Shown piece by piece: positions 1 through 64,000 of a stretch of 64,000 bases of DNA (position 1 is the first letter of the stretch; every line of letters starts with the position of its first letter). The stretch comes from Thermicanus aegyptius DSM 12793 (GTDB lineage Bacteria > Bacillota > Bacilli > Thermicanales > Thermicanaceae). The DNA is taken from positions 1,666,283 to 1,730,282 of the forward strand of contig NZ_KI783301.1 of NCBI RefSeq assembly GCF_000510645.1, written 5' to 3'. The notes under the pieces are model-generated. The model worked only from the letters and a program-made list of their open reading frames with translations. It did no database searches and was not told the origin of the DNA. The translations under genes were made by a program, and so were the position numbers.

Positions 1-42
1 CTTCAATTCTTTTTTGGTCAATGTGATTCTCTCCTGTCCCAT
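1..42 (-). CDS. N-terminus of a probable IS transposase (partial, runs off the left edge)
   Basis: Fourteen codons are visible on the minus strand, reading MGQERITLTKKELK. A shorter alternative starts at the TTG whose first base is 21, six bases behind an AGGAGAG ribosome-binding site. The LTKKELK opening resembles the N-terminus of ISNCY/IS1202-group transposases, where a helix-turn-helix follows. The bases upstream carry repeated TGACA-type motifs of the kind found at such element ends. Too little is present to confirm the family. Confidence 0.4.
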   Translation of the reverse strand, partial: MGQERITLTKKELK

Positions 43-98
43 AGTGACATTTTCTCTGAAGCGTTACGATATGACAATATCACAGACGTACAACATGA
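43..98. mobile_element. Possible terminal region of an insertion sequence
   Basis: Two related imperfect repeats lie next to the putative transposase start: GTGACATTTTCTCTGAAG at 53-70 and ATGACAATATCACAGACG at 71-88. They share the pattern TGACAnTnTCnC. Tandem short repeats of this type are common at the ends of ISNCY-type elements (family recall). The housekeeping promoter of rpsU starts only about 15 bases further on, so the element would be inserted directly upstream of the rpsU operon. This is inference; the other element end is outside the window. Confidence 0.35.
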
Positions 99-112
99 GC
101 GTAGGCTCGTGG

Positions 113-142
113 TTGACCTGAGCCCATATCATTTAGTATAAT
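113..142 (+). promoter_or_regulatory. SigA promoter of rpsU-yqeY
   Basis: TTGACC at 113-118 and TATAAT at 137-142 are separated by 18 bases. The expected transcript start is near 149, giving a leader of about 64 bases before rpsU. Confidence 0.75.
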
Positions 143-212
143 GGGCTGTGATGGCTTAAGCCTTTAACGTCGTTATCGTCGTTGGGGGTTGATGTGGAGG
201 GAGGGATATCAA

Positions 213-386
213 ATGGCAGAGATTCGTGTTCGAGAGAACGAGTCTTTGGATAGTGCTCTTCGCCGATTTAAGCGAGACCTCGCAAAGTCCGGAGTTCTAG
301 CGGAAGTGAAGAAACGCAAACATTACGAAAAGCCAGGCGTGAGACGCAGAAAGAAAGCGGAAGCCGCACGCAAGCGTAAGTACTAG
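213..386 (+). CDS. rpsU: 30S ribosomal protein S21
   Basis: This is a 57-residue, very basic protein of the small ribosomal subunit, where S21 sits near the anti-Shine-Dalgarno region and assists initiation. The N-terminus [19 protein letters not shown] and the lysine/arginine-rich tail are typical of Bacillota S21, and the length is the usual one. The ATG at 213 follows a GGAGGGAGGG ribosome-binding site. An in-frame extension back to a TTG at 189 would swallow that site and is rejected. yqeY follows after 14 bases in the same transcript, the standard Bacillus arrangement. Confidence 0.97.
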
Positions 387-400
387 GAGGATTTTTTCTC

Positions 401-844
401 ATGCCGATTATGGAACGGTTGAATCAGGATTTGAAAGAAGCGATGAAGGATAAAGATTCGTTCCGACTCTCCGTAGTTCGGATGCTTAAATCATCTTTGA
501 AAAACGAGGAGATTAATCGGAACAAACCTTTATCTGAAGAAGAAGAGCTTTCCGTCCTGACGCGGGAATTAAAGATGAGATTAGACTCCCTCCAAGAATT
601 TGAACGGGCTGGACGTAAAGATCTTATTGATAAGGCGCAACGGGAAATCGCTATCGTGAAATCTTACCTTCCTGAAGAGTTAAGTGAGGAAGAACTGCGT
701 CAGATGATCCAAGAAGTGATCTCCCAAGTGGGAGCCACATCAAAAAAGGACATGGGAAAAGTGATGGCAAATCTCATGCCGAAAGTAACGGGAAGAGCAG
801 ATGGGAAACGGGTCAATCAGTTGGTTCAGGAGTATCTCTCCTGA
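401..844 (+). CDS. yqeY: GatB/YqeY-domain protein
   Basis: The 147-residue protein matches the YqeY family throughout, including the RDKDSFRLSVVRMLKS-type N-terminus and the C-terminal part with TSKKDMGKVM and GRADGKRVNQLV. The family shares the small helical domain found at the C-terminus of the GatB amidotransferase subunit, which binds tRNA. The cellular role of free YqeY is not well defined. It is cotranscribed with rpsU, with an AGGAGGA ribosome-binding site overlapping the end of rpsU, and is followed by a terminator at 882. Confidence 0.95.
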   Translation: MPIMERLNQDLKEAMKDKDSFRLSVVRMLKSSLKNEEINRNKPLSEEEELSVLTRELKMRLDSLQEFERAGRKDLIDKAQREIAIVKSYLPEELSEEELRQMIQEVISQVGATSKKDMGKVMANLMPKVTGRADGKRVNQLVQEYLS

Positions 845-881
845 TCGTCATAACCGACAAAAGTTGTTCAATACGAAAAGG

Positions 882-908
882 ACGCTCTGCAATGGCAGGG
901 CGTTTTTT
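882..908 (+). terminator. Rho-independent terminator after yqeY
   Basis: The stem ACGCTCTGC / GCAGGGCGT (one G-T wobble, four-base loop) is followed by a run of T from 903. Confidence 0.85.
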
Positions 909-918
909 ATGTTTCGCT

Positions 919-947
919 TCATATTGAACCCGTTTTTTTCATATATC
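919..947 (+). promoter_or_regulatory. Candidate SigE promoter of yqfC-yqfD
   Basis: TCATATT at 919-925 and CATATATC at 940-947 have 16 bases between the ATA core and the -10 element. This resembles the mother-cell SigE pattern (ATA, 16-18 bases, CATACANT) with two mismatches in the -10. Known SigE control of yqfC-yqfD in B. subtilis supports the reading. The predicted start near 954 would leave a very short leader carrying the AGGAGGG site. Confidence 0.4.
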
Positions 948-972
948 TTCTTAGGAGGGAGTGGATCGGTTC

Positions 973-1269
973 ATGTGGAAGAGATTGAAACGGAGCATCA
1001 CTAAAATAAAACAGAAAAGCGTGCAGATCCTTGAACTTCCCAATGACGTAGTCCTTGACCTCCCCAGATTAACCATCGTCGGTTTTTTGCAACTTTATAT
1101 TGAGAACCACCGCGGAGTCCTCCTCTTCAACGATGAAGAGCTCCGCCTATTATTAAAAAAAGGACAATTACGGATCAGAGGTAAAAATCTGGTGATTCGT
1201 CTCATTCTGGCAGAGGAAATGATGGTGGAAGGATTCATCACACAAATTCATTATTTAGATAAGGAGTGA
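973..1269 (+). CDS. yqfC: Sporulation protein YqfC
   Basis: The 98-residue protein matches the YqfC family: ELPNDVVLDLPRLTIVG, a central IENHRGVLLF stretch and the C-terminal LVIRLILAEEMMVEG. YqfC is a small SigE-controlled protein of unknown activity, conserved in spore formers and almost always next to yqfD. The ATG at 973 is preferred to the in-frame GTG at 961, because the GTG abuts the AGGAGGG site at 953-959. yqfD begins four bases after the stop, so the two are translated together. Confidence 0.9.
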   Translation: MWKRLKRSITKIKQKSVQILELPNDVVLDLPRLTIVGFLQLYIENHRGVLLFNDEELRLLLKKGQLRIRGKNLVIRLILAEEMMVEGFITQIHYLDKE

Positions 1270-1273
1270 AATC

Positions 1274-2476
1274 ATGGGAAACCAAATCGGGCGCTGGTTT
1301 CTAGGGTACCTTATCTTGCATCTTTCGGGGAAATATGTGGAACGTTTTATCAATGAAGTGATCCGGGATGGGGTGGAGCTTTGGGATATTCGCCTTCTCC
1401 CCAATCATTTTTTTCAACTTCGCATCGGAATTCACGATTTTTTCCGCCTCAAACCCCATCTGCGCAAGACAAAAACCCGTATTCGCGGCATTCGGCGCAT
1501 TGGTTTTCCCTTTATGCTTCGAAAGATGTTAAAAAGAAAGGGATTCCTCTTCGGTTTTTTTTTATTTATTGTCCTGATGTACATGCTCACATCCATTGTA
1601 TGGAGAGTAGAGGTTTTTGGCACGGAGCGCATTCCAAAGGATGAGGTTTACCATTATGCCGAAAAGATAGGGATTAAGCCCTGGACGTTTAAATGGAGGC
1701 TGTCAAACCTGGGAGGACTGGAAAAACAACTAAAGGAAGGAATACCGGACGCTGCTTGGGTGGGTCTCCGCATCGAAGGGGTGGTTGCCAAAATTACCGT
1801 GGTGGAGAAAGTAAAAGCGGAGGAAAATTTGTTGGTAAATCCACGCCATTTGGTGGCAAAAAAATCAGCCGTTATTACCGATATGCTCGTCGAGAAGGGA
1901 AATCCTGTGGTTACCCGTAATCAGTTCGTTCATAAAGGAGAATTGTTAGTCTCAGGTTTCCTCGGTTCGCCGGGGGAAGAAGGAAAACAGAAAGCGGTTT
2001 CGGCGAAGGGGAGCGTTTGGGGAGAGGTTTGGTACGATTCCACCATTACGATCCCCTTAACGCAGGAGGTCCCCCTGTATACGGGAGAGAGAAAAAAAAG
2101 TTACTATCTCATCGTGGGAGATTTAGGGATCAAAGTGTGGGGATTTGGCAAAGAGACGGAAAAATCTTATGATATAGAAGAGAATCGTCATCATCTCTAT
2201 TTCCGCAGCATGAAACTTCCGTTTGGTTGGGAAGTTGAGGAAAAAAAGGCATATAAACCAACGCTCCTAAAAAGGACGAAGGAAGAGGCGGCCCGATTAG
2301 GACTTCAATTGGCGAGAAAAGACCTTCTCATTAAAGCGGGGGAGGGAAGTAAAATCAAAGAAGAAAAAGTTTTGCAACAATGGGTTGAGCATGATAAAGT
2401 TTATTTAAAGGTTCATTATGCTGTGATTGAGAATATCGTCGAGGAACTACCGATCACGGCAAATTCCAATTCTTAA
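1274..2476 (+). CDS. yqfD: Sporulation protein YqfD
   Basis: The 400-residue membrane protein has a basic cytoplasmic N-terminal part, one strong membrane segment near residues 92-110 (GFLFGFFLFIVLMYMLTSIV), and a long extracytoplasmic region containing FGTERIPKDEV, GIPDAAWVGLRIEG and PRHLVAKKSAVI. This matches the YqfD family in length and order. The protein is needed for efficient sporulation in Bacillus, but its biochemistry is unknown. It follows yqfC after four bases and precedes phoH. Confidence 0.92.
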   Translation: MGNQIGRWFLGYLILHLSGKYVERFINEVIRDGVELWDIRLLPNHFFQLRIGIHDFFRLKPHLRKTKTRIRGIRRIGFPFMLRKMLKRKGFLFGFFLFIVLMYMLTSIVWRVEVFGTERIPKDEVYHYAEKIGIKPWTFKWRLSNLGGLEKQLKEGIPDAAWVGLRIEGVVAKITVVEKVKAEENLLVNPRHLVAKKSAVITDMLVEKGNPVVTRNQFVHKGELLVSGFLGSPGEEGKQKAVSAKGSVWGEVWYDSTITIPLTQEVPLYTGERKKSYYLIVGDLGIKVWGFGKETEKSYDIEENRHHLYFRSMKLPFGWEVEEKKAYKPTLLKRTKEEAARLGLQLARKDLLIKAGEGSKIKEEKVLQQWVEHDKVYLKVHYAVIENIVEELPITANSNS

Positions 2477-2496
2477 AGTAAAAGGGGTATGATTGA

Positions 2497-3456
2497 TTGC
2501 AAGTTTCTCTTGATTCCGTATCAATCCGCCTTGCGAGCACCTCAGAAAGCCAGATTCTTTTTGGCCCCCAGGATCACTACCTCAAAATGATGGAGGAGGC
2601 TTTTTCCGTCCGCATTCTTTTACGACACGATGAGGTTCTGGTTCAGGGAAAACAAGAGCAGCTAGGAGAGGTTTTACGTTTATTAGAGGTGATGATCGCC
2701 TTAATCCGGAGGAAGACGCCGATCACCGAACAGGATGTTCATTATGCCATCTCCCTGGCAAAAGAAGGGAGGGCGGAGGAATTGCTCTCTCTTTTTGGAG
2801 AGGAGGTAGGCAGAACCCTGAAGGGAAGGGTGATACGGGCCAAGACCTTGGGTCAAAGCCACTACATTTCCTCTTTAAAAAAGAAGGAGATCGTATTCGC
2901 ATCCGGTCCGGCGGGAACCGGAAAAACGTATCTTGCAGTCGTCTTTGCCGTTTCCGCACTTAAAAGCGGATTGGTGAAACGGATTCTTTTGACAAGGCCT
3001 GCCGTAGAGGCTGGGGAACGTCTTGGTTTTTTGCCCGGGGATCTTCAGGAGAAGGTAGATCCCTATCTCCGTCCCCTCTATGATGCCCTTTATGATATGA
3101 TGGGGGTAGATCAGGTAAACCGGTCGATGGAACGGGGGACGATTGAAATTGCTCCCCTTGCGTATATGAGAGGAAGGACTTTGGATGAATCTTTTGTGAT
3201 TTTGGACGAAGCCCAAAATACAACCCCTGAACAGATGAAAATGTTCCTCACCCGGTTGGGCTGGGGTTCTAAGATGGTCATTACGGGGGATTTAACCCAA
3301 GTAGATTTGCCCAAGGGGACCAAATCAGGGTTAAAGGATGCATGGGAAACTCTCCGCCATATCCCCGAAATTGGTTTTATCCGTTTAACGGAGAAAGATA
3401 TCGTTCGTCATACGCTTGTTCAAAAAATCGTAGAGGCATATGAAAAGCATGGGTAG
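2497..3456 (+). CDS. phoH: PhoH-family ATPase
   Basis: The 319-residue protein has an N-terminal KH-like segment and a P-loop ATPase domain with GPAGTGKTYLAV near residue 145, a Walker B VILDEAQN near residue 235, and TRLGWGSKMVITGD. PhoH proteins are cytoplasmic ATPases linked to RNA metabolism and ribosome maturation, and often lie beside ybeY as here. The start is a TTG at 2497 behind AAAAGGGG; no ATG in frame fits the family N-terminus better. It is part of the phoH-pgpH-ybeY-dgkA-cdd-era run. Confidence 0.93.
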   Translation: MQVSLDSVSIRLASTSESQILFGPQDHYLKMMEEAFSVRILLRHDEVLVQGKQEQLGEVLRLLEVMIALIRRKTPITEQDVHYAISLAKEGRAEELLSLFGEEVGRTLKGRVIRAKTLGQSHYISSLKKKEIVFASGPAGTGKTYLAVVFAVSALKSGLVKRILLTRPAVEAGERLGFLPGDLQEKVDPYLRPLYDALYDMMGVDQVNRSMERGTIEIAPLAYMRGRTLDESFVILDEAQNTTPEQMKMFLTRLGWGSKMVITGDLTQVDLPKGTKSGLKDAWETLRHIPEIGFIRLTEKDIVRHTLVQKIVEAYEKHG

Positions 3457-3465
3457 AGGTGTATA

Positions 3466-5580
3466 ATGATGAGTTCCCAAGAAGTGCCGTTTTGGAAGAG
3501 GAAACAAAATCCCCGTACAAAAATGACGAGTCTGCGCCTTCTTTTTTTCTTTGGAGTAGGGGTTCTCTTCTTCCTCCTTTTAATGGGTCACGTGGAACCG
3601 AAAAATTATACCCATCTGCAAGTGGGGAATAAATCGACTGAACGGATTTTATCTCCTGTTACGGTACTGGATCAGGAAGCCACCGAGCAAGCCCGAAAGA
3701 AAGCGGCGGATGGAGTGAAACCGGAGTATCGGATTGATGATTCGATCACGCAGGTCCAGCTCCAAAATCTGGAGAAGATTTTCCAGATGGTAAAGGATAT
3801 TAATGGAAAAAAGGAGTTAACCCAATCCGGGAAAATAGAAGAGTTAAAAAAGAATATTCCTTATCAATTGGACGATCAATCCTATCGCACATTGGAAGGA
3901 CTCCCTCCGGAAACCATTAATACGATGCAATATATTTCGAATTATATCGTGGAAGAGATTATGAAAGGGGGAGTGGAAGAAAAAAACTTACAGACGGCCA
4001 GGGATCAGGTAAATGAGCAATTAGTCGTTGCTGAACTCACTTCATCTGTACGGAAGGTGATACAGGAATTAGCCCGCTTCAGCATCATCCCGAATATAAA
4101 ATATGATCCGGTAAAAACGGAGGAAAAACGGGAGGAGGCTAGAAATGGTGTAGAACCGATTTATATTTATGAAGGGGATGTTCTCCTTAACAAAGGGGAG
4201 GTCATCACGCCCAACCATCTGCGTAAGCTCAAATTGGCAGGCTTGATGGATGAGCATATTATTAAACCTTATATCGGGCTGGCTCTTTTTATTCTCCTCA
4301 TCCTGTTTTCCTTATGGATTTATTTAAACCGGAGTCGCTCGGCGGTTACCCAACAATTAAACCAACTTCTTCTCTATATGACGATTCTGCTTCTAAACAT
4401 GGGAATTTTATGGATTTTTACACTTGGGCAGGCGTTACAAGTCGCGGGATTGGGATATTTGGTTCCGGCTGCGACCGGTTCAATCCTGGTCTCCCTGTTG
4501 ATTGATACGCCTTTGGCCTATTTCACGGCGATTCTTTTCTCTTTTGTTTCCGGAATCCTCTTCAATGAAAAAATGGGCACTTTTATCGATTTTGTTCCTT
4601 TTTTAATCGCACTGGTAGGGGGGATTTCGGGAGCATATGCAGTGAGCGGAGCACAATCCAGGTCTAAGATTCTTCGCTCCGGTCTGTATATCGGCTTGGC
4701 AAACCTTTTCGTTGCCGTCATGCTCCTTTTATTGAGTAATGCAGCACTTCCCTGGCAAACCTTACTCACCATCGCGGCCTATTCTTTGGCCAATGGGATT
4801 TTATCCGGGGTATTTACCCTTGGGCTTACTCCGTTCTTAGAAGCGATCTTTGGCATATTGTCGCCTGTAAAACTAATCGAATTGTCGAATCCCAATCAAC
4901 CCCTTATGCGGAAACTCCTCATAGAGGCCCCTGGAACCTACCATCACAGCGTGATGGTGGCCAATCTTTCCGAAGCGGCAGCTGAAGCGATCGGTGCAAA
5001 CGGGCTGTTGGCCCGTGTGGGGGCTTATTATCATGATGTGGGTAAGACGAAACGCCCCGCCTTCTTTATCGAGAATCAGATGGGGAGGGAGAATCCCCAC
5101 GATCAGATCTCTCCTCAACTGAGCAAGGCGATCATCATTGCCCATCCCTATGACGGGGTGAAGATGTTGAAGGAAAGCAAATTTCCTAAGGCGATCGTAG
5201 ATATTGCGGCACAGCACCACGGCACCTCGCTGCTTAAGTTTTTTTATCACAAAGCATTAAAAGAGAATGAGAATGCAAAGGAAGAGGATTTCCGCTACCC
5301 AGGCCCGAAACCTCAGTTTAAAGAATCCGCCGTGGTTTCCATATGCGACTCGGTAGAGGCGGCGGTGCGTGCGTTAAAGCATCCAACCATGGAAGAAATT
5401 GAGGAACTGGTGGATCGTCTGGTGAAAGAGAAGAGAGAAGACGGACAGTTTGATGAGTGTGATATTACGTTAAAGGAGATAGATACGATTCGGAATTCCA
5501 TATTAGAGACGCTTCATGGAACGTTTCATTCCCGGATCGAATACCCCCAAAATGAAGAAGTGGAAGGAAGACAAGCATGA
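3466..5580 (+). CDS. pgpH: Membrane HD-domain cyclic-di-AMP phosphodiesterase PgpH
   Basis: The 704-residue protein has the full PgpH (YqfF) layout: a short cytoplasmic N-terminus, one membrane helix near residue 25, a large extracellular 7TMR-HD domain, seven membrane helices (about residues 265-470) and a cytoplasmic HD domain. The HD ligands are seen in YHHSVMVANL near residue 491, YYHDVGKTKRP near 521, IIIAHPYDGV and AAQHHGTSL. The family hydrolyses c-di-AMP to pApA. Start codons ATG-ATG at 3466 and 3469 are equivalent. It overlaps ybeY by four bases. Confidence 0.94.
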   Translation: MMSSQEVPFWKRKQNPRTKMTSLRLLFFFGVGVLFFLLLMGHVEPKNYTHLQVGNKSTERILSPVTVLDQEATEQARKKAADGVKPEYRIDDSITQVQLQNLEKIFQMVKDINGKKELTQSGKIEELKKNIPYQLDDQSYRTLEGLPPETINTMQYISNYIVEEIMKGGVEEKNLQTARDQVNEQLVVAELTSSVRKVIQELARFSIIPNIKYDPVKTEEKREEARNGVEPIYIYEGDVLLNKGEVITPNHLRKLKLAGLMDEHIIKPYIGLALFILLILFSLWIYLNRSRSAVTQQLNQLLLYMTILLLNMGILWIFTLGQALQVAGLGYLVPAATGSILVSLLIDTPLAYFTAILFSFVSGILFNEKMGTFIDFVPFLIALVGGISGAYAVSGAQSRSKILRSGLYIGLANLFVAVMLLLLSNAALPWQTLLTIAAYSLANGILSGVFTLGLTPFLEAIFGILSPVKLIELSNPNQPLMRKLLIEAPGTYHHSVMVANLSEAAAEAIGANGLLARVGAYYHDVGKTKRPAFFIENQMGRENPHDQISPQLSKAIIIAHPYDGVKMLKESKFPKAIVDIAAQHHGTSLLKFFYHKALKENENAKEEDFRYPGPKPQFKESAVVSICDSVEAAVRALKHPTMEEIEELVDRLVKEKREDGQFDECDITLKEIDTIRNSILETLHGTFHSRIEYPQNEEVEGRQA

Positions 5581-6008
5581 GCTTATCTGTAGAGTTTATT
5601 TATGAGACGGAATTTACATTATCCGAGGAAGAGGAAGGGGAGATCCGCTCCCTTCTAAGCTTCGCTTTTTTGGAGGAAGGACGGGAAGTGGGCGAGCTTT
5701 CCATTCTTTTTTGTGATGATGAAAGAATTCATGAGTTAAATCGACTTTACCGGAATGTGGACAGACCAACCGACGTCCTCTCTTTTCCTCTTGACGAAGA
5801 GGAGCTTCTCGGTGACGTTGTGGTCTCTATTCCCCAAGCGAAAAGGCAAGCAGAAGCGTATGGCCATTCGTTCCGCCGTGAGCTTTATTTTTTAATCGTT
5901 CATGGATTTTATCACTTACTGGGGTATGACCATGATACGCCGGAGAATGAGCGGGTCATGTTTACCAAACAGGAAGAGGTTTTGCGAAAACATGGTATTG
6001 TTAGGTGA
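5577..6008 (+). CDS. ybeY: Endoribonuclease YbeY
   Basis: The 143-residue protein carries the metal-binding motif HGFYHLLGYDHD near residue 108, and the upstream RPTDVLSFPLD stretch is typical of the family. YbeY is a zinc-dependent single-strand RNA endonuclease involved in 16S rRNA maturation and ribosome quality control. It overlaps pgpH by ATGA at its start and dgkA by GTGA at its end, so translation of the three is probably coupled. Confidence 0.96.
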   Translation: MSLSVEFIYETEFTLSEEEEGEIRSLLSFAFLEEGREVGELSILFCDDERIHELNRLYRNVDRPTDVLSFPLDEEELLGDVVVSIPQAKRQAEAYGHSFRRELYFLIVHGFYHLLGYDHDTPENERVMFTKQEEVLRKHGIVR

Positions 6009-6718
6009 CAGGAAAGATGGACGAATGGAAAAGGCTGTCTTGTAGCTTTCAGTACGCCTTTGAGGGAATCATAAGGGCATTCAGGGAAGAAAAAAATATG
6101 CGGATTCATGGGTGGATGGCCCTTTTGGTCCTCCTTGTCAGCCTGTGGGCCGGGCTGTCTTGGATGCAGATTCTCATCCTCCTTTTTATCATCCTGTCCG
6201 TATTTATTTTGGAATTGATCAATACCGCCATTGAGGCGATCGTTGATCTAACCACACAAGATTTCCACCCATTGGCCAAAAAGGCAAAAGATGCCGGAGC
6301 CGGTGCGGTTTTGCTCGCTGCCTTTTTCTCCGTCCTCATCGCCTTTACCCTCCTGAGCCAGCCCTTGCTCATGAAAGTATCTCAGTTTCATTTTATTCTA
6401 TATACGAATATCCTTCCAACGGCCTGGGGAAAATCAGCTTTTCTATTGATTCTTCTTTTCCTTTTTTTCCTTCTTTATCGACTGCGTATCTGGAAAGGGA
6501 AAAAAGAGACTTTCCTCGTGCCTATTTTTCTTGGTTCCACTCTTCTCTTTATTTTGGGTCGTCTCCCTTTTTTTCAGGCGACTGGATTCTTTCTTCCCAT
6601 TGTGGTAAACATTTTTATGAGAAGAGGTAAATCACTCTTTTACGCATGGTTAGAATGGCTCGTTATTTTTCTTTCCCTAAATCTTTTGGCTTTCCTTTTC
6701 ATTAGACCAATATGGTGA
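6005..6718 (+). CDS. dgkA: Undecaprenol/diacylglycerol kinase with an extra C-terminal membrane domain
   Basis: Residues 1-120 match the DgkA family: YAFEGIIRAFREEKNMRIH, then LELINTAIEAIVDL and HPLAKKAKDAGAGAVLL. The family phosphorylates undecaprenol or diacylglycerol at the membrane. Typical Bacillota proteins end near 125 residues; this one has 237. The additional part holds about three to four hydrophobic helices and ends in LLAFLFIRPIW. No PAP2 phosphatase signature (KxxxxxxRP, PSGH, SRxxxxxHxxxD) is present, so the extension is unassigned. The start is either GTG 6005, overlapping ybeY, or ATG 6017; neither has a strong ribosome-binding site. Confidence 0.88.
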   Translation: MTGKMDEWKRLSCSFQYAFEGIIRAFREEKNMRIHGWMALLVLLVSLWAGLSWMQILILLFIILSVFILELINTAIEAIVDLTTQDFHPLAKKAKDAGAGAVLLAAFFSVLIAFTLLSQPLLMKVSQFHFILYTNILPTAWGKSAFLLILLFLFFLLYRLRIWKGKKETFLVPIFLGSTLLFILGRLPFFQATGFFLPIVVNIFMRRGKSLFYAWLEWLVIFLSLNLLAFLFIRPIW

Positions 6719-6732
6719 AGGAGATATTGGAT

Positions 6733-7137
6733 ATGTTTTCCAAAGAGGAATTGGTTAAAAAAGCTTTAGCAGCCAGGGAAAAGGCGTATGTCCCCTATTC
6801 AAATTTTCCGGTGGGGGCGGCCCTTATCACCAAGGAAGGGAAAATTTTTACCGGCTGCAATATTGAAAATGCCGCTTTTCCTGTGACCTGCTGTGCGGAA
6901 AGGACCGCGCTCTTTAAGGCGGTATCGGAGGGGGAGCGTTCATTTGAAGCATTGGCCGTTGTTGCGGATACGGACCGTCCCGTCTCCCCTTGTGGCTCAT
7001 GCCGTCAGGTTTTGGCGGAATTTTGTCCTCCTGAAATGCCTGTTTATCTGGCCAATTTAAGAGGGGAAGTGGAAATTATGGATGTCGCTTCTCTTCTACC
7101 TGGGGCATTCGGAGCGAAGGATTTGATGAAGGGATGA
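6733..7137 (+). CDS. cdd: Cytidine deaminase
   Basis: The 134-residue zinc enzyme converts cytidine and deoxycytidine to uridine and deoxyuridine in pyrimidine salvage. The active site is clear: CNIENAAFPVTCCAERTAL with the catalytic glutamate in the CAE triad, and the second zinc motif PCGSCRQVLAEF. An ATG at 6712 inside dgkA is also in frame, but AAGGAG at 6718-6723 is correctly spaced from the ATG at 6733. The gene overlaps era by four bases. Confidence 0.95.
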   Translation: MFSKEELVKKALAAREKAYVPYSNFPVGAALITKEGKIFTGCNIENAAFPVTCCAERTALFKAVSEGERSFEALAVVADTDRPVSPCGSCRQVLAEFCPPEMPVYLANLRGEVEIMDVASLLPGAFGAKDLMKG

Positions 7138-8039
7138 AGAACCTTTATGAAGGGAAAAAATCCGGATTTGTGGCTTTGATCGGGCGTCCCAATGTGGGAA
7201 AGTCTACGCTGATGAACCAGATGGTCGGCACGAAGATCGCCATCATGTCGGATAAACCGCAGACTACCCGAAATCGGATCCGAGGGATTTTAACCCGGGA
7301 GGAAGGGCAGATCATCTTCCTGGATACTCCGGGCATACATAAGCCGAGAACCAGGATGGGGCAATATATGATGAAGGTGGTAGATCAATCGATCCGGGAA
7401 GTGGACCTCCTCCTTCTCCTGATAGATGTGGAAGCTGGAATTGGGCGGGGGGATGAGGAAATCATGAACCGATTAAAAGGGACGTCGATCCCCATCATCT
7501 TGGTGCTGAACAAGATTGACAAGATTGCTCCGGAAGCCCTCCTTCCCTTGATCGATCATGTACGCCATTTCCTTTCTTTTGCCGAGATCATCCCGGTTTC
7601 CGCTCTCAACGGAAATAATGTGGAGCATTTGATTCAAACCCTCTATCGGTATCTCCCCGAAGGACCCTATTATTTCCCACCCGATCGGAAGACGGATCAA
7701 CCGGAAACCTTCTTGGTGGGTGAGTTGATTCGGGAGAAAGCGTTAAACCGCTTAAGGGAGGAAGTTCCCCACTCCATCGCCGTAGAGATCGAAGAATATG
7801 CGGAGAGGGAGCACGGAACTTTATATATTCGGGCCGTTCTCTATTGTGAGAGAGAATCCCAAAAAGGAATCCTGATTGGAAAAGAGGGGAAAATGCTGAA
7901 GGAGATCGGGCAAGCGGCACGACGGGATATTGAATCTCTTTTTTCCACGAAGGTATTCCTCGATTTGTGGGTCAAGGTAAAAGAAGATTGGCGAAACCGG
8001 GAAGGGATCTTGCGGCAACTTGGATTTCGCGAAGATTAA
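7134..8039 (+). CDS. era: GTPase Era
   Basis: The 301-residue GTPase has G1 GRPNVGKSTLMN, G3 DTPGIHKPR and G4 NKID, followed by the C-terminal KH domain with GKEGKMLKEIGQAAR and LDLWVKVKEDWR. Era binds 16S rRNA near its 3' end and acts in small-subunit assembly. The length is standard. The start overlaps cdd by four bases. yqzL and recO follow, as in Bacillus. Confidence 0.97.
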   Translation: MKNLYEGKKSGFVALIGRPNVGKSTLMNQMVGTKIAIMSDKPQTTRNRIRGILTREEGQIIFLDTPGIHKPRTRMGQYMMKVVDQSIREVDLLLLLIDVEAGIGRGDEEIMNRLKGTSIPIILVLNKIDKIAPEALLPLIDHVRHFLSFAEIIPVSALNGNNVEHLIQTLYRYLPEGPYYFPPDRKTDQPETFLVGELIREKALNRLREEVPHSIAVEIEEYAEREHGTLYIRAVLYCERESQKGILIGKEGKMLKEIGQAARRDIESLFSTKVFLDLWVKVKEDWRNREGILRQLGFRED

Positions 8040-8171
8040 ACCAATTTTTCCATAGCATAAGCGTGTTCACAAAGGTGAATCTAAAGATATCCTTACCCCT
8101 TTCTTTACGATTCTCGAACCCTCACTGTTGGGACATCAACCAATTCGTCCCTTAAAGAAAGGATGATGGGT

Positions 8172-8306
8172 ATGCAGGATTTTTCGTGGAATGTTTTTGC
8201 AGCAACGGGTAATATCGAATCCTATCTGCTGTACAAAGAACACGAAAGGTTGGTTTCAGGAAAAGAAGAGCGTGAGGGGAAAGAAGAGCAGAAAGAGGAG
8301 ACGTAA
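8172..8306 (+). CDS. yqzL: YqzL-family small protein
   Basis: This 44-residue reading frame starts MQDFSWNVFAATGNIESYLL and continues into a highly charged Lys/Glu tail. The N-terminal pattern DFSWNVFxxTGNIxxYLLYKE is the signature of the small YqzL proteins that sit between era and recO in Bacillus; their function is unknown. AAAGAAAGGA at 8157-8164 is well placed for the ATG at 8172; ATGs at 8163 and 8166 are less well spaced. The 132-base gap before it shows no terminator. Confidence 0.8.
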   Translation: MQDFSWNVFAATGNIESYLLYKEHERLVSGKEEREGKEEQKEET

Positions 8307-8325
8307 AGGAAGAGCGGGAAATACC

Positions 8326-9081
8326 ATGGTTTACAAGGTAGAAGGAATTGTTATCCACTCCCTGGATTACGGAGAGGGGAGCAAAATATTAACGATTTTT
8401 ACGAAAGAATTGGGGAAAATTTCCGTGCTGGCGAAGGGCGCAAAGAAGACAAAATCTCGTTTCTCTGCCGTTTCGGAATTATTTACCTATGGAGCTTTCG
8501 TATTTTACCAATCCGGGAAAGGATTGGGGAATTTGAACCAAGGGGATGTGTTATACTCTTTTCGACACATTCGGGAGGACATCTTCCGCTCAGCATGGGC
8601 TTCCTATCTCGTGGAAATCGTGGACAAAAGCGTCGAAGAGCAGGTTAGCTTTCCTGAACTTTTTACGCTCTTATATCAATCCTTACTTGCCCTCGATACG
8701 GGCAAGGATATGGAGATTGTCGCTCGAATCTTTGAGCTCCAATATTTAGGATTCATGGGAAACGACCCGGAACTCTTTTCCTGCAGCATATGCCGCCGTT
8801 CCGATCTTCCCCTGGTCGCCTTTAGCGTAAGGGAAGGGGGATTCCTTTGCGATGGATGTCTTTCAAAGGATCGTGAAGCCTTTCCCCTCGCACCCGTTTC
8901 GGTTCGTCTCATCCAAACGCTCAGGCGTATCCCCGTCGCCAGACTAGGAGAAGTAGAGATCAAGGTGGAAACGAGGAATCAGATCAGGAGAGTAATCCAA
9001 TCTTTCATGGATACCTATCTCCCCCTTTCGTTGAAGTCAAAGCGGGTGTTGGACCAATTAAGCAAAGGCTACACCCCATGA
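8326..9081 (+). CDS. recO: DNA repair protein RecO
   Basis: The 251-residue protein matches RecO: N-terminal OB fold opening MVYKVEGIVIHSLDYGEGSK, and a C-terminal helical part with a four-cysteine zinc knuckle, CSICRRSDL and CDGC (residues about 149-180). RecO loads RecA with RecR in the RecFOR pathway. The frame is open back to 8191, but that stretch overlaps yqzL and lacks family similarity, so ATG 8326 behind AAAGGAAGAG is used. Confidence 0.93.
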   Translation: MVYKVEGIVIHSLDYGEGSKILTIFTKELGKISVLAKGAKKTKSRFSAVSELFTYGAFVFYQSGKGLGNLNQGDVLYSFRHIREDIFRSAWASYLVEIVDKSVEEQVSFPELFTLLYQSLLALDTGKDMEIVARIFELQYLGFMGNDPELFSCSICRRSDLPLVAFSVREGGFLCDGCLSKDREAFPLAPVSVRLIQTLRRIPVARLGEVEIKVETRNQIRRVIQSFMDTYLPLSLKSKRVLDQLSKGYTP

Positions 9082-9096
9082 GGGATTATGAAGACT

Positions 9097-9125
9097 TTGA
9101 CAAAGGGAAAGGATTAAGGTATAAA
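9097..9125 (+). promoter_or_regulatory. SigA promoter of the glyQS T-box transcript
   Basis: TTGACA at 9097-9102 and TATAAA at 9120-9125 have a 17-base spacer. The transcript would start near 9132, just ahead of the T-box stem I. Confidence 0.8.
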
Positions 9126-9131
9126 TGAAAG

Positions 9132-9352
9132 TAAACAGATCACATCGATTTTTATGCGATGAAGAACAGGAGTATCTAACTATGCCGCTTGTAGCGAATC
9201 GGGGAGGGTGAAAGCCCGGTGCGGTATTTTAGAGAAGGGCGGTTCGGAGCAGCATGTTGAGAAAAGAGGGTAGGCGTCGTCTTACCAAATAGGGTGGAAC
9301 CGCGGGAGTCATCTCGTCCCTATGCTGATGAGCAGGATAGGGACGAGTTTTT
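9132..9352 (+). promoter_or_regulatory. T-box riboswitch (glycyl) controlling glyQ-glyS
   Basis: The canonical T-box AGGGTGGAACCGCGGG lies at 9290-9305. Stem I is recognisable by its AGTA segment near 9170 and the GGGGAGGGTGAAAGCCC region near 9200-9217. The probable specifier is GGC at 9238-9240, just 3' of the ATGCCGC/GCGGTAT helix, matching glycine. The intrinsic terminator is CTCGTCCCTAT (9313-9323) with ATAGGGACGAG (9337-9347) and a T run. Uncharged tRNA-Gly would stabilise the antiterminator and let transcription enter glyQ. The specifier assignment is inference by comparison with known glyQS leaders. Confidence 0.93.
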
Positions 9353-9373
9353 ATATTTTATGGAGGTGTATCA

Positions 9374-10258
9374 ATGAATTTCCAGGAAATCATCCTAACA
9401 TTACAAGATTACTGGGCGAAACAGGGGTGTGTAATCGTGCAGCCCTATGATGTGGAAAAAGGGGCAGGAACGATGAATCCCATGACCTTCCTCCGTGCCA
9501 TCGGTCCTGAGCCTTGGAATGTGGCTTATGTGGAACCTTCACGCCGTCCTGCCGATGGACGATATGGGGAGAACCCCAATCGTCTTTATCAGCATCATCA
9601 ATTTCAAGTGGTGATGAAGCCGTCTCCGGACGACATTATTCCACTTTATCTGGAAAGTTTAGGGGAATTAGGAATTCATCCGTTGGAGCATGATATCCGT
9701 TTTGTGGAAGATAATTGGGAAGCGCCTACGCTGGGAGCTTGGGGATTAGGATGGGAAGTTTGGCTGGACGGGATGGAAATTACCCAATTTACCTATTTTC
9801 AACAGGTCGGGGGAATGGATATGTCCCCGGTTGCCGTCGAAATAACGTATGGCTTAGAACGCCTTGCCTCCTACATCCAAGATAAGGAGAATGTCTTTGA
9901 TCTCATCTATGTCGACGGAGTTACCTATGGTGACGTCTTTCATCAGCCTGAATATGAACATTCAAAATACTCCTTTGAATTAAGTGAGCCGGAACTTCTC
10001 TTTCAGCTTTTCTCCATGTATGAGCAAGAGGCGTTAAGATCCCTGGAAGCGAACCTGGTCTTTCCCGCCTATGATTATGTACTGAAATGTTCCCACACGT
10101 TTAACCTTATGGAGGCAAGAGGAGCCATCAGTGTGACGGAAAGAACAGGATATATCGCCCGTGTCCGGAACTTGGCCAGGGAATGCGCCCGCACCTATTA
10201 CAACGAGAGAGAGCGGCTAGGATTTCCCATGCTCTCAGATAAGGAGGCCATAAAATGA
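9374..10258 (+). CDS. glyQ: Glycyl-tRNA synthetase alpha subunit
   Basis: The 294-residue catalytic subunit of the heterotetrameric bacterial GlyRS starts with [19 protein letters not shown] and contains [29 protein letters not shown] and YGLERLASY. It charges tRNA-Gly with the beta subunit encoded next. The stop overlaps the glyS start by four bases. Expression is controlled by the upstream T-box. Confidence 0.98.
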
Positions 10259-12327
10259 GTCGGGATCTGCTCATAGAGATTGGTTTAGAAGAAGTGCCTG
10301 CTCGGTTTCTTCCCGAAGCCATCGCCCAATTTAAAGAGAAGATGATCCGCTTTTTAGAAAACGCCAGAATCTCCCATGGGGCGGTAAAGTCGTTTGCTAC
10401 ACCCCGACGTTTCGCATTGCTTATTTCAGAGGTGGCTGAGAAACAAGAAGATTTGCTGGAGGAGATTAAGGGTCCGGCAAAGAAAATCGCCGTCGATGAA
10501 AAGGGGAACTGGACGAAGGCCGCATTAGGTTTCGCCAAAGGAAAGGGAGGAAGGGTGGAGAATCTTTTCTTCAAGGAGGTTAAGGGAGAAGAAGTTCTTT
10601 TCTTGCGGAGGGAAGAGAGAGGAATTGAAACAAGGGCGATCCTTCCTGAAGTAGCATCGGTGATTCGGGGACTCTCCTTTCCAAAGAACATGAAGTGGGG
10701 GAGGGAAGAGCTTCGATTCGTCCGGCCGATTCGCTGGCTTCTTTTTCTTTATGGAAACGATGTGATTCCTTTGGAGTTGGCAGGGGTAAAAAGCAACCGT
10801 TTTTCCTATGGGCATCGCTTTTTGGGAGGGAAAGTAGAAATTCGGGAACCCGCCGAATACGAGGGGAAGCTAAGAGCCTCTTACTGTATTGTAGATCCGG
10901 AAGAGCGGGAAAAAATGATTCTGGAAGGGTTAAGGAAACTGGAGGAGGAACATCGTTGGCACATTCCTTTGGATCGTGAGCTTCTTCAAGAGGTTGTACA
11001 TCTGGTTGAATATCCCACTCCACTCTACGGCTCCTTTAATCCCTCTTTTCTCCAGATTCCTAAAGAGGTCCTCATTACGACCATGAAGGAACATCAACGC
11101 TATTTCCACGTGGAGGGGGATCATGGAGAACTCTTACCTTATTTTGTGACGGTTCGGAACGGAAATGATGTGGGGCTTGAACTGGTAAGGAAGGGGAATG
11201 AAAAGGTTCTAAGTGCCCGCCTTGCCGATGCTCGTTTCTTTTACGAAGAGGATCAAAAATTGTCGATCGATGAGGCGCTTAAAAAGCTCGAACATGTGGT
11301 TTATCATGACGAATTGGGAACCATCGCCGATAAGGTGCGGAGAATTCGGGAGCTTTCCGGTGAATGGGCAGAAATATTAAAACTGAACGAAGAGACCGTG
11401 GAGAAGATTGACCGTGCTGCCCTCATTTCCAAATTTGACTTGGTCACGCATATGGTCTATGAATTTCCGGAGCTGCAAGGACGGATGGGTCAAGTATATG
11501 CCTTATTGCAAGGGGAAGGTGAAGAGGTGGCTCAAGCGATTTTCGACCATTATCTTCCCCGTTTTGCCGGTGATGCATTGCCTTCCGGCGATGTAGGGGC
11601 GTTAGTGGCATTAGCGGATAAAATCGACACTCTGGTCGGTTCGTTCGCCATCGGGATCATTCCTAGCGGGTCCCAAGATCCTTATGGTCTTCGGCGCGCC
11701 GCCCAAGGTGTGGTGCAAATATTAGTGGATCGAGCCTACCCGCTAACATTGGAGCAAATGTTCGATAGCAGCATCCATATTTATCGCCAAACCTCAAAAC
11801 TTAGGTTTGATGAAGAGGCTTTAAAGAAGGAACTTAGGAACTTTTTCCATTTGCGCCTTCGTAATCTGTTGCAAGAAGAGGGGATTCGTCATGATGTGGC
11901 AGAGGCGATCCTCGGAGCCCCGGTGGGGAAACTGCGTCGCATGGTAAATAAGGCAAAGCTCCTTGAAGAAAAGATGAAAGAGGCTGCTTTCAAAGCGGTT
12001 GTGGAATCGATCATCCGTGTACATCATTTAGCTTTGAAAGCAGAGAAAAAAGAGATTGACCCAAGCTTGTTTATGGAGGAAAGCGAAAAGAGATTATGGG
12101 AAGGTTTCCTGCAGCTAGAAAGTAGAGTAAAAGCGGCCGAAGAGCGGGAGGGGGATGAAGAGATCCTTGATTCTTTTGCTACGCTAAAAGAGAGCATTGA
12201 CCAATTCTTTACCGATGTGATGGTCATGGTTGAGGAGGAGAAGGTAAGGAATAATCGCCTCGCTCTTTTGGCTCTTTTATCTTCCCTTTTCTATCGCTTT
12301 GCAGATTTTGAAAAGCTGGTTTTTTAG
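10255..12327 (+). CDS. glyS: Glycyl-tRNA synthetase beta subunit
   Basis: The 690-residue beta subunit opens with [16 protein letters not shown] and contains [18 protein letters not shown] and [15 protein letters not shown] with the [11 protein letters not shown] motif. This subunit carries the HD-like and tRNA-anticodon-binding domains and is required for aminoacylation with GlyQ. The length is normal. A terminator follows at 12377. Confidence 0.97.
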
Positions 12328-12376
12328 CTTCTTTTGCCATACGGCTCATTCGATTCGGAGGTTATAAATAGAGTGC

Positions 12377-12402
12377 GGGAGGAGGAATTCCTCCCTTTTT
12401 TT
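12377..12402 (+). terminator. Rho-independent terminator after glyS
   Basis: GGGAGG (12377-12382) pairs with CCTCCC (12390-12395), followed by a run of T to 12402. Confidence 0.8.
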
Positions 12403-12408
12403 ATGGGA

Positions 12409-12452
12409 AAGTTAAATAATTAACTTGCTTAAATATTAATTAGGATTATAAT
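12409..12452 (+). promoter_or_regulatory. Promoter and candidate MarR operator of the efflux operon
   Basis: TTGCTT (12425-12430) and TATAAT (12447-12452) are 16 bases apart. An 18-base inverted repeat, AAGTTAA-N4-TTAACTT at 12409-12426, reaches the first bases of the -35 box. Dyads of this size and AT-richness are typical of MarR-family operators. Binding here would block RNA polymerase, so the regulator encoded next probably represses its own operon (inference). Confidence 0.6.
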
Positions 12453-12520
12453 AAGAGTATCGTCTGTTTATTCCGTAAGAAGGCATGATCAGGAACGGTG
12501 GAGAAAGGAGGTGAATTAAC

Positions 12521-12937
12521 GTGGACAGGGAAGTGATGATAGGAACGCTTATCCAATTGCTTCACCGCTTTTTTCGCAAGATAAAGTTGGAGATGAATCA
12601 ACTGGATGAGGAGTTGACCGTCTCCGACTTTCATGTTTTAAAGATCATCCACGAAGAAAGTCCTGTAAATATATCAGAAATCGCCAAGCGCTTACAAGTT
12701 TCCCTAAGCCATGTGACGAACATTTCGGACCGCCTCATCAACAAGGGGCTGATTGACCGAATCCGGTCTCATGAAGATCGAAGGGTCGTAATGCTTACTA
12801 TTCTTCCCCGTGGGGAAGAGATGATGAGTGAGTTGCAAAGGCGGCGAATAGAGTATTTAAAACATCTATTGGAGAACGTGAGCGATGAGGAATTAGAGGA
12901 ACTGATTACGATCTTTGCAAAAATTTTTAAATCCTAA
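12521..12937 (+). CDS. MarR-family transcriptional regulator
   Basis: The 138-residue protein has the MarR winged helix-turn-helix: TVSDFHVLKIIHEESPVNISEIAKRL, recognition helix around VSLSHVTNISDRLINKG, and wing DRIRSHEDRRVVMLTILP. MarR proteins are dimeric repressors released by small aromatic or toxic ligands. The start is a GTG at 12521 behind AAAGGAGGTGA. The next two genes encode an EmrA/HlyD-type adaptor and an EmrB-type pump, and a dyad overlaps the promoter, so it is likely the local repressor. The inducer is unknown. Confidence 0.88.
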   Translation: MDREVMIGTLIQLLHRFFRKIKLEMNQLDEELTVSDFHVLKIIHEESPVNISEIAKRLQVSLSHVTNISDRLINKGLIDRIRSHEDRRVVMLTILPRGEEMMSELQRRRIEYLKHLLENVSDEELEELITIFAKIFKS

Positions 12938-13050
12938 AAGGTGTTCGTACTGCTTTTTATTTTCTGATCGTTGTTGATGTATGTCCGGACGACTCAGATG
13001 GCAGATGAATAAAACGAAGAAGCATAGAAAGAGACAGGAGGATGGAGAAC

Positions 13051-13719
13051 GTGACCAATTTTCGCCGTATGTTTTTATTTAACCTGATCGCCCTCATCAT
13101 TCTGGTAGGAGGGGGATTTGTTGCCTATTCCTTCTATAACGAAAGTTTAAATTATTTGAAGACCGATAATGCCCGAATCGAAGGGCAGGCCATCTCCATC
13201 TCCTCCCCTGCGGCCGGAAAATTGGTGGCATGGGACGGGGTGATCGGGAAGAAATATAATGCCGGAGAGACGATTGGAAAGGTGGAAGTCGTCTCCCAAT
13301 CCCCAACCGGTGAACCTGTGGTTCGCACATTGGACATAACGATCCCCCAAACAGGGACCATTGTGACCAGTTCTGCCGTCCCCAATTCTTATGTAGCCCC
13401 CGGCGTTCCGTTGGCACAGGCTTTTGATTTGGACCATCTGTGGGTAACCGCCAATATTAAAGAGACGGATATTAACGATATTCAAGTGGGAAATTTGGTG
13501 GACGTTTATGTCGATGCATATCCCGGGACAACTTTAAGTGGGAAAGTAGATCAGATTGGCCTTTATACGGCAAGTACCTTTTCCCTTTTGCCAAGCGGGA
13601 ACACATCAGGAAATTACACCAAGGTGACCCAGGTGATCCCTGTCCGCATTACTTTAGACGGATATAAAGGCTTAAACCTCGTGCCGGGTTTAAATGTTAC
13701 CGTGCGGGTGAAAAAATAG
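13051..13719 (+). CDS. HlyD/EmrA-family membrane adaptor
   Basis: The 222-residue protein has one N-terminal membrane helix (LIALIILVGGGFVAYSFY), then a barrel-sandwich region with TDNARIEGQAISISSPAAGKL, and a second half containing VTANIKETDINDIQVG and VDVYVDAYPG. This is the EmrA/HlyD type but with a short hairpin, as in Gram-positive versions. It would work with the MFS pump that follows. The GTG at 13051 is nine bases behind AGGAGG; the ATG at 13042 touches that site and is less likely. Confidence 0.85.
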   Translation: MTNFRRMFLFNLIALIILVGGGFVAYSFYNESLNYLKTDNARIEGQAISISSPAAGKLVAWDGVIGKKYNAGETIGKVEVVSQSPTGEPVVRTLDITIPQTGTIVTSSAVPNSYVAPGVPLAQAFDLDHLWVTANIKETDINDIQVGNLVDVYVDAYPGTTLSGKVDQIGLYTASTFSLLPSGNTSGNYTKVTQVIPVRITLDGYKGLNLVPGLNVTVRVKK

Positions 13720-13731
13720 GAGGTGTCCTTC

Positions 13732-15642
13732 ATGAATTTCCTCCTGATCGGATATGTCTTCTTCTCACTTCTCCTTCTTATTGGGATGAATCTTTGGTTA
13801 AGGCGTACAGGAAAGAGCCGAGTAAGGACAGAAAAAGAGAAAACGCCCCATCACCCCATGATTTCGAATGAAGAAGAGATGCTTAATGACGTAAGGAGAA
13901 GGGATCTCGCCTCTTCGGTTCTTGAATTCAATGGAGATGAAACAGGATGGCCGAAGGAAAAGGAGGTTCCCTCGTCTTTCGACGAACACGAGGGGGTCGG
14001 GAAGAGGGGAGAGCGGAAGAAAGAAAGAGGGAGCGGGGAAGCTCAGATTAAGCCCTTTCAGATCATGACGGTCTTTATCATCGGAGCCTTCGCCACATTT
14101 TTAAACCAAAGTTTATTAAATGTGGCGCTTCCGCACATGATGAATGACTTAAATGTTACCGCCAATACCATTCAATGGCTGGTTACCGGCTACATGTTGG
14201 TCAATGGGGTCCTGGTTCCGGTCAGCGCTTACTTGGTGCAAACGTTCTCGACGAGAAAACTTTTCTTGGGAGCCATGCTCTTTTTCACGATCGGTTCGGT
14301 GATCAGCGGATTTTCGCCCAATTTTTCCTTTCTCTTGATCGGAAGGCTGATCCAGGGGGTAGGGGCAGGTATCGTGATGCCCCTAATGATGAATGTCTTT
14401 CTCACCATTTTCCCGCCCGAACAAAGGGGGAAGGCGATGGGGGTCATGGGATTGGCCATGATTTTTGCCCCGGCGGTGGGCCCTACCCTTTCCGGTTGGG
14501 TGGTAGAGCATCTTCACTGGAGATGGTTATTCTTCATCGCCATCCCCTTTGCATTGTTTGATCTGATTCTTGCCGCCTTCTGGTTAAAAGATGTGATCAA
14601 ACTAACGAAACCGAAATTAGACCTGTTTGGAGTGGTCACTTCTACCATAGGGTTAGGAGGCCTTCTTTACGCTTTTAGCCGTGCAGGTTCAATAGGTTGG
14701 GGAAGCGGGGAGGTGAAATGGACCATCGCGGTAAGCGTGATCGTGCTTATCTTCTTCGTCTGGCAGCAGCTTACCACAAAACATCCTTTACTGGAACTAA
14801 AGGTCTTTAAATATGATGTATTTCTCCTCACCAATGTGATTGGGGCACTCATCAACATGGCCATGATGGGGGCAATGGTCTTGCTTCCCATCTATCTGCA
14901 GTCGATTCGGGGCTTCACACCGATTGAAGCAGGACTTCTTCTCCTTCCCGGGGCTCTCTTAATGGGAATCATGTCTCCCATCTCCGGAGCCCTGTTTGAC
15001 CGTTTCGGGGCGAGGTGGTTGGCGGTGGCCGGACTTACGGTAACCATTTTTACCACCTGGGAATTTACGAAATTGACTTCGGAGACGGGGTATCCTCATA
15101 TTCTGCTCCTCTATACGCTTAGAATGTTTGGCATGTCCCTTCTTATGATGCCTGTCATGACGGAAGGAATGAACCAACTTCCCCGCCATTTAACTAGTCA
15201 CGGAACGGCGATGACCAATACGATCCGAATGGTCGCAGGATCGTTAGGAACGGCCCTCCTGGTAACCATCATGACGAACCGGACCACCTTTCACCAGGCC
15301 TCTTATGCCGATGTATTAACTTCTACCAACCCGGTACTGACGGGGGAATGGCAGCAATTGGGCAATTCTTTCGCGATGGGAATGCATCTTTCTTCACAGA
15401 GTGGAAACGTAATAGCCGCCCAATGGATGAGCGGTCTTGTGGCGAAGGAATCCGTCATCCAAGGAATAAACGATTCGTTCGTATGGGCCACCTGGATCGC
15501 GGTGATCGCCCTCATCCTCTCCTTCTTTATCAAGAGAGTAAAGGTGGAGGAGAAACCACACGTAGGAAGGAAAATCGAAGGCGAATTTGAGCCGGTGCCA
15601 TTGCATAAAAATGACAAGGAATTGCTTCCTTCCCGTTCCTGA
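13732..15642 (+). CDS. EmrB/QacA-type MFS drug transporter with an N-terminal extension
   Basis: The 636-residue protein has a 14-helix DHA2 MFS core starting near residue 103. Family motifs are FLNQSLLNVALPHMMND, RLIQGVGAGIVMPL, PPEQRGKAMGV and FAPAVGPTLSGWVVEHLHWRW. Ahead of the core lies an unusual extension: a membrane helix at residues 1-24 and about 75 very polar residues. The pump exports drugs or metabolites using the proton gradient. ATG 13732 lies six bases from AGGAGGTG. The gene is 12 bases downstream of its adaptor and a terminator follows. Confidence 0.9.
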   Translation: MNFLLIGYVFFSLLLLIGMNLWLRRTGKSRVRTEKEKTPHHPMISNEEEMLNDVRRRDLASSVLEFNGDETGWPKEKEVPSSFDEHEGVGKRGERKKERGSGEAQIKPFQIMTVFIIGAFATFLNQSLLNVALPHMMNDLNVTANTIQWLVTGYMLVNGVLVPVSAYLVQTFSTRKLFLGAMLFFTIGSVISGFSPNFSFLLIGRLIQGVGAGIVMPLMMNVFLTIFPPEQRGKAMGVMGLAMIFAPAVGPTLSGWVVEHLHWRWLFFIAIPFALFDLILAAFWLKDVIKLTKPKLDLFGVVTSTIGLGGLLYAFSRAGSIGWGSGEVKWTIAVSVIVLIFFVWQQLTTKHPLLELKVFKYDVFLLTNVIGALINMAMMGAMVLLPIYLQSIRGFTPIEAGLLLLPGALLMGIMSPISGALFDRFGARWLAVAGLTVTIFTTWEFTKLTSETGYPHILLLYTLRMFGMSLLMMPVMTEGMNQLPRHLTSHGTAMTNTIRMVAGSLGTALLVTIMTNRTTFHQASYADVLTSTNPVLTGEWQQLGNSFAMGMHLSSQSGNVIAAQWMSGLVAKESVIQGINDSFVWATWIAVIALILSFFIKRVKVEEKPHVGRKIEGEFEPVPLHKNDKELLPSRS

Positions 15643-15666
15643 GAAGGCCAATTGAAACGAAGTTTT

Positions 15667-15698
15667 ACTCCCCTGATCTGTTAAGGGGGGATTTTTTT
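15667..15698 (+). terminator. Rho-independent terminator after the efflux operon
   Basis: TCCCCT (15669-15674) pairs with AGGGGGGA (15684-15691), followed by seven T. Confidence 0.8.
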
Positions 15699-15700
15699 GC

Positions 15701-15779
15701 TTTGATATACTATTGAACTTTTTCCCAAAGAGATTTAGTATATACTATATAAGGGGTAAACCGTAAATAGTATAACATA
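15701..15779 (+). promoter_or_regulatory. Promoter of ccpN-ppsR-ppdK with CcpN-type binding sites
   Basis: TTGAAC (15713-15718) and TAGTAT (15736-15741), 17 bases apart, form the best promoter. The published CcpN consensus is TRTGHYATAYW. TATGTTATACT on the minus strand (15769-15779) matches at 11 of 11 positions, TTTGATATACT (15701-15711) at 10 of 11, and TAGTATATACT (15736-15746) at 9 of 11. The sites lie upstream of, on and downstream of the promoter, so CcpN probably represses this operon under glycolytic conditions (inference). Confidence 0.6.
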
Positions 15780-15799
15780 ATCAAGGGAAACAAGCTGAG

Positions 15800-16447
15800 G
15801 TGATTCCCATCGAATTATCAAAGAGACAAGAGCAAATTCTAAAGATCGTTCAGGAGAGGGGGCCAATTACCGGAGATCAGATTGCAGAGCATCTCCATCT
15901 TACCCGGGCCACATTAAGGCCGGATCTGGCGATTCTCACCATGTCGGGTTTTTTGGAAGCAAGGCCAAGGGTGGGTTATTTTTATACCGGGAAGACGGGA
16001 AATCGCTTGCTCAGTGAGCATATTCGCAAACTAAAGGTGAAAGATTATAAAGCGCCTCCTGTGGTGGTGCATGAACAATCCAGCGTCTATGAGGCGATTG
16101 TTACCCTTTTTCTTGAAGATGTGGGGACCCTTTATGTTTTAAACAAGGATAACTTATTGGCCGGAGTTGTCTCCAGAAAAGATTTGCTTCGGACATCTCT
16201 AGGGAACAAAAACTTAGAAGATGTCCCGGTGGGTATCATTATGACCCGCATGCCCAATGTGATCACCGTAGGACCGGAGGATTCCATCTTTGAGGCGGCG
16301 AACAAGTTGATTGAAAACCAAATCGATTCCTTGCCGGTGGTCATTCCCGTGGAAGGGATGAAAAATGCCTTGCAGGTGGTGGGCCGTTGTACGAAAACGA
16401 CCATTGCCCGTGCTTTTGTTCAGATGGGAAAAGAGGAAGTGATTTAG
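15800..16447 (+). CDS. ccpN: CcpN-type transcriptional repressor (HTH plus two CBS domains)
   Basis: The 215-residue protein has an N-terminal winged HTH (LSKRQEQILKIV, QIAEHLHLTRATLRPDLAIL), followed by two CBS domains (about residues 80-205; TLYVLNKDNLLAGVVSRKDLL and SLPVVIPVEG). CcpN represses gluconeogenic genes in Bacillus; its CBS domains sense ATP/ADP. The start is uncertain. GTG 15800 is part of a GAGGTGAT Shine-Dalgarno (15797-15804), while the codon spaced correctly behind that site is an ATC at 15809. An AAGGGA at 15784 could serve the GTG. It is followed by ppsR and ppdK. Confidence 0.92.
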   Translation: MIPIELSKRQEQILKIVQERGPITGDQIAEHLHLTRATLRPDLAILTMSGFLEARPRVGYFYTGKTGNRLLSEHIRKLKVKDYKAPPVVVHEQSSVYEAIVTLFLEDVGTLYVLNKDNLLAGVVSRKDLLRTSLGNKNLEDVPVGIIMTRMPNVITVGPEDSIFEAANKLIENQIDSLPVVIPVEGMKNALQVVGRCTKTTIARAFVQMGKEEVI

Positions 16448-16459
16448 GAGGGATTTACC

Positions 16460-17284
16460 ATTTCTACAGATCATGACCGAAAATTTTACCTTTATGTGTT
16501 GTCCGATTCCGTTGGAGAAACGGCGGAATTTGTGGCTCGAGCCGCAGCCAGCCAGTTTGATGGACATGGGATTGAAATCCGGCGTATCTCTTTTATTGAT
16601 GATGAGAGCACCGTCGATGAGGTTATTGCTTCCGCGAAAGAAAACGAGGCGGTAGTGGTCTACACCATCGTTGTTCCTCGGTTGAAGGAACACCTCATTC
16701 GTGTAGCCAGACGGGAAAAAGTTCCCGTGGTCGATATCATGGGTCCAATTATTTCACGTTTATCAAAGAAGATGAGGATTCCACCCAAGTATAAGCCGGG
16801 TTTGGTTCATCAATTGGATGAGGATTATTTTAAGAAAGTGGAAGCGATAGAATTTGCTGTAAAATATGATGATGGCAAGGACCCGAGGGGTATTCTCCGT
16901 TCCGATGTGGTCCTTATTGGAGTTTCCCGCACCTCTAAAACGCCTTTATCCATGTATCTTGCCCATAAACGCCTTAAGGTTGCCAATGTGCCTTTAGTTC
17001 CAGAGGTTCCTCCTCCGGAAGAGCTCTTCATGATTCCTCCGAAGAAATGTATCGGCCTAACGATTAATCCGGAACATCTTAACAACATCAGAACCGAACG
17101 GTTGAAATCATTGGGGCTTACCGCCCAAGCGAATTATGCCAGTCTCGAGCGAATCCTGTATGAGCTGGAATATGCGGAGAAAATTATGAAACGAATCGGA
17201 TGTCCTGTGATTAACGTGACGAACAAGGCGGTTGAAGAAACGGCCAATATAATCCTTGAGGTGATAAAAGGAGGAAGAATTTAA
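16460..17284 (+). CDS. ppsR: PPDK regulatory protein (bifunctional kinase/pyrophosphorylase), probable ATT start
   Basis: The protein matches the PPDK regulatory family (DUF299, YqfL): [19 protein letters not shown]-loop-like [15 protein letters not shown], the [22 protein letters not shown] segment, and [12 protein letters not shown] at the end. It inactivates PPDK by ADP-dependent phosphorylation of a threonine and reactivates it by phosphorolysis. No in-frame ATG/GTG/TTG lies between the TAG at 16445 and the GTG at 16496. A perfect AGGAGGG (16446-16452) points to ATT at 16460, restoring the conserved N-terminal strand (274 residues). A GTG start would remove part of that strand. Its substrate PPDK is encoded next. 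Confidence 0.92.
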
Positions 17285-17285
17285 G

Positions 17286-19976
17286 ATGACGAATATGGGG
17301 AAAAAGTATGTCTATCGTTTTTCAGAGGGAAACAGGGAGATGAGAGAACTTCTCGGTGGCAAGGGAGCAAATCTAGCAGAAATGACTCGGGCCGGACTTC
17401 CTGTTCCACCTGGATTTACCATCACGACGGAGGCTTGTAATGCCTATCACGAGATGGGGAAAGTCCTTCCGGAAGGGCTCATGGAAGAAGTAGATACGGC
17501 CTTAACCTTGCTGGAAAAGGAGATCGGGAAGGAATTTGGAAATGCGGAGAATCCTCTCCTTGTCTCTGTTCGTTCCGGAGCCGCTTTTTCCATGCCCGGG
17601 ATGATGGATACGATCTTAAATCTGGGATTAAATGATGAAACCGTGGAAGGTCTTGCGAAACTTACAGGAAATCCCCGCTTTGCCTATGACTCCTATCGCC
17701 GTTTCATCCAGATGTTTTCCGATGTGGTGCTTGGATTGGACGAATATCTCTTCGAAGAGGTGATTCGGAATCGGAAGGAGGCAAAAGGGGTTAAGCACGA
17801 TCCTGACTTAAAAGCTTCCGATTGGCAGGAAGTGATATACCAATTTAAGGAAATCGTAGAAAAAGAGATCAAAAAGCCGTTTCCTCAGGATCCTGCGGAA
17901 CAACTTCGGCTCGCCATTCAAGCCGTTTTTGACTCCTGGAATAATCAGCGGGCCATCGTCTATCGAAAAATCCATAAAATTTCCGACTCTTTAGGGACTG
18001 CGGTAAATATTCAATCCATGGTATTTGGGAATATGGGGAATGATTCAGGGACAGGGGTGGCTTTCACCCGGAATCCTTCCACCGGAGAAAAAGAACTGTA
18101 CGGAGAATTCCTCATCAATGCCCAAGGGGAGGATGTGGTTGCCGGGATTCGTACCCCTCAGCCCATTTCAAAGTTGAAGGAGCTCCTCCCGGGAGTTTAT
18201 CGGCAGTTCGAAGAGATTTCTCACCAGTTGGAGAGACATTATCAGGATATGCAAGATATCGAGTTTACTGTAGAACGGGGGAAACTCTTTATCTTGCAGA
18301 CTCGGAACGGTAAGAGGACAGCCCAGGCTGCGGTGAAAATCGCCGTTCACATGGTTCATGAAGGGTTAATTACGAAGGAAAATGCCCTCTTGCGGGTAGA
18401 TCCGGATCAGTTAAATCAACTCCTCCATCGGCGGGTCGATGATCGGCAAGCGTTACAAGTCTTGGTGAAAGGATTGCCGGCTTCCCCGGGAGCGGCCACA
18501 GGAAAGGTGGTCTTTGATGCCGACGAGGCGGAAGAGATGGCGAAACAGGGGATGAAAGTGATTCTGGTTCGTCCTGAGACGACACCGGAAGATATTCACG
18601 GGATCGTCGCCTCCCAAGCAGTTGTAACAAGTCGGGGTGGGATGACAAGCCATGCTGCCGTGGTGGCTAGGGGGATGGGGAAACCTTGCATCGCCGGTTG
18701 TGAAGAGATGAAAATCGACTTAAATAAAAAAGAGTTTCAAGTAGGGTCGATTGTGGTAAAACAGGGAGAGATCATCTCGGTTGATGGAGGAGCGGGAAAT
18801 GTGATGTTAGGAGAGGTTCCTCTCATCGATCCCGTTCTCTCCGATGAGTTTTCAGAGCTTCTCGGCTGGGCAGATCAATATAGAACACTCGGTGTTCGTG
18901 CCAATGCCGACACCCCCGTCGATGCGAGAAAATCGAGGGAGTTCGGCGCAGAAGGTATTGGGCTTTGCAGAACGGAGCATATGTTTTTGGCTCCAGACCG
19001 GGTGCCTGTGGTTCAGGAAATGATCCTAGCCGAGACGATGGAGGAAAGGCAGAAAGCATTAAGTAAGCTTCTTCCTATGCAGCAAGGGGATTTCTATGAG
19101 ATTTTGAAAGAGATGGCGGGGCTTCCTGTAACCATTCGCCTGCTCGATCCACCTCTCCATGAGTTCCTTCCCAACCTGGAAGACCTGCTCCTGGAAGTGG
19201 ATCGCCTGCGCCGGGCACCGGAGACGGATAAAATCCTCCTCAGGGAGAAGGAGGATCTCCTGCGAAAGGTGAAAAGCATGCACGAGATGAACCCTATGTT
19301 AGGTTTAAGAGGTTGCCGATTAGGGATCATGCACCCGGAAATATATGCCATGCAGGTAGAAGCGATCTTTAATGCAGCTTTCCAGTTAAAAGAAGAAGGA
19401 ATACCCACGGAGCCGGAGATTATGCTTCCTTTGGTCGGGCATGTAAATGAACTCTCCCTACTGCGAAAAATGGTGGATGAAACCTATGCCAGGGTGAAGG
19501 AAAAACATGTAGGAGAGATTCGCTATACCGTCGGCACGATGATTGAGATTCCCAGAGCCGCGCTTACCGCTGACCAAATCGCCCGTGAGGCTGATTTCTT
19601 CTCGTTTGGAACGAACGATTTAACCCAAACCACCTTTGGATTTAGCCGGGATGATGCAGAGGGCAAGTTCCTCCAATATTACTTGGACCATAAGGTGCTT
19701 CCGGAAAACCCCTTCATTGTCCTTGATCGGGAAGGGGTAGGCAAATTGGTTGAAACAGGAGTGAAATTGGGACGTTCCGTAAAAGATGGGTTAAAAACAG
19801 GGATTTGCGGGGAACATGGCGGCGAGAAAAGTTCTATTGAATTCTGCCATTTGACTCAGTTGAACTACGTAAGTTGTTCTCCATATCGAGTTCCTTTAGC
19901 CCGCTTAGCGGCCGCCCAAGCAGCCCTGCGACATGGAGCGGCTAAGGAAGCGTTGAAGGAATCTGTCGTTCATTAA
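17286..19976 (+). CDS. ppdK: Pyruvate, phosphate dikinase
   Basis: The 896-residue enzyme interconverts pyruvate, ATP and phosphate with phosphoenolpyruvate, AMP and pyrophosphate. The N-terminal ATP-grasp domain has GGKGANLAEM and SVRSGAAFSMPGMMDT. The central swivelling domain carries the phospho-histidine in GGMTSHAAVVARGMGKPC near residue 455, with the regulatory threonine two residues before it. The C-terminal TIM barrel has GIGLCRTEHMF, GTMIEIPRAAL and FGTNDLTQTTFGFSRDD. ATG 17286 follows AAGGAGGAAG and starts one base after the ppsR stop codon, so the enzyme and its regulator are coexpressed. Confidence 0.98.
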   Translation: MTNMGKKYVYRFSEGNREMRELLGGKGANLAEMTRAGLPVPPGFTITTEACNAYHEMGKVLPEGLMEEVDTALTLLEKEIGKEFGNAENPLLVSVRSGAAFSMPGMMDTILNLGLNDETVEGLAKLTGNPRFAYDSYRRFIQMFSDVVLGLDEYLFEEVIRNRKEAKGVKHDPDLKASDWQEVIYQFKEIVEKEIKKPFPQDPAEQLRLAIQAVFDSWNNQRAIVYRKIHKISDSLGTAVNIQSMVFGNMGNDSGTGVAFTRNPSTGEKELYGEFLINAQGEDVVAGIRTPQPISKLKELLPGVYRQFEEISHQLERHYQDMQDIEFTVERGKLFILQTRNGKRTAQAAVKIAVHMVHEGLITKENALLRVDPDQLNQLLHRRVDDRQALQVLVKGLPASPGAATGKVVFDADEAEEMAKQGMKVILVRPETTPEDIHGIVASQAVVTSRGGMTSHAAVVARGMGKPCIAGCEEMKIDLNKKEFQVGSIVVKQGEIISVDGGAGNVMLGEVPLIDPVLSDEFSELLGWADQYRTLGVRANADTPVDARKSREFGAEGIGLCRTEHMFLAPDRVPVVQEMILAETMEERQKALSKLLPMQQGDFYEILKEMAGLPVTIRLLDPPLHEFLPNLEDLLLEVDRLRRAPETDKILLREKEDLLRKVKSMHEMNPMLGLRGCRLGIMHPEIYAMQVEAIFNAAFQLKEEGIPTEPEIMLPLVGHVNELSLLRKMVDETYARVKEKHVGEIRYTVGTMIEIPRAALTADQIAREADFFSFGTNDLTQTTFGFSRDDAEGKFLQYYLDHKVLPENPFIVLDREGVGKLVETGVKLGRSVKDGLKTGICGEHGGEKSSIEFCHLTQLNYVSCSPYRVPLARLAAAQAALRHGAAKEALKESVVH

Positions 19977-20011
19977 TGGAAAGTCTATACCCCATTAAGA
20001 TCTTGATGAAA

Positions 20012-20042
20012 AAACCCTGCTCACGAAGAGCGGGGTTTTTTC
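20012..20042 (+). terminator. Rho-independent terminator after ppdK
   Basis: AACCCTGCTC pairs with GAGCGGGGTT (one G-T wobble) across a four-base loop, followed by six T. Confidence 0.85.
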
Positions 20043-20055
20043 CAATTGAGCAATA

Positions 20056-20084
20056 CACCCAAGGGAAGGCACCTGCATACGGTA
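20056..20084 (+). promoter_or_regulatory. Candidate SigK promoter
   Basis: CACC (20056-20059), 16 bases, then CATACGGTA (20076-20084) fits the late mother-cell SigK pattern (AC, 16-17 bases, CATANNNTA). The predicted start near 20092 gives a 26-base leader for the next gene. No convincing SigA boxes are present in this gap. Confidence 0.4.
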
Positions 20085-20117
20085 TATTGACCTAAAGAAG
20101 AGAAAGGAGCATTTTCA

Positions 20118-20549
20118 ATGTCTGAAGAGAAACATATCATTGAGAAAGGGATTCTCTCGGAACCCCCTTTTTACCAAGCTTCACCCTCAGATGCCTTCCG
20201 ACAGGAAACGTTTTCTACGGATGCCTCTCTCTATTCTTCTCAACCCCTCTATACCGCTTCTTATCCCAATCCACTCCATCTTCCCAGCTATTCTGTGTCG
20301 GCAAATTGGTCTTACCCTTCGTATCCTGTCTATCCTATTGTTAGCCCATGTGACGTAATGATGGTGGTTCGCCCGGCCGTAAAACATGGACTTCAGGGTA
20401 TGGAGAGGTCAATCAATCCACGGAAAACCTTAAATGAAACGGCGATGATTGCCTACCTGCTTGGCGCTGGTTTTGATTATCGTTCGGCAGAATACCTTGT
20501 GGAATCTTGGGAAATCGGAGATATGCCCTTTGATCAAGAAACGAGATAA
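20118..20549 (+). CDS. Unrecognised Tyr/Pro/Ser-rich protein, candidate spore-coat component
   Basis: The 143-residue protein is not recognised. Residues 20-80 are rich in Tyr, Pro and Ser with repeated SYP/YPxY motifs (SQPLYTASYPNP, WSYPSYPVYPIV). The C-terminal 45 residues look folded (RKTLNETAMIAYLLGAGFDYRSAEYLVESWEIG). Such a Tyr/Pro-rich composition is common in spore-coat proteins, and the SigK-like promoter points the same way; both are inference. The ATG at 20118 has a good AAAGGAG site. It stands alone between the ppdK terminator and dnaG. Confidence 0.7.
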   Translation: MSEEKHIIEKGILSEPPFYQASPSDAFRQETFSTDASLYSSQPLYTASYPNPLHLPSYSVSANWSYPSYPVYPIVSPCDVMMVVRPAVKHGLQGMERSINPRKTLNETAMIAYLLGAGFDYRSAEYLVESWEIGDMPFDQETR

Positions 20550-20758
20550 TGAATGAGGAGCCGAAATCGGGCTCCTACCTACATAAGTTGTTTAGAAAAT
20601 GTTAAATACGCAATATTCTAAGAAGGAATTCCTTTGTTTGTGTAGAATACTATAATCTCGTGAATCGAAAAGGGGATTGAAACTTAGAAAGAAAGAAGGA
20701 TATTGTAGATTGATGGCGAATTACTTTTTTATCCGAATGGAGAAGGGAATGATTTGGC

Positions 20759-22588
20759 ATGCCATCCATTCCTGAAGAGATCATTGAGAAAGTACGACTC
20801 GCCCATGACATCGTTGATGTGGTGAGCCAATATGTCTCTTTGCGGAAGAGTGGAAAAAGATATATGGGCTTATGTCCCTTCCATTCCGAAAAAACCCCAT
20901 CCTTTACCGTTGTCCCCGATAAACAGTTTTTTTACTGCTTTGGTTGCCATGTGGGAGGAGATGTCCTGAAGTTTATCATGGAGATCGAAGGTTTTTCCTA
21001 TGTGGAATCGATTCAATACCTTGCCGAAAAAGCGGGAATTCCTTTGCCTGAGATGGAAATGCGGGTGCAGTCGGAAGAGGATTTAAAAAAGGAGAGGATG
21101 AGGGAAGCGCATCTTCTGGCAACAAAATATTACCATCATGTTTTAAATTATACACGAACTGGAGAAACTGCAAGAGAATACTTGAAAGGGCGTGGGCTTG
21201 ATTTTAACACCATCCGTACTTTCCAAATCGGCTATGCGCCGGGAAAGGATTATCTGACGAGATTTCTAACAAAAAAAGGATTTGATCCCGATGAAATGGT
21301 GGAAGCCGGTTTATTAATCAAAAGTGAAAAGGGGAACTTGTATCGGGATCGATTTGCTGACCGGATTCTCTTTCCCATAGAAGATCTAAAAGGACAAGTC
21401 GTCGGTTTTAGCGGTAGAACCCTTGGGGATGGAAAGCCAAAATATTTAAATACCCCGGAAACCCCTCTTTTCCGTAAAAGCTCGATCCTCTTTAATTTCT
21501 ACAGAGCGAAAAAAAGTATTCGAAGCAGCGGACAAGTTATTCTCATGGAAGGTCATATGGATGTGATCACCGCTTATCAAGCAGGAATTGAAAACGTGAT
21601 TGCCTCTCAAGGAACTTCTTTTACCGAGGAAATGGCGCGATTTTTGCGCAGATATGTGGAGCAAGTTACGCTTTGCTACGATGGGGATGAGGCCGGGCAG
21701 GATTCAACATCACGGGCCGCTACGATCTTGGAGGAACACGGTTTAAGCGTAAGAGTCGCTTTATTGCGGGATGGAAAGGATCCCGACGAGTATATTCGAC
21801 TCTATGGAGGAGATCGTTTTCGCGTCGAGATCCTAAAATCGTCCGTCCCATTCATTACTTTTCGCCTGGATAGGCTGAAAAGAGGGTTGAATCTCCAAGA
21901 TCCTCAGATTCGTAGTAAATATGTAGAAAAAGCCCTCGCTGAAATTTCCATGCTTTCCAGTGCGATTGAAAGGGAAGAATATTTGAATGCTTTAGGAAAT
22001 GAATTCCAAATTCCGTTACAGGTGTTAAGAAAAGAATTGGAGAAAATCGTCAGAAAGAATCTCCGTGATGAAAAAAGAAGGGATATGTCTGTAAATAAGT
22101 GGAATAATAAGATGGATATCAGCATATCCTCCAGTGAAAAGAGGCTAAAACCGGCCTTTGTGAATGCGGAGCGGAAGCTGCTTGGTCTCATGATAAAGCA
22201 TCCGGAGATCATCCCTCGCGTGATGAATGATTTGGGGGGGGCATTTAATGAAGAAGCGCATGTGGTTATTGCCGCGGAGATTTACGCCGGTTACTTAGAC
22301 GGAGAGAAATATCTCCCTACAGCTATTCTTCACCGATTGGGGAATCCTGAACTTCAATCCCGGTTGACGGAAATTATTATGGAGGAGATGGATGAACCCA
22401 TTTCAGATAAAGGATTGTCCGATTTAATCGAAGTAATCAAAGAGGTTCCGAAACAGAGGGAGCTGAATGTGATGATGAAAGAAAGAGCGATCGCTTTGGA
22501 GACCGGAGATTTAAGCAAAGCTCGCAGCCTAGACATACAGATAAGAGAAAGGCAAAAAAAAATGAAAAGGATTTTGCTACGGAGGTAA
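20759..22588 (+). CDS. dnaG: DNA primase
   Basis: The 609-residue primase has the zinc-binding domain ([11 protein letters not shown] and [11 protein letters not shown], residues about 40-64), the TOPRIM/RNAP core with [16 protein letters not shown] and CYDGDEAGQ, and a C-terminal helicase-binding region. It synthesises RNA primers at the replication fork with DnaB. Upstream, TATAAT at 20651-20656 is a possible -10, but no clear -35 is seen. sigA follows 22 bases downstream, forming the conserved macromolecular synthesis operon. Confidence 0.97.
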
Positions 22589-22610
22589 CGCCATGGAAGG
22601 AGGGAAGAAG

Positions 22611-23747
<1,137 letters not shown>

Positions 23748-23796
23748 AGAACGTCAAGCCAACCTTCCTCAGGTTTGCAACGATGATTCCCTGGAG

Positions 23797-23823
23797 GGCT
23801 CGTCTTAGGACGGGCCTTTTTTT
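23797..23823 (+). terminator. Rho-independent terminator after sigA
   Basis: GGCTCGTC (23797-23804) pairs with GACGGGCC (23809-23816), one wobble, followed by seven T. Confidence 0.85.
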
Positions 23824-23959
23824 CAACGCCATTCTACCTTATTTTTATATAAAAAGCAAATAATAACAAATGAGTCGCATAAAAAAGGAATATGCACAAA
23901 AGAAAGAAGAGATAAAAAAGATTGATAAATCATCATTGTCATCATAAAATGAGGTAAGC

Positions 23960-23975
23960 AAGAAAACGCTTTCTT
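23960..23975 (+). promoter_or_regulatory. CRE-like dyad before the acyl-CoA dehydrogenase gene
   Basis: AAGAAAACGCTTTCTT is a near-perfect dyad matching the core of the CcpA catabolite-responsive element (TGAAARCGYTTTCA) except for the outer TG/CA pair. It lies immediately upstream of the ribosome-binding site, where bound CcpA could block transcription. Fatty-acid oxidation genes are common CcpA targets. This is a candidate only. Confidence 0.4.
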
Positions 23976-23989
23976 TCGGAGGGGATGAA

Positions 23990-25129
23990 ATGAATTTTGA
24001 GCTTACCGTTGAACAGAAGATGATAAAAGATCTGGTGCGTCAATTTACCGAAGAGGAAGTGGCTCCAGGCGCTGTGGAACGGGACCGTACAGGGAGATTC
24101 CCTTTGGAGCTTATTCACAAAATGGCTCGGCTTGGGTTAATGGGACTTCCCTTTCCCGAGGAGTATGGAGGAGCCGGAGCGGATACGATCAGCTTTGCCA
24201 TCGCCACTGAAGAATTAAGCCGAGGTTGCGGCTCGTTAGGGATTACCTATTCCGCTCACATTTCTCTGGGAGCCGCCCCCATCTATCTTTTTGGCACCCG
24301 TGAACAGAAATTACGTTATCTTCCTCAACTCACCCGGGGTGAGACCTTAGGCGCGTTTGCTCTTACCGAACCTCATGCCGGTTCCGACGCCGGAGGGACG
24401 GAGACGATGGCCGAAAAAATTGGGAATCAGTACCGCATCCGGGGCACTAAAGTATTTATCACCAACGCCGGTTATGCGAAGTTTATTGCCTTAACCGCAG
24501 TGACAGGAAAGAGTGAGAAGGGAAAAAGGATTAGTTCTATGATTGTCCCCACCGACTCCCCTGGGCTTACCATCCGTTCCTCTTATGAAAAAATGGGACT
24601 ACACGCTTCAAATACGACGGAGATCATCCTGGAAGATGTTCCTGTGCCAACCGAAAACCTTTTGGGGGTTGAAGGGGAAGGATTAAAACAATTTCTCATC
24701 ACGTTGGATGGGGGAAGAATCGGCATCGCAGCGATGGCGGTAGGCCTTGCTCAATCCGCTTTTGAAAAAGCGCTTCGTTATGCCAAAACAAGGGTTCAGT
24801 TCGGCACCGCCATCTCCAAGTTTGAAGCGATTCAGTTTAAGCTGGCGGAGATGGCTATGAAGATCGAATTAGCTCGTAATATGGTGTATAAAGCAGCCTG
24901 GTTGAAGGATCAAGGGAAACCCTTTACGAAGGAGGCTTCAATGGCGAAGTTGTATGCTTCCGAGATGGCGGTGGATGTGAGCGATGAAGCGATCCAAATC
25001 CATGGTGGTTATGGATATATGCGGGAATTTGAGGTGGAACGGATTTATCGGGATGCGAAGTTATTGGAAATTGGAGAGGGAACCTCCGAAATTCAGCATC
25101 TGGTGATCGCCAGGCAATTAGGCTTGTGA
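23990..25129 (+). CDS. Acyl-CoA dehydrogenase
   Basis: The 379-residue flavoenzyme catalyses alpha,beta-dehydrogenation of acyl-CoA. It has the FAD-binding motifs GAFALTEPHAGSDAGG and FITNAGYA, the C-terminal IQIHGGYGYMREFEVERIYRD, and a catalytic glutamate expected in the LEIGEGTSEIQ segment. It is closest in feel to short-chain (butyryl-CoA) dehydrogenases of Bacillus. It is a single gene with a strong GGAGGGGAT site. No beta-oxidation partners are adjacent, so the substrate is not determined. Confidence 0.95.
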   Translation: MNFELTVEQKMIKDLVRQFTEEEVAPGAVERDRTGRFPLELIHKMARLGLMGLPFPEEYGGAGADTISFAIATEELSRGCGSLGITYSAHISLGAAPIYLFGTREQKLRYLPQLTRGETLGAFALTEPHAGSDAGGTETMAEKIGNQYRIRGTKVFITNAGYAKFIALTAVTGKSEKGKRISSMIVPTDSPGLTIRSSYEKMGLHASNTTEIILEDVPVPTENLLGVEGEGLKQFLITLDGGRIGIAAMAVGLAQSAFEKALRYAKTRVQFGTAISKFEAIQFKLAEMAMKIELARNMVYKAAWLKDQGKPFTKEASMAKLYASEMAVDVSDEAIQIHGGYGYMREFEVERIYRDAKLLEIGEGTSEIQHLVIARQLGL

Positions 25130-25170
25130 TGGTGTGGTGGATTAAGCCACCGCATACAACATGTTTTCAG

Positions 25171-25199
25171 TTGGAAAGATGGAACAGAATCCGTATAAT
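25171..25199 (+). promoter_or_regulatory. SigA promoter of trmK-yqfO
   Basis: TTGGAA (25171-25176) and TATAAT (25194-25199) have a 17-base spacer. A GGTGG/CCACC hairpin precedes it at 25135-25152 without a T tract. Confidence 0.65.
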
Positions 25200-25323
25200 G
25201 GTAGGCGGAAGGAAAATAAGGAACGAAAAGATACCTGCATAAAAACGAAAAGGATTCGCTCGATGGATTGAGGATGATTGAAGACGTGAAGGAAACGTTT
25301 ATTTCATGGGGAGGAGCGGCAAG

Positions 25324-26031
25324 ATGAGACAACTGTCGAAACGGTTACGGTGTATCGCCGACCGCATCCCCCAAGGTGCCAGGGTGGCAGATATCGGTAC
25401 GGATCATGCCTTGCTTCCAGTATATCTAGTTACGTCGGGAATTTCTCCTTTTTGCATTGGTGTAGAAGTAAACGAGGGACCTTTTGAAGCAGCCCGAAAA
25501 CAGATAGAAAATTCGGGGCTTACGGACAAGATCTCCTTAAGAAAGGGGGACGGACTACTTGCTGTGGATTCGGGAGAAGTGGATGTCGTTGTGATTGCCG
25601 GGATGGGTGGGGCTTTAATTCGACAAATCTTGGTAAATGGAATGGAACGGCTGAAAGGAGTGAAAGCTCTCCTCCTTCAACCCAATGTCGATGCTCCCCT
25701 ACTTCGCCGCTTTGGGGTGGAGTATGGCTTCATGCTTGTCGAGGAAGTGATCGTAGAGGATGGAGGGGAGTTTTATGAAATCCTCTCCTTCGTTCCTGGG
25801 ACAGGTCCCCTACCTTATCAACGATTATCCCTACCCCTTGAATACCAATGGATGTTTGGCCCTTATCTATTGCAGAAAAAAGGAGAGGCATTTTTGAAGA
25901 AATGGGAGAGGGAATTGGAAAAAGTGGAGAAAATCTTATCCTCCCTTCGTCATGGAGAAACAGAGATGGCCCGGGAGAAAAGGCGCGCCTTTCAAAAAAA
26001 AAGGGAATGGATCAAGGAGGTATTGAGATGA
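25324..26031 (+). CDS. trmK: tRNA (adenine-N1)-methyltransferase (A22)
   Basis: The 235-residue protein has the SAM-binding ADIGTDHALLPVYLV motif, VIAGMGGALIRQIL and LLLQPN, as in TrmK (YqfN), which makes m1A22 in tRNA. A coiled C-terminal tail follows. The in-frame ATG at 25306 lacks a ribosome-binding site; ATG 25324 sits six bases behind GGGGAGGAG. The stop overlaps yqfO by four bases, the usual pairing. Confidence 0.93.
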   Translation: MRQLSKRLRCIADRIPQGARVADIGTDHALLPVYLVTSGISPFCIGVEVNEGPFEAARKQIENSGLTDKISLRKGDGLLAVDSGEVDVVVIAGMGGALIRQILVNGMERLKGVKALLLQPNVDAPLLRRFGVEYGFMLVEEVIVEDGGEFYEILSFVPGTGPLPYQRLSLPLEYQWMFGPYLLQKKGEAFLKKWERELEKVEKILSSLRHGETEMAREKRRAFQKKREWIKEVLR

Positions 26032-27140
26032 TTAGGGGAGAACAATTGGTCCAATGGATGGAAGAATGGGCTCCTAAGCACTTGGCGATGCCCGAGGATC
26101 GTATAGGGCTTCAGGTTGGCCGAATCGACCGGCCGATCCGACGCATCATGGTTACCCTTGATCTTCTGGAAAACGTTGCAGACGAAGCGGTTGAAAAGGG
26201 AGTAGATCTGATCATCTCCCATCATCCGCTGATCTATCATCCGTTAAAACAGATTCGCACCGACCTTTCCCAGGGACGAATCGTAAGTAAGCTTCTTAAA
26301 AACGATATTGCCGTTTATGTTTGCCACACCAATTTTGATGCTGCCGAAGGGGGGATGAATGACCTCATGGCAGACCGCCTTGGACTGATCGATCCGGAAG
26401 TCCTTTCTCCCTCTTATACGGAAGAGCTGCGTAAGATCGTCGTCTTCGTCCCACAGAACTATGTAGAGCAGGTCTTTCAAGCCTTAACCGAGGCCGGAGC
26501 CGGCTGGATCGGGAAGTACAGCCATTGTACTTTTCAAGCTGAGGGGATAGGGACCTTTCTCCCGCGAGCAGGAAGTCATCCTTTTATTGGGGAGGAGGGA
26601 AGGGTGGAGAAGGTATCGGAGATTCGCATGGAGAGTATTATTCGGAAAGATTCGCTGAAAAAGGTGATTTCCGCCATGCTGAAAGCTCATCCCTATGAGG
26701 AAGTTGCCTATGATGTTTATCCTGTGGAACAAACGGGCAAGGTATATGGGGTGGGTCGCATCGGTAGATTGGATCCCCCCCTTTCCCTCAGAGAGTTAGC
26801 CATAAAGGTAAAAGAAAGATTCTCGCTTCAAGGGGTTCGGATGGTGGGCGATACGAACCGCCTGGTGAAAAAGGTCGCGGTGTTGGGAGGATCAGGAAGA
26901 GATTTCATCGCCGAGGCGGCTAACAGAGGGGCGGATGTTTACATAACGGGAGATATTGGATACCACGATGCCCATGAGGCCATGAGCCGAAATCTGGCCC
27001 TGATCGATGGGGGGCATATCATGGAAAAAATCATGAAGGAAGGGGTTACCCAATTCCTGATGAAAAAGATCAGGGAAGTAGACCTGGAAACAGAGATTTT
27101 TCCTTCTGAAGCAAGGACGGATCCTTTTAACTTTCTCTAA
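26028..27140 (+). CDS. yqfO: Nif3-like dinuclear metal-centre protein YqfO
   Basis: The 370-residue Nif3/DUF34 protein has metal ligands in SHHPLIYHPLK near residue 64 and VCHTNFDAAEGGMND near 102, and GDIGYHDAHEA near 305. The family's inserted PII/CutA-like middle domain spans about residues 135-240 (VFVPQNYVEQVFQAL, AHPYEEVAYDVYP). Activity is unproven; a GTP cyclohydrolase-like or metallo-chaperone role has been suggested for relatives. It is translationally coupled to trmK. The frame extends upstream into trmK, but AAGGAGG supports ATG 26028. Confidence 0.93.
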   Translation: MIRGEQLVQWMEEWAPKHLAMPEDRIGLQVGRIDRPIRRIMVTLDLLENVADEAVEKGVDLIISHHPLIYHPLKQIRTDLSQGRIVSKLLKNDIAVYVCHTNFDAAEGGMNDLMADRLGLIDPEVLSPSYTEELRKIVVFVPQNYVEQVFQALTEAGAGWIGKYSHCTFQAEGIGTFLPRAGSHPFIGEEGRVEKVSEIRMESIIRKDSLKKVISAMLKAHPYEEVAYDVYPVEQTGKVYGVGRIGRLDPPLSLRELAIKVKERFSLQGVRMVGDTNRLVKKVAVLGGSGRDFIAEAANRGADVYITGDIGYHDAHEAMSRNLALIDGGHIMEKIMKEGVTQFLMKKIREVDLETEIFPSEARTDPFNFL

Positions 27141-27212
27141 TATCCATGCTTCTGCGGAGGATCAAAGGAGAAGACTTAACTAGAGCATGGAGGAGGATGA
27201 TGGAGAGAGCTC

Positions 27213-27242
27213 TTGATTCGACGTAAATCCCCATGATAGAAT
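27213..27242 (+). promoter_or_regulatory. Possible promoter of the SpoVB-type flippase gene
   Basis: TTGATT (27213-27218) and TAGAAT (27237-27242) are 18 bases apart, with TG near the -10. The match is moderate. Confidence 0.4.
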
Positions 27243-27290
27243 GAGTGGGCAATCTGTTCGTTGGTCGAATGATGAAGGGATGTTACTGCC

Positions 27291-28904
27291 TTGACGAAAA
27301 AGCATTTTCTCCATGGAGCTCTCCTATTGAGCATCGCAGCCTTAGTTTCAAAGATCCTCTCCATGTTTTATCGGATTCCTTTACAGCAAATGACTGGGGA
27401 TACAGGCCTTGCTATGTATACGGCAGCTTATCCCATTTATACGACGATCGTCATTTTAGTGGTTTCAGGGATACCCATCGTTTTATCCAAGATGATCTCG
27501 GAACATTTGGCGGGCGGAACCTATCTGGAGATACGGCGAATCCTTTTGCTCTCCTTCATCTTTTTAAATAGCGTAGGGTTTGTATCCTTTCTCATTCTCT
27601 TCTTGGGAGCAGATCAAATTGCCCGTATGGTCGGCTGGGGGGAACTGGCCACATCGATCCGCGCCGTCTCCTTTGCCTTGCTCTTTGTTCCAACGTTGGC
27701 CATCCTCAGGGGTTATTTTTATGGGTACCAGGATCAAGCCCCTCCTGCCAATTCACAAATCCTGGAGCAGCTTTTTCGTGTGTTAACCATTGTTTTCTTG
27801 GCCTATTTCTTGGTAAAAGCAGGTTTCCCGCTCCATGTGGTCATTTCCGGAGCTACGTTTGGTACCGTGGTTGGCGTGTTTGCCAGTTTTCTCTACTTGC
27901 TGATTTCGGCAAGGAGATTTAAGGCAAAAGAAACGTTCCTAAAGCATAGAGAAGGGAGATCAACTTCCCTATCCAACGGACATCTGTTCCGGCAAATCGT
28001 CTTTTATACCATAGCGGTTAGCTTAAGCGCCTTAATGGTACCCCTATTGGGACTTGCCGATTCATTTACAGGAATCAAACTTTTACAATGGGCGACCGGT
28101 TCCTTAGAACAGGCGAAGGAGGCGTTTGGCGTCTATAGCCGTGGTCTTCCTTTTGTCCAATTCACAACCATATTTGCCAATTCATTAGGATTATCCCTCA
28201 TCCCTCGCCTGGCCGAAGCGGATCAGACCAAGAATCATAAGGATGTCGTTTATGCCTCTTCATTAGCCCTTAAAATTACGGTTTTATTTGGTCTACCTGC
28301 AGCGGCCGGACTCGCTCTCCTCTCGGAGAATATTAATATCTTTTTCTTTGGAGATTCCGATGGTTCCTTCTCCATGTCGTTGTTATCTTTTACCTCCTTT
28401 TTTCTCACCATGGCAATCACCATCGTATCGATCTTGCAAGGGGTAGGAAAGATCTATTTGCCCGCATTACTCCTGGGAATTGTTTTCTTTATTAAAATCC
28501 TGCTCAACTATTGGTTGATTCCCCTTTACCAAATTAATGGGGCGGCCTTAGCCACCTTTTTCTCCTATATGCTCCTGTTCGTACTTAACGCGATCCTTCT
28601 CCAACGGTTTTTAGGTCGGGACTTTTCTTGGGGGAGCTTGCTCTTCCGCCCTGCTCTTGCCACTGCGGGAATGGCAGCGGCGCTCCTTATGCTAGAGGAA
28701 GGGTTTGCCCTCGGGCTTTTACCTCATTTCTCCCGGCTGGAAGCTGCAATTCGCCTTCTCCTCCTCATCCCCATAGGATCTGTCGTCTATGGAATCCTCC
28801 TCCTCCTGCTGAAAGGCGTAGAGCGGAGGGAGTTGGAGCGAATTCCTAAAATAGGGAATCTCCTTGTATTTTGGTTGACACGACTCCGGTTAATGGGGAA
28901 GTAG
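27291..28904 (+). CDS. SpoVB/YtgP-type MOP-family flippase
   Basis: The 537-residue protein has about 14 membrane helices and the polysaccharide-biosynthesis MOP pattern: LSIAALVSKILSMFYRIPLQ, GLAMYTAAYPIYTTIV and a central SRGLPFVQFTTIFANSLGLSLIPRLAEA. Relatives (SpoVB, YtgP/MurJ-like) flip lipid-linked cell-wall or cortex precursors. The start is a TTG at 27291; GAAGGG lies about 12 bases upstream. It is not possible to choose between a cortex-specific SpoVB role and a general lipid II role from sequence alone. Confidence 0.88.
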   Translation: MTKKHFLHGALLLSIAALVSKILSMFYRIPLQQMTGDTGLAMYTAAYPIYTTIVILVVSGIPIVLSKMISEHLAGGTYLEIRRILLLSFIFLNSVGFVSFLILFLGADQIARMVGWGELATSIRAVSFALLFVPTLAILRGYFYGYQDQAPPANSQILEQLFRVLTIVFLAYFLVKAGFPLHVVISGATFGTVVGVFASFLYLLISARRFKAKETFLKHREGRSTSLSNGHLFRQIVFYTIAVSLSALMVPLLGLADSFTGIKLLQWATGSLEQAKEAFGVYSRGLPFVQFTTIFANSLGLSLIPRLAEADQTKNHKDVVYASSLALKITVLFGLPAAAGLALLSENINIFFFGDSDGSFSMSLLSFTSFFLTMAITIVSILQGVGKIYLPALLLGIVFFIKILLNYWLIPLYQINGAALATFFSYMLLFVLNAILLQRFLGRDFSWGSLLFRPALATAGMAAALLMLEEGFALGLLPHFSRLEAAIRLLLLIPIGSVVYGILLLLLKGVERRELERIPKIGNLLVFWLTRLRLMGK

Positions 28905-28910
28905 ACGGTC

Positions 28911-29840
28911 ATGGAAACTCGTCTTTTTTTTCACGTGGATGATGGGGAAGAGGGATGGCAGTTAAAAGGATACTTAAAGTCAAAACGGGTTTCCGTCTCT
29001 CTCCTTCGTCGCATAAAACGGGAAGGGTTACTCTTGTTAAATGGGGAAAGGGCGACGGTTCACCAAAGGGTGGCAAAAGGAGATCGGGTTGAGATTCTTT
29101 TCCCGGATCCGCCGCTTCCAATCGTGCCGCCAGAACCTATTCCGCTCTCCGTTCTTCTAGAGGATGAAGATCTTCTTCTCATCAATAAGCCGGCAGGAAT
29201 CGCGGTGCACCCCACCTACAATTATTCTTCCGGAACGCTTGCCAACGGCATCTCTTATTATTGGGAAAAAAAGGGGGAGATGCGCCCTGTTCGACTTGTT
29301 CATCGCTTGGATAAAGAGACTTCCGGCATCCTTATCGTGGCGAAACATGCGTATGCCCAATATTTCTTAAGCGAAGGATACCGACAGGGAGAGTACCGGA
29401 AATGGTATGATCTCTTTGTCCACGGTTTGCTGGCGGAGGAGGAAGGATTTATTGAGCTTCCGATCGGACTTGCTCAGGGGTCGATCATTAAGCGAACCAT
29501 ACTTGCAGAGGGCCCCCCTGCCCGAACGAAATTCCGAGTGCGGAGACGTTATCCGAAATGGAACGTCACCTGGGTTGAAGCGGAACTCTTCTCAGGCAAG
29601 ACACACCAAATTCGCGTCCATTTTTCCCACTTAGGTCATCCTTTGTTAGGCGACGATTTATATGGTGGCGAAAAGCGCTGGATGAAGCGTCAGGCTCTCC
29701 ATGCGAGTAGGGTACATTTCCTGCACCCGCGGACGTTGAAGGCCATTCAAATGGAATCTCCCTGGCCGGAGGATTTACTCCGGTTAAAAGGTTTCCTCGA
29801 AAATGAAGAAAATGAAGCGAGGGATTTTTCGAAGAGGTGA
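28911..29840 (+). CDS. RluA-family pseudouridine synthase
   Basis: The 309-residue protein has an N-terminal S4-like RNA-binding segment (SLLRRIKREGLLLLNGE) and the RluA/RluD catalytic domain: LLLINKPAGIAVHPT and RLVHRLDKETSGILIVAK with the catalytic aspartate near residue 149, followed by KTHQIRVHFSHLGHPLLGD. It isomerises uridines in rRNA or tRNA; the target is not predictable. It starts six bases after the flippase stop with a weak ribosome-binding site. Confidence 0.92.
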   Translation: METRLFFHVDDGEEGWQLKGYLKSKRVSVSLLRRIKREGLLLLNGERATVHQRVAKGDRVEILFPDPPLPIVPPEPIPLSVLLEDEDLLLINKPAGIAVHPTYNYSSGTLANGISYYWEKKGEMRPVRLVHRLDKETSGILIVAKHAYAQYFLSEGYRQGEYRKWYDLFVHGLLAEEEGFIELPIGLAQGSIIKRTILAEGPPARTKFRVRRRYPKWNVTWVEAELFSGKTHQIRVHFSHLGHPLLGDDLYGGEKRWMKRQALHASRVHFLHPRTLKAIQMESPWPEDLLRLKGFLENEENEARDFSKR

Positions 29841-29846
29841 ATACAT

Positions 29847-30224
29847 GTGAAATCTTTATCCTATGGGGAACCTCCGTACAGGGTTTGGATGGAAGCTCGT
29901 GAATGGGGGAAGGACCTTCAAGTTCTCATTGGAGGAGGAACGGTCCCTCACATTGGGGCCGTGGCTGTTTCCTATTGGGATGAAGGGATCCTGCGTACGG
30001 AAAGCATCCAATTGCCTCATCATAAGGAAGGTGAATTGGCGAAAAAGATCTCCGAACGCCTCACATCCTTCCTGAAACGGACCGTCTCTGTTTCGATCGG
30101 AATTCATATCGATCATGCAACGCAAGAGGAGATCCTGCTTCTGGTTAACCATGCGGAAGAATTGGTCAATCGGTACATGGAGTTGATTTCACCCGACGAA
30201 GCAAGAGATTCTTCATTGATGTAG
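29847..30224 (+). CDS. LpdD-like (prenylated-FMN chaperone type) protein
   Basis: The 125-residue protein contains IGGGTVPHIGAVAVSY, LPHHKEGELAKKI and IGIHIDHATQEEILLLV. These glycine/histidine motifs match the small domain found in LpdD and related proteins, associated with prenylated-FMN-dependent UbiD-type decarboxylases. No UbiD or UbiX homologue is seen in the window, so the function here is open. The start is GTG 29847 behind AGAGGTGA, six bases after the pseudouridine synthase. The assignment rests on motif memory. Confidence 0.65.
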   Translation: MKSLSYGEPPYRVWMEAREWGKDLQVLIGGGTVPHIGAVAVSYWDEGILRTESIQLPHHKEGELAKKISERLTSFLKRTVSVSIGIHIDHATQEEILLLVNHAEELVNRYMELISPDEARDSSLM

Positions 30225-30315
30225 AAAAATGGAACAATGGGGAATAAAGTAGGAATTTCGGTTCCCTTTGTGAGCCGTTCATGTCATAATGGGGGTATGA
30301 GGGGGTGGATGAGAG

Positions 30316-30837
30316 ATGGAAAGGTTTGGAGAAAATGAACTGACTCATTTTAATGCCCAAGGCCACGCCCATATGGTGGATGTGACCGAGAAGCAAGTCA
30401 CCTCACGAAAGGCGGTTGCTATCGGTTTGGTTCGCATGAAAAAAGAAACCTTAGATATCATACGAAGCGGGAATGTGAAGAAAGGGGATGTCCTATCCGT
30501 TGCTCAGATCGCGGGAATTATGGCAGCCAAAAGGACATGGGAAATGATCCCCATGTGTCATCCGATCCCCCTTACAGGGATCGATATCCGGTTTCAGTTC
30601 TTAGAGGAAGACGCCATTCGGATTGAGGCGACCGTCAAATCAGAAGGAAAGACGGGGGTCGAAATGGAGGCACTTACCGCAGTGCAGGTGGCGGGTCTTA
30701 CCATTTATGATATGGTGAAAGCCATCGACAAAGAAATCATCTTAGGACCAACCCAACTTCTTTTTAAAGAGGGAGGGAAAAGCGGCATTTTTCGTCGGCA
30801 GGCGGATGAACGAGGGTTTGACCACGATGAAGGGTGA
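30316..30837 (+). CDS. moaC: Cyclic pyranopterin monophosphate synthase MoaC
   Basis: The 173-residue enzyme converts the MoaA product to cyclic pyranopterin monophosphate in molybdenum-cofactor synthesis. Motifs are MVDVTEKQVTSRKAVAIG, KKGDVLSVAQIAGIMAAKRT, IPMCHPIPLTGID and the catalytic KTGVEMEALTAVQVAGLTIYD region. A 13-residue C-terminal tail extends past the usual end. It is the first gene of the cofactor operon; moaA is not in the window. GGGGGTGGATGAGAG lies just before the ATG. Confidence 0.96.
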   Translation: MERFGENELTHFNAQGHAHMVDVTEKQVTSRKAVAIGLVRMKKETLDIIRSGNVKKGDVLSVAQIAGIMAAKRTWEMIPMCHPIPLTGIDIRFQFLEEDAIRIEATVKSEGKTGVEMEALTAVQVAGLTIYDMVKAIDKEIILGPTQLLFKEGGKSGIFRRQADERGFDHDEG

Positions 30838-30848
30838 GGAGGGTTAAG

Positions 30849-32108
30849 ATGTTAAGGGAAAGAAAACCCATTCCTGTTGAGGAAGCGCTTGTACGTATTT
30901 TGAGGAACGTAAAAACCTTGGGAACGGAAGAAATCCCTTTGGATGATGCGTACGGGCGAATTCTTGCCGAATCTTTAGTGGCTGATCATACGGTTCCCCC
31001 CTTTGATAAATCTGGGGTGGATGGATATGCCGTGATAGCGGAAGAGACCAAAGGTGCGAGCCACCATAATCCGATACTCCTCGAGGTGATCGAGACGGTA
31101 GGGGCAGGTTCGGTGCCACGCCATCGTCTTTCATCGGGTCAAGCCATTCGCATCATGACGGGAGCTCCCATTCCGAAAGGGGCGAATGCCGTCGTCATGT
31201 TTGAGAAGACGGAAAGGGTAACGGAAAATGGGAAGGAGATGATTCGGGTCTTACAAGAGATGAAACCAGGTGAGGATATCTCATATCGCGGTGAAGATGT
31301 GAAGGAGGGAGAGGTGCTCCTTCAACCGGGGAAAAGGATGGGTCCGGGTGAAATAGCCCTCCTCGCTACGTATGGCTATGGGAATTGTCAGGTGTTCAAA
31401 AAACCGGTTGTGGGGATTTTAGCCACAGGGTCTGAGCTTTTGCCTGTATCGAGTCTTCTCGAACCGGGAAAAATCCGAGATAGTAACGGTGCGATGTTAA
31501 CCGCTCAGGTGATGAGGGTAGGCGCCGTCCCGAAACATTTTGGGATCGTCGCCGACCGATTGGAGGAAATGAAAGAACGCGTTCGGGAGATTCTCCCTCA
31601 GGTAGACCTTCTCCTTACTACGGGTGGTGTATCCGTGGGCGATTACGACTTCATGTATGATTTGTACCAAGCGTTAGGAGCGGAAGTTCTCTTTGATAAA
31701 CTGCTCATGCGTCCCGGTAAGCCAACAACGGTTGCCGTCCTGGATGGGAAACTCCTTTATGGGCTCTCGGGAAATCCGGGCGCTGCTTATGTGGGCTTTG
31801 AACTTTTTGTCCGGCCCGCCCTTCTCATGATGATGGGTGTCCCGGAAAGTGAGGCACATCTGCCCAGAGCACGGGGAATATTGGACGAAGATATCAAGAA
31901 ACCTTCCGCCTTTCCCAAATATGTTCGAGCAATTTATTCCTACCATGGGAAAGAATTGCATGTTTCTTTGGCGGGTCCGGATCGATCTTCACTTACCAGC
32001 ACGCTTCAACGGGCCAATTGTCTCGCCCTCATCCCGGCAGGAGGGAAGGGAGTGGAGAAAGGAAGCGAGATTGACATCTTTTTTTTGGATCGATGTGAGC
32101 ATCCATGA
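30849..32108 (+). CDS. moeA: Molybdopterin molybdenumtransferase
   Basis: The 419-residue enzyme inserts molybdate into adenylylated molybdopterin. Motifs include VPPFDKSGVDGYAV, GQAIRIMTGAPIPKGANAVV, PVVGILATGSEL, LLTTGGVSVGDYDF and the GLSGNPGAAYVGFELFVRP segment. The in-frame GTG at 30834 lies inside moaC; GAGGAGGG at 30837-30844 supports ATG 30849. It overlaps mobB by four bases. Confidence 0.96.
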   Translation: MLRERKPIPVEEALVRILRNVKTLGTEEIPLDDAYGRILAESLVADHTVPPFDKSGVDGYAVIAEETKGASHHNPILLEVIETVGAGSVPRHRLSSGQAIRIMTGAPIPKGANAVVMFEKTERVTENGKEMIRVLQEMKPGEDISYRGEDVKEGEVLLQPGKRMGPGEIALLATYGYGNCQVFKKPVVGILATGSELLPVSSLLEPGKIRDSNGAMLTAQVMRVGAVPKHFGIVADRLEEMKERVREILPQVDLLLTTGGVSVGDYDFMYDLYQALGAEVLFDKLLMRPGKPTTVAVLDGKLLYGLSGNPGAAYVGFELFVRPALLMMMGVPESEAHLPRARGILDEDIKKPSAFPKYVRAIYSYHGKELHVSLAGPDRSSLTSTLQRANCLALIPAGGKGVEKGSEIDIFFLDRCEHP

Positions 32109-32599
32109 TTCCAATCATTCAAGTGGTAGGATACGCAAACAGCGGGAAGACCTATTTGATCACTCACCTCATCCGACATTTTCAGAAGAAGGGGTATCGG
32201 ATCGCTGCGATCAAACATCACTCTCATCCCATTTCTTTCGATGAAGAGGGGAAGGATACTTGGAAGCACCGGAATGCAGGGGCGAACCAAACCCTCCTCG
32301 TTTCAGGCAACCGACTGATCCAATGGGAAGAAGAAGATCACGATTTTACCCTTGAAGAGGTGATCTCCAAAATCGATAAAGCCGACCTCCTCATGATCGA
32401 AGGATTTAAAGATAGCCCTCATCCTAAGATTCTTCTTTTGTCTAAGCCGGAAGAGAGAGAGCTTCTTATGAAGTTAATGGGAATCATGATGGTGATCTCC
32501 ACTTTTCCTCTAGAGGAAGAGCTCTCTTATCCCGTCTATCGGAGAGATCAGATGGATGAGATAGCGGCTCACCTGGAGGAGAAATTAGGACTTAAGTGA
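32105..32599 (+). CDS. mobB: Molybdopterin-guanine dinucleotide biosynthesis adaptor MobB
   Basis: The 164-residue GTP-binding protein has a P-loop VVGYANSGKTYLITHLI, the family AAIKHHSH motif and DLLMIEGFKDSPHPKI. MobB assists MobA in attaching GMP to molybdopterin. It starts within moeA (ATGA overlap). Confidence 0.94.
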   Translation: MIPIIQVVGYANSGKTYLITHLIRHFQKKGYRIAAIKHHSHPISFDEEGKDTWKHRNAGANQTLLVSGNRLIQWEEEDHDFTLEEVISKIDKADLLMIEGFKDSPHPKILLLSKPEERELLMKLMGIMMVISTFPLEEELSYPVYRRDQMDEIAAHLEEKLGLK

Positions 32600-32615
32600 A
32601 AACGGAGGGAATGGA

Positions 32616-33107
32616 ATGACAGATCCGCTAGATTCCATCGTGACGGAGTGGGGGTACTATGCCATTCAATCTGCCCCTATTGAGATTCCTCCTCTGCAGG
32701 AATTTGTCACAAGTTCCGAGATGGGGGCTCTTACCCTCTTCATCGGAACGGTGCGGGAATGGACCGGAGGAAAGCGGACGCTCTATCTGGAATATCAGGC
32801 GTATATCCCCATGGCTTTAAAGAAGATGAAGGAAATCGGTGAAGAGATTCGGGGAAATTGGCCTGGCTCCAGAGTGGCGATCGTTCATCGAGTCGGCTCC
32901 TTGCAAATTGGCGAAGCGGCAGTCGTCATCGCGGTAGGCTCCCCCCATCGTGATGCGGCCTTTCTAGGAAGCCGTCATGCCATTGAACGAATCAAAGCGA
33001 TGGTTCCCATATGGAAAAAAGAAATATGGGAAGATGGTCAGGAATGGATTGGAGATCAACGGGAGATCACATCTTATCCAGAGGGGAGACCGGACATCGA
33101 TGAATGA
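32616..33107 (+). CDS. moaE: Molybdopterin synthase catalytic subunit MoaE
   Basis: The 163-residue large subunit of molybdopterin synthase contains GALTLFIGTVREWT, LEYQAYIPMALKKM, AIVHRVGSLQIGEAAVVIAV and HRDAAFLGSRHAIERIKAMVPIWKKE with the catalytic lysines. It forms the dithiolene with sulfur from the MoaD thiocarboxylate. N- and C-terminal parts are a little longer than usual. tatC overlaps its end, and the MoaD partner is encoded after tatC. Confidence 0.95.
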   Translation: MTDPLDSIVTEWGYYAIQSAPIEIPPLQEFVTSSEMGALTLFIGTVREWTGGKRTLYLEYQAYIPMALKKMKEIGEEIRGNWPGSRVAIVHRVGSLQIGEAAVVIAVGSPHRDAAFLGSRHAIERIKAMVPIWKKEIWEDGQEWIGDQREITSYPEGRPDIDE

Positions 33108-33879
33108 AATCATGGGCGATGAAAAGCATGAAAACATGGGGAAGGATCCATCGGAGATGTCTCTTGTGGGTCATTTGACCGAATTAAGAAATCGTCTCAT
33201 TTATGTTACGATCTATTTTATCATTTCCTTTATCTTAGGTTTTGTTGTTGCTCAGCCGGTAGTAAAATGGTTACAGCCAAGGGATTTGGAGAATTATGCC
33301 TTTGGTTTGGCGGATGCGGTCATGGTCTACATGAAAATCGCTTTTATCATCTCCCTGGTCCTCACCTTTCCCTTTCTCTTATATCAAATCTGGGCATTTG
33401 TTCGCCCGGGATTAAAAAAGAATGAGCAGGCCATCGCCCTTCGCTTTATCCCCGCCGCCACCTTACTCTTCGTTTTAGGGCTTGGTTTCGGGTATTTTGT
33501 CCTTTTTCCCATGATGATTCAATTCATGGTATCCCTTTCCGCCTCGCTAGGGATCACCATGATGTTGGGGATTAATCAATATTTCGAGTTTATGTTTAAT
33601 ATTCTTTTGCCCATCGCCATCATCTTTGAGATGCCGATCGTGGTCATGTTTTTAACCCGCCTTCGCATCTTAAATCCGCTTCGCTTGCGGAAAATGAGAA
33701 AGATCGCCTATTTTATACTGATCATCATCGCCATCGTAGTTACCCCTGCGGATTTTGTCTCCGATATGATCGTTACGATTCCGTTAATTCTCCTTTATGA
33801 GATAAGTGTTTGGATTTCTTCTTTGGTCTATAAAAAGCAGTTACAAGAAGATCAAGAAGCCGAAAGTCGTTGGGATTAG
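33100..33879 (+). CDS. tatC: Sec-independent protein translocase TatC
   Basis: The 259-residue protein has six membrane helices and the TatC hallmarks: SLVGHLTELRNRLIYV at the N-terminus, FPFLLYQIWAFVRPGLKKNE and a conserved glutamate in AIIFEMPIVVMFL. TatC is the twin-arginine signal receptor of the Tat pathway. It overlaps moaE by eight bases and lies between moaE and moaD, so it is part of the cofactor operon. Many molybdoenzymes are Tat substrates. No tatA is seen nearby. Confidence 0.95.
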   Translation: MNEIMGDEKHENMGKDPSEMSLVGHLTELRNRLIYVTIYFIISFILGFVVAQPVVKWLQPRDLENYAFGLADAVMVYMKIAFIISLVLTFPFLLYQIWAFVRPGLKKNEQAIALRFIPAATLLFVLGLGFGYFVLFPMMIQFMVSLSASLGITMMLGINQYFEFMFNILLPIAIIFEMPIVVMFLTRLRILNPLRLRKMRKIAYFILIIIAIVVTPADFVSDMIVTIPLILLYEISVWISSLVYKKQLQEDQEAESRWD

Positions 33880-33957
33880 ATTTTCCTTTTTCAATCCGTG
33901 ACCATGGGCCTGGTTGATGGGAAATGAAGCGTTCAGGATAGAAGGAGGGATTCAATC

Positions 33958-34197
33958 GTGCGTGTCTTATTCTTTGCAGGTCTGGGTGAAAAAATCGGGA
34001 GAGGAGTCGTTGAAGTAGAGCATCGGGAAGGGATGTCCTTAGAGGATTTGCGTCTTTTCATCGCAGAGCGTTTTCCGGAAACGAAGGAGGTACTTTTTCA
34101 GGCGATGATGGCGGTGAATCATGAATATGCCCTCCCGCATCAACTTCTTCATCCCGACGATGAGATTGCTTTTATCCCGCCTGTTAGCGGTGGATAA
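33958..34197 (+). CDS. moaD: Molybdopterin synthase sulfur carrier MoaD
   Basis: The 79-residue beta-grasp protein ends in the required Gly-Gly (IPPVSGG), which is adenylated and converted to the thiocarboxylate that supplies sulfur to MoaE. The start is GTG 33958 behind GAAGGAGGG. It is the last gene of the operon; moeB/thiF is not present here. Confidence 0.93.
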   Translation: MRVLFFAGLGEKIGRGVVEVEHREGMSLEDLRLFIAERFPETKEVLFQAMMAVNHEYALPHQLLHPDDEIAFIPPVSGG

Positions 34198-34239
34198 AAG
34201 GTATTGCCAAAACGGAAGGGTTCGATATAATGAAGTAGA

Positions 34240-34425
34240 GGAAATAGTTCCGAACAGGTCACTTGTTTTGCCAAGTGTGAAAAGGGAAGCCGGTGAAAAT
34301 CCGTCACGGTCCCGCCACTGTGAGCAGCTAGCCCATTCTCGTTTTTTTACCCACTGTGTCTACGGCATGGGAAGGGAGAGAAGAGGGTGATGATCTGCAA
34401 GTCAGGAGACCTGCCTGTTTGGTAT
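34240..34425 (+). promoter_or_regulatory. Cobalamin riboswitch
   Basis: The conserved cobalamin aptamer elements are present in order: GGGAAGCCGGTGAAAATCCG (34284-34303), CACGGTCCCGCCACTGTGA, and the 3' GTCAGGAGACCTGCC (34401-34415). The element precedes a FecCD-type permease and ATPase, so the transporter is most likely for B12. An intrinsic terminator at 34541 provides the off switch. Confidence 0.95.
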
Positions 34426-34540
34426 GATGCACGCAATCCCCTTCGAGGAAAAGGGTAAGCAGCGATGTCTCCCATCCGTCTCTTTCTTTTTCTTCAATAT
34501 CTAAAGAAAGATATGCTTAAAAAGGACGTTTGCCGCTTAC

Positions 34541-34568
34541 AGGATTTCCTTGGGGAAATCCTTTTTTT
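34541..34568 (+). terminator. Riboswitch-controlled terminator in front of btuC
   Basis: AGGATTTCC (34541-34549) pairs perfectly with GGAAATCCT (34554-34562), followed by a T run. It lies 125 bases after the aptamer and 77 bases before the btuC start. Confidence 0.85.
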
Positions 34569-34644
34569 GTGCTTCCGTTTCATTTGCTTCGTTTTTATAA
34601 AACGTAAGTCACGGGATGGGATAGGGGAGGATAGGGGAAGAAAG

Positions 34645-35670
34645 ATGAGTAAGAAAAAATGGATGGTTATATATGGGGTCATGGGTTGTGCCGGTATCCT
34701 TTCTATGGGAATGGCGGCCGCTGTGGGCAGTTCTCCCATTTCCATGGCTTCCGTCTATCAAATATTGGGAGAACATTTTTTTCCCTGGGTGAGAAGCTCC
34801 TTTGATCCTACCGTGGATTTAATTGTATGGCAGATCCGCTTTCCCCGCATTCTTCTCTCTTTTTTGGTGGGAGGGGGATTATCCGTAGCCGGGGCCGCTT
34901 TTCAAGGTCTTCTTCGAAATCCCCTTGCGGATCCCTATACCTTGGGAGTTTCATCGGGAGCTTCTTTAGGAGCCGTCATCGCCCTTTTTTTTCATATTCC
35001 CCCTGCATTTCTAGGAGGGTTCACGCTTCCTTTATTTTCCTTCGCCGGAGCCCTTCTATCCATCCTTCTGATCTATACGATCGCCAATTACGGGATAGGA
35101 TGGGGGATGGAGAGGCTGATCTTAACGGGAATCATCATCAGCTCTTTCGTGAGTGCTTTCATATCCCTGTTAATCTCCCTAAGCGGGGAAGAGCTGCGAC
35201 AAATCGTTTTTTGGCTGATGGGCAGTTTTTCTATGCGTGGATGGAAGGAGCTATTACCCATTATACCCATTATTCTGATCGGTTTTTTAATCCTATTATG
35301 GAAGGGCAGGGAACTTGACGTGATGGTTCTAGGGGAAGAGGTGGCGAAGACGGTTGGGGTGGAAACCGATCAAGCGAAGCGTTGGATCATCATAGGTGCT
35401 TCCTTGGTGACGGCAGCAGGGGTAGCGGTTGCCGGAGTGATTGGCTTTGTCGGGCTAGTCGTCCCTCATTTTATTCGTCTGCTCGCAGGCCCCAGGCATC
35501 TGCATCTCCTTCCCTTATCTTTTCTTGGGGGTGGAATTTTTCTCATCGTTTCGGATACAATCGCCCGTACGATCTCAGCACCGAACGAACTTCCCATCGG
35601 AGTGGTAACCTCTCTGATTGGGGCTCCTGTCTTTACCTATTTTCTGCTGAGAAAAGAGGAGGGGAGATAG
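34645..35670 (+). CDS. btuC: Cobalamin ABC transporter permease (FecCD family)
   Basis: The 341-residue protein has about ten membrane helices with family motifs WQIRFPRILLSFLVGGGLSVAG, FQGLLRNPLADPYTLGVSSGASLGAV (the coupling loop region) and VGLVVPHFIRLLAGPRH. The FecCD family imports B12, haem or siderophores; the riboswitch favours B12. The frame is open back to 34465, but that region contains the riboswitch terminator, so ATG 34645 behind AGGGGAAG is chosen. Confidence 0.92.
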   Translation: MSKKKWMVIYGVMGCAGILSMGMAAAVGSSPISMASVYQILGEHFFPWVRSSFDPTVDLIVWQIRFPRILLSFLVGGGLSVAGAAFQGLLRNPLADPYTLGVSSGASLGAVIALFFHIPPAFLGGFTLPLFSFAGALLSILLIYTIANYGIGWGMERLILTGIIISSFVSAFISLLISLSGEELRQIVFWLMGSFSMRGWKELLPIIPIILIGFLILLWKGRELDVMVLGEEVAKTVGVETDQAKRWIIIGASLVTAAGVAVAGVIGFVGLVVPHFIRLLAGPRHLHLLPLSFLGGGIFLIVSDTIARTISAPNELPIGVVTSLIGAPVFTYFLLRKEEGR

Positions 35671-35674
35671 AGTG

Positions 35675-36442
35675 ATGCTCAAGATTAATCAAGCATCGGG
35701 GGGATATGGAGAAGAGAAAATGATCCAAGAGGTCTCCTTCCATGTGCGACAGGGAGAGTTTTTTGGAATACTTGGGAGAAATGGAAGCGGAAAGAGCACC
35801 CTTTTGCGCCTGCTTGCAGGTCTTATTCCGTTGATGGGAGGGGAGATCCTGCTTCATGGGAGGACGATCTCCTCTTATTCCCGACGGGAAATCTCCCGTC
35901 TTGTCGCCTTTCTTCCCCAAGATCATTTTATTCCTTATGGCTACACTGTACGGGAAGTGGTATCCATGGGGCGCTATCCCCACAGGCGTGCTCTGTTCTC
36001 TTCCTGGAGTAAAGAGGATGAAAAAATTCTTCAAGAAGTCCTTCATCTGTTTCAATTGCGCGGAATGGAAGATAAGCCTTTTATTCATTTAAGCGGAGGA
36101 GAAAAACAACGGGTTATGTTCGCCAGGGTAATGGCGCAAAAGCCGACCCTCCTTCTCCTCGATGAACCTACCAGCCATCTGGACCTTTATTATCAAATGG
36201 AGATTCTCCAGGAGCTTTATACCTTAGTGAAGGAAAATGGGCTTACGGTGGTAAGTGTTATGCATGATATTAACCTTGCTTCCCTCTTCTGCGATCATGT
36301 TCTTTTATTAAAGGACGGAAAAACGGCTTATATTGGAAGCCCCAACGATGTATTTACTCAAGAGGCGCTAAAAAGGGTCTTCTCTCTCCCCATGTATCCC
36401 GTTATGCATCCGGAGAAGAGAAAACTTCAATTCTTATTATAA
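35675..36442 (+). CDS. btuD: Cobalamin ABC transporter ATPase
   Basis: The 255-residue ATPase has Walker A GILGRNGSGKSTLLRLLAG, Q-loop FLPQDH, signature HLSGGEKQRVMFARVMAQ, Walker B LLLLDEPTSHLD and the switch histidine in VVSVMHDINLA. It energises the adjacent permease. GTG 35672 is an alternative start; ATG 35675 is better spaced from GAGGAGGGGAG. No substrate-binding protein is encoded next to it. Confidence 0.92.
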   Translation: MLKINQASGGYGEEKMIQEVSFHVRQGEFFGILGRNGSGKSTLLRLLAGLIPLMGGEILLHGRTISSYSRREISRLVAFLPQDHFIPYGYTVREVVSMGRYPHRRALFSSWSKEDEKILQEVLHLFQLRGMEDKPFIHLSGGEKQRVMFARVMAQKPTLLLLDEPTSHLDLYYQMEILQELYTLVKENGLTVVSVMHDINLASLFCDHVLLLKDGKTAYIGSPNDVFTQEALKRVFSLPMYPVMHPEKRKLQFLL

Positions 36443-36529
36443 TTGGGTAATAATCCGTAAAACAGGGAAGGATACCAAATAGAAATTCCTTGAATCCGTA
36501 TAGAACCTAACGTTTTGGAGGAGGATCAC

Positions 36530-37279
36530 ATGTTGAAACGCCTTCTATTGGTTATCCTTGCCCTGACCGTGGGAATTCTCTTTATTTTAGTCTCCCCCAT
36601 CCCCTCCTCATATAAAGGGGAAGGAAGCGCTGCCTTTGGAAAACAAACCTTGTACGTGGGAGCCAGAGGGGGAGATGTTTATGAACTGCAAGGACGGTTG
36701 AAGTATCTTGGATATTATACAGGCAAAATAGATGGTGTGTTTGGCTGGCGAACCTATTGGGCAGTAAGGAATTTCCAATATAATTTTGGGATGAAAGTGG
36801 ACGGAATCGTGGGGAGCAAAACGAAGTATAAGCTTTGGAAGGCAACAAAAAATTGGCGTCCCGGAGGAACCGCTGCCGGCGGAACGCCAACGCGCCGCGT
36901 AGCCCGTGTCTCTACCGGAAGTTTTTCAGCAAACGACATCCGCCTTATGGCCAATGCGGTGTATGGAGAAGCCAGAGGCGAGCCGTATGAGGGGCAAGTG
37001 GCTGTGGCAGCCGTCATTCTAAATCGAATGGAGCACCCTTCCTTTCCTAAGACACCGGCAGGGGTTATTTTTGAACCGGGTGCTTTTACGGCGGTAGCGG
37101 ATGGACAGATTTGGCTTACGCCGAATGAAACGGCGAAGAAAGCCGTGCTAGATGCGATTAACGGATGGGACCCATCGGGGGGAGCGATCTATTATTTTAA
37201 CCCTGCAACCGCCACTTCCGCATGGATTTGGTCCCGCCCACAAATCAAACGAATTGGTAAACATATTTTTTGCAAATAA
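36530..37279 (+). CDS. sleB: Spore cortex-lytic enzyme SleB
   Basis: The 249-residue protein has an N-terminal signal/membrane helix (LLLVILALTVGILFILV), a peptidoglycan-binding domain (residues about 45-105, VYELQGRLKYLGYYTGKIDG and AVRNFQYNFGMKVDG), a short Gly/Arg linker, and the SleB/CwlJ hydrolase domain (from about 130; MANAVYGEARGEPYEGQVAV with the catalytic glutamate). SleB is a lytic transglycosylase of the cortex during germination. GGAGGAGG supports ATG 36530. Its usual partner ypeB is not adjacent. Confidence 0.93.
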   Translation: MLKRLLLVILALTVGILFILVSPIPSSYKGEGSAAFGKQTLYVGARGGDVYELQGRLKYLGYYTGKIDGVFGWRTYWAVRNFQYNFGMKVDGIVGSKTKYKLWKATKNWRPGGTAAGGTPTRRVARVSTGSFSANDIRLMANAVYGEARGEPYEGQVAVAAVILNRMEHPSFPKTPAGVIFEPGAFTAVADGQIWLTPNETAKKAVLDAINGWDPSGGAIYYFNPATATSAWIWSRPQIKRIGKHIFCK

Positions 37280-37287
37280 GCTCTTTT

Positions 37288-37310
37288 AAAAGCCCCCATG
37301 GGGCTTTTTT
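37288..37310 (+). terminator. Rho-independent terminator after sleB
   Basis: AAAAGCCCC pairs with GGGGCTTTT across a three-base loop, followed by further T. Confidence 0.88.
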
Positions 37311-37382
37311 AATTTTCAACTTTCCCATTTCATGATAAGATGGAGGGGATAAGAGGACAACCGGGAGTGAAAGGGGATTAGA

Positions 37383-37901
37383 ATGAAAAATAGGGTGTTT
37401 CAATGGATTATCCTCCTCTTGCTGTTAGGGGGCACAGGATGGGTGGTTTATTATAACTTGGCACAAGCACAGGAAACTATAAAAGTGGGTAAAGAAGCTC
37501 CCGATTTTACAATAAAGTTATTACAGGGTGGTAGTTTCACCTTAAGCGAGCAAAGGGGAAAAGGGGTGATTGTAAATTTTTGGGCAACTTATTGTCCTCC
37601 TTGTATTCGGGAAATGCCTGCGATAGAGAGGCAATATCAAAAGTATAAGGAACAAGGATTGGTTGTAATAGGAGTTAATACGGGGGAGGGAAGGGTTACC
37701 GTTCAGGGATATGTCAATCGTTTGGGAGTGACCTATCCCATCGGATTGGATCCAAATTTTGAAGTGACCAATCTTTATAAGACAGATCCTCTGCCCCGTA
37801 CGATCTTTATCGATCCGGAAGGAAAGGTGAAGAACGTGATCCTGGGAGAGATGAAAGAAACAACCATAGAAGAAAATATCGCACAAATATTACCGAAATG
37901 A
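37383..37901 (+). CDS. TlpA/ResA-family membrane-anchored thioredoxin (copy 1)
   Basis: The 172-residue protein has an N-terminal membrane anchor (IILLLLLGGTGWVVYYN) and an extracytoplasmic thioredoxin fold with FWATYCPPCIREMP; the CPPC active site is near residue 75. The ResA/TlpA/CcmG family reduces apocytochrome c or other exported disulfides. The cis-proline is in the TDPLPRTIFIDPEG segment. The paralogue downstream and ccdA suggest a dedicated thiol-reduction branch. Confidence 0.92.
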   Translation: MKNRVFQWIILLLLLGGTGWVVYYNLAQAQETIKVGKEAPDFTIKLLQGGSFTLSEQRGKGVIVNFWATYCPPCIREMPAIERQYQKYKEQGLVVIGVNTGEGRVTVQGYVNRLGVTYPIGLDPNFEVTNLYKTDPLPRTIFIDPEGKVKNVILGEMKETTIEENIAQILPK

Positions 37902-37989
37902 TGAGTTCATTCCCAAAAAGTCTCCCCAAATTCTCTTTTCTTTGATATAATACCCTATGCTGTATATGTCTCTGTAATGGAGGAAAAGG

Positions 37990-38508
37990 ATGAAACGTAC
38001 GATCATCTCAATCATCGTTCTGTTGGCATTGGTAGGAGCGACCTTTTACTTTAACACGAGCAAGACGGGGTCGGTGGAGGTGAAACCCATCGTAGGGTAT
38101 CAAGCCCCTGATTTCACCATTCAAGATATGGAAGGAAATACGCTAAACTTGGCCGACTTGAAGGGCAGGCCGATCTTTATTAATTTCTGGGCTTCCTGGT
38201 GTCCCCCTTGCAGAGCGGAGATGCCTCATATTCAAGCGGCCTACGAAAAGTATGGCAATCAGATTCAGTTTGTCATGATCAACACGATTGAAGCGGATAC
38301 GTTGGAAGATTTAAAAGCGTATATAGCGGAAGCCAAATTAACCTTCCCGGTCTACCTGGATAAGAAAAATCTGGTGAATGACCTGTATCAGGTTCCAGGT
38401 TGGCCCACCAGTCTTTTCATCAATAAAAAAGGAATGATCGTGGAGCGATTAACAAGACCGATGACCGCAGAGATGACCGAGTCGCTCATGCAATCGATTT
38501 TGAAATGA
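37990..38508 (+). CDS. TlpA/ResA-family membrane-anchored thioredoxin (copy 2)
   Basis: This second 172-residue protein has the same layout: an N-terminal anchor (IISIIVLLALVGATFYF), then NFWASWCPPCRAEMPHI with the CPPC site near residue 75 and a cis-proline in VPGWPTSLFINKKG. It differs from copy 1 in most positions, so it is an old paralogue rather than a recent duplication. The membrane protein and ccdA follow closely in the same direction. Confidence 0.92.
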   Translation: MKRTIISIIVLLALVGATFYFNTSKTGSVEVKPIVGYQAPDFTIQDMEGNTLNLADLKGRPIFINFWASWCPPCRAEMPHIQAAYEKYGNQIQFVMINTIEADTLEDLKAYIAEAKLTFPVYLDKKNLVNDLYQVPGWPTSLFINKKGMIVERLTRPMTAEMTESLMQSILK

Positions 38509-38524
38509 AAAAAAGGAGACCATC

Positions 38525-39142
38525 ATGATCGATATTCCCCTTCTGATGCTCATCGGCAGTTTTGCGGTGGGGGGCTGGTTGGTTAAGATCCTTTATATCC
38601 CCAAGGAAGAGGGAAACGTCCAAATGGACCTCTGGTTTGGAATGGGGTTGATCGGCCTCGCAGGATATAAGCTAACACCTTTGCTGTTCACTCCCACCCT
38701 CCTTTTACGCCCTTTTGATCTTTGGATCTTAAATAGTGGGGAGATCGGATTTATTGTCGGGCTGTTCCTAGCCCTCCTTTACTTCCTGTTTAAACACAGG
38801 AACAATTGGGGGACAATCAAGGAAGATTGGATTTATTTGATCCTTCTCTTTTCATTCGGTTACACCCTTTATTCTCTTCTTCGCTTTGAGGTTTATGAAG
38901 GGCAATATGTCGGTTTATACAGAGGGATTCTTGGCCTTACCTTTCTCCATTTCATGAAATGGAACCGGAACTTAGAAGCCTGGCTTTTGCCCCTTTATGC
39001 CGGAGGTCTCCTGTTGATCGAAAGTCTTTCGTTCAGCCGCCTTTTTTGGGGATTTTCTTTTACACAATGGTTGATCATGCTTCTCTTCTTCTTTTATCTC
39101 ATCTTTTCTTATTTAACGGAAAGGAGGTTGCGCCGTGAGTGA
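38525..39142 (+). CDS. Unrecognised membrane protein between the TlpA genes and ccdA
   Basis: The 205-residue protein has about six to seven hydrophobic helices, few charged loops, and an Arg-rich C-terminus (LTERRLRRE). No catalytic motif is recognised. Its position between two thioredoxins and ccdA, with an eight-base overlap into ccdA, implies a linked role in thiol transfer or cytochrome maturation; this is inference from context. The ATG at 38525 follows AAAGGAGAC. Confidence 0.75.
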   Translation: MIDIPLLMLIGSFAVGGWLVKILYIPKEEGNVQMDLWFGMGLIGLAGYKLTPLLFTPTLLLRPFDLWILNSGEIGFIVGLFLALLYFLFKHRNNWGTIKEDWIYLILLFSFGYTLYSLLRFEVYEGQYVGLYRGILGLTFLHFMKWNRNLEAWLLPLYAGGLLLIESLSFSRLFWGFSFTQWLIMLLFFFYLIFSYLTERRLRRE

Positions 39143-39842
39143 AGTTACCGTTTGGTTAGCCTTCTCCGCAGGGATCATATCTTTTCTCTCTCCCTGCGTT
39201 CTTCCTCTTTATCCCTCTTTTCTTTCATATATCTCGGGGGTTTCGGTGGCTGATTTAAAAGAAGGAGATAAAACGGGAATTCGTAAGCAGGTTTTGCTTC
39301 ATACCCTCTTTTTTGTCACGGGCCTCTCCCTGATCTATGTGATGATGGGCTTTGGGGCTTCCCTTATCGGGGATCTCTTTCAAACGTATAATGGCCTCAT
39401 ACGCCAAATCGGCGCAATATTCATCATCATGATGGGGCTTGTCTTGATCGGGTGGTTAAAATTCGATTTTCTTATGCGTGAACATCGCTGGGAGATCAGG
39501 AATAAGCCCGCCGGATATTTAGGTTCTTTCTTTATTGGATTTAGCTTTGCAGCCGGGTGGACTCCCTGTATCGGACCGATTTTGGGGTCCATCCTTGCTT
39601 TGGGAGCAACCCAACCGGATTTAGCCCTCTATTATACTCTCTTTTATTCCATAGGATTTTCTATTCCATTCATCCTTCTCGCTTTCTTCATCGGAACCAC
39701 ACGGGCGATCTTGAAATATTCTAACTTGATTGCAAAAGTCGGTGGCGGGTTGATGATTTTAATGGGAATCCTCCTGTTCACCGATCAGATGAGTAAGATC
39801 ACCATCTTCCTGACGAAGATCTTCGGCACCTCGTGGTTTTGA
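39135..39842 (+). CDS. ccdA: Cytochrome c biogenesis protein CcdA
   Basis: The 235-residue protein has six membrane helices and the two redox cysteines of CcdA: FLSPCVLPLYPSFLSYISG near residue 20 and AAGWTPCIGPILGS near residue 140. It carries electrons from cytoplasmic thioredoxin to extracytoplasmic ResA/TlpA proteins. GTG start at 39135 behind AAAGGAGG, overlapping the previous gene. ResB/ResC are not encoded here. Confidence 0.95.
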   Translation: MSEVTVWLAFSAGIISFLSPCVLPLYPSFLSYISGVSVADLKEGDKTGIRKQVLLHTLFFVTGLSLIYVMMGFGASLIGDLFQTYNGLIRQIGAIFIIMMGLVLIGWLKFDFLMREHRWEIRNKPAGYLGSFFIGFSFAAGWTPCIGPILGSILALGATQPDLALYYTLFYSIGFSIPFILLAFFIGTTRAILKYSNLIAKVGGGLMILMGILLFTDQMSKITIFLTKIFGTSWF

Positions 39843-39861
39843 TTAATTTCTAGAAGATTGG

Positions 39862-39893
39862 AAGGCCCCGTTTTCTTAGAGCGGGGTCTTTTT
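39862..39893 (+). terminator. Rho-independent terminator after ccdA
   Basis: AAGGCCCCG (39862-39870) pairs with CGGGGTCTT (39882-39890), one wobble, followed by T. Confidence 0.8.
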
Positions 39894-39995
39894 ACATCTC
39901 TCCGATTTACCATATTTACCAATATTGGAATATATATGAGAGCAAAAACGAATGTTCTCTTTTTTTTGCTTTTGAGTATAATAAGGATAAGGAAT

Positions 39996-40011
39996 AGGAA
40001 CAAATATTCCT
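39996..40011 (+). promoter_or_regulatory. SOS-box-like dyad in the leader of the Y-family polymerase gene
   Basis: AGGAACAAATATTCCT is an inverted repeat one base away from the Bacillus LexA consensus GAAC-N4-GTTC. It lies about 14 bases downstream of a TATAAT at 39977-39982, a normal repressor position. Y-family polymerases of this type are usually LexA-controlled. The mismatch makes this a candidate only. Confidence 0.4.
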
Positions 40012-40032
40012 GTGAGAGTGCCTGTGAGAGTG
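40009..40032 (+). repeat. Tandem duplication of a 12-base unit in the 5' leader
   Basis: CCTGTGAGAGTG occurs twice head to tail (40009-40020 and 40021-40032), directly before the GGAGG site of the polymerase gene. Confidence 0.9.
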
Positions 40033-40043
40033 GAGGAAGAGGA

Positions 40044-41279
40044 ATGGCAGCACGAGTCATCTTTTTAGCCGATATGGAATCTTTTTTTGCCTCGGTGGAA
40101 GTGGCGGCAGAACCGGCCTTGCGGGGAAGGCCTGTAGTGGTGGCAGGAGATCCGGAGAGGCGGCATGGGATTATTTTAGCTGCTACCCCCCAGGCCAAGG
40201 CATGTGGGGTAAAGACGGCGATGCCGCTCTGGGAAGCCCGCCAGCATTGTCCGGAGTTGATCGTCGTTCGTCCCCATATGTCCCGCTATATTGACGTTTC
40301 ACTCCAGATTACGCAAATCTTTGAGTCCTTTACCGATCGTGTGGAACCTTATTCGATCGATGAACAATTTCTCGATGTGACCGATACGCTTCACCTCTTC
40401 GGAGGGAATCCTCTGAGGATGGCGAAAAAGATTCAGGAAGAGATTTGGGAAAAGACAGGAGTCCGGGCCCGAATCGGGATTGGCCCCAATAAGATGCTGG
40501 CCAAGATTTGTTGCGATAATAAGGCGAAGAAGTTAAAGAGCGGCATTCATCAGTGGACGGAGGAGAATTTTCGTCGAGAAATGTGGCCCCTTCCCATTGA
40601 GGCTCTCTTTGGAGTGGGAGGGAGAATGCGCCGCCATCTTCGTAATATGGGAATTCGTACCATCGGACAACTAGCCCAAATTCCTGTAGAGCGATTAAAG
40701 AAGAGATGGGGGGTAAATGGGGAGATTTTGTGGAGAAGTGCCAATGGCATCGATCCATCTCCCGTAACGCCCCAAACTTTAAATGGGCGCAAAGGGGTGG
40801 GACATTCCATGACCTTACCCAGGGATTATCGGGAACAACGGGAGATTGAAATCATTCTCCTGGAATTGACGGAGGAAGTATGCCGCCGTCTCCGCCGCTT
40901 AAAGCTTCGAGGAAGGACGATCAGCGTTAGTGTTCGGGGTGCCGATTTTGATCGTCCTACCGGTTTTCACCGCTCCTACACCCTGACGGATGCGAGCAAT
41001 ATAACGATGGAGGTATATCAGGCGGTTATCCATCTTTTTCGAAAGCATTGGGATGGGGAACCGGTGCGCAGCGTGGGAATGGGAGTGACCAATCTGGAAG
41101 AGGATGGCCAATATCAATTAAACCTTTTCCGGGATCGAATGAAGGCATGGAAGCTTGGTTACTGTATGGATAGCATCCGGGAGAAGCATGGCCCCACCAG
41201 CCTCCTTCGGGCTGTATCCCTCACGGCTTCCGGTCAGGTTCATGAACGGGCGACGAAGATCGGAGGCCACGAAGCATAG
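40044..41279 (+). CDS. Y-family DNA polymerase, YqjW/UvrX type
   Basis: The 411-residue translesion polymerase has the catalytic residues in ADMESFFASVE and the YSIDEQFLDVT motif, then finger, thumb (GVGGRMRRHLRNMGIRTIG) and little-finger domains. The C-terminal ASGQVHERATKIGGHEA tail, with the IGGH signature, is typical of the YqjW/UvrX branch rather than DinB/PolIV. The frame is open upstream to 39858, but a GGAGGAAGAGG site supports ATG 40044. A YolD-type gene follows, as in the yqjW-yqjX pair. Confidence 0.92.
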   Translation: MAARVIFLADMESFFASVEVAAEPALRGRPVVVAGDPERRHGIILAATPQAKACGVKTAMPLWEARQHCPELIVVRPHMSRYIDVSLQITQIFESFTDRVEPYSIDEQFLDVTDTLHLFGGNPLRMAKKIQEEIWEKTGVRARIGIGPNKMLAKICCDNKAKKLKSGIHQWTEENFRREMWPLPIEALFGVGGRMRRHLRNMGIRTIGQLAQIPVERLKKRWGVNGEILWRSANGIDPSPVTPQTLNGRKGVGHSMTLPRDYREQREIEIILLELTEEVCRRLRRLKLRGRTISVSVRGADFDRPTGFHRSYTLTDASNITMEVYQAVIHLFRKHWDGEPVRSVGMGVTNLEEDGQYQLNLFRDRMKAWKLGYCMDSIREKHGPTSLLRAVSLTASGQVHERATKIGGHEA

Positions 41280-41385
41280 TTCTATTCCCCGACGATAGAG
41301 GGGAAGAAGGGTTCTTGCAACAGTAAGGTTTTAAGGAAGAACGTTTTCAATAGACGTTTTAAATCATAAACAAGGAGATGTGGAG

Positions 41386-41712
41386 ATGGACCGGGATAAT
41401 TTGTTATGGGAATCTTCGCGCATGATGTTGCCGGAACATCGGGAGCGCTTGTTGGCTCATCAACGGCAATTGGGAAAAAAGGAGAAACCGATACTGGATG
41501 GACAAAAGATAGAAGTATTAAACCGTATCGTACAAGAGGCAATGGCCGAAAGGAAAAAAGTTCGTCTGCTCCTTTATGCCCCTGATCGGGAGATAGAGAG
41601 GATCGGACTGATCGAGAAATGGGCTCCGATTCCTCCCCGCCTTTGCCTTGATTTGGGAGATGGAGGGAAGGAATGGATTGATTGGGAAGAGATCTTGGAT
41701 ATAGAGCTATAA
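41386..41712 (+). CDS. YolD-like protein
   Basis: The 108-residue protein matches the YolD family: RMMLPEHRERLLAHQRQL, KPILDGQKIEVLNRIVQEA, then a small beta domain ending in GGKEWIDWEEILDIEL. YolD proteins are encoded beside YqjW/UvrX polymerases and are thought to modulate them, though no mechanism is established. AAGGAG places the start at ATG 41386 rather than the in-frame GTG 41380. A 100-base gap separates it from the polymerase gene. Confidence 0.85.
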   Translation: MDRDNLLWESSRMMLPEHRERLLAHQRQLGKKEKPILDGQKIEVLNRIVQEAMAERKKVRLLLYAPDREIERIGLIEKWAPIPPRLCLDLGDGGKEWIDWEEILDIEL

Positions 41713-41714
41713 AC

Positions 41715-41756
41715 GTGAAATTTTTCACTATGTATAGGTGGAGAATCCCTTATAAA
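41715..41756 (+). promoter_or_regulatory. Candidate class II FNR-type promoter of the hydrogenase-subunit gene
   Basis: GTGA-N6-TCAC lies at 41715-41728, a dyad matching the core of the FNR/CRP site TGTGA-N6-TCACA. TATAAA at 41751-41756 predicts a start at 41763, putting the dyad centre at exactly -41.5, the activating position used by B. subtilis Fnr. A second possible -10, TATAAT at 41797-41802, lies further down. Confidence 0.5.
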
Positions 41757-41812
41757 ATGTTGGCATTTTGTTACATTTCTCCATCATAAAAGAGCGTATA
41801 ATGAAAATAAAG

Positions 41813-41858
41813 GGATTCTATGAGGCATATTTGTGAATTTAATCACAATATAGAATCC
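41813..41858 (+). promoter_or_regulatory. Perfect FNR-type dyad nested in a larger hairpin before the hydrogenase gene
   Basis: TGTGA-N6-TCACA at 41832-41847 is a perfect Bacillus Fnr consensus. It is enclosed by a nine-base inverted repeat, GGATTCTAT (41813-41821) and ATAGAATCC (41850-41858). The structure ends just before the GGGATAGGAG ribosome-binding site. It may be a second regulator site, an RNA hairpin, or both. Confidence 0.55.
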
Positions 41859-41875
41859 GAGGGATAGGAGTGGAA

Positions 41876-42862
41876 ATGATGGGAGAGAAAAAGAGCGTAT
41901 ATGATGCAGCCGAGGAGATGGGCATAGGGGGAGAGGAGTTTCTCAATCTCTGTACCTCCCTTACCTTTTTAGGCGGGATGGATCCCTCCATGCGGGATCA
42001 GATGGTGAAAGCCTTAAAAGAAAAACCCCGCGTTCCGGTGATCTGGATGCAATTTCAAGATTGCACGGGCTGCACGGAGTCCTTTATTCGGAGCACATCG
42101 CCCGGTCCGGTAAGCATCCTATTTGATCTCATTTCTTTGGACTATACGGAGGTGTTGTCGGCTGCAGCGGGAGAGCAGGCGGAAGCCTCCAAACAGGCGG
42201 TCATGGAGAAATATCGTGGAGAATATTTATTGGCGGTAGAAGGAAGCATTCCTGAGGATAGTCGATATCTCATGATCGGTGGAAGGCCGGCCTTAGAAAT
42301 TTTTCAGGAGGCGGCTCGCGGGGCGAGGGCGGTGATCGCATATGGAAGCTGTTCTTCTTGGGGAGGGATTGCGGCGGCTTTCCCCAATCCCACAGGAGCT
42401 CGCCCTATTCGTCAGTTTATTGGAGAAGAAAAACCGGTGATTCTCGTTCCCGGTTGTCCCCCCATTGCAGAAGTCATGGTGGGGGTGATCGCTTATATCC
42501 TTGCTACCGGTGAACTGCCTGAGTTGGATCGGCGAGGGCGTCCTAAAATCTTTTATCGCCATCGGATTCATGAAGTGTGCGATAGACGGCCCGCCTTTGA
42601 CCAAGGTCTCTTCGCAGAATCCTTTGATGATGAAGGGGCCAAGGCGGGGTACTGTCTATTTAAACTGGGATGTAGGGGCACGAGTACCTTTAATTCCTGC
42701 GCGGAACTCCTATGGAATGGGGGAACGGGGTTCCCCATACAGGCGGGGAACATCTGCCTCGGTTGTTCGGAAGAAAATTTCTGGGATAAAGGAAGTTTCT
42801 TTGCTAAAAGGACGAAAGTTCCCGGAAAGCAAACGACGGCAAAAACAACGGTTACCATATAA
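41876..42862 (+). CDS. Orphan [NiFe]-hydrogenase small subunit (group 1-like)
   Basis: The 328-residue protein resembles HybO/HyaA-type small subunits: VIWMQFQDCTGCTESFIRST, IAYGSCSSWGGIAAAFPNPTG, VPGCPPIAEVMVGVIAY, FYRHRIHEVCDRRPAFD, GYCLFKLGCRG, FNSCAELLWNGG and NICLGCSEENFWDKG. The Cys/His ligands for the proximal, distal and medial iron-sulfur clusters appear intact. Two expected parts are missing: where relatives have the twin-arginine RRxFLK signal, this one reads GGEEFLNLC, and the C-terminal membrane anchor is absent. No large subunit or maturation gene lies nearby, and a strong terminator follows. It may be soluble and cytoplasmic, or a relic under FNR-like control. Confidence 0.92.
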   Translation: MMGEKKSVYDAAEEMGIGGEEFLNLCTSLTFLGGMDPSMRDQMVKALKEKPRVPVIWMQFQDCTGCTESFIRSTSPGPVSILFDLISLDYTEVLSAAAGEQAEASKQAVMEKYRGEYLLAVEGSIPEDSRYLMIGGRPALEIFQEAARGARAVIAYGSCSSWGGIAAAFPNPTGARPIRQFIGEEKPVILVPGCPPIAEVMVGVIAYILATGELPELDRRGRPKIFYRHRIHEVCDRRPAFDQGLFAESFDDEGAKAGYCLFKLGCRGTSTFNSCAELLWNGGTGFPIQAGNICLGCSEENFWDKGSFFAKRTKVPGKQTTAKTTVTI

Positions 42863-42880
42863 AAGATTCACGAGCCTTTT

Positions 42881-42924
42881 AAGCCAGCTCTTTCCTTCCA
42901 GAAAGGAAAGCGGTTGGCTTTTTT
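42881..42924 (+). terminator. Rho-independent terminator after the hydrogenase gene
   Basis: AAGCCA and CTTTCCTT pair with AAGGAAAG and TGGCTT in a long interrupted stem, followed by six T. The gene is therefore monocistronic. Confidence 0.85.
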
Positions 42925-43117
42925 ATTCGGATGGGGTACCATCAAGGTGATGAGATCCGGTTTCGCGGGAGGATGTAAAAGGAGAAGATGAATAAAGCGG
43001 TACTGCATGTAACGTTTTTATTTCTTCCCAATCTTCCGGCCGGTACTGTTCCATATAGGGAATGGAAAGCAGCGATTGCCGAACAAATTCTTCCCACCAC
43101 AGCTGATAAAGATTCAT
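42923..43117 (-). CDS. Small unrecognised Trp/Glu-rich protein
   Basis: The 64-residue frame starts MNLYQLWWEEFVRQSLL and contains YRPEDWEEIKTLHAVPLY; it is not recognised. AAGGAGA at 43124-43130 lies six bases from the ATG, which is good evidence for translation. An overlapping plus-strand frame (42988-43179) also has GGAG, but only three bases from its ATG. It is divergent from the WYL regulator gene and could be its target, or simply a neighbour. Confidence 0.5.
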   Translation of the reverse strand: MNLYQLWWEEFVRQSLLSIPYMEQYRPEDWEEIKTLHAVPLYSSSPFTSSRETGSHHLDGTPSE

Positions 43118-43213
43118 GTGAATTCTCCTTTCGTCGGTTTGACTCAATAGGAATAGTTTCTCCTTTTTTTAAAAAATGATCCAATAGGGATCGAATGATG
43201 GGAGGGATCCGGC

Positions 43214-44209
43214 TTGAGCGATCGTTTGGCTCGTCTGTTTAGGATCGTTACTCTGATTCAATCAACCCCGGGGGTGACAGCGAAGCAGTTGGCCGAAAGG
43301 TGTGAAACGACAGAACGGACCATCTATCGCGACCTGGAAATTCTAAGTATGGCAGGAATACCATTTTCCAGCATGGGCCGCGGGAGGGGGTATCAATTTC
43401 AGTCCCACTTTTCCCTTTATCCATTGGATTGGACCGACGAAGAAGCTCTTGCCTTTTCCATGCTTCCCTCCGTCATGAACCAATTGAAGGACCTCCTCCC
43501 CAAAGAATTTCTTTCGGCTTACGAAAAGGTAATGGCCGTCTACTATAAGGAGAAGAGGACAAGGCAAGACATTATTGCTCAGGTGATGGATGTGATCCAA
43601 ATGGGGACTATAGCATTAAATCAGGAAAGAGAAAATCATATGCTGATCCCGATCGTAGAGGCCATTCTGAAGCAAAAAAGGATCCAGGCGGTCTATCATA
43701 CCCAGAGCCGAAACGAAACTTCAATTCGTTTGATCGATCCCTATTATCTCATTCCCAGGGAGTTTCGCCTTTATCTTCTTGGTTTTTGCCATATAAAAAA
43801 TGGGATGCGAATCTTCCGCGTCAGCCGTTTTAAAGAGATTTCCGTATTGGAGGAAACGTTTGAAAAAAATGAGTTTAATGTGAGAAAGTATCTTGAGAAT
43901 ACGTGGTCCATAGAACGGGGGCATGACACCATCCCGTTTAAAGTACGCTTTTCTCCAGACGTGGCCCGTTATGTCAAAGAGGAAGAATTTTATCTGTCCC
44001 CGAAGATGACCGATTTGGAGGATGGAGGTTTGCTATTTGAAGTGGTGGTAAATAAGGATCAGGAGTTTTTACGTTGGCTGTACCAGTACGGTCCGAAAGC
44101 GGAAATCCTGGAACCTGCCTATTATAGAAAAAAGATGAAAGATTTCTTACGTTCCTGGGCGGCCCATTATGAAGGTGCCGGTACACTTCAAGATGAAGGG
44201 GAGGGGTGA
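43214..44209 (+). CDS. WYL-domain transcriptional regulator
   Basis: The 331-residue protein has an N-terminal HTH_11 winged helix (RIVTLIQSTPGVTAKQLAERCETTERTIYRDLEIL), a middle linker, and a WYL domain (residues about 150-215; IRLIDPYYLIPREFRLYLLGFC, FRVSRFKEISVL), followed by the WCX C-terminal part. WYL regulators often respond to nucleic-acid ligands or damage. The start is a TTG at 43214 behind GGGAGGG. Target genes are unknown. Confidence 0.9.
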   Translation: MSDRLARLFRIVTLIQSTPGVTAKQLAERCETTERTIYRDLEILSMAGIPFSSMGRGRGYQFQSHFSLYPLDWTDEEALAFSMLPSVMNQLKDLLPKEFLSAYEKVMAVYYKEKRTRQDIIAQVMDVIQMGTIALNQERENHMLIPIVEAILKQKRIQAVYHTQSRNETSIRLIDPYYLIPREFRLYLLGFCHIKNGMRIFRVSRFKEISVLEETFEKNEFNVRKYLENTWSIERGHDTIPFKVRFSPDVARYVKEEEFYLSPKMTDLEDGGLLFEVVVNKDQEFLRWLYQYGPKAEILEPAYYRKKMKDFLRSWAAHYEGAGTLQDEGEG

Positions 44210-44291
44210 GCTAAATCTTCGTAAAAAAATGCGGGTAGACGGGAGATCGGTGGGGAAGGATGGGAAATCCTCCGCCAGGGAGAAAGAGGTG

Positions 44292-44300
44292 TGGTATAAT
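44292..44300 (+). promoter_or_regulatory. Extended -10 promoter before the PC4-like gene
   Basis: TGGTATAAT at 44292-44300 is an extended -10; no good -35 is seen. The leader would be about 23 bases. Confidence 0.5.
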
Positions 44301-44329
44301 CAAAATAAGAGGGAGAAAGGGGAAAAGCA

Positions 44330-44551
44330 ATGGCGGAGATTCGGTACGAAATCATAAAGAGAATCGGCATCCTTTCGGAAGGATCAAAGGGATGGAAGAA
44401 AGAGCTGAACCTGATCAGCTGGAATAATCAGGAGGCTAAATACGATATAAGGGATTGGTCACCTGATCATGAAAAGATGAGTAAGGGAATTACCTTAACC
44501 AAGGATGAGTTGCTGCTTTTGAGAAAAATTCTGAATGAAATGGACATCTAG
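44330..44551 (+). CDS. YdbC/PC4-like single-strand nucleic-acid-binding protein
   Basis: The 73-residue protein matches the YdbC family, a bacterial version of the PC4/Sub1 fold: EIIKRIGILSEGSKGWKKEL, NLISWNNQEAKYDIRDWSPDHEKMSKG and a C-terminal helix LTKDELLLLRKIL. Members bind single-stranded DNA as dimers; their cellular role in Bacillota is not established. It lies between the WYL regulator and the sirtuin gene. Confidence 0.85.
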   Translation: MAEIRYEIIKRIGILSEGSKGWKKELNLISWNNQEAKYDIRDWSPDHEKMSKGITLTKDELLLLRKILNEMDI

Positions 44552-44583
44552 CGAGCTTTGAAGATAAGAAAGAGGTGGAGAAC

Positions 44584-45309
44584 ATGGAAACTGGGGATCC
44601 CTTGAAAATGTTAAAAGAGTGGATATCCGCCTCGCAGAAGACCGTCGTCTTAACAGGGGCAGGCATGTCCACGGAAAGCGGTGTTCCTGATTTCCGATCA
44701 AAAAACGGTTTTTATGCCCATTACGATCCGGCAGAGGTAGCCTCCGTAGGGGCGATCGAAAATCATTATGAAACCTTTCATCAATTTTATCAGCGAAGGA
44801 TTGAGGATTTAAAGAAGGTGAAACCTCATAAAGGGCATGAGATTCTCGCCCAATGGGAGAGTGAGGGGAGGATTCATCTCATCGCAACCCAGAATATTGA
44901 CCGTCTTCACCAACTTGCAGGAAACCGGAACGTGTATGAACTTCATGGCAACATTCGCACCTTTCGCTGTGCCCGTTGCGATCACCCTGCCGGTGAAGAG
45001 AGTTTTTTGGCGGGTAAACGATGCCCGCAGTGTGGAGGCCCTCTACGTCCCAACGTAGTTCTCTTCGGAGAAATGCTTCCCCAGGAGGAATGGAGAAAAA
45101 CGGTGGAGGAAGCAAGTGAGGCGGATCTCATACTCATCATCGGGACCAGTTTAAACGTTAGTCCGTTTAATCAAATCCCCTTTTACTCCCGTGGTAAGAA
45201 AGCATTAATCAACATGGAACCCACACTGCTCGATGATCAACTTGACCTCCGCGTCTTTGGAAAAGCGGGGGAAATTTTATCTCAACTGCATTCGCTTTTG
45301 TTGAATTAA
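44584..45309 (+). CDS. NAD-dependent protein deacylase (sirtuin)
   Basis: The 241-residue protein has the NAD-binding GAGMSTESGVPDFRS, the TQNIDRLHQLAG motif, the catalytic histidine in ELHGN, and a four-cysteine zinc site (FRCARCDH and KRCPQCGG), followed by RPNVVLFGE and IGTSLNVSPFN. It removes acyl groups from lysines using NAD. GTG 44575 is in frame, but AAAGAGGTGG favours ATG 44584. Confidence 0.94.
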   Translation: METGDPLKMLKEWISASQKTVVLTGAGMSTESGVPDFRSKNGFYAHYDPAEVASVGAIENHYETFHQFYQRRIEDLKKVKPHKGHEILAQWESEGRIHLIATQNIDRLHQLAGNRNVYELHGNIRTFRCARCDHPAGEESFLAGKRCPQCGGPLRPNVVLFGEMLPQEEWRKTVEEASEADLILIIGTSLNVSPFNQIPFYSRGKKALINMEPTLLDDQLDLRVFGKAGEILSQLHSLLLN

Positions 45310-45365
45310 GAACGTTTATTCCGTAAAATAAAGAAAAGGAGTTTGCGGGAGAGGAGATAGAGGGA

Positions 45366-47645
45366 ATGAATCGACTTACCGGAAAGGTCTCTTCGATCCA
45401 GGAATTAATCGCACTTATCCAAGAGACTCCCTCCATTATGGAGAATATCACCCATTGGCATACCATTCCCCCTAAGGAAGGGAAATATTCCGATATTCCT
45501 CCGGAGGTTCATCCTTCTTTGCGGGAAGCACTTCGGAAGCGGGGAATCTCCCGCCTATATCTGCATCAAGCGAAGGCGTACCAAGCCCTTTTGGCGGGTG
45601 AAAATATCTTAACGGTTACCCCCACCGCCTCTGGAAAAACATTAAGTTATAACCTGCCTGTCCTCGATCGCATACTTAAAGATGAATCAACCAGGGCCCT
45701 TTATTTATTCCCAACGAAATCCCTCGCCTCGGATCAGGTAAGCGAACTTCATGAGTTAATTGGCCTGATGGGGACCGATATAAAAACCCATACCTATGAT
45801 GGGGACACACCTCCCAATGTTCGACAGGTGATCCGAAATGCCGGACACATTGTCGTTACCAATCCCGATATGCTTCATGGAGCGATTCTCCCCCACCACA
45901 CCAAGTGGGTGAAGCTCTTTGAAAACCTTGCGTTTGTGGTGATTGATGAGGTGCATAGCTATAGGGGGGTTTTCGGAAGCCATGTAGCCAATGTAATTCG
46001 TCGTTTAAAGCGGATTTGCCGCTTCTACGGTTCTTCTCCCCAATTTATTCTCGCTTCGGCCACCATCGCCAATCCAAAGGAACACGGGGAGCGGCTGATC
46101 GAAGAAAAGCTCCGGCTCATTGATGAAAATGGTGCCCCTTCCGGGAGGAAGCATTTTCTATTCTACAATCCACCCGTGGTGAATAAGCAGCTCGGCATCC
46201 GCAAAAGCAGCCTTTTAGAGACGAGGAAGTTGGCCGGTTTTTTGTTAAAACATGGCTTGCAGACGATCGTGTTTGCCCGCAGCCGAGTGCGGATGGAAGT
46301 GCTCCTCACCTATTTATTGGACTTGGTGAAGGATGAATTGGGAAGTAAATCGATACGCGGCTATCGGGGAGGGTATTTGCCCAAAGAGCGGCGGGAAATT
46401 GAGCAAGGTTTGCGCAGAGGAGAGATCCGGGGGGTGGTAAGCACCAATGCCTTAGAACTTGGTATCGATATTGGGCAGTTGCAGGCGGTCGTCTTAAACG
46501 GCTATCCCGGTTCGATTTCCAGTACATGGCAACAGGCGGGAAGGGCAGGGAGGAGGAACGAAGAATCGATCGCTATCCTGGTTGCGAGCAGCAATCCTCT
46601 GGACCAGTATGTGATTCAACATCCGGAATTCTTCTTTCAGGCCAATCCCGAAGAAGCGCGCATCGAGCCGGATAATTTAATACTCCTCGTGGACCATGTG
46701 AAATGCGCAGCCTATGAGCTTCCCTTTGAAGAAGGAGAAAGCTTTGGCAAAGAACCGGTGGAAGAGATCCTTACCTTTCTCGCCGAAGAACGGATCCTCC
46801 ACCGGGTAAAAAACCGATGGTATTGGATGGAGCAATCCTTTCCAGCGCATGAAATCTCTTTACGTTCGGCAGCCCAGGAAAATTTCATCATTATCGACAT
46901 CACCCACGGAAGCCGGGTGATCGGCGAAGTAGATCGTTTTAGCGCTCCTACGCTCATCCATGAGGAGGCGATTTACATCCACGAAGGGGTTCAATACCAG
47001 GTAGAGAAGCTGGATTATGAAGAAAAGAAGGCATATGTCCGGGAAGTTAATGTCGATTATTTTACCGATGCCAATTTGGCCGTTCAACTTCAAGTCCTGC
47101 AAATCTTTAAGGAATCGGAAGAGGAGAAAGTAGTTCGTTCTTTTGGGGATGTGACCGTAAATGCGATGGCCACCCTCTTTAAAAAGATTCGCCTCAGAAC
47201 CCATGAGAACATCGGATCTGGACCGATCCATCTTCCTGAGGAAGAATTGCATACGAGCGCCTATTGGTTTTCCTTAGGAGATGAGTTAACCGATCAATGG
47301 TCACCGAATGATCTGCAATATGCCCTCCTCGGTTTAGCCAATGTGATGGTTCATCTGGCTCCTTTATACCTGATGTGCGATCCGAAAGATATTCATGTCG
47401 TTCCGCAGGTAAGAGCCATCCATAACAAAAAGCCCACCCTCTTCTTTTACGACCGTTATCCGGGGGGGATAGGGCTTTCGGAAAGGCTTTTCGATCTCCA
47501 TGAAGAATTGCTGCGCCAGGCGAGGGACCTTATTTCCTCTTGCGGCTGCCTAAGCGGTTGCCCCGCCTGCGTCGGTCCCATTGAAGAGGTGGGACTTCGC
47601 GGGAAGGAGCATACCCTTCGTCTTCTTCAGGAGTTGGAGGAATGA
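45366..47645 (+). CDS. mrfA: DEAD/DEAH-box helicase MrfA (YprA)
   Basis: The 759-residue helicase has Walker A TPTASGKT at residues 85-92, Walker B VVIDEVHSY, motif III ILASATIANP, and the second RecA domain with TNALELGIDIGQLQAVVLNGYPG and QQAGRAGRR. A DUF1998 C-terminal domain ends in four cysteines (SCGCLSGCPACVGP). In B. subtilis YprA/MrfA works with the exonuclease YprB/MrfB in repair of mitomycin-C damage. The mrfB gene overlaps its end. Confidence 0.94.
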   Translation: MNRLTGKVSSIQELIALIQETPSIMENITHWHTIPPKEGKYSDIPPEVHPSLREALRKRGISRLYLHQAKAYQALLAGENILTVTPTASGKTLSYNLPVLDRILKDESTRALYLFPTKSLASDQVSELHELIGLMGTDIKTHTYDGDTPPNVRQVIRNAGHIVVTNPDMLHGAILPHHTKWVKLFENLAFVVIDEVHSYRGVFGSHVANVIRRLKRICRFYGSSPQFILASATIANPKEHGERLIEEKLRLIDENGAPSGRKHFLFYNPPVVNKQLGIRKSSLLETRKLAGFLLKHGLQTIVFARSRVRMEVLLTYLLDLVKDELGSKSIRGYRGGYLPKERREIEQGLRRGEIRGVVSTNALELGIDIGQLQAVVLNGYPGSISSTWQQAGRAGRRNEESIAILVASSNPLDQYVIQHPEFFFQANPEEARIEPDNLILLVDHVKCAAYELPFEEGESFGKEPVEEILTFLAEERILHRVKNRWYWMEQSFPAHEISLRSAAQENFIIIDITHGSRVIGEVDRFSAPTLIHEEAIYIHEGVQYQVEKLDYEEKKAYVREVNVDYFTDANLAVQLQVLQIFKESEEEKVVRSFGDVTVNAMATLFKKIRLRTHENIGSGPIHLPEEELHTSAYWFSLGDELTDQWSPNDLQYALLGLANVMVHLAPLYLMCDPKDIHVVPQVRAIHNKKPTLFFYDRYPGGIGLSERLFDLHEELLRQARDLISSCGCLSGCPACVGPIEEVGLRGKEHTLRLLQELEE

Positions 47646-47647
47646 GA

Positions 47648-48919
47648 ATGAGTCAAATCAGGGAACGGCTTCATAGATTAAAAGGGGAGAGAAAGATTGA
47701 GGAGAGGGAGACCATTCCCCAAGTAGATGAAAAGTCTTCAACTTTTTCCGGCCCTTCGGCGGAAGAATGGACCGGATCGAAAAATGTTAGGGTGCAGGTC
47801 GTGGAAAATGAGTTTGGTTCATTCTTACGCCTTCGTCGTCTCCTGCCCTTCCATACGTTGCACGGAAGATATCAACTGGGGGAGTTAACGAGGGTTTTTG
47901 ATGCTCTTTCTCTCTTATCTCCAGAGATCGGTAAATTAGAAGAATGGCTCTTCTTCGATACCGAGACGACCGGACTAAGCGCCGGTGTGGGAAACTTTCC
48001 CTTCTTGGTAGGTACCGCCTATTTTAATCCCCATGAAGTGGTGTTAGAACAATACTTTCTCCGGGATCCTTCCGAGGAGGCGGCTATGCTCTATGAGATG
48101 GAACATCTGATTGAATCCCATCCCCATCTCATCAGCTATAACGGAAAGTCTTTTGATTGGCCGCTCTTAAAGAACCGATGGATCCTGTACCGATTTCACC
48201 CTACGATAGAACCGAAATCGCATATCGACCTATTATACCCTGCGAGAAGCCTATGGAGAGGTCTTCTTTCCTCCTGCCGTTTAGGGGAAGTGGAAGCGGA
48301 ACGTCTTGGAGTGAAAAGAATGGAGGACATTCCTGGCCTTTATGTTCCCATCTACTACATGCAGTTTCTGGCGGAGGGGAATCTTCATTTATTAAAAGGT
48401 GTGTTTCGCCATAATGAATGGGACTTGTTAACCCTCATCTCTTTTTCCATTCATTTGGCTAAATTGCTTCGCGATGAAGAGAACTTCTTCCACTGGGAAG
48501 AAGAGGAGCTGTTTCGGTTAGGAAATTGGTTTGAAGGATTGAAACTCCATCGCTTAGCCGATCGAGCATTTGACACACTTCTTCAACGACCTGAAAACCG
48601 AAAACGGTCTTATCTTCACGAAATTGCCCTTGTATATAAAAAAAGAGGAGATTTGGAAACGGCGGTCTCCATTTGGGAAGAGTTGATTCGGCTGCAGGGA
48701 AAAGCCTCCTTTGTTCACCAAGGACCTTATGTGGAATTGGCAAAATTTTATGAGCATCGTCGAAAAGATTACGACACCGCCCTTGCCTTTGCTGAAGAAG
48801 CTTTCTCTCTTTTACTATCCCGTCGCTCCTTTTTGAAAGCGGGGAAGCAGGACGAAGGGGAATTGGAAGAAATGAAGAGAAGAATGAAACGACTGAAAGA
48901 AAAATTGAGGAGAATGTGA
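47648..48919 (+). CDS. mrfB: DEDD-family exonuclease MrfB (YprB)
   Basis: The 423-residue protein has an RNase H-like nuclease domain with FFDTETTGLSAG near residue 102, HLISYNGKSFDWPLLKNR near 160 and a final HNEWDLLTL, giving the DEDD acidic residues, followed by a TPR-like helical C-terminus. It is the predicted partner of the helicase upstream. GGAGGA is correctly spaced for ATG 47648; ATG 47642 is too close to it. A terminator follows. Confidence 0.92.
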   Translation: MSQIRERLHRLKGERKIEERETIPQVDEKSSTFSGPSAEEWTGSKNVRVQVVENEFGSFLRLRRLLPFHTLHGRYQLGELTRVFDALSLLSPEIGKLEEWLFFDTETTGLSAGVGNFPFLVGTAYFNPHEVVLEQYFLRDPSEEAAMLYEMEHLIESHPHLISYNGKSFDWPLLKNRWILYRFHPTIEPKSHIDLLYPARSLWRGLLSSCRLGEVEAERLGVKRMEDIPGLYVPIYYMQFLAEGNLHLLKGVFRHNEWDLLTLISFSIHLAKLLRDEENFFHWEEEELFRLGNWFEGLKLHRLADRAFDTLLQRPENRKRSYLHEIALVYKKRGDLETAVSIWEELIRLQGKASFVHQGPYVELAKFYEHRRKDYDTALAFAEEAFSLLLSRRSFLKAGKQDEGELEEMKRRMKRLKEKLRRM

Positions 48920-48930
48920 TTGAAACGTTA

Positions 48931-48968
48931 AGCCCAGGAAAAAGAGGGAGGCGGTTCCTGGGCTTTTT
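48931..48968 (+). terminator. Rho-independent terminator after mrfB
   Basis: AGCCCAGGAA (48931-48940) pairs perfectly with TTCCTGGGCT (48955-48964), followed by T. Confidence 0.88.
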
Positions 48969-48976
48969 TATCTTTT

Positions 48977-50040
48977 TTATTCGGATGAAAGGTTTTTGGG
49001 GGTTTTTTGTGTCTGGAAATAATGTTGATATAGAAGAATGCCAACAAACAAGAGCAGACCTGATAAAGAGGAGAGGAGTTCCGGAAGGACGAGAAAGAAG
49101 GATCCCCGTTCCGATCAGGAGAAGCCGTAAAAGAATGTGGAGGGGTTTAATCAAGAACCCGATCATGCCTGCTCCAATCGACATCATCCCTAGAGTAGAA
49201 CTGATGAAGATGAGAATCTCTTCATACCACTCGGTTCCGATCAGGAGCATTTGGGGTGAATAGACAAAAATATAGGGAATAATAAAGGCGGCGATCGCAA
49301 GGCGGGTTGATTCTACACCGGTTCGCAAAGGATCACTTTGACCGATTCCCGATGCTGCGAAAGCGGCGAGAGCTACTGGAGGCGTAATGTCGGCAAGGAT
49401 CCCGAAATAAAAGACGAAGAGATGGGCGGCTAACATGGGAACTCCTAAATGAATGAGAGCGGGTGCAGCGATGGTGGATGTGATGACATAATTGGCCGTA
49501 GTAGGGGTTCCCACATACCTAAAATGAGGCTGGCTACCATGGTCATGACCAAAGTAAGAAAAACATTTCCGCCCGCTAAATCAACTAGGCCGTTGGCCAC
49601 TTTTAGTCCGATTCCGGTGAGGAGAATAACCCCGACGATTATTCCTGCCGCCGTACAGGCGATTGCAACCCCTATGGCCGACCGGGCTCCGTTTTCTAAC
49701 GCTTCGAATAGACCCCGGATGGTTAAGCGGTTTGGTCCCGGTTGAATCATCCCGATGATCACAGCTACGATAATCGCATAAATGGCGGAGCGGATCGGGC
49801 TTAAATTGATGGCCAAAAAGAAGATAATGGCTGCGATAGGAATTAAAAGGTAGATTTTCCTAAGCACTTCCCATGTATCCGATCGAGGAGAGTATGATTC
49901 CCGGCTCTTTTTACCAATTCATCATAGAAGAAAAGCCAATAAAGCCCAACGAATCCTCCGACGATGGCCAGAATCAAGTCGTAGAAAGGAATCTTTTTTT
50001 CTCCCGTTCCAGTTATTTGTAATAAATTAAAAAAGATAGC
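48977..50040 (-). pseudogene. Decayed TRAP transporter fused permease (TAXI type)
   Basis: Three pieces of one TRAP 4TM/12TM permease lie on the minus strand. An N-terminal piece (about 50040-49890) contains IPFYDLILAIVGGFVGLYW and FYDELVKRAGNHTLLD. After a missing section the C-terminal half resumes (49873 down) with LRKIYLLIPIAAIIF and SAIGVAIACTAAGIIVGV up to ASLILGM. A two-base insertion near 49512-49516 shifts the frame before TPTTANYVITSTIAAPALIH and FVFYFGILADITPPVAL. A one-base insertion in a T run near 49095 shifts it again before LPELLSSLSGLLLF. The original stop is near 48977. Such permeases import C4-dicarboxylates or glutamate-like acids. The missing middle is several hundred residues by family length. 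Confidence 0.88.
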
Positions 50041-50166
50041 TCCTTTCCATAATTCAATATTAAGCGAATACTATACCACTTTTACGTTGGAACCAACGAA
50101 AGAATTGCGATTTTTCACGAAACAAGAAAGGAAGATAAACGGGAAAAAAGGTCCCCGAAAGCATAT

Positions 50167-50189
50167 AAAAAAAAGCAGGGGCCCCCTGC
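50167..50189 (-). terminator. Terminator of the nfeD-SPFH operon
   Basis: On the minus strand GCAGGGG (50189-50183) pairs with CCCCTGC (50181-50175), followed by eight T. Confidence 0.9.
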
Positions 50190-50227
50190 GTATGCCCCCG
50201 TGCATGCTCCTATTGGTTTTCGTGTGC

Positions 50228-51181
50228 TTATTTCTGATCCAGCACTTCTTTTGCACCTGCAATCAATCCTAAGAAAGAGGTAGCATCCGTGGGGATAACT
50301 AATTTGGTCGCTTGGCCATTGGCCACATTCTCCAAAGCCTCCATGGAGCGAAGCTGTACTACCTCTTTCGTCGGGGCTACCTCTTTGATCGCTTCGTAAA
50401 CCAATTTTTGTCCTTGGGCCTTTGCCTCGGAAATACGAAGGATCGCTTCGGCTTCCCCCATCGCCCGCAGAACCTGGGATTCCCGATCCCCCTCGGCCCG
50501 GCGGATCTGGGCCTCTTTCTCCGCTTCTGCCTCTAAAATCTTGGCGGCCTTTAACCCTTCGGCTTGCAAAATTTTTGCTTCTTTTTCCCCTTGGGCGGTG
50601 AGAACCGCTTCACGGCGTATCCGCTCCGCTCTCATCTGCCGTTCCATCGCATCCTGAATATCTCGGGGTGGAAGGATGTTTTTAATCTCCACCCGATTTA
50701 CTTTAATCCCCCATTTATCGGTCGCTTCATCAAGAACGGAACGCAATTTCGCATTTACCGTATCCCGGGAAGTAAGCGTTTGGTCCAGGTCCAATTCACC
50801 CACCAAGTTACGAAGGGTGGTTGCCGTAAGATTTTCAATGGCGGTAATGGGATTGGAGATTTCATATTGATTTCGGATCGGATCCGTAATCTGATAGTAG
50901 ACAACGGTGTCGATTTGGATGCTCACATTATCCTTCGTAATCATGCTTTGTGGCGGGAAATCTACGACCCTCTCCCGTAAATCCTTGATGGAGGCGATAC
51001 GGTCGATGAAGGGTATGACCAGATGAATTCCACTGTCCATTAAACGGTGGAATTTCCCAAGGCGTTCAACCACATATACTTCCGCCTGCCGCACAATTCG
51101 GACAGAGCGGAAAAGAATGATGATTACGAAGAGCGCAATGAGGAGAACGATCACATTAAAAACGGAGATATAATCATTCAT
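50228..51181 (-). CDS. SPFH/stomatin-type membrane protein (QmcA family)
   Basis: The 317-residue protein has one N-terminal membrane helix (VIVLLIALFVIIILF), the SPFH/Band 7 domain (RQAEVYVVERLGKFHRLMDSG, PPQSMITKDNVSIQIDTVVY, LDQTLTSRDTVNAKL) and a long alanine/glutamate coiled coil (residues about 190-270). Such proteins form large membrane rings associated with membrane microdomains and often pair with NfeD proteins, as here. AAAGGAGG precedes the ATG at 51181; the upstream in-frame ATG overlaps nfeD. Confidence 0.93.
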   Translation of the reverse strand: MNDYISVFNVIVLLIALFVIIILFRSVRIVRQAEVYVVERLGKFHRLMDSGIHLVIPFIDRIASIKDLRERVVDFPPQSMITKDNVSIQIDTVVYYQITDPIRNQYEISNPITAIENLTATTLRNLVGELDLDQTLTSRDTVNAKLRSVLDEATDKWGIKVNRVEIKNILPPRDIQDAMERQMRAERIRREAVLTAQGEKEAKILQAEGLKAAKILEAEAEKEAQIRRAEGDRESQVLRAMGEAEAILRISEAKAQGQKLVYEAIKEVAPTKEVVQLRSMEALENVANGQATKLVIPTDATSFLGLIAGAKEVLDQK

Positions 51182-51183
51182 CT

Positions 51184-51627
51184 TTATAAATCCTCCTTTT
51201 CTTTTCCGACGATGAGGGTAACACCCTGAACATCTAAAACCACAATCTTTTCCCCTTCCTTGATCAGGCCGGAGATGGAGCGGCCGCTCCATATTTCACC
51301 GCCAATTTTTACTTCTCCTGTTTTTGATTCTTCCAACTCGGTTACCGCATGCCCTTCTTTACCAATTAAAGCGTAAACTCCACTGGGAACATTCGGAGAG
51401 CGGCTTCGCCATTTTCGGGTGAGGGGGCGAGTAAAGAGAAGAAGAAGGATGGAACTTATGGAGAAGATCAATAACTGGAAACCGGGTGCAGGGATAAAGA
51501 ATGCTATGATCCCTGCAGCGAGGGCACTTATTCCGATCCAAAGCAAAATAAAGGTTAAGGTAAAGATCTCAACGGCCAACAGGATAATCCCCAGACTAAT
51601 CCATAAGAGCGGCATATTCCATCCCAT
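51184..51627 (-). CDS. NfeD-family membrane protein
   Basis: The 147-residue protein has two to three N-terminal membrane helices and a C-terminal OB-fold domain (GKEGHAVTELEESKTGEVKIGGEIWSG, VLDVQGVTLIV). This is the short NfeD form lacking the ClpP-like protease domain. It is two bases upstream of the SPFH gene and probably partners it. AGGGAGG precedes the ATG. Confidence 0.9.
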   Translation of the reverse strand: MGWNMPLLWISLGIILLAVEIFTLTFILLWIGISALAAGIIAFFIPAPGFQLLIFSISSILLLLFTRPLTRKWRSRSPNVPSGVYALIGKEGHAVTELEESKTGEVKIGGEIWSGRSISGLIKEGEKIVVLDVQGVTLIVGKEKEDL

Positions 51628-51808
51628 CTTCGATTCCTCCCTTCTTAAAGAATTTTTTCACTTCCTAAGCATACATACGCTTAATCCGCAGGGGCGTTTC
51701 ATCTTTCTTTCCCTTTCATGGGCATGGGTACAATTTTGATTTTTATTTCATCCTCCCGTGCCGACTCATCATACACTAAACGGAGAATGATGTGAGGAGG
51801 GATCTCTT

Positions 51809-52204
51809 TTGCAAGGGAAGAGACACAGCTTCCCTCAAATTTGGGAGAAGATCGAAAAGGAATGGGAAGAATTCTTGCGAAATGATTTGCCGTCACTTCA
51901 AAATTGGGCTTTCGTCGAAGAGAAGATTGAGGTTTCAGATGATGAGGTGAAAGTTTTTATTCACCTGCCGATACCTATCGGAAAGGAACAGGTTCACTTT
52001 GATCTGGAAGGAAACATGCTTCGCATCAAGATGGAGGATCGGCAAGAAAGGAGAATAGAAGATGAACGGAGCCATTTTTATCAGATATCAAAACGGTATA
52101 AGAGAGAGGAGCGGGTTCTTCAACTACCTGTCCCGGTGAGAAAGGAGAAGAGCAGGGTGGAATGGAGGGAGGGAGGGATATGGATCATTTTTCCTAGGAT
52201 ATGA
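51809..52204 (+). CDS. Hsp20/alpha-crystallin-like protein
   Basis: The 131-residue acidic/basic protein has a helical N-terminus and a beta-rich C-terminal part resembling the alpha-crystallin fold: IEVSDDEVKVFIHLPIP, HFDLEGNMLRIKMED, RVLQLPVPVRKEKSR and the strand pair WREGGIWIIFPRI. Strong Hsp20 hallmarks (A-x-x-x-n-GvL) are only partly kept, so it may be a divergent small heat-shock or spore-coat type protein. The start is TTG 51809 behind GAGGAGGG. Confidence 0.6.
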   Translation: MQGKRHSFPQIWEKIEKEWEEFLRNDLPSLQNWAFVEEKIEVSDDEVKVFIHLPIPIGKEQVHFDLEGNMLRIKMEDRQERRIEDERSHFYQISKRYKREERVLQLPVPVRKEKSRVEWREGGIWIIFPRI

Positions 52205-52279
52205 AGCCTTCTATTCTCCCTTCCTCCACTCTTAGGTATAATATAGAAAAGAGATCGCAGCAAGACTGGGGGAGAAGGA

Positions 52280-53752
52280 GTGCGTTTTCGCCGAATTTTA
52301 TCGTTGTTCGTTATATATGTTCTCATAGGCTTGATAACGGTCTACACATCGTTGCTCTGGGTTGGCTTCGTAAGGGAAAAAATCTATTCGGAAGAAATAG
52401 ATTTTATGAATCCCCAGGGGACAAATGCCTTTACACAAAACGAAGGAGTAGATCCTTCTCCCACGTATACCCATCACCTCTCCTTTCAGCCTGAAAATCG
52501 GATTCTTACAGGTGATTCCCTCATTCAGACTTGGAATCGAACCAATATCCCTACCCGGGAAATTCATCTGCAGGTTTTTTTACGAGCTTTTGGTAAAGGG
52601 GAGCCTGCGCCGGTCTTTAACGAATTTATGCCGAAGGTTTATCCGGGAGGATTTTCCTATTCTTCTCTGCAATTGACCCAGGTGTTGCTGGATGGAGAAC
52701 CTGTTCCTTACACCGTGGAAAACGCAGATTTGAAGTTGATCTTACTCAAAGATTGGAAACCGGGTGAGAAAAAGGAGATTCGAATCAGTTGGAAAGCTGA
52801 ACTGCCTGCCATTCATCACCGGATGGGGAAGGAGGGGGATTCGTTTTGGTTTGGCAATGCCCTTCCCATTTTAGCCGTCTATGATGGGAAGTGGCATTCC
52901 TATGCCTATGAGAAGGCGGGTGATCCGTTCTTTTCCCAATTTTCCGATTATCATGTGGAGATCGAATATCCGTCCCGGTATACCCTAATCTCTACCGGTG
53001 AGAAAGAGGAAAGAAGCGAAGGGGAGAAGAAAATAGCTAAGGTGCATGCCGAAGGGGTTAGGGAGTTTGCATTTGCCCTCACCGCCCAACATCAGGTGGT
53101 CAGCAAACTGACGGAGGATGGGGTGCTGCTCCAATTCTACTACTACAAGTTGTCAAAAAAGGCAGCTCAAGAAGGGTTGGATCAGGCGGAAGAAATGCTC
53201 CGCTTTATGAAGAATTTGGTGGGGGAGTATCCGTATAAGCGATTAACCCTTTTTGAAAATGAAATGTTTATCTCCGGAATGGAGTACCCCGGATTGATTC
53301 TGCTGGACCGGTCCAAATATAAAGGGGAAACGGTAGTCCACGAAGTTGCCCATCAATGGTTTTACAACTTGGTCGGGAATGATCAGGTCATGGAACCTTG
53401 GCTGGATGAAGCGATCGTAACCTATTATACGGATCGCTTCATCCGAGGATCCGGTTTAAACGATTACTATCTCCAAATAAAAAAAAGATGGGAGAAAGAT
53501 GGGAAGCCAAAGCTTTCTTCGGTGCTGGGGTATACCACCTGGAGTCAATACTATAGGGACATATACCTCTATGGGAGTCTAATGCTTTATGAATTGGAAC
53601 AGAAAATGGGAAGAGAAAAATTTAACGACTTCATGAAAAAATACGTGGCAGAGTTCCGTGGGAAGATTGCCCATAAAGAAGATTTTATCCGTTTGGCGGA
53701 AGAAGTTAGCGGTGTTAACTTAGATTCCTTCTTTTCCAACCGTATCCAATAA
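52280..53752 (+). CDS. Membrane-anchored M1-family metallopeptidase
   Basis: The 490-residue protein has an N-terminal membrane helix (ILSLFVIYVLIGLITVYTSL), a beta-sandwich domain, then a gluzincin domain with MFISGMEYPGLILL, the zinc motif VVHEVAHQWFYNLVG (HExxH near residue 358) and the downstream glutamate in WLDEAIVTYYTDRF. M1 enzymes are aminopeptidases; anchored versions act outside the cell. The start is GTG 52280 behind GGGGGAGAAGGA. A TATAAT at 52237-52242 may be its -10. Confidence 0.9.
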   Translation: MRFRRILSLFVIYVLIGLITVYTSLLWVGFVREKIYSEEIDFMNPQGTNAFTQNEGVDPSPTYTHHLSFQPENRILTGDSLIQTWNRTNIPTREIHLQVFLRAFGKGEPAPVFNEFMPKVYPGGFSYSSLQLTQVLLDGEPVPYTVENADLKLILLKDWKPGEKKEIRISWKAELPAIHHRMGKEGDSFWFGNALPILAVYDGKWHSYAYEKAGDPFFSQFSDYHVEIEYPSRYTLISTGEKEERSEGEKKIAKVHAEGVREFAFALTAQHQVVSKLTEDGVLLQFYYYKLSKKAAQEGLDQAEEMLRFMKNLVGEYPYKRLTLFENEMFISGMEYPGLILLDRSKYKGETVVHEVAHQWFYNLVGNDQVMEPWLDEAIVTYYTDRFIRGSGLNDYYLQIKKRWEKDGKPKLSSVLGYTTWSQYYRDIYLYGSLMLYELEQKMGREKFNDFMKKYVAEFRGKIAHKEDFIRLAEEVSGVNLDSFFSNRIQ

Positions 53753-53755
53753 AAA

Positions 53756-53797
53756 GAAGGGAAAGGTAAAATTCCTCCTTTCCCGCTTCCTTTTTAT
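53756..53797. terminator. Hairpin between the M1 gene and aceA
   Basis: GAAGGGAAAGG pairs with CCTTTCCCGCTTC (one bulge) and is followed by T on the plus strand. It terminates the M1 gene and may also serve the convergent aceA. Confidence 0.7.
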
Positions 53798-53861
53798 GAA
53801 CGATATCCTTTTTTAGTTCATTCTGATCTCAATTTGGAGATGTCAACTCGATTTGATCGGA

Positions 53862-55175
53862 CTATTTTACACCGGTAAATTGTTCTTCTTCTGTTGAACC
53901 CTTTAAGGCAGTGGTTGATGAAAGACCGCCGGATACAACCAAAGAGACCTCATCAAAATAGCCTGTTCCCACTTCACGTTGGTGACGGGTAGCTGTGTAT
54001 CCATATTTTTCACTTGCAAATTCTTTTTGTTGCAGGTCGGAATATGCGGCCATGCCCCGTTGATTATAATCGCGGGCCAGTTCGAACATGCTGAAGTTGA
54101 GAGCATGGAAGCCGGCCAAGGTGACAAATTGGAACTTATATCCCATTTCCGCGATCTGTTCTTGGAAAGTGGCGATGGTCTTTTCATCCAGTTTCTTTTT
54201 CCAGTTGAAGGAGGGAGAGCAGTTGTAGGCGAGAAGCTTGCCTGGGTATTCTTTATGAATGGCATCGGCAAATCTCTCAGCTTCCTCCAGATTGGGTTCG
54301 GAGGTTTCTACCCACAGCAGGTCGGCATAAGGAGCATAGGCGAGGCCCCTGGCAATGGCGTTCTCAATTCCTCCTCTGATTTCATAGAATCCTTCAGGGG
54401 TTCTCTTGCCGGTAATAAATTCCTGATCCCTCGGATCGATATCACTGGTCAAAAGATGAGCTCCATTCGCGTCGGTTCGTGCCACGAGAAGGGTAGGAAC
54501 CCCCATCACATCGGCGGCAAGTCTTGCGGCAGTCAGGTTACGGATGGCGTGAGAGGTGGGAATGAGAACCTTCCCCCCCATGTGGCCGCATTTTTTTTCG
54601 GAAGAGAGCTGGTCTTCAAAATGAACACCTGCGGCGCCCGCTTCGATCATTGCTTTCATCAGTTCAAAGACGTTAAGCGGCCCACCAAAACCGGCTTCAG
54701 CATCTGCAACGATGGGGGCAAACCAATAGGTATCCCCTTTTCCCTCAACGGTTTGAATCTGGTCGGCCCGTTGAAAGGCTTGATTGATTCTCTTCACCAC
54801 GTGGGGAACGCTGTTGGCAGGGTAAAGGCTTTGATCCGGATACATTTGCCCCGCGAGGTTCGCATCGGCAGCCACCTGCCACCCGCTTAAATAAATGGCC
54901 TTCAGTCCGGCTTTTACCATCTGAACGGCTTGGTTGCCTGTCAATGCTCCCAGGGCACGGATAAAGGGTTCTTCATGCAGCAGTTTCCAAAGACGGTCTG
55001 CCCCGAGGCGAGCTAAAGTATATTCAATTTTCACGGAACCTTGAAGACGGATCACGTCCTCCGCCTTATATTCCCGTTTAATTCCAGCCCAGCGGGGGTT
55101 TGTTTCCCATTCTTTCTGTAGTTCTTCCGCCTCTTTCTCCACATTCCTCTTCAAGGTGTAATCCAACGTCATCAT
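53862..55175 (-). CDS. aceA: Isocitrate lyase
   Basis: The 437-residue enzyme splits isocitrate to glyoxylate and succinate in the glyoxylate shunt. It contains the active-site motif [31 protein letters not shown], and [14 protein letters not shown]. It is translated behind GGAGAGGAGAA with ATG at 55175. malate synthase is encoded 78 bases upstream with no terminator between, so aceB-aceA form an operon. Confidence 0.98.
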
Positions 55176-55253
55176 CCATTCTCCTCTCCAATCTTTTTTG
55201 TGAAAGAAAACACGTAACGAATGTAATCAAGTGGGCATTATGCGAAAGAAAAA

Positions 55254-56858
55254 TTAATCCAAGAGCTCATATCCAGGGAGGGTGAGGAACTCAACGAATT
55301 CATCTTTCAACGAAATATCCCGGATCAGCTGCAATGCCTCTTCATAACGTCCATGGGCAAATGTTTCCGCTCCAACCTGTTCTTTGATTTTACCCATTTC
55401 TTCGGCGGCAATTTGTTCAAATAGCTCAGGAGTTACCTTTCGACCATCGGATAAAATTCCCTTCGGATGGTGAATCCATTGCCAAATTTGGGCTCTGGAA
55501 ATCTCAGCCGTAGCGGCGTCTTCCATCAGGTGAAAGAGGGGGACACTACCTGTACCGTTTAACCAGGCAGCCATGTACTGGACGGCTACATTCACATTGG
55601 TCCGCAATCCTTGTTCTGTGATTTCTCCCTGGGGAAGTTGCAATAAATCTTGAGCTGCAACCGCAACATCTTCCTGTTTCCGATGGATTTGGTTTTTCTG
55701 AGGCATATGTTCATCAAAGACCGATTTAGCCACGGGAACGAGTCCGGGATGAGCGACCCATGTTCCATCATGACCATCGGTCGCTTCCCTTAACTTATCT
55801 GCCCTTACTTTGGCAAATGCTTCTTCATTGGCGGCTGGGTTATTCTTAATCGGAATCTGGGCAGCCATTCCGCCAATGGCATGGGCATGGCGGCGATGGC
55901 ACGTTTTTATGGCGAGAAGGGAATAAGAGCGCATGAAGTGAGTCGTCATGGTAACTTGGGCACGATCTGGGAAGATCACATCAGGGTGATTGCGGAATTT
56001 TTTGATAAAGCTAAAGATGTAGTCCCAGCGTCCGCAGTTTAAACCGGCTGCATGCTCTTTTAATTCGTATAGGATCTCATCCATTTCAAAAGCGGCAAGG
56101 ATGGTTTCGATCAAAACCGTCGCTTTAATCGTTCCTATAGGAATATTCTTTTTTTGTTCAGCGAAAAGGAAAATCTCATTCCAAAGCCTAGCTTCCAGAT
56201 GGGATTCCATCTTTGGAAGGTAGAAATAAGGACCCGTACCGTTTTTCAAAAGCTGATCTACATTATGATAGAAATAAAGAGCAAAATCGAGAAACCCACC
56301 GGGGATCGGTTTTCCATCGACGAAGATATGTTTTTCATCGAGGTGCAATCCCCGGGGACGTACGATGAGCGTAGCGATCTTAGGATTGAGGCGATACTCT
56401 TTCCCTTCAGGACTGGTAAAGGTAATTTTTCGGTTTACCGCATCTCTTAGGTTTAACTGTCCTACGATCATGTTTCTCCACGTTGGGGAGGTGGCATCCT
56501 CAAAGTCTGCCATAAAGACGTTGGCCCCGGAATTTAAAGCGTTAATAATCATTTTTCGATCTACCGGACCGGTGATCTCTACACGACGATCCTGAAGATC
56601 ATCGGGAATGGGAGCAATTTTCCAATCCCCTTCCCTTATCTCCTTTGTTTCCGGGAGAAAGTCAGGCATCTTCCCCTGATCGATCTCCGTCTGTCTCTTT
56701 TGGCGTAAAGCCAGAAGTTCATCTCGCCTGGGTCGAAAACGGCGTACCAGTTCTTCTACAAAAGATAACGCCTCTTCCGTGAGAATTTCGGAGAACCCGG
56801 GATCGTATGGTCCTTTCACTTCAATCCCTGTGGCTTTCCTTTCCGTTTCCGTTTCCAT
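55254..56858 (-). CDS. aceB: Malate synthase A
   Basis: The 534-residue enzyme condenses glyoxylate with acetyl-CoA to malate. Motifs are FMADFEDATSPTWRN, IVRPRGLHLDEKH, IGTIKATVLIETILAAFEMDEIL, GLNCGRWDYIFS and DGHDGTWVAHPGL. The in-frame ATG at 56921 lies in the promoter; GGAGGGTGGAG supports ATG 56858. With aceA it allows growth on acetate or fatty acids, fitting the acyl-CoA dehydrogenase and PPDK elsewhere in the window. Confidence 0.98.
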   Translation of the reverse strand: METETERKATGIEVKGPYDPGFSEILTEEALSFVEELVRRFRPRRDELLALRQKRQTEIDQGKMPDFLPETKEIREGDWKIAPIPDDLQDRRVEITGPVDRKMIINALNSGANVFMADFEDATSPTWRNMIVGQLNLRDAVNRKITFTSPEGKEYRLNPKIATLIVRPRGLHLDEKHIFVDGKPIPGGFLDFALYFYHNVDQLLKNGTGPYFYLPKMESHLEARLWNEIFLFAEQKKNIPIGTIKATVLIETILAAFEMDEILYELKEHAAGLNCGRWDYIFSFIKKFRNHPDVIFPDRAQVTMTTHFMRSYSLLAIKTCHRRHAHAIGGMAAQIPIKNNPAANEEAFAKVRADKLREATDGHDGTWVAHPGLVPVAKSVFDEHMPQKNQIHRKQEDVAVAAQDLLQLPQGEITEQGLRTNVNVAVQYMAAWLNGTGSVPLFHLMEDAATAEISRAQIWQWIHHPKGILSDGRKVTPELFEQIAAEEMGKIKEQVGAETFAHGRYEEALQLIRDISLKDEFVEFLTLPGYELLD

Positions 56859-56892
56859 CTCTCCACCCTCCTTGTTATAATATAGAACGGAC

Positions 56893-56932
56893 TGTAATCC
56901 TATTATACTATTACACACCATTCCCTTGTCAA
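56893..56932 (-). promoter_or_regulatory. Promoter of aceB-aceA with a candidate operator
   Basis: On the minus strand TTGACA (56932-56927) and TATAAT (56907-56902) are 19 bases apart. An inverted repeat, TGTAAT-N11-ATTACA (56893-56915), covers the -10. This geometry suggests repression of the glyoxylate shunt by an unidentified regulator. Confidence 0.55.
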
Positions 56933-57008
56933 TCCTTTGTTGTATAAAAAATTTAAAATGAACATCTGTGATATAACAAAATAAGCTCTTTTCTTAGGGA
57001 AAAGTCTG

Positions 57009-57017
57009 TGCTATAAT
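57009..57017 (+). promoter_or_regulatory. Extended -10 promoter of the 67-residue gene
   Basis: TGCTATAAT at 57009-57017 is an extended -10; the -35 region is weak. Confidence 0.5.
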
Positions 57018-57058
57018 CATTGAAACCAACTTCACTGGTTTTTGAAAGGGTGATCGAA

Positions 57059-57262
57059 ATGGGAACGGTTGTTTATCGTTTTCGTTCATTAAGCGATACC
57101 TTTGAACAACGCTTTTCTACCATTAAACTTGCGATGAGAAAGGCTTATCTTGATTGGGTCTATAAAAGGTATCAGCCGGAAGAGATGGTTTTTGACGGAA
57201 AGCGTTTCTCCTTTGTAGAAATGAAAAGCTACTGGGAGAAAGAAGGGTGGAATCATCTTTAA
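57059..57262 (+). CDS. Small unrecognised protein
   Basis: The 67-residue protein is rich in aromatic and basic residues (VYRFRSLSDTFEQRFSTIKL, AYLDWVYKRYQPEEMVFDG). It is not recognised. An AAAGGGTGATC site precedes ATG 57059, an extended -10 promoter lies upstream, and a hairpin follows, so it looks like a real single-gene unit. The frame opens at a TTG at 57020, which overlaps the expected transcript start and is rejected. Confidence 0.65.
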   Translation: MGTVVYRFRSLSDTFEQRFSTIKLAMRKAYLDWVYKRYQPEEMVFDGKRFSFVEMKSYWEKEGWNHL

Positions 57263-57293
57263 GACAAAAGGGATGATCTTGAAATAGGGCAAG

Positions 57294-57322
57294 AGAAAGG
57301 ACCTGCCATGAGGGCAGGTCCT
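57294..57322. terminator. Strong hairpin between convergent genes
   Basis: GAAAGGACCTGCC pairs with GGGCAGGTCCTTTC. The T tract is short (CTTTCTCC), but position between the small plus-strand gene and the convergent kinase gene suits a terminator. Confidence 0.7.
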
Positions 57323-57421
57323 TTCTCCGTAATCCGTCATTCCTTTCATCGAACCTTTTTCTATTGGGTTCGTGCCATTAGCCTGTTAAGGGATGCCCAT
57401 GGGGAAAATAAAAATCCCTCA

Positions 57422-59041
57422 TCATGTTTTCTGAAGAGAAACGGGGAGAAGAATTGTGACGGTTGTCCCCTTGCCCGGCTCCGATTCGAATTGGAGTTCG
57501 CCTCGGTGAGCGCGAACGATCTGAAAGCAGACGGTTAACCCTAGCCCGGTACCTTTTTCTTTCGTGGTATAAAACGGTTTTCCCAAACGAGAAAGAAGTT
57601 CGGGAGCAATTCCTACTCCTTCGTCACGAATAGAGATGCGAATCATGTCCTGATTTGCCATCTCCACGATGATGTGGATATTCCCCCCGTGCGGCGTGGC
57701 ATCGATGGCATTTTTAATGAGATTGATAAATACTTGTTTTAATTGATTTGCCTCACAGTACATCGGCTCCACAGAAGAGAGTGTTTTTAAGGAAATTTCA
57801 ATTCCTTTTAGATTTCCCTCGGTCCGAAGGAGTGAGATGACTTCGGATAGAAGGACTACGATGTCTTGTTTACGATATTGAACCATCTGAGGCTTGGAAA
57901 GTAGGAGCAGTTCGCTCGTCACCAGATTAATCCGCTCTAATTCTGCCAGCATAATGGGAATGTATTCTTTTGTTTCACCCCCTTCCTCCATCAATTGGAG
58001 GAATCCTTTTAAAGATGTGAGGGGATTGCGGATTTCGTGAGCGATCCCTGCTGCCAATTGACCGACCATAGAGAGCTTGTCCAGATTTCTAATCTCTTCT
58101 TCCGTTTTTTTTCTTTCGGTAATATCCCGGAAGACGAGGAGAATTGCCTTCCCACCCTGATAATGGATTGCCCTCCCGTTCATTTCTACAAAGTGGGGCA
58201 TACCTTCCTCTCTCTTAATGAGGAGCTCTTCCAACTCAGGTTCTTTTCCTGCTTCGATTTCTTCCAATTTCTTTAGCAAGGAGGCTTTGCTCTCCTCATT
58301 TAATTTTTCAAGTATGGACGATCCTAACAATCGGTGATGATCGGATGTAGAAAAGAGATAACCCGCAGACGGACTGGCATAAAGGATTTCTCCGTTCTTT
58401 CTCACAACCAAAAGAGCGTCAGGAATAATCGAAATGATCTTCTCCAACTGCTCCTCCGCTTCCCTTAAGGCAATATCGGCCAGCTTGCGATGGAATTGAT
58501 CCGCAAAGAGTTTGTGAAGACCAATTCCTGCCACTAGATAAGTGAGAAAGTGAGAAAGGCCGATTTTGCTCATGATGTCTGAGCCAATGGGCAGGATGAG
58601 AATCGTTCCGAAACTAACGATCCAATTTAGGAGAAAGAGCGGGTAAAAATGTTTCCGGTTAAAAAAATCGAGCCCCCCTGAATAGCCAATTAGTCCGATG
58701 ATCGTCGGTGCGGCAATCCCAAACAAGATTCCTGGAATCATACCCGCACCGGATAGAACGATGCGATAAGAAGCGACGAGGATGAGAACGGGAATGGCAA
58801 TGCGGTATCCTCTAAGAAAAGAAAGAATAAATAGAGGAAGCATGCGAAGGTCAAAAAAGTACCCGTCATAAAGGAAAGATTCAAACATGAGAACGACAAG
58901 GAGAGAGATGGAAAAGATACGTAAAACGTCGAACAAAGGTCTCCTTTTTGGTTTTGCTCTAGCTTCCAGCTCGTCAATTTGATTAAGAATGAGATAAAGA
59001 AAGAGGATATTTGCCAGGTTGTCTAGAAAATGAGTAAACAT
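57422..59041 (-). CDS. KinB-like sporulation-type sensor histidine kinase
   Basis: The 539-residue kinase has five to six N-terminal membrane helices of the 5TM-5TMR_LYT type (FGIAAPTIIGLIGYSGG), a PAS domain (residues about 195-315, IPDALLVVRKNGEILYASPSAG), a HisKA domain with the phospho-histidine in GIAHEIRNPLTSLKGFLQLM near residue 333, and a HATPase domain (NLIKNAIDATPHGGN, DEGVGIA, GTGLGLTV). This matches KinB-class orphan kinases feeding the Spo0A phosphorelay. No response regulator is adjacent. ATG 59041 behind GAGGGA is preferred over ATG 59053. Confidence 0.9.
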   Translation of the reverse strand: MFTHFLDNLANILFLYLILNQIDELEARAKPKRRPLFDVLRIFSISLLVVLMFESFLYDGYFFDLRMLPLFILSFLRGYRIAIPVLILVASYRIVLSGAGMIPGILFGIAAPTIIGLIGYSGGLDFFNRKHFYPLFLLNWIVSFGTILILPIGSDIMSKIGLSHFLTYLVAGIGLHKLFADQFHRKLADIALREAEEQLEKIISIIPDALLVVRKNGEILYASPSAGYLFSTSDHHRLLGSSILEKLNEESKASLLKKLEEIEAGKEPELEELLIKREEGMPHFVEMNGRAIHYQGGKAILLVFRDITERKKTEEEIRNLDKLSMVGQLAAGIAHEIRNPLTSLKGFLQLMEEGGETKEYIPIMLAELERINLVTSELLLLSKPQMVQYRKQDIVVLLSEVISLLRTEGNLKGIEISLKTLSSVEPMYCEANQLKQVFINLIKNAIDATPHGGNIHIIVEMANQDMIRISIRDEGVGIAPELLSRLGKPFYTTKEKGTGLGLTVCFQIVRAHRGELQFESEPGKGTTVTILLPVSLQKT

Positions 59042-59079
59042 GGAATCCCTCATTGTAAAAAAGTATCTATACTCTTAAA

Positions 59080-59109
59080 GTATTCTTGACCTTTGTCGAA
59101 TTTTCCTTC
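59080..59109 (-). promoter_or_regulatory. Candidate SigH promoter with an embedded Spo0A box
   Basis: On the minus strand GAAGGAAAA (59109-59101), 12 bases, then CAAGAATAC (59088-59080) fits the SigH pattern (RNAGGAWWW, 11-12 bases, RNNGAATWW) with one mismatch. TTCGACA in the spacer is a perfect Spo0A box (TGTCGAA on the plus strand, 59094-59100). Confidence 0.55.
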
Positions 59110-59168
59110 TTTCACCAATACATCTTAAAAAATTCATTTTTGTTGGGCACCGAAAACGGGATTTTCGA

Positions 59169-59197
59169 TTGATCGTTTATTTTTTGAACTATATAAT
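59169..59197 (+). promoter_or_regulatory. SigA promoter of ecsAB
   Basis: TTGATC (59169-59174) and TATAAT (59192-59197) have a 17-base spacer. Confidence 0.75.
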
Positions 59198-59229
59198 GGT
59201 GATGACTCGCAAGGAGGAAGGTTTGGAAG

Positions 59230-59976
59230 ATGGGTGATCTTTTAGATGTGGAAGGAATAACGGGAGGCTACTCATATGAATATCCGGTTCTCCATCACGT
59301 CTCCTTTTCGGTAAAGAAAGGAGAGATTGTTGCTTTATTGGGATTAAACGGAGCCGGTAAAAGCACGTTAATTAAACATATCCTCGGTTTCCTAAAACCT
59401 TTTAAAGGAAAAATAACGATTGATGGAAAGCATATAGATGAAAATCCCCAGGAATACCGGAGAAAATTTGCATATATTCCTGAAATGCCCATCTATTACG
59501 AAAATTTAACTCTTGGGGAACATCTTCGATTTGCAGCAAAGGTTTATGGTCTGACCGATGAGGAGGTTAAGGATCGCCTTCCTCGCCTTTTAAAAGAATT
59601 TAACATGGAAGGGAAGGAGGAGTTATTCCCCTCCTTCTTCTCAAAGGGAATGAAGCAAAAGATGATGATCATGGCGGCCCTGCTCGTCAGGCCTGCTCTT
59701 TATGTGATCGATGAACCGTTATTAGGGCTTGATCCCTTGGGGATCAGGTCCCTCCTACAGGCCTTGGTTGTGGAAAGGGAGAGGGGAGCAGGGATTTTCA
59801 TGTCTACGCACATCCTCTCAACGGCCGAACGGTACTGTGATCGTTTCCTCATTCTTCATCAGGGAAAATTGATCGCGTCGGGAACTCTTCAGGAATTGCG
59901 AAGGGGGGTAGGAGCCCCCCATGCTTCCTTGGATGAGATTTATCTCCAGTGGATTGAACGGGGAGAAGAGAAATGA
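59230..59976 (+). CDS. ecsA: ABC transporter ATPase EcsA
   Basis: The 248-residue ATPase has Walker A LLGLNGAGKSTLIKHILG, Q-loop FAYIPEMP, a variant signature FFSKGMKQKMMIMAALLV, and Walker B LYVIDEPLLGLDPLG. The SKGMKQK signature and the adjacent large membrane protein match EcsA. In Bacillus Ecs affects protein secretion, competence and intramembrane proteolysis by RasP. It overlaps ecsB by four bases. Confidence 0.93.
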   Translation: MGDLLDVEGITGGYSYEYPVLHHVSFSVKKGEIVALLGLNGAGKSTLIKHILGFLKPFKGKITIDGKHIDENPQEYRRKFAYIPEMPIYYENLTLGEHLRFAAKVYGLTDEEVKDRLPRLLKEFNMEGKEELFPSFFSKGMKQKMMIMAALLVRPALYVIDEPLLGLDPLGIRSLLQALVVERERGAGIFMSTHILSTAERYCDRFLILHQGKLIASGTLQELRRGVGAPHASLDEIYLQWIERGEEK

Positions 59977-61184
59977 ATCGTCGTTTTTTTTCGCATCTAT
60001 GGTTGGAACGTTTTCAGCAATGGAGCCGGGAGCGGTTCATAGAATGGAGGGGAATTGCGAACGGATTTCTTTTTCTACCCATCTTCCTTTTCATGATGGC
60101 TCTTTATTACTATCCTTTGTTTTTAAAAGGGCTGCCGGAATCGGCTCCAATCTCCCCCCTCCTTGCTTTCCTCTTTTCTCTGAGTACCGCAACAGGAAGG
60201 ATCCGATATTTTGTTCATCCTGCGGATCTTTCCTTTCTCCCCGCCTCAGAGGCGGAACTAGGGGGGTATTTCCGCCGCTCTTTTTTTCTTGCCTGGGGAT
60301 TGCACGCCCTCTTTCTAATGCTGCTTTTTGTGGTATCCTTACCTCTTTTAATCCATCATATGTCGAACAAAGGCTTTCAACTCGGGGCATTTCTTCTTCT
60401 TCTGCTTTTTCTGTTAAAAGGATGGAGTCTTTATCTCTATAGTTTGGAAGTGCGCTATCAAAACCGACAAAGGAAAGATTTATCTTTTGTTCTCAGGTTT
60501 TTCGTCGCATTTCTCCTCCTTTGGGGCTTAATGGGTGGAATGCCCCTCCTGCTCTGGTCCGGAGGCGTAGCCCTTCTTCTCACCACCCTTTATTATTCCC
60601 TTTCTTTACGCACGAAAGCGATCGCATGGTCCGCTCTACTTCAGGAAGAGGAAAGGTTAAATCTGGCTTATGCCAGAAGAGTGGGAGCCTTTGTCGACGT
60701 GGGAGGAATCGCTCCTGCATTTAAGAACAGAAGGAGTGTAACCCGTCTCGTGAAAAGGGTATTTCCCCTCGATTCATTTCCTTATTTTTCATTCCTGCTC
60801 CTGCAATGGACGAGGGGGGATGGGTTTGGCATGTTCTTCCGCCTTTTTGCCGTAGGACTCCTTTTCCTATTCTTTTTTCCCTCTCCGTGGGTAGCGATGG
60901 GGGAAATGGTTACGGTAACGCTATTAAGCCTCCTTCAATTGGATTCGTTTTTTCAAACGATAAAGCGGAAGGCTTTTCTTCCTATTGTACCGATCGATCA
61001 AAAAGGGCTTAAGGAGGGGATGTTTTGGGCGGGAAAATTTCTTCTCACTTTGTTTGTCCTTATAACCACCATTCCCGCTATCCTCTTTTATCCTTTTCAA
61101 CTTCTCCAGCTGTTAGGCTTCGAAGGAATTGCTTACGCAGTGGGATGGTGGAGGTTAACCAAGAGACTTGAGAAAAACGGTTAA
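59973..61184 (+). CDS. ecsB: ABC transporter permease EcsB
   Basis: The 403-residue membrane protein has about nine to ten hydrophobic helices arranged in blocks, an N-terminal [24 protein letters not shown] typical of EcsB, and a cytoplasmic loop with [20 protein letters not shown]. It is the membrane partner of EcsA. The transported substrate is unknown. ecsC is not present downstream. Confidence 0.9.
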
Positions 61185-61201
61185 ACGTTGGAAGAGATTT
61201 A

Positions 61202-61230
61202 TTGCTTTCTCAAGTCTCCTTTGGTATAAT
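61202..61230 (+). promoter_or_regulatory. Promoter of the cold-shock gene
   Basis: TTGCTT (61202-61207) and TATAAT (61225-61230) are 17 bases apart, with an extended TGG before the -10. The leader is about 115 bases, long as is usual for cold-shock mRNAs. Confidence 0.8.
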
Positions 61231-61351
61231 TAAAGTCGAATTAAAAAGTGGTAAGACTGAAACATGTATGGCCTCTTGGATTACAAGAATGGCATTTCAG
61301 GTTTGCAGGCTTCGCTTTTTAATGGAATGTTTATTAAAGGAGGCCATATTC

Positions 61352-61552
61352 ATGGTTGGTAAAGTAAAATGGTTCAATGCTGAGAAGGGGTATGGGTTTA
61401 TCCAAACGGAAGAAGGCGGAGATGTATTTGTTCACTTTTCCGCAATTCAGGGAGACGGATATAAGACCCTTACGGAGGGGCAATCGGTTGAGTTCGACAT
61501 CGTTCAAGGTAATCGTGGTCCCCAAGCTGCCAATGTTGTGAAACTTAGCTAA
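61352..61552 (+). CDS. Cold-shock protein (CspA family)
   Basis: The 66-residue protein is a canonical cold-shock domain with both RNP motifs (KGYGFIQ and VFVHFSAI). It binds single-stranded RNA/DNA and melts secondary structure. The frame is open through the leader to 61202, but AAAGGAGG before ATG 61352 and the family length fix the start. Confidence 0.97.
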
Positions 61553-61563
61553 TCGACACGCGA

Positions 61564-61596
61564 TAAAAGGCATCTCCACAAGGGGATGCCTTTTTA
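61564..61596 (+). terminator. Rho-independent terminator after the cold-shock gene
   Basis: AAAAGGCATCTCC pairs with GGGGATGCCTTTTT across a short loop. Confidence 0.88.
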
Positions 61597-61677
61597 AATA
61601 TGTTTTGTTTTTGTTATAGGGGCTCCCTTTCCTGTATATACTGATACTAATGTAAAATCATTCGGGGTGCGTATCAG

Positions 61678-62139
61678 ATGGAGGGAGTTTACCATCTTCA
61701 ACCTAGTTTTAACGAATTTCGAGTCTTTTTTAATGAAAAGGCTCTGGAAATTAGGCCTAATATGGTGATCCGGGATTATGAATGGTTTCCCAAAGGAAAA
61801 GAAGATTTTTTTTTGGTTCGTTATGGGGGAAATAACGCCCTTTATGGAGGGATTAATCGGCAAACAGGTGCGCTTCAGGAGTTGGCTTTGATCCGGGAGA
61901 AAGATGGATCAAGCAATGCCCGTTTAGAAATGATGGTGGGTTCCATTCTCATCCTGGAAGGACTCCGATTACGCTTGTCCATGCCGGAAAAGAGCCGCCT
62001 CTTTGAACAGTTAGGCCTCGTCGGCAAAAGGGATGGAACGGAAAAACGGGAACGTGTCGCCCATTGGGGGAACATGACCTTGCGGCATTATAGCACCGAA
62101 GGTCCTGGCTTTTATGCTTTTTTTCTCCAATATCGCTGA
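61678..62139 (+). CDS. Unrecognised 153-residue protein
   Basis: The protein is not recognised. It looks soluble and mixed alpha/beta (FRVFFNEKALEIRPNMVIRD, FFLVRYGGNNALYGGINRQTG), with a helix SILILEGLRLRLSMPEKSRLF and a Tyr/Phe-rich end. No signal peptide, membrane segment or catalytic motif is visible. A weak GGGGTG lies before the ATG. The codon use is like its neighbours. No terminator was found after it, and a 112-base gap precedes the EamA gene. Confidence 0.65.
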   Translation: MEGVYHLQPSFNEFRVFFNEKALEIRPNMVIRDYEWFPKGKEDFFLVRYGGNNALYGGINRQTGALQELALIREKDGSSNARLEMMVGSILILEGLRLRLSMPEKSRLFEQLGLVGKRDGTEKRERVAHWGNMTLRHYSTEGPGFYAFFLQYR

Positions 62140-62251
62140 AAGGAACGTAAGCAAGGAAAATCCCATGATTTTAACGAATCATGTAAATGGAACGCTAAAA
62201 AGGAATGGATAAACCAGAGAGAGAAAAAGGTTAAAAGATGGGGGATGTAGG

Positions 62252-63193
62252 ATGAAAAGAAGGGAACAGGTTATGGGTAGCCTGGCTGTCTTGTTGGCAG
62301 CCAGTTTTTATGGGGTGATGAGTCCTATTGTGAAGGGGGCGTACGGAGAAGGGCATACGTTTCCGCAAATTACTTTTTCTCAATTTTTTTATGCTACTCT
62401 CTTTTATCTCCCTTTCTTTTTATGGCGTATGGGGAAGGTGAAGATACCTATCAGAGAAGGGGTATGGCTTTTTTTTGTTGGGGTCATAGGATTAGGAGGA
62501 ACAAGCCTTTTCTATTATGCTTCTCTCCAATATCTGCCGGCCTCCATCTCACTCATTCTCTTATTTCAATTTGTCTGGATAGGTCTTCTCATGGATCGAT
62601 TATTTTTTAAGAAGAAAGGATCCCCCTTACAACTTTTTTCCGTATTGATCGTTTTGTTGGGAACCTTTTTTGCGGTTCCTTTATCCTATGAAGGTGGAGG
62701 GATTTATCTGCCCGGCTTCTTGTTAGGCTTAGCTGCAGCCGTAAGCTACTCCTTTTTCCTCATCGGCACCTCTCATATTTCTCACCATATGGAAGGGTGG
62801 TTTAGGAGCGCATGGATGGTGATCGGCGCCATGACCGTGATCGGTCTCATCTTTCTCACGTACGTTCCATTGCAGGAGTTAAATCCCTTTGGCGGCATGA
62901 CGAAATGGGGACTTCTACTTGGCCTATTGGGTCAGGTCTTTCCTCCCCTCCTCTTTTCCTACGGAGCTCCGAAGATCGGAGGGAGTCTTACTTCATTGCT
63001 TGGTTCCATGGAACTGCCGGTTGGGCTCTTGGCTGCATTCTTTCTGCTCAAAGAAGAGATCAACCTCGTACAATGGATGGGGATTCTCCTTATTTTCTCA
63101 GGAATTCTTCTTACCCAGCTTGAACAGTTCATAAACGGAAAGGGGCAAGGGAGGATTCCTTATAGAAGGAAAACTCATGGAGAAAATGGGTAA
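62252..63193 (+). CDS. EamA/DMT-family transporter
   Basis: The 313-residue protein has ten membrane helices in two EamA repeats (residues about 8-140 and 150-292), including FYYASLQYLPASISLILLFQ and SLTSLLGSMELPVGLLAAFF with the proline-containing helix typical of DMT carriers. Substrates of this family are amino acids, metabolites or drugs and cannot be assigned here. The C-terminal tail is basic. Confidence 0.9.
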   Translation: MKRREQVMGSLAVLLAASFYGVMSPIVKGAYGEGHTFPQITFSQFFYATLFYLPFFLWRMGKVKIPIREGVWLFFVGVIGLGGTSLFYYASLQYLPASISLILLFQFVWIGLLMDRLFFKKKGSPLQLFSVLIVLLGTFFAVPLSYEGGGIYLPGFLLGLAAAVSYSFFLIGTSHISHHMEGWFRSAWMVIGAMTVIGLIFLTYVPLQELNPFGGMTKWGLLLGLLGQVFPPLLFSYGAPKIGGSLTSLLGSMELPVGLLAAFFLLKEEINLVQWMGILLIFSGILLTQLEQFINGKGQGRIPYRRKTHGENG

Positions 63194-63226
63194 CGGATGG
63201 GATGCACGGTTTTCCTAAAAAAACCA

Positions 63227-63255
63227 TTGCAACGCGGATTGATTCGTGGTATAGT
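63227..63255 (+). promoter_or_regulatory. Promoter of the tRNA-Leu gene
   Basis: TTGCAA (63227-63232) and TATAGT (63250-63255) are 17 bases apart, 24 bases before the tRNA. Confidence 0.75.
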
Positions 63256-63278
63256 AAATATCGCTTGATTCGTTTTTT

Positions 63279-63365
63279 GCGGGTGTGGCGGAACTGGCAG
63301 ACGCACTAGATTCAGGGTCTAGCGCCTTTACGGGCGTGGGGGTTCGAATCCCTTCACCCGCACCA
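63279..63365 (+). tRNA. tRNA-Leu (anticodon CAG)
   Basis: The acceptor arm GCGGGTG pairs with CACCCGC, with CCA encoded at 63363-63365. The anticodon stem CTAGA/TCTAG holds loop TTCAGGG, anticodon CAG at 63313-63315, reading CUG. The long variable arm (CGCCTTTACGGGCG) and GGTTCGAATCC T-arm confirm a class II leucine tRNA of 87 bases. Confidence 0.97.
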
Positions 63366-63378
63366 TACAGGGCAGTTG

Positions 63379-63404
63379 AACTCCAAATGGTCTGGAGTTT
63401 TTTT
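63379..63404 (+). terminator. Terminator after tRNA-Leu
   Basis: AACTCCA (63379-63385) pairs with TGGAGTT (63393-63399), followed by T. Confidence 0.85.
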
Positions 63405-63535
63405 ATTGATAAGTTTATTTCACCGCAGGATGATAAGACCGATTCCAGACGTTGAAATGATTGCAAGAAAATCTTTAGCAACAGGTGTTGTTCTCTAGGG
63501 GCAGTTAAGACGGCTGCCTCTTTCTTTATGCGTAA

Positions 63536-64000
<465 letters not shown>

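Follow-up and report, generated by a model that had tools for sequence, protein, structure and literature searches.

We analysed a 64,000-nucleotide stretch of the Thermicanus aegyptius chromosome (the window; G000:C1:1666283-1730282, on the single 3.66 Mb contig C1) in which a gene at 41876..42862 on the forward strand encodes a lone group-1 [NiFe]-hydrogenase small subunit of 328 amino acids, without a twin-arginine (RR) Tat motif and without an anchor. The frame is open from 41870 to 42862, and AGGAG precedes two candidate starts, ATG 41876 and ATG 41879. The protein scores 388.9 bits against the hydrogenase small subunit model TIGR00391 (cut-off 179.5), matches solved group-1 small subunits at E 7e-105, and is nested among the Bacilli group-1 HydA proteins in our tree. 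A first-pass annotation had called it group 1 and HybO-like. The group holds, but the HybO label is loose: HyaA/HoxK-type structures rank first among the solved matches, above the HybO type, and the proximal site is of the standard four-Cys kind, its CTGC motif having Gly where the O2-tolerant six-Cys subtype has its first extra Cys. All plasmid matches fell below 60% identity, and those listed are annotated hydrogenase small subunits; the viral contigs searched held no relative of the protein.

Like the membrane-bound group-1 small subunits (HydA/HyaA/HoxK; TIGR00391), the window protein has two domains and the ligands of all three clusters, which in HydA too are a proximal [4Fe-4S], a medial [3Fe-4S] and a distal [4Fe-4S] cluster. 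The first-pass annotation had noticed these apparent ligands, and the alignment confirms that 11 of 11 are kept: C63, C66, C159 and C194 for the proximal cluster, H232, C235, C260 and C266 for the distal cluster, and C275, C294 and C297 for the medial cluster, an assignment that we take to carry over from established hydrogenase structures. Unlike its membrane-bound relatives, the protein lacks the twin-arginine motif, the C-terminal anchor, and an adjoining large-subunit or cytochrome b gene, and it differs from them by D233E, Y262F, P269T, and Y272F. An AlphaFold model of the protein (20 rows) has a mean pLDDT of 66, with values below 50 in the C-terminal cluster region.

Where the paralogous HydA of the same genome (L009) has the Tat motif SRRDFLK, codons 18-24 of the window gene (41927..41947, forward strand) read GGEEFLN; position 19 is Arg in 44 of the 44 anchored relatives compared and Gly in the window protein. 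The C-terminus, 'KVPGKQTTAKTTVTI*', stops seven residues past the conserved QTT, upstream of the region of the paralogue's anchor, and the best 19-residue hydropathy is -0.61 in this tail versus 1.69 in that anchor. These comparisons bear out what had been read at first pass, namely GGEEFLN at the twin-arginine site and a missing membrane helix. Residues 5-51 still have residual homology to a Tat signal peptide, which shows that the ancestor of the protein once had one.

We also considered the scenario in which a sequencing correction or another start site would restore a normal RR signal and anchor, and rejected it. We found nothing in its favour. GGEE replaces SRRD in a residue-by-residue alignment with the HydA signal, the tail ends in frame just 5' of the terminator, and both losses are also found in other lone genes, independent of this assembly; an artefact of this kind is extremely improbable.

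Upstream boxes and surroundings of the gene

The window gene forms a single-gene unit with its own intrinsic terminator, a hairpin followed by a T-run at 42881..42920 on the forward strand. It folds at -24.8 kcal/mol (z -3.3), in agreement with the strong terminator described in the first-pass annotation; a simple consensus terminator scan did not list this hairpin.

Upstream of the gene lies the palindrome TTGTGAATTTAATCACAA (41831..41848), which agrees with the Rex operator consensus TTGTGAA-W4-TTCACAA (PMC2883068) at 13 of the 14 specified positions and also contains, at 41832-41847, an exact Crp/Fnr-type box, TGTGA-N6-TCACA, with a chance expectation of 0.03 in the window. The second, weaker palindrome, ACGTGAAATTTTTCACTA (41713..41730), has the same GTGAA-N4-TTCAC core, with three mismatches. 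The TATAAT at 41797..41802 on the forward strand, as read from the sequence, may be the -10 element of a putative promoter that has no convincing -35; a consensus promoter scan found nothing better than chance.

The genome encodes a Rex DNA-binding domain at C1:949790. Three Rex-like boxes with one mismatch each lie upstream of an adhE-type gene (G000:C1:3145234-3145487; L170, L193), and further Rex-like boxes are found near pckA and etfB. The HTH_Crp_2 model finds two Crp/Fnr-family proteins in the genome, neither of which has a cysteine cluster; one is Crp-like and could bind the box at 41831-41848 as well. Of the FNR-type sites of the first-pass annotation, an exact Crp/Fnr-type box is present, but FNR itself is not secured, given the 13/14 match to Rex, the adhE boxes, and the missing cysteine cluster. 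We regard the palindrome as a candidate redox-type operator and slightly favour Rex over Crp/Fnr. This assignment is confined to the window gene. Among the lone genes of other Bacilli described below, that of G035 has an upstream Rex-like box with two mismatches, the boxes of G119 and G173 are weak (three mismatches, p about 0.01-0.03), and no Rex-like box lies upstream of those of G012, G014, and G017; because the boxes are weak or absent in most of these genes, we do not claim regulation as a common trait.

The surroundings include a cobalamin riboswitch at 34239-34432 on the forward strand (130.6 bits), upstream of an ABC-transporter ATP-binding gene at 35672-36442. Between 37383 and 39842, on the forward strand, two thioredoxin-like (ResA-type) genes are followed by genes for a membrane protein and a CcdA-like protein; we read this group as putative cytochrome c biogenesis genes. 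A gene for a WYL/YafY-type regulator adjoins the lone gene in two genomes (43214-44209, forward strand, in the window; L122 5020-6021, reverse strand), which is probably a coincidence.

Hydrogenase operons on the chromosome and lone copies in other Bacilli

A tblastn search of the window with this genome's own proteins found no hydB, hydC or hyp gene, as the first-pass annotation had said of the large subunit and hyp genes. Its description of the gene as an orphan fails at the scale of the genome; the gene is alone only locally. The proposed search of the genome for a group-1 large subunit and hyp genes finds both in a complete hydABC-hyp operon on the same chromosome, about 0.7 Mb from the window gene. 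The hydA and hydB genes lie at C1:1003838-1006581. The operon HydA is 63% identical to the window protein and has its Tat RR motif and anchor intact, and hydB encodes a full-length PF00374 protein (E 2e-233) that is the single group-1 large subunit of this genome. The genes 3' of hydB encode a cytochrome b, a maturation protease, and HypA, B, F, D, and E; names other than hydA and hydB were assigned from reading the sequences.

The chromosome also carries a second hydrogenase operon at C1:327-337 kb, which by our reading would belong to group 2a. The stretch around this cluster (L011; G000:C1:320000-339900) includes hyp genes and genes for Rieske/NifU-like and SIS-domain proteins. Cytoplasmic group-2 small subunits (HupS of group 2a and the HupU/HoxB sensors) likewise lack a Tat signal and an anchor, but they are encoded beside their own large subunit and belong to a different lineage from the window protein, which is only about 33% identical to the group-2a-like copy at C1:328370.

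Searching 398 Bacilli genomes and the closest relatives of the window protein, we found further lone small subunits in six Bacilli genomes (G012, G014, G017, G035, G119, and G173). All six lack the RR motif, the anchor, and an adjoining large subunit. In five of them no large subunit is found within the stretch read; the G119 gene lies at the 3' end of a hyd-hyp cluster, about 11 kb from the G119 hydA. With the window gene included, only one of the seven lone genes, that of G119, is near a hyd operon; the surroundings of the others are unrelated.

The six other copies form one clade with full support (100/100) within the Bacilli group-1 set. Like the window protein they stand alone, lack the RR motif and the anchor, keep all readable ligands, and are changed at positions 233, 262, and 272; they differ from it in having only 48-58% core identity and a shorter, re-made N-terminus. 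The best tree places the window protein beside its own HydA with weak support (94/30), and its branch there is long (0.6 versus 0.16 for the operon HydA). A single clade of all seven lone copies is not rejected (p-AU 0.437), and one or two origins would both fit.

Relatives of the ordinary kind dominate the remaining matches. All 80 of the genome_contigs relatives that we kept carry the RR motif, nearly all with an adjoining large subunit, and the few without one are all on short or incomplete stretches. In the phylum-wide sample the best-scoring matches outside this genome have long open frames, as anchored proteins do, and we saw no obvious additional member of the lone clade among those inspected. 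Many Bacilli also encode a different type of small subunit (L157-L164, L166), 34-37% identical to the window protein, with no RR motif seen and a group-distinct large subunit beside it; the large subunit adjoining this type of copy in G012 and G014 has 469 amino acids.

Among the sampled Bacilli genomes, lone copies occur in 6 of the 20 that have a group-1 hydrogenase and in 1 of the 378 that have none (Fisher 5e-8; we read the counts from tables, and the test ignores the relatedness of the genomes). The sole exception among the 378 is G017, which has a lone copy and no group-1 large subunit in its genome. The G017 gene is also the only broken lone copy: it has a frameshift in a run of C (L124, about 10155-10165), and the codon of one cluster ligand falls at the break. 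Either the gene has decayed since its partner was lost, or the break is an error of sequencing.

Constraint and changed residues

Over the core, comparison of the window gene with its paralogue gave a pS of 0.78, which is saturated, and a pN of 0.19. Because silent sites are saturated and yet pN is only 0.19, the gene is under constraint by purifying selection. The dN/dS analysis that had been proposed with the first-pass annotation is answered in part: the paralogue comparison shows constraint, and with dS saturated no numerical ratio can be computed for the window gene. In the first 51 codons pN is 0.43; the former signal is not conserved, whereas the core is.

Given that the iron-sulfur sites are all kept and that lone copies are found in at least six other Bacilli, the window small subunit has probably been kept as a functional component rather than as a relic. 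The first-pass annotation had listed an early relic among its options; we considered a decaying, functionless duplicate of hydA. The window gene has indeed evolved faster than the operon copy, as its branch length shows, both targeting elements are lost, and one copy elsewhere, that of G017, is broken. However, decay is disfavoured by the intact frame, by the low pN against a saturated pS, by the retention of every ligand, by the gene's own terminator and putative operator, and by the recurrence of lone copies in six Bacilli, as a clade in other families. We consider a relic very unlikely.

At the 63 core positions that are invariant in the 44 anchored relatives, the window protein differs at four (233, 262, 269, and 272), all of them in the C-terminal cluster region. 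The changed sites flank the ligands of the distal and medial clusters in sequence, on the electron-exit side. In the N-terminal domain (residues 52-225), which carries the proximal-cluster ligands and in small subunits is the main contact with the large subunit, 0 of 30 invariant positions are changed. At codons 232-234 (42569..42577, forward strand), the residue after the distal ligand H232 is E233, at a position that is Asp in anchored relatives. Position 233 is Asp in 114 of 115 large-subunit-linked proteins versus Glu, Gln or Asn in seven of seven lone ones, and position 272 is Phe in all seven lone proteins versus 1 of 115 linked ones; a tally of 116 linked proteins included the lone protein of G119, which has a distant large subunit at its locus. 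The lone clade also departs at 233, 262, and 272, among others (hypergeometric p 0.005, for positions chosen after the alignment was seen).

A possible role for the lone subunit

The reading that we rank first, with a probability of about 0.42, is that the window protein is a cytoplasmic alternative to HydA as the small subunit of the operon HydB, made under reducing conditions. The first-pass annotation had offered a subunit for a distant large subunit as one possibility, and this is viable, since a partner operon exists. In R. eutropha, the hydrogenase subunits join in the cytoplasm prior to Tat export (PMC7294309); in principle, then, a subunit without a signal could capture HydB in that compartment. 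Once matured by the Hyp proteins, HydB would combine with the operon HydA or else with the lone subunit. With HydA, the Tat signal would export the dimer and the HydA tail would anchor it to cytochrome b; with the lone subunit, which has no targeting elements, the dimer would stay soluble in the cytosol. The gene's own Rex- or Crp/Fnr-type operator would raise the share of the lone subunit at high NADH or low oxygen, and the cytosolic dimer would pass H2-derived electrons to a soluble partner, or take electrons from one, instead of using the quinone pool. We infer each of these elements: the pairing with HydB, the cytosolic localisation, the regulation, and the electron partner.

Several results support the pairing. 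The group-1 operon of this genome is complete, with hyp genes and a single, intact large-subunit gene. The 11 ligands and the unchanged invariant positions of the N-terminal domain would suit a subunit that still meets a large subunit. Lone genes co-occur with group-1 hydrogenase, the G119 gene lies at the end of a hyd-hyp cluster, and in G017, the exception that lacks a group-1 large subunit, the frame of the lone gene is broken, as it is in none of the other genomes. The Rex-like boxes at the window gene and at the G035 lone gene (two mismatches) are likewise consistent with this role. Against it stand the long branch of the window protein and the distance of six of the seven lone genes from a hyd operon; moreover, should the G017 frameshift be an error of sequencing, that genome would have a working copy in the absence of any group-1 large subunit.

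These same points bear on a free-standing cytosolic iron-sulfur carrier that has no large subunit and shuttles electrons between redox proteins or senses redox state, the repurposed redox protein of the first-pass annotation. Such a carrier would explain why lone genes stand alone in unrelated neighbourhoods and why changes in the distal and medial cluster loops are common to all seven proteins. G017 speaks on both sides, having a lone gene and no group-1 large subunit, but a gene whose frame is broken. The strong co-occurrence of lone genes with a group-1 large subunit argues against a carrier, as does the unchanged N-terminal domain, given that a carrier needs no large-subunit interface. We regard it as possible, but unlikely.

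The evidence for pairing with HydB applies by the same logic to a decoy or regulator that binds HydB or the HydA chaperone in the cytosol and so lessens export of the respiratory enzyme, or to an assembly aid, neither with H2 turnover of its own; a redox-type operator would suit such a switch. A decoy has no need of the 11 ligands, however, and these are kept in every readable lone copy, making this role quite unlikely.

The fold and the cluster set are already known; what appears to be new is the combination of a lone, untargeted, and retained group-1 small subunit with a shared residue signature. We found no account of such subunits in the open literature, with subscription journals outside our search. 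Genome surveys that tally 'hydrogenase small subunit' genes will score the lone copies as hydrogenases. The usual view of group-1 [NiFe]-hydrogenases is that they are exported enzymes of respiration and that the small subunit determines their location. If pairing with HydB is true, the location of the enzyme would be switchable by exchange of the small subunit; alternatively, the three-cluster electron wire may have been taken over for another task. Extended to the family, and here we are doubtful, several Bacilli may have one large subunit and two interchangeable small subunits, with a redox-responsive choice between them setting the side of the membrane on which H2 is handled.
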